Below are positions 1 to 11,236 of a DNA stretch of 11,236 nt, piece after piece (the stretch's first letter is position 1; every line of letters begins with the position of its first letter). Under the pieces are notes generated by a model. The model ran no database searches. It was not told the origin of the DNA and saw only the letters and a program-made list of their open reading frames with translations. Made by a program: the position numbers and the translations under genes. Location: the NCBI GenBank assembly GCA_003647765.1, contig QMNM01000020.1, positions 1-11,236 of the forward strand, read 5' to 3'. This stretch comes from Candidatus Cloacimonadota bacterium. GTDB lineage: Bacteria > Cloacimonadota > Cloacimonadia > JGIOTU-2 > B8-G9.

Positions 1-42
1 AAGGTTCATGACTTAGAAGTTTATAATTATGAAGAGTTTTAA
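1..42 (+). CDS. 3' end of an upstream gene (partial)
   Basis: One plus-strand frame is open from the first base to a TAA at 40-42 and gives 13 residues, KVHDLEVYNYEEF. The other two plus frames stop within about 15 bases. It is followed by a short intergenic stretch with a promoter, so it is probably the C-terminus of a gene lying outside the window. The fragment is too short to assign a product. Confidence 0.4.
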   Translation, partial: KVHDLEVYNYEEF

Positions 43-48
43 TATTAG

Positions 49-71
49 TTTAAGTAATAAACTGCTATAAT
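49..71 (+). promoter_or_regulatory. Promoter, TTTAAGTAA-N8-TATAAT
   Basis: TTTAAGTAA at 49-57 lies eight bases before a perfect TATAAT at 66-71, about 30 bases upstream of the first small gene. The same pair at the same spacing occurs at 5704-5726, and a weaker form at 6488-6510. TTTAAGT resembles the upstream element reported for Campylobacter sigma-70 promoters, though it sits closer to the -10 box here. Bases 45-57 (TTAGTTTAAGTAA) match a near-palindrome at 5685-5697 in 12 of 13 positions. Confidence 0.65.
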
Positions 72-100
72 TTTATTAACACGAAACAAAAAGGATTACT

Positions 101-367
101 ATGAGAACAGCAAAAGAATTTGTAGAGGCTATAACAACTGCTTCTGATAACAACGATATGATGGGTTTAATTTCAATTCATGATGATTTATTAAAAGTGG
201 AAATTTCAGTATTGACAAAAACTGTCAAGTATATTAAAGCAACTGATACTATTGCTTATTCTGTTTTCACAAGTGCCGCTTCAATGTCTAAAGTTGAAAA
301 AAATGGTGTGTTTAATAGAATTATTAGACAAGCAATATCAAGAGAATCATTAACTGAGGAAGCATAG
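101..367 (+). CDS. Small protein of unknown function
   Basis: This 88-residue protein matches no family I recognise. It looks soluble and mixed alpha-helical, with no cysteine cluster, signal peptide or membrane segment. The ATG at 101 is preceded by AAGGA at 91-95, a good ribosome binding site, and by the promoter at 49-71, so it is the first gene of a plus-strand transcription unit. Its stop codon TAG shares one base with the GTG start of the next gene, which implies translational coupling. Unlike many small genes in this window it lacks the YPE-type C-terminal tail and ends SLTEEA. It is probably an early phage accessory gene, inferred only from context. Confidence 0.75.
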   Translation: MRTAKEFVEAITTASDNNDMMGLISIHDDLLKVEISVLTKTVKYIKATDTIAYSVFTSAASMSKVEKNGVFNRIIRQAISRESLTEEA

Positions 368-555
368 TGTCCGAGACAGAAGCCAAACAACATTTATTGA
401 CTGGTGGTAGATTAATTTCTTCAAAGAGATTTGATGAAGTATATTACAATTCAATAACAGAGAAATTTATTATTGAGTTTTATATCGGTAATAGATTGAG
501 TGGAGAAACCTCAGAATTTATGTGGGAGTTTCTACCAACTTTTGAATTAAAATAG
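367..555 (+). CDS. Small protein of unknown function, GTG start
   Basis: This 62-residue protein of unknown function starts at GTG 367, overlapping the preceding stop by one base, with GAGGAAG at 356-362 as a well-placed ribosome binding site. The middle of the protein is aromatic and acidic (EVYYNSITEKFIIEFYIG), suggesting a small beta-sheet fold; this is inference. It is followed with no gap by the gene at 556. It has no YPE tail and ends FLPTFELK. A minus-strand reading frame covering 480-725 lies over it but has no ribosome binding site and conflicts with the compact plus-strand series, so I treat that as a shadow. Confidence 0.65.
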   Translation: MSETEAKQHLLTGGRLISSKRFDEVYYNSITEKFIIEFYIGNRLSGETSEFMWEFLPTFELK

Positions 556-825
556 ATGCAGTATAAAAATACTTCTAATCTATTAAAATGGGTTGTTGGA
601 TGGAACTGTTTAGAAGATGAATGCAGTGAAGAATTCTTATTTGAACTAAGAGGGAAAATGGTTTTTGATTTAGAAATTGAATTTCCATTACTCAATAAAA
701 TATCAGTTGATGATATGCAATTCACTCGTAAAAATTCAGATTGGGAACAAAAATATTATAGTATAACTTTTTCAGAAGCTTTTATTTCTGAAATTCATAC
801 ACACTATCCAGAACATTTAATTTAA
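556..825 (+). CDS. Small protein with YPExxI C-terminus (paralogue family)
   Basis: This 89-residue protein begins at ATG 556, immediately after the preceding stop and without an obvious ribosome binding site, so it probably depends on coupling. Its function is unknown. It ends HYPEHLI, an instance of the Tyr-Pro-Glu-x-x-Ile tail found on many small proteins here. The C-terminal half aligns by eye with the proteins at 3583-3855 and 4171-4419: an FP pair, a conserved Phe about ten residues on, SxW (NSDW here, NSQW in 4171-4419), then an Ile/Phe-rich strand leading into YPE. The three look like distant paralogues of about 80-90 residues. No membrane or metal-binding motif is visible. Confidence 0.75.
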   Translation: MQYKNTSNLLKWVVGWNCLEDECSEEFLFELRGKMVFDLEIEFPLLNKISVDDMQFTRKNSDWEQKYYSITFSEAFISEIHTHYPEHLI

Positions 826-837
826 CAAAGGAAACTT

Positions 838-1401
838 ATGCCAAATCATGTAACGAATAAATTAGTCGCTAACGGAACACCAGAAGATACGAAAAATATC
901 TTTAGCTCATTAAAAACAGAGAACTCTGATTTTGATTTCAATAAAATTTTACCTATGCCAGAAGAACTCGTAAATACAACATCAGGTTCTTCTGAAAAAA
1001 CTAACCCAGATTTTATTGCTAAATATGGTTATGATAATTGGTATAACTGGTCTAATGCAAATTGGGGAACAAAATGGAATGCGTATGATGTAGAACATAT
1101 TTCTGATACAGAAGTTCAATTTGATACAGCTTGGTCTTGTGCAGATAACCTTATTGCAAAGTTATCATCTTTACACCAAACAGTTGAATTTGTTTTAACA
1201 TTTGCAGATGAAGATACTGGTAGTAATTGTGGAATAATTACATACAAAAATGGTGAAACATTAAGCTATGAAGATAAATCAATGGGTAATCTTGAATCTG
1301 ATGAAGCTTCTATGAGATGGGCTATGATTGTTAAATATGGCAATGATGATGATTATGAAGAATGGTTTGGAGATGAAGACGAAGAAGATGAAGAATACTA
1401 A
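838..1401 (+). CDS. Api92-like (DUF1281/YubB-type) protein
   Basis: This 187-residue protein resembles the Api92-like ferredoxin-fold family found on plasmids and phages (YubB, DUF1281). Visible hallmarks are the N-terminus MPNHVTNKL, the segment FDFNKILPMPEEL at residues 32-44, NWGTKWNAYD at 75-84, and FDTAWS at about 95-100. The family has no established biochemical role; some members sit among anti-restriction or conjugation genes. The last 20 residues are almost entirely acidic (DDDYEEWFGDEDEEDEEY), which could mimic nucleic acid or mask a basic partner, but this is inference. The start is ATG 838 with AAAGGA at 827-832. The gene ends directly against the RNA ligase start at 1402, so the two are probably co-expressed. 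Confidence 0.85.
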   Translation: MPNHVTNKLVANGTPEDTKNIFSSLKTENSDFDFNKILPMPEELVNTTSGSSEKTNPDFIAKYGYDNWYNWSNANWGTKWNAYDVEHISDTEVQFDTAWSCADNLIAKLSSLHQTVEFVLTFADEDTGSNCGIITYKNGETLSYEDKSMGNLESDEASMRWAMIVKYGNDDDYEEWFGDEDEEDEEY

Positions 1402-1839
1402 ATGAAAAAATATCCAAGGACATTACATTTTCAATTCTCTCCAGAAATACATGCAGATGATAAAGTAATATCACTTAAGTATCTTGGTAATTTTCTCCAA
1501 AGAGAAATAATTATTACGGAGAAATTAGATGGTGCTAATTGTGTAGATGGCGACACAATTTTAAATACCTCTGCTGGTGAAAAAACAATCAGAGAGATTC
1601 ATGAAACTAATTACAGAGGATTAGTCGAAAGCTATAATATCTCTAATGGTGAAATAGAATTTAGACAAATTCTTAATAGTTTTATTGCAACTGATAATGA
1701 TGAGTGGTATGAAATAGAAGATACTGAAGGTAATTGCTTAAAAGTTACTGAAGAACATCTTGTTTATCTCCCAGAACTAAATTGCTATAGAAAAGTTAAG
1801 GAATTAAAAGAAGGTGATAAAATATTACTGAAAAGTTAG
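1402..1839 (+). CDS. RNA ligase N-terminal fragment fused to split-intein N-half
   Basis: The first 46 of 145 residues are the N-terminus of an ATP-dependent RNA ligase (Rnl2-like RNA_ligase family). They end in motif I, EKLDGAN, whose lysine (K41) is the expected adenylation nucleophile. Residue 47 is Cys1 of an intein: CVDGDTIL is a typical block A, T116-x-x-H119 (TEEH) is block B, and the fragment ends LKEGDKILLKS just before the stop. Ligase motifs III to V are absent here and lie on the product of 2941-3582. This half is therefore expected to be inactive until trans-splicing joins the two exteins into a protein of about 220 residues. The ATG directly follows the stop of the Api92-like gene. 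Confidence 0.9.
   Translation: MKKYPRTLHFQFSPEIHADDKVISLKYLGNFLQREIIITEKLDGANCVDGDTILNTSAGEKTIREIHETNYRGLVESYNISNGEIEFRQILNSFIATDNDEWYEIEDTEGNCLKVTEEHLVYLPELNCYRKVKELKEGDKILLKS
1540..1836 (+). other. Split intein, N-terminal half (IntN, 99 residues)
   Basis: The coding segment runs from Cys1 (TGT at 1540-1542) to the last codon before the stop. It carries the acyl-shift cysteine, a block A VDGDTIL segment and the block B T-x-x-H pair. It stops where a contiguous mini-intein would continue into its endonuclease or linker region. The complementary half is at 2941-3057. Insertion directly after the ligase KxDGxN motif fits the usual intein preference for active-site codons. Confidence 0.9.
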
Positions 1840-1867
1840 ATAAACATCAAATTTTTTGGTAAAATGG

Positions 1868-1875
1868 TATAAATA
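1868..1875 (+). promoter_or_regulatory. T4-type late promoter box TATAAATA before endonuclease 1
   Basis: TATAAATA at 1868-1875 is an exact match to the T4 late -10 box. It lies between the IntN stop and the endonuclease start at 1907, with AAGGA at 1894-1898 as the ribosome binding site. The same octamer precedes the second endonuclease (8065-8072) and, on the minus strand, the sensor gene. T4-type late promoters need no -35 element. Use of a T4-like late sigma is inferred. Confidence 0.6.
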
Positions 1876-1906
1876 AGTATAGATAAAAACTATAAGGATT
1901 TATATT

Positions 1907-2281
1907 ATGACAACTTGTTTTAATTGTGGTAGAGAGTTAAAAGGGAATTCGAGACATGTAGTAGTTTGTGCTGGTAATAAAAATATATCAAAAGAAAATG
2001 CTAGGATATTACAAATAAATCACAAAGTTGGATTTGAGATAACAAAAGAATATCTTGATTCATTATACATTAAAGAAGAAAAGAGTCTTCCAGAATTAAG
2101 TGAAATACTTAAAATCTCTTTTAAGGAAATAACTCATGTATTAGATTACTATAAGATTCCTAGAAGAAACCAAAAGGGTGCCGGAAAAAAAAGAGCAATT
2201 AAAGCAAAAGCAACCCTACAAGAAAAATTTGGTGTTGATAATGTGTCACAACTTAAAAGTGTTAAAGAAAAAAACATTTAG
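1907..2281 (+). CDS. Vsr-like homing endonuclease, N-terminal DNA-binding part (frameshifted)
   Basis: This 124-residue frame is the front of a homing endonuclease continued in another frame at about 2274. Residues 4-7 are CxxC (CFNC), with a further Cys at 21, like a small zinc ribbon. Residues of about 46-86 read as a helix-turn-helix (LYIKEEKSLPELSEIL to YYKIPRR). A GVDN-type repeat (EKFGVDNVSQ) follows and recurs after the frame change as ENYGVDNIFQ. The frame ends at TAG 2279-2281 just past a run of seven A's at 2268-2274. Removing one base there would give a continuous protein of about 351 residues. The start ATG 1907 has AAGGA nine bases before it and its own late-type promoter box. 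Its likely role is spreading the split-intein insertion. Confidence 0.8.
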   Translation: MTTCFNCGRELKGNSRHVVVCAGNKNISKENARILQINHKVGFEITKEYLDSLYIKEEKSLPELSEILKISFKEITHVLDYYKIPRRNQKGAGKKRAIKAKATLQEKFGVDNVSQLKSVKEKNI

Positions 2282-2963
2282 AGAAAATTATGGTGTTGAT
2301 AATATTTTTCAAGCTGATTTCTTTAAAGAAATCAGTAATGCTACGATGATGAAAAAATATGGTCAGCTTTCAGTTTCAACATACCATAATAGACATAAAG
2401 ATTTAACAGATGAAAAAAGAGCAGAATTATACAAGAACTTACAACTTAGTTATTGGAAATGGTATAACTCTCTAAGTGAAGAGGAACTTCTAAAACTTCA
2501 ACAAAGAAAAAATGCTGGTTGGAGAAAGTATTATGATAGTTTAACTTCTGAAGAAAGAACTCAGAAAATGAAACATTTATGGAATGGAAATATTTCAAAG
2601 CTTGAAATAAGAATTCAGACAATTTTAAGTAGTCTTTTAATATCATATAGTACACAGTTTGAAATCAAAAAAAAGTTTTTTGATATTAAAATAATCAACA
2701 CAAAAATAATTATTGAAGTAAATGGTGATTATTGGCATTGTAACCCTAATCTTTACAATTCAGATGACTTAGTTAATTTCCCAGATGGAACTAAGATAGC
2801 ATCATCTATTTGGGAAAGAGACAAAAAAAAGAATTTGTTGGCATCAGAACAAGGATACAAAGTAGTATTACTTTGGGAATCTGAAATTAAATGTAGAACC
2901 GATGAAGAACTAGAAACATTATTATTGGAGAAAATAAACAATGGAAAGAATAGCAACAATTAA
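2178..2963 (+). CDS. Vsr-like homing endonuclease, C-terminal nuclease part
   Basis: The meaningful sequence runs from about 2274; the first 30 or so residues of this frame overlap the N-terminal part in the wrong frame, and neither GTG 2178 nor ATG 2241 has a convincing ribosome binding site. The nuclease domain resembles the Vsr-like (EDxHD) homing endonucleases that accompany split inteins. In this frame's numbering it shows KLE (E143), FDI (D169), IIIEVNGDYWH (E180, D184, H187), D215 in ERDKKKN, and GYKVVLLWESE near 227-236. GVDN-type repeats lie before it. The 3' end overlaps the IntC start by 23 bases. A single-base frameshift separates it from its DNA-binding part, so the enzyme may be broken or depend on recoding. 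Confidence 0.75.
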   Translation: MPEKKEQLKQKQPYKKNLVLIMCHNLKVLKKKTFRENYGVDNIFQADFFKEISNATMMKKYGQLSVSTYHNRHKDLTDEKRAELYKNLQLSYWKWYNSLSEEELLKLQQRKNAGWRKYYDSLTSEERTQKMKHLWNGNISKLEIRIQTILSSLLISYSTQFEIKKKFFDIKIINTKIIIEVNGDYWHCNPNLYNSDDLVNFPDGTKIASSIWERDKKKNLLASEQGYKVVLLWESEIKCRTDEELETLLLEKINNGKNSNN

Positions 2964-3057
2964 AAGAATTACTAAACTTCTGGAAAAAAGAGAAAAGTAT
3001 GATATTACAGTTGAAGAGAATCATAATTTTTTTGCTAATAATATTTTAGTTCATAAC
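2941..3057 (+). other. Split intein, C-terminal half (IntC, 39 residues)
   Basis: This segment runs from the start codon to Asn39 (AAC at 3055-3057) and is followed by Ser (AGC at 3058-3060). It contains the block F DITVEENH segment and the terminal HN pair needed for Asn cyclisation. Its length is typical of natural split-intein C-halves. Together with the 99-residue IntN it makes a mini-intein of about 138 residues. Confidence 0.9.
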
Positions 3058-3582
3058 AGCTGCTTAAAAGGTCATGAGGGAGTGTTTGCACGAAGTCATG
3101 CTTTACCAACTAAAGAACCTTGGTATGACCACCTTAAAGGTGTATATTATAGTAAGCTTTCAGTCCTAAAACCGAACTATTGGATTTTTGGTGAAAACAC
3201 CTTTGCTATCCATAGTATAGAATACACAGAAATGGAATCTTATTTCTATATCTTTGCTATCTATGATACAGATACAAATACTTGGTTATCGTATGATGAT
3301 ATGGTCGCCGAGGCTAAGAGAATAGATATTCCAACTGTTCCATTATTATTTAGAGGAACGGTTATGGATATGGCTTGGGTAAATAAATGGATGGATAAAT
3401 ATATGAAAGGGCAATTTTCTCTTTTAGGCGGTCCATTAGAAGGATTTGTTCTAAGAATAGCGGATGCTATACCAGGGGATAAGTTCCAAGAGTTTGTCGC
3501 TAAGTATGTTAGAGAAGGTCATGTTCAAACTAGTAAGCACTGGAAAGTAAATTGGAAACCTCAAAAACTAAAGGTAGATTAA
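2941..3582 (+). CDS. Split-intein C-half fused to RNA ligase C-terminal fragment
   Basis: Residues 1-39 are the C-terminal intein half, ending in a textbook block F/G: YDITVEENHNFF then NNILVHN, with penultimate His38 and terminal Asn39. Ser40 is the +1 nucleophile. The C-extein (residues 40-213) completes the RNA ligase: ARSH after motif I, motif III FGEN at 83-86, motif IV LEGFVLR at 166-172, and motif V KHWKVNWK at 199-206. Joined to the N-extein, the junction reads GAN-SCLKG, as an uninterrupted family member would. The ATG at 2941 has GGAG at 2927-2930 and lies inside the endonuclease 3' end. RNA ligases of this kind are usually thought to reseal tRNA or other RNA cleaved during host defence; that role is family knowledge, not seen here. 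Confidence 0.9.
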   Translation: MERIATIKRITKLLEKREKYDITVEENHNFFANNILVHNSCLKGHEGVFARSHALPTKEPWYDHLKGVYYSKLSVLKPNYWIFGENTFAIHSIEYTEMESYFYIFAIYDTDTNTWLSYDDMVAEAKRIDIPTVPLLFRGTVMDMAWVNKWMDKYMKGQFSLLGGPLEGFVLRIADAIPGDKFQEFVAKYVREGHVQTSKHWKVNWKPQKLKVD

Positions 3583-3855
3583 TTGGTAATTAAAAAGTTC
3601 ATAGACAAGTTTAAGGGTGTTTTCATTGAATGCACCAAACTTGGGGTTGGAACAAAAATGCAAGAGGACACATTCAGAGACTCTATCAAATCCACATACC
3701 CTTTAGTTTCAGAAGAAGCTTCAAGACAATTTACTATTCAGGTTGTCAAACATCCAATGGATTTTAGGTTAGATTATAGATACTCCTGTGAAATATTATT
3801 TTCATCAGAATTAAAACAAGAACTTACAGAATTATATCCAGAAAAATTAATATAA
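3583..3855 (+). CDS. Small protein with YPExxI C-terminus, TTG start
   Basis: This is a 90-residue protein if started at TTG 3583, directly after the ligase stop, with AAGGT at 3571-3575 as ribosome binding site. An alternative start is ATG 3658, which would leave 65 residues. Function is unknown. It ends LYPEKLI. The region from TYPL to the end aligns loosely with the genes at 556 and 4171: an aromatic-Pro pair, a conserved Phe, an Ile/Leu-Phe strand, then YPE. The N-terminal 25 residues are basic (VIKKFIDKFKG). No membrane segment or metal site is visible. Tight packing behind the ligase suggests co-transcription. Confidence 0.7.
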   Translation: MVIKKFIDKFKGVFIECTKLGVGTKMQEDTFRDSIKSTYPLVSEEASRQFTIQVVKHPMDFRLDYRYSCEILFSSELKQELTELYPEKLI

Positions 3856-3865
3856 GGGTGAAAAT

Positions 3866-4174
3866 ATGATTGATATTAATTATAAGTACTATCTTGACTT
3901 GGAAGAATTTAAGGTAAAGTTGCCAAATGAGGTCGATTCAGATTCAAAAAAAGCAGCTAACATCCTTAGAAACAATGGCTACTCTGGCTTCCATGGTTCA
4001 AGGGGTGAAGCAGAACAAGCAATCATCAAGAAAGAAATTAGTCATCTGAAGTATGCACTTAGAGATACAATGGAAACAGATGATGAATATTTGGAAATGT
4101 CTGCAAGATTAAAAACTATAAGAGCAAAAATACCGACTATAACAGAAGCTAATTATCCGGAGTGGTTTATATGA
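3866..4174 (+). CDS. Small protein with YPExxI C-terminus
   Basis: This 102-residue protein of unknown function starts at ATG 3866 with AAGGGTG at 3854-3860. It is rich in charged residues, with a likely helical stretch around residues 50-90 (EAEQAIIKKEISHLKYALR and beyond). It ends NYPEWFI. The Pro-Glu codons of this tail are CCG GAG, and the GGAG within them (4159-4162) sits eight bases before the next ATG at 4171, so the tail-coding DNA doubles as that gene's ribosome binding site. The stop overlaps the next start as ATGA. Confidence 0.75.
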   Translation: MIDINYKYYLDLEEFKVKLPNEVDSDSKKAANILRNNGYSGFHGSRGEAEQAIIKKEISHLKYALRDTMETDDEYLEMSARLKTIRAKIPTITEANYPEWFI

Positions 4175-4419
4175 CATTAGAAACTTTAACCAAAGAAACT
4201 ATCACTATATTTGACAGTGTTAATCACCATAATACGGATTTAGATTTAATCGTAATCAATCAGATGAAAAATAATTTTCCAAGCTTCCATTGCACAAAAG
4301 ATGATTTTAACATCGCTGTGCATGAAAATAGTCAATGGGGAGAAACATTATTTGACATTAATTGGAACACAACATTCATAAATACTTTCGGAGAGGTTTA
4401 TCCAGAAGCAATCATCTGA
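4171..4419 (+). CDS. Small protein with YPExxI C-terminus (paralogue family)
   Basis: I place the start at ATG 4171 rather than GTG 4162, because GGAG at 4159-4162 is then ideally spaced and the start overlaps the preceding stop as ATGA. The 82-residue product has no recognised function. Its C-terminal half (NNFPSF, DDFNIAVHENSQWGE, then a Phe-rich strand) aligns by eye with that of the protein at 556-825, and it ends VYPEAII. It is the last plus-strand gene before the convergent sensor gene, whose coding region ends only four bases away. I see no terminator hairpin between them. Confidence 0.75.
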   Translation: MTLETLTKETITIFDSVNHHNTDLDLIVINQMKNNFPSFHCTKDDFNIAVHENSQWGETLFDINWNTTFINTFGEVYPEAII

Positions 4420-4423
4420 TTTA

Positions 4424-5647
4424 TTATTTTCGTTTTCCTCGTAACTTATCTTTTAATATTTTCAATTTGGCTATTTTTTCTGATGTTATATCTTGCCTTA
4501 TCGCTGTATACCCAACTTTAACTCCATCAATATCATAAGCTGGTGAGATTACTGCTCTTACCCAATAAAAACCACCATTTTTCTTCCGATTTTTAATTTC
4601 ACCATACCATACTTTATTATTATCAATCGTCTCCCACATCTCTTCAAACACACGTGCAGGTATATCTTTATGTCGCAACATATTATGATACTTTCCAATT
4701 AATTCTTCGCTTGAGAACTCACTTATCTTACAAAAAGCAGAACTAACATCAGTTATAACACCGAATAGATTTGTTTTACTGTATATCACACTAGTATCAA
4801 AATCAAGAAACATACTCGAAATATTATGTTCTAAAGCAAGGTTTTTTAGAGTAATCTTTTTAGATTCTTCTGAATATTCAAATTCAAGATTTTCATTTAA
4901 GTTTGACAACTCTTCTTCACGCTTCATAATAATAAACCCATAGTATGTGAAAAGTATGAAGAATGATATCAGAACAAACCATACAATATGATTTCTCACC
5001 TCATTCAGTTGATTATGAATTGTTTTATCCAATGGAGTAAGTGTTTCTAAAACCCCTCTCATATCACCAACTTTCCAACGATTTGTGTCCCACATTCTAT
5101 CTTTATGGTTATTATGGCATTCAACACAAGCTTTGTGAGACATATAATTTGCTTTAGCTACTCTAATATATTCCATACCATCTATTATTTCCGTCTCCAT
5201 AATGATACCATCTTTTGCATTTTTAATTGTTTTAAGTATCCTTTTTTGTGAGCTTGATAAAATCCTATTTTTTCTATTCTTAAATGGTTCATCACTATAT
5301 AGAGTTGTAATTCTCTCTGGGTTTGCCATTCTACTTAAATCTTCAAGAAAAATTGCTGGTAATGGTAAAACACCGCCTACCTTCTTATGAATAGAACCAA
5401 ATGTAAATGGTTTTTCCAAACTTTGGTTCTTTTGGATGTCATCTATAATAAAATCGTTATAATACATTTTTGATGCTTCAAGAAAATATATTAGTTCCAA
5501 AGCATCTTTTTTAATGTAATCTTCAACTACTTGATCCATTTGAGCTGGAATATAGAGATATAAAGCCAAACTTAAGGCAGAATATATTAATATCATTGGT
5601 CTAAATAATTTATTCTTTATAATGTTTTTGTAGTTATATTTATGCAT
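4424..5647 (-). CDS. Membrane heme/PAS sensor (DUF3365-like plus Aer-type PAS)
   Basis: This 407-residue protein is the only minus-strand gene. In order: a first membrane segment at residues of about 14-33; an extracytoplasmic domain at about 34-218 resembling the Tll0287-like/DUF3365 sensor fold, with a c-type heme motif CVECH at 174-178; a second membrane segment at about 219-240; a short coiled coil at about 243-275; and a PAS domain at about 288-392 of the aerotaxis-receptor type (GVITDVSSAF, then MLRHKDIP, then NGGFYWVRA). There is no kinase, GGDEF or chemotaxis signalling domain after the PAS, only a basic tail. Such sensors are common as longer proteins in Campylobacterota, so this looks like captured host cargo that may perturb redox or oxygen signalling (inference). 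The start has AGGA upstream and a late-type promoter box. Confidence 0.85.
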   Translation of the reverse strand: MHKYNYKNIIKNKLFRPMILIYSALSLALYLYIPAQMDQVVEDYIKKDALELIYFLEASKMYYNDFIIDDIQKNQSLEKPFTFGSIHKKVGGVLPLPAIFLEDLSRMANPERITTLYSDEPFKNRKNRILSSSQKRILKTIKNAKDGIIMETEIIDGMEYIRVAKANYMSHKACVECHNNHKDRMWDTNRWKVGDMRGVLETLTPLDKTIHNQLNEVRNHIVWFVLISFFILFTYYGFIIMKREEELSNLNENLEFEYSEESKKITLKNLALEHNISSMFLDFDTSVIYSKTNLFGVITDVSSAFCKISEFSSEELIGKYHNMLRHKDIPARVFEEMWETIDNNKVWYGEIKNRKKNGGFYWVRAVISPAYDIDGVKVGYTAIRQDITSEKIAKLKILKDKLRGKRK

Positions 5648-5675
5648 ATTAATTTCCTAGTATTACTTGTGAATA

Positions 5676-5683
5676 TATTTATA
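5676..5683 (-). promoter_or_regulatory. T4-type late promoter box TATAAATA (minus strand) before the sensor gene
   Basis: Read on the minus strand, 5683 down to 5676 is TATAAATA, 28 bases before the sensor start codon at 5647. The octamer matches the boxes in front of both homing endonuclease genes. This suggests that the cargo gene is expressed late, from the strand opposite the early-type genes. Confidence 0.55.
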
Positions 5684-5684
5684 T

Positions 5685-5697
5685 TTAGTTTAACTAA
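5685..5697. repeat. 13-bp near-palindrome TTAGTT-T-AACTAA
   Basis: Two 6-base arms flank one central base in the divergent promoter region between the sensor gene and the gene at 5743. A copy differing at one position (TTAGTTTAAGTAA) occurs at 45-57 inside the first promoter. It could be an operator, or a by-product of duplicated promoter sequence; A+T richness weakens the case. Confidence 0.35.
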
Positions 5698-5703
5698 TAA
5701 TAA

Positions 5704-5726
5704 TTTAAGTAAATTAAAGGTATAAT
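5704..5726 (+). promoter_or_regulatory. Promoter, TTTAAGTAA-N8-TATAAT
   Basis: TTTAAGTAA at 5704-5712 and TATAAT at 5721-5726 have exactly the spacing of the promoter at 49-71. It drives the small-gene run beginning at 5743, with AAGGAG at 5731-5736 as ribosome binding site. It diverges from the minus-strand late-type box at 5676-5683. Confidence 0.65.
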
Positions 5727-5742
5727 AGAAAAGGAGTAATTA

Positions 5743-5982
5743 ATGGATACAGATACAAACGAACTATTAGATTTTATGGAACCAATAAAAGCACACATTA
5801 TCGTTGCTCGAAATAAAGAATCAGAATTATCAGATGTTAAAAGGGCAATCAAAATATCACAACGGTATATGAATGAAGATAAACCACATGATTTTATGCT
5901 ATATGCAGATGATTTAACAGCCCTCCGTATCGCTCTTGATAAAAACTTTTCAATAGAAGAATACCCAGAGTTGTGGATATAA
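5743..5982 (+). CDS. Small protein with YPExxI C-terminus
   Basis: This 79-residue protein of unknown function has ATG 5743 six bases after AAGGAG at 5731-5736 and a dedicated promoter. It is probably all-helical, with two helices visible around residues 27-44 and 50-68. It ends IEEYPELWI, using TAC CCA GAG, codons that differ from most other copies of the tail. The stop is followed after one base by the ATG of the next gene. No homologous family is recognised. Confidence 0.75.
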   Translation: MDTDTNELLDFMEPIKAHIIVARNKESELSDVKRAIKISQRYMNEDKPHDFMLYADDLTALRIALDKNFSIEEYPELWI

Positions 5983-5983
5983 T

Positions 5984-6262
5984 ATGGCTTATACTTTTTT
6001 TTATGAAGAAGACCAATTTCATAATGATGTAGAAGAATATATCAATGGTTATATCAACCTCTATGAAATACAAGAAGCTTATCCTATACAAAAAGTTATT
6101 GCTGCTGTTCAAGATGCATACAATAGACAAGTAAAAGAATATGAGGATAATAGTGGGTGGAATAAAATTACTATCCTCTCAGCTCAACATGTGGTTAAAA
6201 ATGCGATTGAAGAAATTGAAGAAGAATATCCAATGGAGGAGTACCCAGAAAAATGGATTTAG
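5984..6262 (+). CDS. Small protein with doubled YP.E C-terminal segment
   Basis: This 92-residue acidic protein of unknown function starts one base after the preceding stop; GGA at 5975-5977 is its only nearby ribosome-binding element. The N-terminus is rich in aromatic and acidic residues (YTFFYEEDQF). The end reads EEYPMEEYPEKWI, as if the tail had been partly duplicated. The GGAGGAG at 6235-6241 inside this tail region is the best ribosome binding site for the next gene at 6253, which begins before this one ends. No known domain is recognised. Confidence 0.75.
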   Translation: MAYTFFYEEDQFHNDVEEYINGYINLYEIQEAYPIQKVIAAVQDAYNRQVKEYEDNSGWNKITILSAQHVVKNAIEEIEEEYPMEEYPEKWI

Positions 6263-6492
6263 CAGAAGTAGGCGATTTAGTCAAGCATGTAGATGACTAT
6301 TCAGTATGGTTATCAAGAATTACACATATAGATAGTAATAGGTTCTTGTCTGTAAAAGACGAGTTCATACTTTACAATAATTCAGGGCATATATTATCTG
6401 ATACGGGTATTGGTGACGACGATATACACGAAAATTATGGTAAAATCACTCTTGAAGAATGGTTTGAAATATATCCAGAATACAGAATTTAG
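6253..6492 (+). CDS. Small protein with YPExxI C-terminus
   Basis: This 79-residue protein overlaps the preceding gene by ten bases. Its N-terminus (EVGDLVKHVDDYSVWLSRITHID) looks like the opening strands of a small SH3-like barrel and is mildly similar to the start of the truncated gene at 11091 (KVGDVVYYYRTINPMRIG); this is a by-eye resemblance only. It ends IYPEYRI. The following promoter's upstream element begins inside its last codons, marking the end of this operon. Function is unknown. Confidence 0.75.
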   Translation: MDLAEVGDLVKHVDDYSVWLSRITHIDSNRFLSVKDEFILYNNSGHILSDTGIGDDDIHENYGKITLEEWFEIYPEYRI

Positions 6493-6510
6493 TATATTTT
6501 AATGTATAAT
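6488..6510 (+). promoter_or_regulatory. Promoter, TTTAGTA-N10-TATAAT
   Basis: TATAAT at 6505-6510 is preceded by TTTAGTA at 6488-6494. The 17-base distance from the first T of the upstream element to TATAAT equals that in the promoters at 49-71 and 5704-5726. It would drive the genes at 6540 and 6843. Confidence 0.5.
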
Positions 6511-6539
6511 AATAACAAACAATATAGTAAGGAACTAAA

Positions 6540-6830
6540 ATGAAAATTATCTCACAATGGTGGAACTCGTTTATTAATCTATTTAGCTCGGACACAGAAG
6601 CCGAAACTAAAGAAGTAAAAGAAGTCAAAACCGACAAAGATGTAGTAAAGGTCGTAAGAGCTTCAACTGCAATCAAAATGATTACGGAATCAATTAAAAC
6701 AGAAACAGATTCTGGAAAAAAGAAATACAAATCAAGACTTTCAAGAGAACTTAATAAAGCTATTGAAGCGAAAGACAAATTAGAAGTATCTAAAAGTGTA
6801 TTAAAGATTGTTAAATACTTAAACAAATAA
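6540..6830 (+). CDS. Small charged protein of unknown function
   Basis: This 96-residue lysine- and glutamate-rich protein starts at ATG 6540 with AAGGA at 6529-6533. After a short hydrophobic, tryptophan-containing start (IISQWWNSFINLFSS), which could be an amphipathic helix, it becomes strongly charged (ETKEVKEVKTDKD, then KKKYKSRLSRELNK). It is likely helical throughout. There is no YPE tail; it ends YLNK. It stands just before the methyltransferase gene and may be co-transcribed with it. Nothing identifies its function. Confidence 0.7.
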   Translation: MKIISQWWNSFINLFSSDTEAETKEVKEVKTDKDVVKVVRASTAIKMITESIKTETDSGKKKYKSRLSRELNKAIEAKDKLEVSKSVLKIVKYLNK

Positions 6831-6842
6831 AAAAGGCTTGAA

Positions 6843-8069
6843 ATGACTATTGAGAACATATGTGCTCTTGAAAAGATAAAGAAATTAAAAGATAATTCAC
6901 AAGATATTATCTTTGCTGACCCACCTTATGCTCTTGGTTCAACAGTATTCATTGATACTGATGGAAAGCCAAAATATAAATCTGCTAAAGACTTTATGAG
7001 TAAGTGGGAAATGCCAGACCATACTTTTTGGGAATCATTTTTTGTGGAAGCAAATAGAGTTCTTAAATACGGTGGAAGAATTTTGTTCTTTGGTATTGAC
7101 AGACAACTTATGTTATTCCAGTATTATGGAGTAGCTGCTAAACTTGAAATCAAACAATCATTGTATTGGTATTTTATGAGTTCATTTCCAAAGAGTGCCG
7201 ACCTAAGTAAGAATATCGACAAACGACTTGGTGCAAAGCGAGAAGTTGTTGGTTATGACGAAGAAAAAGCCAAAAAAATGGCTAATTCAGCTTTTGGCTC
7301 TGGTGTCTATAAAGAGAATGGTTTCAATGACAATAGTATGGATGTTGATGGTGCTTGTACGATTACAGAAGCTGGTTCTGATTTAGGTCAGAAATACACT
7401 GGTTATAGATACTCTTTAAGTCCTATGAAACAAGTCCTTGAAACTATTATGGTATTCCAGAAAGGAACTAAAAATAAATCTGTTTTAGATGATGTTTTTG
7501 ATTTTGAGAATGGTGATACAACTATTAGTCCAAGCACTTGGGCAATTGATGACGGTAGAGTGCCTACATCTGATTCACTTGATGGTGGAGCAACTTCTTC
7601 TGACGGTGCAGTTATCAGTAAAGATGGTTTTGATAGACCGTGGATGCACGATGAAGATAAACTTGCTGAACACAAAGAAAAGATGAAAGAAAAAGTAGCT
7701 CAAGCACAAGCAACAGGTAGATACCCATCTCAACTAATTGTGGATACTGAAATTGCTGAAGCATTAGATGAACAAAGTGGAACTCTAACAAGTGGAGCAA
7801 GAAAATCTTCTTATACTCGTAGAGGTAAGAACCCTAATGACACTTATGGTAAGTTCAATGAAGTTCAAATGGATGATGCAAAAAAAGATAGTGGTGGTGC
7901 TTCAAGAATATTACACCAAATCGCTTATATGGACGAAGAATTAGATATCGCTATTTACAGTTCTAAAGTATCAACTAAAGAACGAAATGCTGGAACAACA
8001 ACTTATGAACTCAATCAAAAAATTGATAATAAAACCTTAAAATTAATAAAAAGTTACATTACTCTATAA
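6843..8069 (+). CDS. DNA methyltransferase, N-terminal fragment (beta type), fractured gene
   Basis: This fragment has 408 residues. DPPY, the catalytic motif IV of amino-methyltransferases (N6-adenine or N4-cytosine), is at residues 26-29. Family features follow: SSFPKSADLSKNIDKRLGA around 117-135, GRYPSQLIVD, and SKVSTKERNAG near the end. DPPY near the N-terminus marks the beta order, in which the SAM-binding FxGxG motif comes last. That motif is missing here and lies on the fragment at 9135-9416. After ERNAG about 20 residues (TTTYELNQ and on) lead to a stop at the endonuclease promoter, so the gene is interrupted by 8101-9054. No intein Cys1 or block A is present at the break. It probably modified phage DNA against restriction; its current activity is unclear. 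Confidence 0.85.
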   Translation: MTIENICALEKIKKLKDNSQDIIFADPPYALGSTVFIDTDGKPKYKSAKDFMSKWEMPDHTFWESFFVEANRVLKYGGRILFFGIDRQLMLFQYYGVAAKLEIKQSLYWYFMSSFPKSADLSKNIDKRLGAKREVVGYDEEKAKKMANSAFGSGVYKENGFNDNSMDVDGACTITEAGSDLGQKYTGYRYSLSPMKQVLETIMVFQKGTKNKSVLDDVFDFENGDTTISPSTWAIDDGRVPTSDSLDGGATSSDGAVISKDGFDRPWMHDEDKLAEHKEKMKEKVAQAQATGRYPSQLIVDTEIAEALDEQSGTLTSGARKSSYTRRGKNPNDTYGKFNEVQMDDAKKDSGGASRILHQIAYMDEELDIAIYSSKVSTKERNAGTTTYELNQKIDNKTLKLIKSYITL

Positions 8070-8072
8070 ATA
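8065..8072 (+). promoter_or_regulatory. T4-type late promoter box TATAAATA before endonuclease 2
   Basis: TATAAATA overlaps the stop codon of the methyltransferase fragment and lies 28 bases before the endonuclease ATG at 8101, close to the spacing of the box before the first endonuclease. AGGA at 8093-8096 is the ribosome binding site. Having its own late-type box would let the endonuclease be expressed independently of its host gene. Confidence 0.6.
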
Positions 8073-8100
8073 AATATATAACCATTAAAGGTAGGAAAAT

Positions 8101-9054
8101 ATGAAATGTATAGATTGTGGTATTGAAGTAAATAAAAAAAGAGTAAGACGATGTGAAGCTTGTGAAATTACAAGAAGGACAAAATTGTGTGAGCACTGTA
8201 AGGAAACTTTTGTAGATAAGACATCAAAAATAAATAAGATATTTTGTTCAAGAGAATGTGTTAATCTAAATATGAAAGGTAAAGTTTCAAAGAAAAGAAC
8301 TGGTATGGATATACCTTGTGAAGTATGCGGTAATTTATTTTATAAGCGATTGAATAGTAGCCAACGAACCTGTTCAATGCAATGTGGTGTCATGATAAAA
8401 CCTATACCTACAAAAAAGGGTTTTAATAATAAATGTAACGTATGTTCAAAAGAATATTATGTTCCACTTTGCCATAAAGATTCAAAATATTGCTCAAAAG
8501 AATGTGCCGATATTGGGCAACAATGCACAAAAATACCATTCAAATGTAAAATGTGTAAAAATATTTTTGAAGTATATCCTTCACGATTAAAACAACAAAC
8601 AGATAGAGGTGAACAGATTCAATATTGTTCTCAGAAATGTAGAGATTTAGACCCAATAAGAACAGAAATGCTTATTAAAATGAATGAAAATCAAAGTAAA
8701 AATAAGAAACTAAATAAATTGGAATTAGCTGGAAATTCAATACTTGAAGATTTATTTATTGAATATGACTCGCAATATTTGGTAGCTAAAAAATTCTTAG
8801 TTGATATTTTTATTGTAAAATATAATATAGTTATACAGTGGGATGGAGATTATTGGCACGGTCATCCTACAAAGTTAAAAGATGGAATACCGGATAAAAG
8901 ACAACAGAAAAGAATGAATTTTGATAAAAGTCAAGACAACTATATGTCTAAAATGGGTATTACTGTTTTAAGATTTTGGGAACATGATGTATATAAAAAT
9001 AAAGGAAAAATAATTGATATTATCAGAAACACAATACAATCAACTACCAGTTGA
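8101..9054 (+). CDS. Vsr-like homing endonuclease with five zinc-binding cysteine clusters
   Basis: This intact protein has 317 residues. The N-terminal 180 residues hold five CxxC pairs, each followed by a second cysteine pair (C3/C6 with C18/C21; C30/C33 with C49/C53; C73/C76 with C91/C95; C112/C115 with C131/C135; C149/C152 with C176/C180), a tandem of small zinc ribbons that should bind DNA. The C-terminal domain is Vsr-like: KLE (E208), VDIFI (D235), IQWDGDYWHGHP (D248, D250, H253), D275, then GITVLRFWEHD at 286-296. It shares GDYWH and the WE motif with the endonuclease at 1907-2963 but differs in its DNA-binding part. It sits between the two methyltransferase fragments, and its last 30 or so bases overlap methyltransferase coding sequence in another frame. 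Confidence 0.85.
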   Translation: MKCIDCGIEVNKKRVRRCEACEITRRTKLCEHCKETFVDKTSKINKIFCSRECVNLNMKGKVSKKRTGMDIPCEVCGNLFYKRLNSSQRTCSMQCGVMIKPIPTKKGFNNKCNVCSKEYYVPLCHKDSKYCSKECADIGQQCTKIPFKCKMCKNIFEVYPSRLKQQTDRGEQIQYCSQKCRDLDPIRTEMLIKMNENQSKNKKLNKLELAGNSILEDLFIEYDSQYLVAKKFLVDIFIVKYNIVIQWDGDYWHGHPTKLKDGIPDKRQQKRMNFDKSQDNYMSKMGITVLRFWEHDVYKNKGKIIDIIRNTIQSTTS

Positions 9055-9076
9055 TTTACAAAAATTATTTAATGAG

Positions 9077-9091
9077 AAGGAGGATGGGGTG
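9077..9091 (+). promoter_or_regulatory. Perfect ribosome binding site AAGGAGG before GTG 9089
   Basis: AAGGAGG at 9077-9083 is the strongest Shine-Dalgarno sequence in the window and lies five bases before GTG 9089, which opens MSRNTHPT. It is too far from ATG 9135 to serve that start well. It also encodes residues of the methyltransferase (EKED), so it may be coincidental. Confidence 0.4.
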
Positions 9092-9110
9092 AGTAGAAAT
9101 ACTCACCCCA
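9087..9110 (+). other. Perfect 10-bp hairpin with GAAA tetraloop
   Basis: GGGGTGAGTA at 9087-9096 and TACTCACCCC at 9101-9110 are exact reverse complements enclosing a four-base GAAA loop. It is by far the most stable hairpin seen in this A+T-rich window. It lies inside methyltransferase coding sequence and ends just before ACT, the last sense codon preceding the TAA at 9113. There is no following T-tract, so it is not an ordinary terminator. Confidence 0.75.
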
Positions 9111-9125
9111 CTTAAAACTCTTAAA
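9110..9125 (+). repeat. Imperfect tandem repeat ACTTAAA / ACTCTTAAA that breaks the reading frame
   Basis: ACTTAAA (9110-9116) is directly followed by ACTCTTAAA (9117-9125). Removing seven bases, either the first copy or bases 9113-9119, would read CAC CCC ACT CTT AAA CCA, that is HPTLKP, the canonical motif. The extra seven bases therefore shift the frame and insert a stop. Confidence 0.7.
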
Positions 9126-9134
9126 CCAATTAAG

Positions 9135-9416
9135 ATGATTTATAAGGTTGCTCAGTTACTTAAATCTCCTAATCCTCAAAATGTATTCTTTCCTTTTAGT
9201 GGAAGTGGTTCAGAGATTATAGGATTTATGAAAGCTGGGTTTGATAAAGAATTATTTGAGTGTTCAGAGCTTAGTGAAGATTATGTTGAAATTGCCCATA
9301 AGAGAATAGACTACTGGGAAAATGTTGACATGGAAGAATACATTGAATCCAAAAAATTAGTTGCAGTAGCACCTATCGTAGTAAAAGAAGATTCAAATGA
9401 AAATATTTTATTCTAA
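9135..9416 (+). CDS. DNA methyltransferase, C-terminal fragment with SAM-binding motif
   Basis: This 93-residue frame, open upstream to 9093, begins IYKVAQLLKSPNPQ and contains the motif I SAM-binding loop FFPFSGSGSE (residues 18-27), then the FECSELSEDYVEIAHKRI helix-strand that ends beta-type methyltransferases. It is the missing C-terminus of the enzyme at 6843-8069. ATG 9135 has only a weak upstream TTAAG, so the true start may be GTG 9089 followed by a recoding event, or the fragment may be untranslated. With DPPY on one fragment and FxGxG on another, activity would need non-covalent reassembly. It is followed by AAGGA and the gene at 9426. Confidence 0.75.
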   Translation: MIYKVAQLLKSPNPQNVFFPFSGSGSEIIGFMKAGFDKELFECSELSEDYVEIAHKRIDYWENVDMEEYIESKKLVAVAPIVVKEDSNENILF

Positions 9417-9425
9417 GGATACAAA

Positions 9426-9767
9426 ATGCCAAATAGATTTATAGTTACTAATGTAGAACATAGAACTGAACCAGAGCAATACCAAATAAGTGTTGCTGAT
9501 CCATATATGAATGGGTTTAGGGAAACAATACAACGACAACATCAATCATTTGAGCTTACTCTTCGACCAATGGATGTTGACGAAAATACAATGTTCAAAT
9601 TGAACAACATTGCACGAGCTGGTAGAACTGTTTCATTACAGGATACAGAATATGTAGATTTTATGGAACCGTTTAAGCAGCAGTTCATTGAATTTATGAT
9701 GGACAAACACCCTGAAAAGATTTTATCCGACCCAAAAGCTTGGGACAATCTATTAGGTAGAAACTAA
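9426..9767 (+). CDS. Small phage protein of unknown function
   Basis: This 113-residue protein starts at ATG 9426 with AAGGA at 9415-9419. No family is recognised. The sequence is mixed alpha/beta: strands near the start (RFIVTNVEH, EQYQISVADPY), then helices (TMFKLNNIARAG, MEPFKQQFIEFMMDK). It contains an internal HPEKIL at about residues 95-100, reminiscent of the YPExxI tail of its neighbours, but followed by 13 more residues (SDPKAWDNLLGRN). Its stop shares one base with the start of the SLOG gene, so the two are probably coupled. Confidence 0.75.
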   Translation: MPNRFIVTNVEHRTEPEQYQISVADPYMNGFRETIQRQHQSFELTLRPMDVDENTMFKLNNIARAGRTVSLQDTEYVDFMEPFKQQFIEFMMDKHPEKILSDPKAWDNLLGRN

Positions 9768-10135
9768 TGAGATTAGCGGTAGTAGGTAGTAGAAAATTTA
9801 CAGATTATGATACAGCAAAGGTTATATTAGATGAATTACAGAAAGATATTGGTTTTACTCGGATTGTTAGTGGTGGTGCTGATGGTGCTGACTCTTTAGC
9901 AGAAAAATATGCTTGGGCTAATGACTTAGAGTTATCAATTTTTGTTCCAGATTGGAGCATAGGTAAACAAGCAGGCTTCATTCGTAATGTGGAAATATGG
10001 GATAATGCAGATTTTGGTGTAGCTTTTTGGGATGGCAGAAGCAAAGGAACGGCCCATTCATTCAAACTCGCCAAAAAGCAGAACAAAAGATTATTCGTAT
10101 TCAATAATTTACTCAACGACTTCTACGAACTTTAA
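9767..10135 (+). CDS. SLOG-family protein, DUF2493 (YspA/cpYpsA-related)
   Basis: This 122-residue protein matches the DUF2493 branch of the SLOG superfamily, Rossmann-like proteins predicted to bind nucleotides or nucleotide-derived signals. Diagnostic segments are VVGSRKFTD at residues 5-13, IVSGGADGADSLAEKYA at 33-49, PDWSIGKQAGFIRN at 61-74, and VAFWDGRSKGTAH at 85-97. Length fits a stand-alone domain. The family is common in phages and plasmids with no proven reaction; sensing or hydrolysing a nucleotide signal made by host defences is one proposal. The start ATG 9767 overlaps the preceding stop, with AGGT at 9755-9758. Confidence 0.9.
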   Translation: MRLAVVGSRKFTDYDTAKVILDELQKDIGFTRIVSGGADGADSLAEKYAWANDLELSIFVPDWSIGKQAGFIRNVEIWDNADFGVAFWDGRSKGTAHSFKLAKKQNKRLFVFNNLLNDFYEL

Positions 10136-10158
10136 GCCCTTATTAATCTCCGATAGGA

Positions 10159-10164
10159 TATACT
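10159..10164 (+). promoter_or_regulatory. Possible -10 box TATACT
   Basis: TATACT lies in the 52-base gap before the membrane protein gene. A TTTAAG occurs at 10131-10136, but the spacing differs from the other promoters of this window. A short ACCCT/AGGGT inverted repeat follows at about 10165-10182. This is weak evidence. Confidence 0.25.
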
Positions 10165-10187
10165 ACCCTAAATATTAAAGGGTTTAT

Positions 10188-10796
10188 ATGAACATCAAAT
10201 CGGAATTTCTCAACAAGACCATACCTTGGTTTCCAAATTTCTCACTCGCTATGTTACTAATTTCAATTGTAATTGGTGGGTTTCTCAGTTTAATTATTAT
10301 AGGTTTTGAGCAAGGTATTTATGTTAAACTTATTGCATTAGCCGTAGGAATGGTAGTATTACTTGTATGGACATACGATACTTCTGTTACCGATAAGGAA
10401 GATAGAAACAAAACACTTAAGCAGGGTCTGAGTATCTTCATACTCACAATCTTAATAATGGAAACACCCCTTTATTTCAATTCTCATAGAGACAACCAAA
10501 TAACTAAAATATCAATCATTATTATAGACAAAACAAAAGACGGCTCAAGAATAAAAGATAATGATGAAGATAGTTCAAATGATAAATTCATTCAATTGAA
10601 GTATAAAGTGGTGTCATTCTATGATTTAGAAACTAATGAAAGAATTGGATATAGAAATGTTCAAGAGAATGAAAACAAACAACTGACTCTATATACCGAT
10701 ATAGTTGGGAAAGAAACATACATCAACTATCTACCATTCTTCATATATGATGTAACATACAGATATATCAGAGATACAAATACAACAGATGAATAG
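10188..10796 (+). CDS. Membrane protein of unknown function, three predicted segments
   Basis: This 202-residue protein has three hydrophobic segments at about residues 18-40, 46-64 and 80-96, followed by a soluble, acidic domain of about 100 residues (KDNDEDSSNDKF near the middle, strands such as LKYKVVSFYD after it). There is no cleavable signal peptide. I do not recognise the family. The start is ATG 10188 with AAAGGG at 10177-10182. The last eight bases overlap the next gene. Possible roles in the host envelope, such as exclusion or lysis timing, are speculation. Confidence 0.75.
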   Translation: MNIKSEFLNKTIPWFPNFSLAMLLISIVIGGFLSLIIIGFEQGIYVKLIALAVGMVVLLVWTYDTSVTDKEDRNKTLKQGLSIFILTILIMETPLYFNSHRDNQITKISIIIIDKTKDGSRIKDNDEDSSNDKFIQLKYKVVSFYDLETNERIGYRNVQENENKQLTLYTDIVGKETYINYLPFFIYDVTYRYIRDTNTTDE

Positions 10797-11094
10797 CACT
10801 CCTCCCCCAAAGTGGGTAATCATTGAAACTACTGTTGAAAATGGTTCTATAAGAAAGTGCCATCACCGTGTAAAAATGTTTGTTGCAAATGTAATACATG
10901 AACAAAGCACAGGATTAATTGACTTGAAAACATCAGAGGTTTATTCCCATGCATTTAATAACAAATGGTTTGGCACTGAAGAAATAGCAAATAAGTATAT
11001 TGCTAAATACCTCAAGGATGAGTTAATAGCTATGAAAGAAATGATTCAAATGATTGAAACTTTTACTAATAAAAACCCGGAGCTTATGATATGA
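10789..11094 (+). CDS. Small protein with NPExxI C-terminus
   Basis: This 101-residue protein starts at ATG 10789, overlapping the membrane protein stop by eight bases. It has a beta-rich first part (WVIIETTVENGS, VKMFVANVIHEQ) and a helical second half (EEIANKYIAKYLKDELIAMKEM). Function is unknown. It ends KNPELMI, a variant of the YPExxI tail with Asn in place of Tyr. As at 4171, Pro-Glu is encoded CCG GAG and the embedded GGAG (11079-11082) is positioned as the ribosome binding site of the next gene, which begins at 11091 with an ATGA overlap. Confidence 0.75.
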   Translation: MNSTPPPKWVIIETTVENGSIRKCHHRVKMFVANVIHEQSTGLIDLKTSEVYSHAFNNKWFGTEEIANKYIAKYLKDELIAMKEMIQMIETFTNKNPELMI

Positions 11095-11236
11095 CAATTG
11101 AAGAATACAACCTACTAAAAGTTGGTGATGTAGTATATTATTATAGGACTATTAACCCAATGAGAATTGGAACAATTAGTGCATCCTTAGTAAAGAAAGT
11201 CATCTCTCAGATTTTTGAGAGAGACGATGGTTCAAG
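11091..11236 (+). CDS. Small gene cut by the window end
   Basis: The ATG at 11091 overlaps the preceding stop (ATGA) and lies eight bases after GGAG. The visible 48 residues start MTIEEYNLLKVGDVVYYYR and run without a stop to the window edge. The KVGDVVYYYRTINPMRIG segment suggests an SH3-like small barrel and faintly resembles the N-terminus of the protein at 6253-6492. No function can be assigned. Confidence 0.7.
   Translation, partial: MTIEEYNLLKVGDVVYYYRTINPMRIGTISASLVKKVISQIFERDDGS

Follow-up and report, generated by a model that had tools for sequence, protein, structure and literature searches.

A short C-terminal tail, usually of the form [Y/H/F/N]-P-E-x-[F/L]-[I/V/L]-COOH and most often Tyr-Pro-Glu-x-x-Ile, looks like an undescribed molecular tag carried by up to a quarter of the proteins in some large phages. 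We consider it very probable that this tail is a shared C-terminal recognition tag, based on its positional excess, its exact C-terminal register, the unrelated bodies of the carriers, its having been gained or lost as an extension and its conservation among orthologues. The earlier note on this DNA had suggested a short linear tag, such as a docking site or a localisation or stability signal, a reading that gained support from the excess in the genome and its relatives, the unlike bodies and the occurrence of the tail as an added extension. In the open-licence literature on YPE C-terminal motifs in phages, jumbo-phage motifs and degrons we found no described equivalent. The genes of large phages are mostly small orphans with no function attached to them. 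For up to 79 such genes in one cultured phage, the tag is a first clue to a common feature; a single experiment that finds the binding partner of the tail could account for them jointly.

The analysed window, 11,236 nucleotides long, is the entire contig C20 of a 1.97-Mb MAG with 360 contigs and is part of a T4-like phage binned in this bacterial MAG. Checking the ORFs and tails of the window recovered all seven YPExxI tails and the NPELMI tail at the coordinates given before, with all three kinds of stop codons present among the tailed genes, and placed an HPEKIL within 9426–9767, listed alongside them in the earlier note, as internal and outside the phenomenon. The tailed genes and the gene at the contig end are as follows.
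556..825, plus strand: 89-aa carrier, tail YPEHLI (codons 805–822); ORF and tail; weak family A3; model pLDDT 80
3583..3855, plus strand: 90-aa carrier, tail YPEKLI; ORF and tail; family A3; listed with a TTG start, the actual start being uncertain
3866..4174, plus strand: 102-aa carrier, tail YPEWFI; tail codons CCGGAG...ATATGA extend into the start of the following carrier
4171..4419, plus strand: 82-aa carrier, tail YPEAII; family A3; ATG start overlaps the stop of the previous gene
5743..5982, plus strand: 79-aa carrier, tail YPELWI; ORF and tail
5984..6262, plus strand: 92-aa carrier, tail YPEKWI; ORF and tail
6253..6492, plus strand: 79-aa carrier, tail YPEYRI; paralogous to tailed proteins of contig C296
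10789..11094, plus strand: 101-aa carrier, tail NPELMI; ATATGA runs into the start of the following ORF (11091)
11091..11236, plus strand: 5' part of a further gene, truncated at the contig end; translation LKVGDVVYYYRTINPMRIGTISASLVKKVISQIFERDDGS

The translation of the truncated gene equals the start of an ORF on contig C243 (L013 3407–3769), which ends YPELLV. Most bodies of the carriers had been described as not alignable by eye, which is not entirely correct: those at 556, 3583 and 4171 are members of one weak alpha-alpha-beta-beta-alpha family (A3) with paralogues elsewhere. Searches of the window carriers against PHROGs and Pfam yielded no usable match.

The motif scan of the genome and its relatives, proposed earlier as a check, revealed a vast excess at the C-terminus. 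Within the MAG assembly the DNA pattern TAYCCNGARNNNNNNATHTRR occurred 22 times compared to once for the reversed control, almost exclusively on phage-like contigs. Pro-Glu at position −5 was found in 49 of the 171 called genes on the window's phage contigs, which were picked for their tails (0.75 expected; other offsets ≤1), in 35 of 385 in phage B, a complete 224-kb relative (1.04 expected), in 79 of 343 called genes of the cultured Vibrio phage Va1 (0.87 expected), as well as in 51 of 170 genes of the N4-like G009 (0.45 expected) and 38 of 151 of the N4-like G007 (0.49 expected). Overall, Pro-Glu stood five residues from the C-terminus 9–80 times per genome or large contig, compared to 0.1–1 expected, with adjacent offsets at background. 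Likewise, [YFH]PE with its aromatic residue exactly at −6 was observed 260 times and 0–3 times at any other offset, the Glu at −4 being near-invariant.

Tailed relatives were identified by a direct pattern scan of IMG/VR, and the tail occurs in two unrelated phage families, T4-like and N4-like. The cultured members of the tailed group are the unclassified T4-like Vibrio phages Va1, pv27, phiKT1024, phiTY18 and VB_VaC_TDDLMA; pattern counts versus control were 77 versus 0 for Va1, 74 versus 0 for pv27 and 79 versus 1 for TDDLMA, and phiKT1024 and phiTY18 are presumably tailed, given their close kinship to the other Vibrio members. KVP40, T4, N4 and Campylobacter phages are without the tail. Nearly all tailed orthologues of phages A and B retain the tail in both. 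Alignments of GyrA and PolB gave no relatives beyond phage B, and the 51 loci retrieved as relatives of a DUF1281 gene, which moves freely, contained no tails and later served as a control set. The 195-kb Va1 record has 135 annotated features, and many of the tail arrays are blank in it; 79 tailed genes were called here in Va1, so the tail is usable as a gene-finding aid. In its accessible part, the Pv27 paper leaves most ORFs hypothetical and contains no mention of a C-terminal motif (PMC12063606).

From the common ending we infer a common reader for all tails. The tag would be attached to a broad set of unrelated phage proteins, soluble and not late, and be read by one partner requiring a free C-terminus. 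Our candidate for this partner, put forward tentatively, is a pair encoded by the phage itself, a MoxR AAA+ ATPase and DUF2201; the explanation as a whole, a tag plus a MoxR/DUF2201 reader, we regard as rather probable. DUF2201 comprises an HExxH metallopeptidase-like domain and a VWA-like domain with an intact DxSGS MIDAS, its partner being an AAA_5 MoxR-type ATPase. Most DUF2201 relatives have the DxSGS, and many of those loci also contain a MoxR ORF; in G010/G014 another residue stands in place of the HExxH glutamate (HNxxH). The invariant Glu of the tail would fill the MIDAS metal site and its hydrophobic C-terminus would dock, after which the ATPase would remodel or unfold the carrier, perhaps as a prelude to its cleavage. 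CbbQO, a MoxR/VWA pair, depends on its MIDAS, on an acidic residue and on a C-terminal Rubisco motif whose position is critical (PMC4660213), and Rea1-MIDAS binds a ligand Glu (PMC6624252); by analogy with CbbQ/CbbO, other MoxR AAA+/VWA remodelling pairs and Rea1/Mdn1, the candidate reader would be an AAA+ with a VWA-MIDAS reading an acidic residue and, as in CbbQO, also a C-terminal motif. Those systems serve one or two substrates each, whereas the phage tail is proteome-wide, and they differ from DUF2201 in its extra HExxH domain. To our knowledge no function has been assigned to the MoxR/DUF2201 pair in N4-like phages, and we know of no phage MoxR/VWA member that reads a proteome-wide tag; the reading given here suggests a function for the pair.

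Of the proteins common to the T4-like and N4-like tailed phages, DUF2201 and MoxR rank among the most similar, and DUF2201 is present in B, Va1, pv27, TDDLMA, G009, G010 and G014. It adjoins or sits within tail arrays in B, Va1, G009 and G010/G014, and at locus L331 eight of the ten called genes around it are tailed; the neighbourhood enrichment per genome is modest (fractions 0.05–0.23). Loci fetched by DUF2201 alone contained tails in 14 of 22 close relatives, the other 8 showing none among the called genes of the DNA examined, and in 0 of 5 distant ones. After removal of known contigs, 10 of 18 new DUF2201 loci had tails compared to 0 of the 51 DUF1281 loci (P = 1.3e-7), an association that is confounded by phage ancestry. 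AD45-P1 has DUF2201 but only about 3 tail-like ends, and no DUF2201 was found in the fragments G007, G012 and G008, nor any relative of it in the window's MAG or its phage contigs, this phage being incomplete. It is a doubtful further step that two unrelated phage families would have an encoded genome-wide tagging system, with PE-x-hydrophobic-I on 10–30% of genes and a MoxR/metallopeptidase-VWA machine unfolding, degrading or remodelling the tagged proteins. If true, this would amount to a viral form of programmed protein turnover comparable to the ssrA or ubiquitin systems.

The carriers are soluble, membrane proteins being avoided among them (3/308 versus 81/574, P = 7e-13). Late promoters (TATAAATA) were associated with 0 of 22 carriers versus 29 of 190 (P = 0.05), and in Va1 neither the structural nor the core replication proteins have the tail. 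Together with the free hydrophobic C-terminus and its exact register, these promoter and Va1 data would also suit a degron (or anti-degron) at the C-terminus that a protease or chaperone of the host recognises, for instance ClpXP, Lon or Tsp; non-late proteins would thereby be cleared or spared on schedule. The ssrA tag and the C-motif degrons of ClpXP are similarly short C-terminal signals with a hydrophobic end and a free carboxylate. In contrast to ssrA, which is added by tmRNA, the tail is gene-encoded; the sequences are unrelated and the tail has no association with ClpP. We judge a host-read degron unlikely, as KVP40 is untailed despite having its host species in common with the Va1 group and as the host-type contigs of the MAG carry no tails. 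Genes for a phage ClpP are found in phages without the tail and are absent from the tailed phage B, a distribution that does not track the tail and on which we reject phage ClpP as the reader.

A recognition tag is also in line with the nature of the carrier bodies. The 334 carriers fell into 281 sequence-unrelated body clusters and the motif is bound to the exact C-terminus, contrary to the possibility, raised earlier, of one ordinary domain family with a YPE core. Among the bodies are a PolB-palm-like one, an SF1 helicase and, as predicted models, an SH3-like barrel and an alpha/beta fold. The tailed helicase has 490 aa and its orthologue without tail 471 aa (E = 6e-164), the tail forming a 19-residue extension, which indicates a modular add-on. 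In both AlphaFold models the tail is placed as a one-turn helix after the last helix, suggesting that part of it may pack against the body; a last strand of a common fold, another earlier proposal, is thus unsupported by the predictions. Foldseek searches of both models against the PDB gave no match at E ≤ 0.001. The fragment L014 3425–3769, which includes a PolB motif-A-like stretch, had no Pfam or PDB match and is therefore not claimed as PolB.

One could alternatively view the carriers as a single fast-evolving superfamily of small proteins, spread by tandem duplication, which kept a C-terminal helix and cap while the bodies diverged past recognition. Adjacent carrier pairs are indeed frequent (17 versus 3.1 by chance), the weak A3-type family is real with nine members, and a hydrophobic pattern at −13 and −10 is common to the carriers. 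The polymerase-like and helicase bodies and the two unlike predicted folds make such a superfamily improbable and the tailless helicase orthologue largely refutes it; moreover, a fold element should allow a residue beyond the final Ile, which was almost never seen among carriers.

Quite improbable is a role in packaging, with the tail directing small proteins into the phage head in the manner of the T4 capsid targeting sequence. The T4 tags are N-terminal, whereas the present tail is C-terminal, and neither the N-terminal position nor the late head proteins typical of the T4 sequence are seen with it. In the accessible parts of the sources, internal or ejection proteins are described for T4 as well as for giant phages, and a capsid targeting sequence for T4 (PMC7697877, PMC5694885). 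No late promoters lie ahead of the carriers and no carrier was seen among the annotated head genes of Va1. Encapsulin cargo-loading peptides resemble the tail in being one short C-terminal peptide on unlike proteins, there docking to one partner; they have few cargoes per system and another sequence, and the tail has no sign of shell loading.

For a clamp-binding epitope of the T4 type we see very little probability. T4 gp43, gp55 and gp33 provide the precedent of a short, interchangeable C-terminal clamp-binding peptide common to unrelated proteins (PMC2988020), and the tail is found on a polymerase-like fragment and a helicase. T4 has three such proteins, whereas up to 79 carry the tail, an implausible number of clamp ligands per phage, and the sequences differ. 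The epitope is expected on the replicative polymerase, yet the C-terminal piece of the Va1 polymerase ends ETESLDDW and its RNase H DDFGW, both acidic-aromatic and tailless, and on the polymerase end we set the clamp reading aside. The Va1 clamp itself lies at 105973–106677.

At the DNA level, the earlier statement that the tail is kept as protein and not as a DNA site proved right yet incomplete, since the tail codons also serve as a Shine-Dalgarno site. The Glu codon was GAG in 30 of 38 carriers whose stop overlaps the next start, compared to 8 of 46 elsewhere (P = 1.4e-8), indicating this double use. That the peptide is a mere by-product of coupling, CCRGAG-N6-ATATGA supplying a Shine-Dalgarno site and the next start, is extremely improbable. 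The non-overlapping carriers, about half of all, rule it out as the principal cause: in them the tail persists and GAA is at its background frequency. Neither the aromatic residue nor the Pro is required for a Shine-Dalgarno site, and in phage B all four Pro codons are used in the tails.

The tail, a six-residue C-terminal ending that usually reads YPExxI, is a real and widespread C-terminal tag with a candidate partner that is open to testing. All eight tails that the earlier note had located in the window were confirmed in place, and a motif scan of the genome and its relatives yielded a large excess of Pro-Glu at position -5 from the C-terminus. Each genome served as its own control, with Pro-Glu tallied at all distances from the C-terminus; genes were called mechanically as the longest ORFs with little overlap, so that gene totals are approximate. 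The window's phage (phage A, contigs of the same MAG picked for tails) exhibited 49 Pro-Glu at -5 versus 0.75 expected, and the 224-kb phage B from IMG/VR, reached via the gyrA-like gene of phage A (77% identity), 35 genes versus 1.04, the remaining offsets holding 0–4 each. The window is one entire contig of this MAG; the other tail-bearing contigs of the MAG contain phage genes (a topoisomerase II subunit, PhoH and phage-type ORFs), and its host-type contigs have no tails to speak of. Scanning IMG/VR for a single overlapping-gene form of the tail yielded contigs with long arrays (G-numbers).

Tailed genes in IMG/VR contigs (whole-contig counts) and in the cultured Vibrio phage Va1.
G009: 51 of 170 genes, 0.45 expected
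G007: 38 of 151 genes
G010 and G014, near-duplicate contigs: 24 of 74 genes each
G012: 14 of 100 genes
G008: 9 of 58 genes
Va1: 79 of 343 genes, 0.87 expected

The cultured Vibrio phages pv27 and TDDLMA resemble Va1 in tail abundance. Tail arrays lie where the deposited Va1 record (MK387337) has few or no features, e.g. 5497-10159 and 118081-122097, whereas the related pv27 record annotates such small genes.

The phages with tails belong to two families. One, T4-like and unclassified, comprises A, B, Va1, G007, G012 and G008, whose capsid gene is 67% identical to that of cultured Vibrio phages; the other is N4-like. The N4-like set comprises G010/G014, with a terminase 58% identical to that of Alteromonas phage AD45-P1, which has about three tail-like ends, and G009, sharing genes with G010/G014. 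No tail excess was present in T4, KVP40, Aeromonas 65, P-SSM2, Campylobacter CP220 and F379, RaK2-like K64-1, Atu_ph07, Phosso, OLIVR5, XaC1, phiKZ, G, pVa-21, N4 or VBP32. The host alone is insufficient to explain the tail, because tailless KVP40 and tailed pv27 both infect V. parahaemolyticus.

Across 334 carriers the consensus is [Y>H,F,N]-P-E-[L,Y,E,K]-[F>L]-[I>V,L]-COOH, with lineage-specific preferences (PEYFV in G007, PELFI in G009). The residues before it form a helix-like pattern, with hydrophobic ones at -13 and -10 and polar or charged ones at -12, -8 and -7. Aromatic-Pro-Glu lies at -6 in 260 proteins versus 0–3 at each adjacent offset, so that the signal almost certainly includes the free C-terminus. 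We found no published description of such a tail in the searchable literature.

The tail is a modular element and not a fold. Carrier bodies without it fall into 281 clusters (E<1e-4). Among the carriers are a PolB-palm-like protein present in both A and B, a 490-aa SF1 helicase and two families, one small and alpha-beta and one with an SH3-like barrel, the kind of fold diversity that by the earlier note would support a tag. On the helicase the tail is contained in an addition, KQTAKCAMKRKLICPEEFI, before which the G009 orthologue (E=6e-164) ends, and a second family has the tail in T4-like G007 and lacks it in N4-like G010. Orthologue pairs of A and B carry the tail in both members with two exceptions, one a PE-to-PQ change and the other an A frame that seems shifted. 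One tailed gene runs over two frames (fetched stretch L075, 1742-2015, versus phage B 50429-50713), by sequencing error or frameshift. In the stretch L014 (3079-3769), three successive frames with unlike bodies share near-identical last 13 residues, LKNxxxxxPEWLI, as if the tail region had itself been copied.

Carriers have a median length of 97 aa and rarely contain membrane-like stretches (3/308 versus 81/574 size-matched others, P=7e-13). T4-type late promoters (TATAAATA) were found upstream of Va1 structural genes; pooling Va1 and B, they preceded 0/22 carriers versus 29/190 others (P=0.05), and those Va1 proteins that are named as structural or replicative all lack the tail.

The proposal that the tail is kept as protein and not as a DNA site held, but was incomplete. 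The Glu codon GAA occurs at background frequency in non-overlapping carriers, whereas overlapping carriers use GAG in 30/38 cases (P=1.4e-8), CCG also being commoner. Because this bias is confined to overlaps, protein selection is primary, and the tail DNA is reused there as the downstream gene's ribosome-binding site.

Few proteins are common to the N4-like and T4-like tailed phages; the most similar include a PIN/PhoH-like protein, a MoxR AAA+ ATPase and DUF2201, which has metallopeptidase-like and VWA-like domains. Close DUF2201 relatives (E<1e-60) were found in B, Va1, pv27, TDDLMA, G009, G010, G014 and AD45-P1. RaK2-like phage, Atu_ph07, Phosso, XaC1, G, N4 and VBP32 have distant relatives only, and T4, KVP40, CP220 and F379 have neither kind. 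No relative was found in the window's MAG or the contigs of phage A, which is incomplete. The DUF2201 gene lies within or adjoining tail arrays, and among loci retrieved by DUF2201 alone tails accompanied 14 of 22 close relatives (10 of 18 without known contigs), compared with 0/51 control (DUF1281) loci and 0/5 distant relatives. A further contig, 4 kb long and listed under a Thermoplasmata MAG, holds DUF2201 amid eight tailed genes. In known MoxR/VWA pairs, the MIDAS recognises an acidic residue (PMC6624252, PMC4660213), and CbbQO additionally requires a position-critical C-terminal motif (PMC4660213). The phage pair is alike in its AAA+ and VWA-like make-up. Since published pairs read such features, MoxR/DUF2201 would be a natural candidate for a partner recognising the tail, which we advance tentatively, its support being an association confounded by ancestry. 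The DUF2201 of the stretch L280 (7930-9156), like its orthologue in G010, has HNxxH in place of the metallopeptidase motif HExxH, which may leave the peptidase of these phages inactive.

Several other genes were also observed. In the window, an apparent intein splits an RNA-ligase-like gene with an ITEKLDGAN motif (1402-1839, 1907-2963, 2941-3582), and between the halves lies a homing-endonuclease-like frame, itself shifted around 2178-2281; a zinc-finger/endonuclease-like ORF seems to interrupt a DNA-methylase-like gene (6843-8069, 8101-9054, 9135-9416). The phage DNA also has sensor-type genes, for a PAS-like sensor protein (window 4424-5647, minus strand) and a chemoreceptor-like protein (phage B 75026-77212), both named from sequence only. 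In the stretch L150 (479-1276), the SDTDS motif of a family B DNA polymerase piece continues directly into intein-like sequence (VTGDAILRT...).
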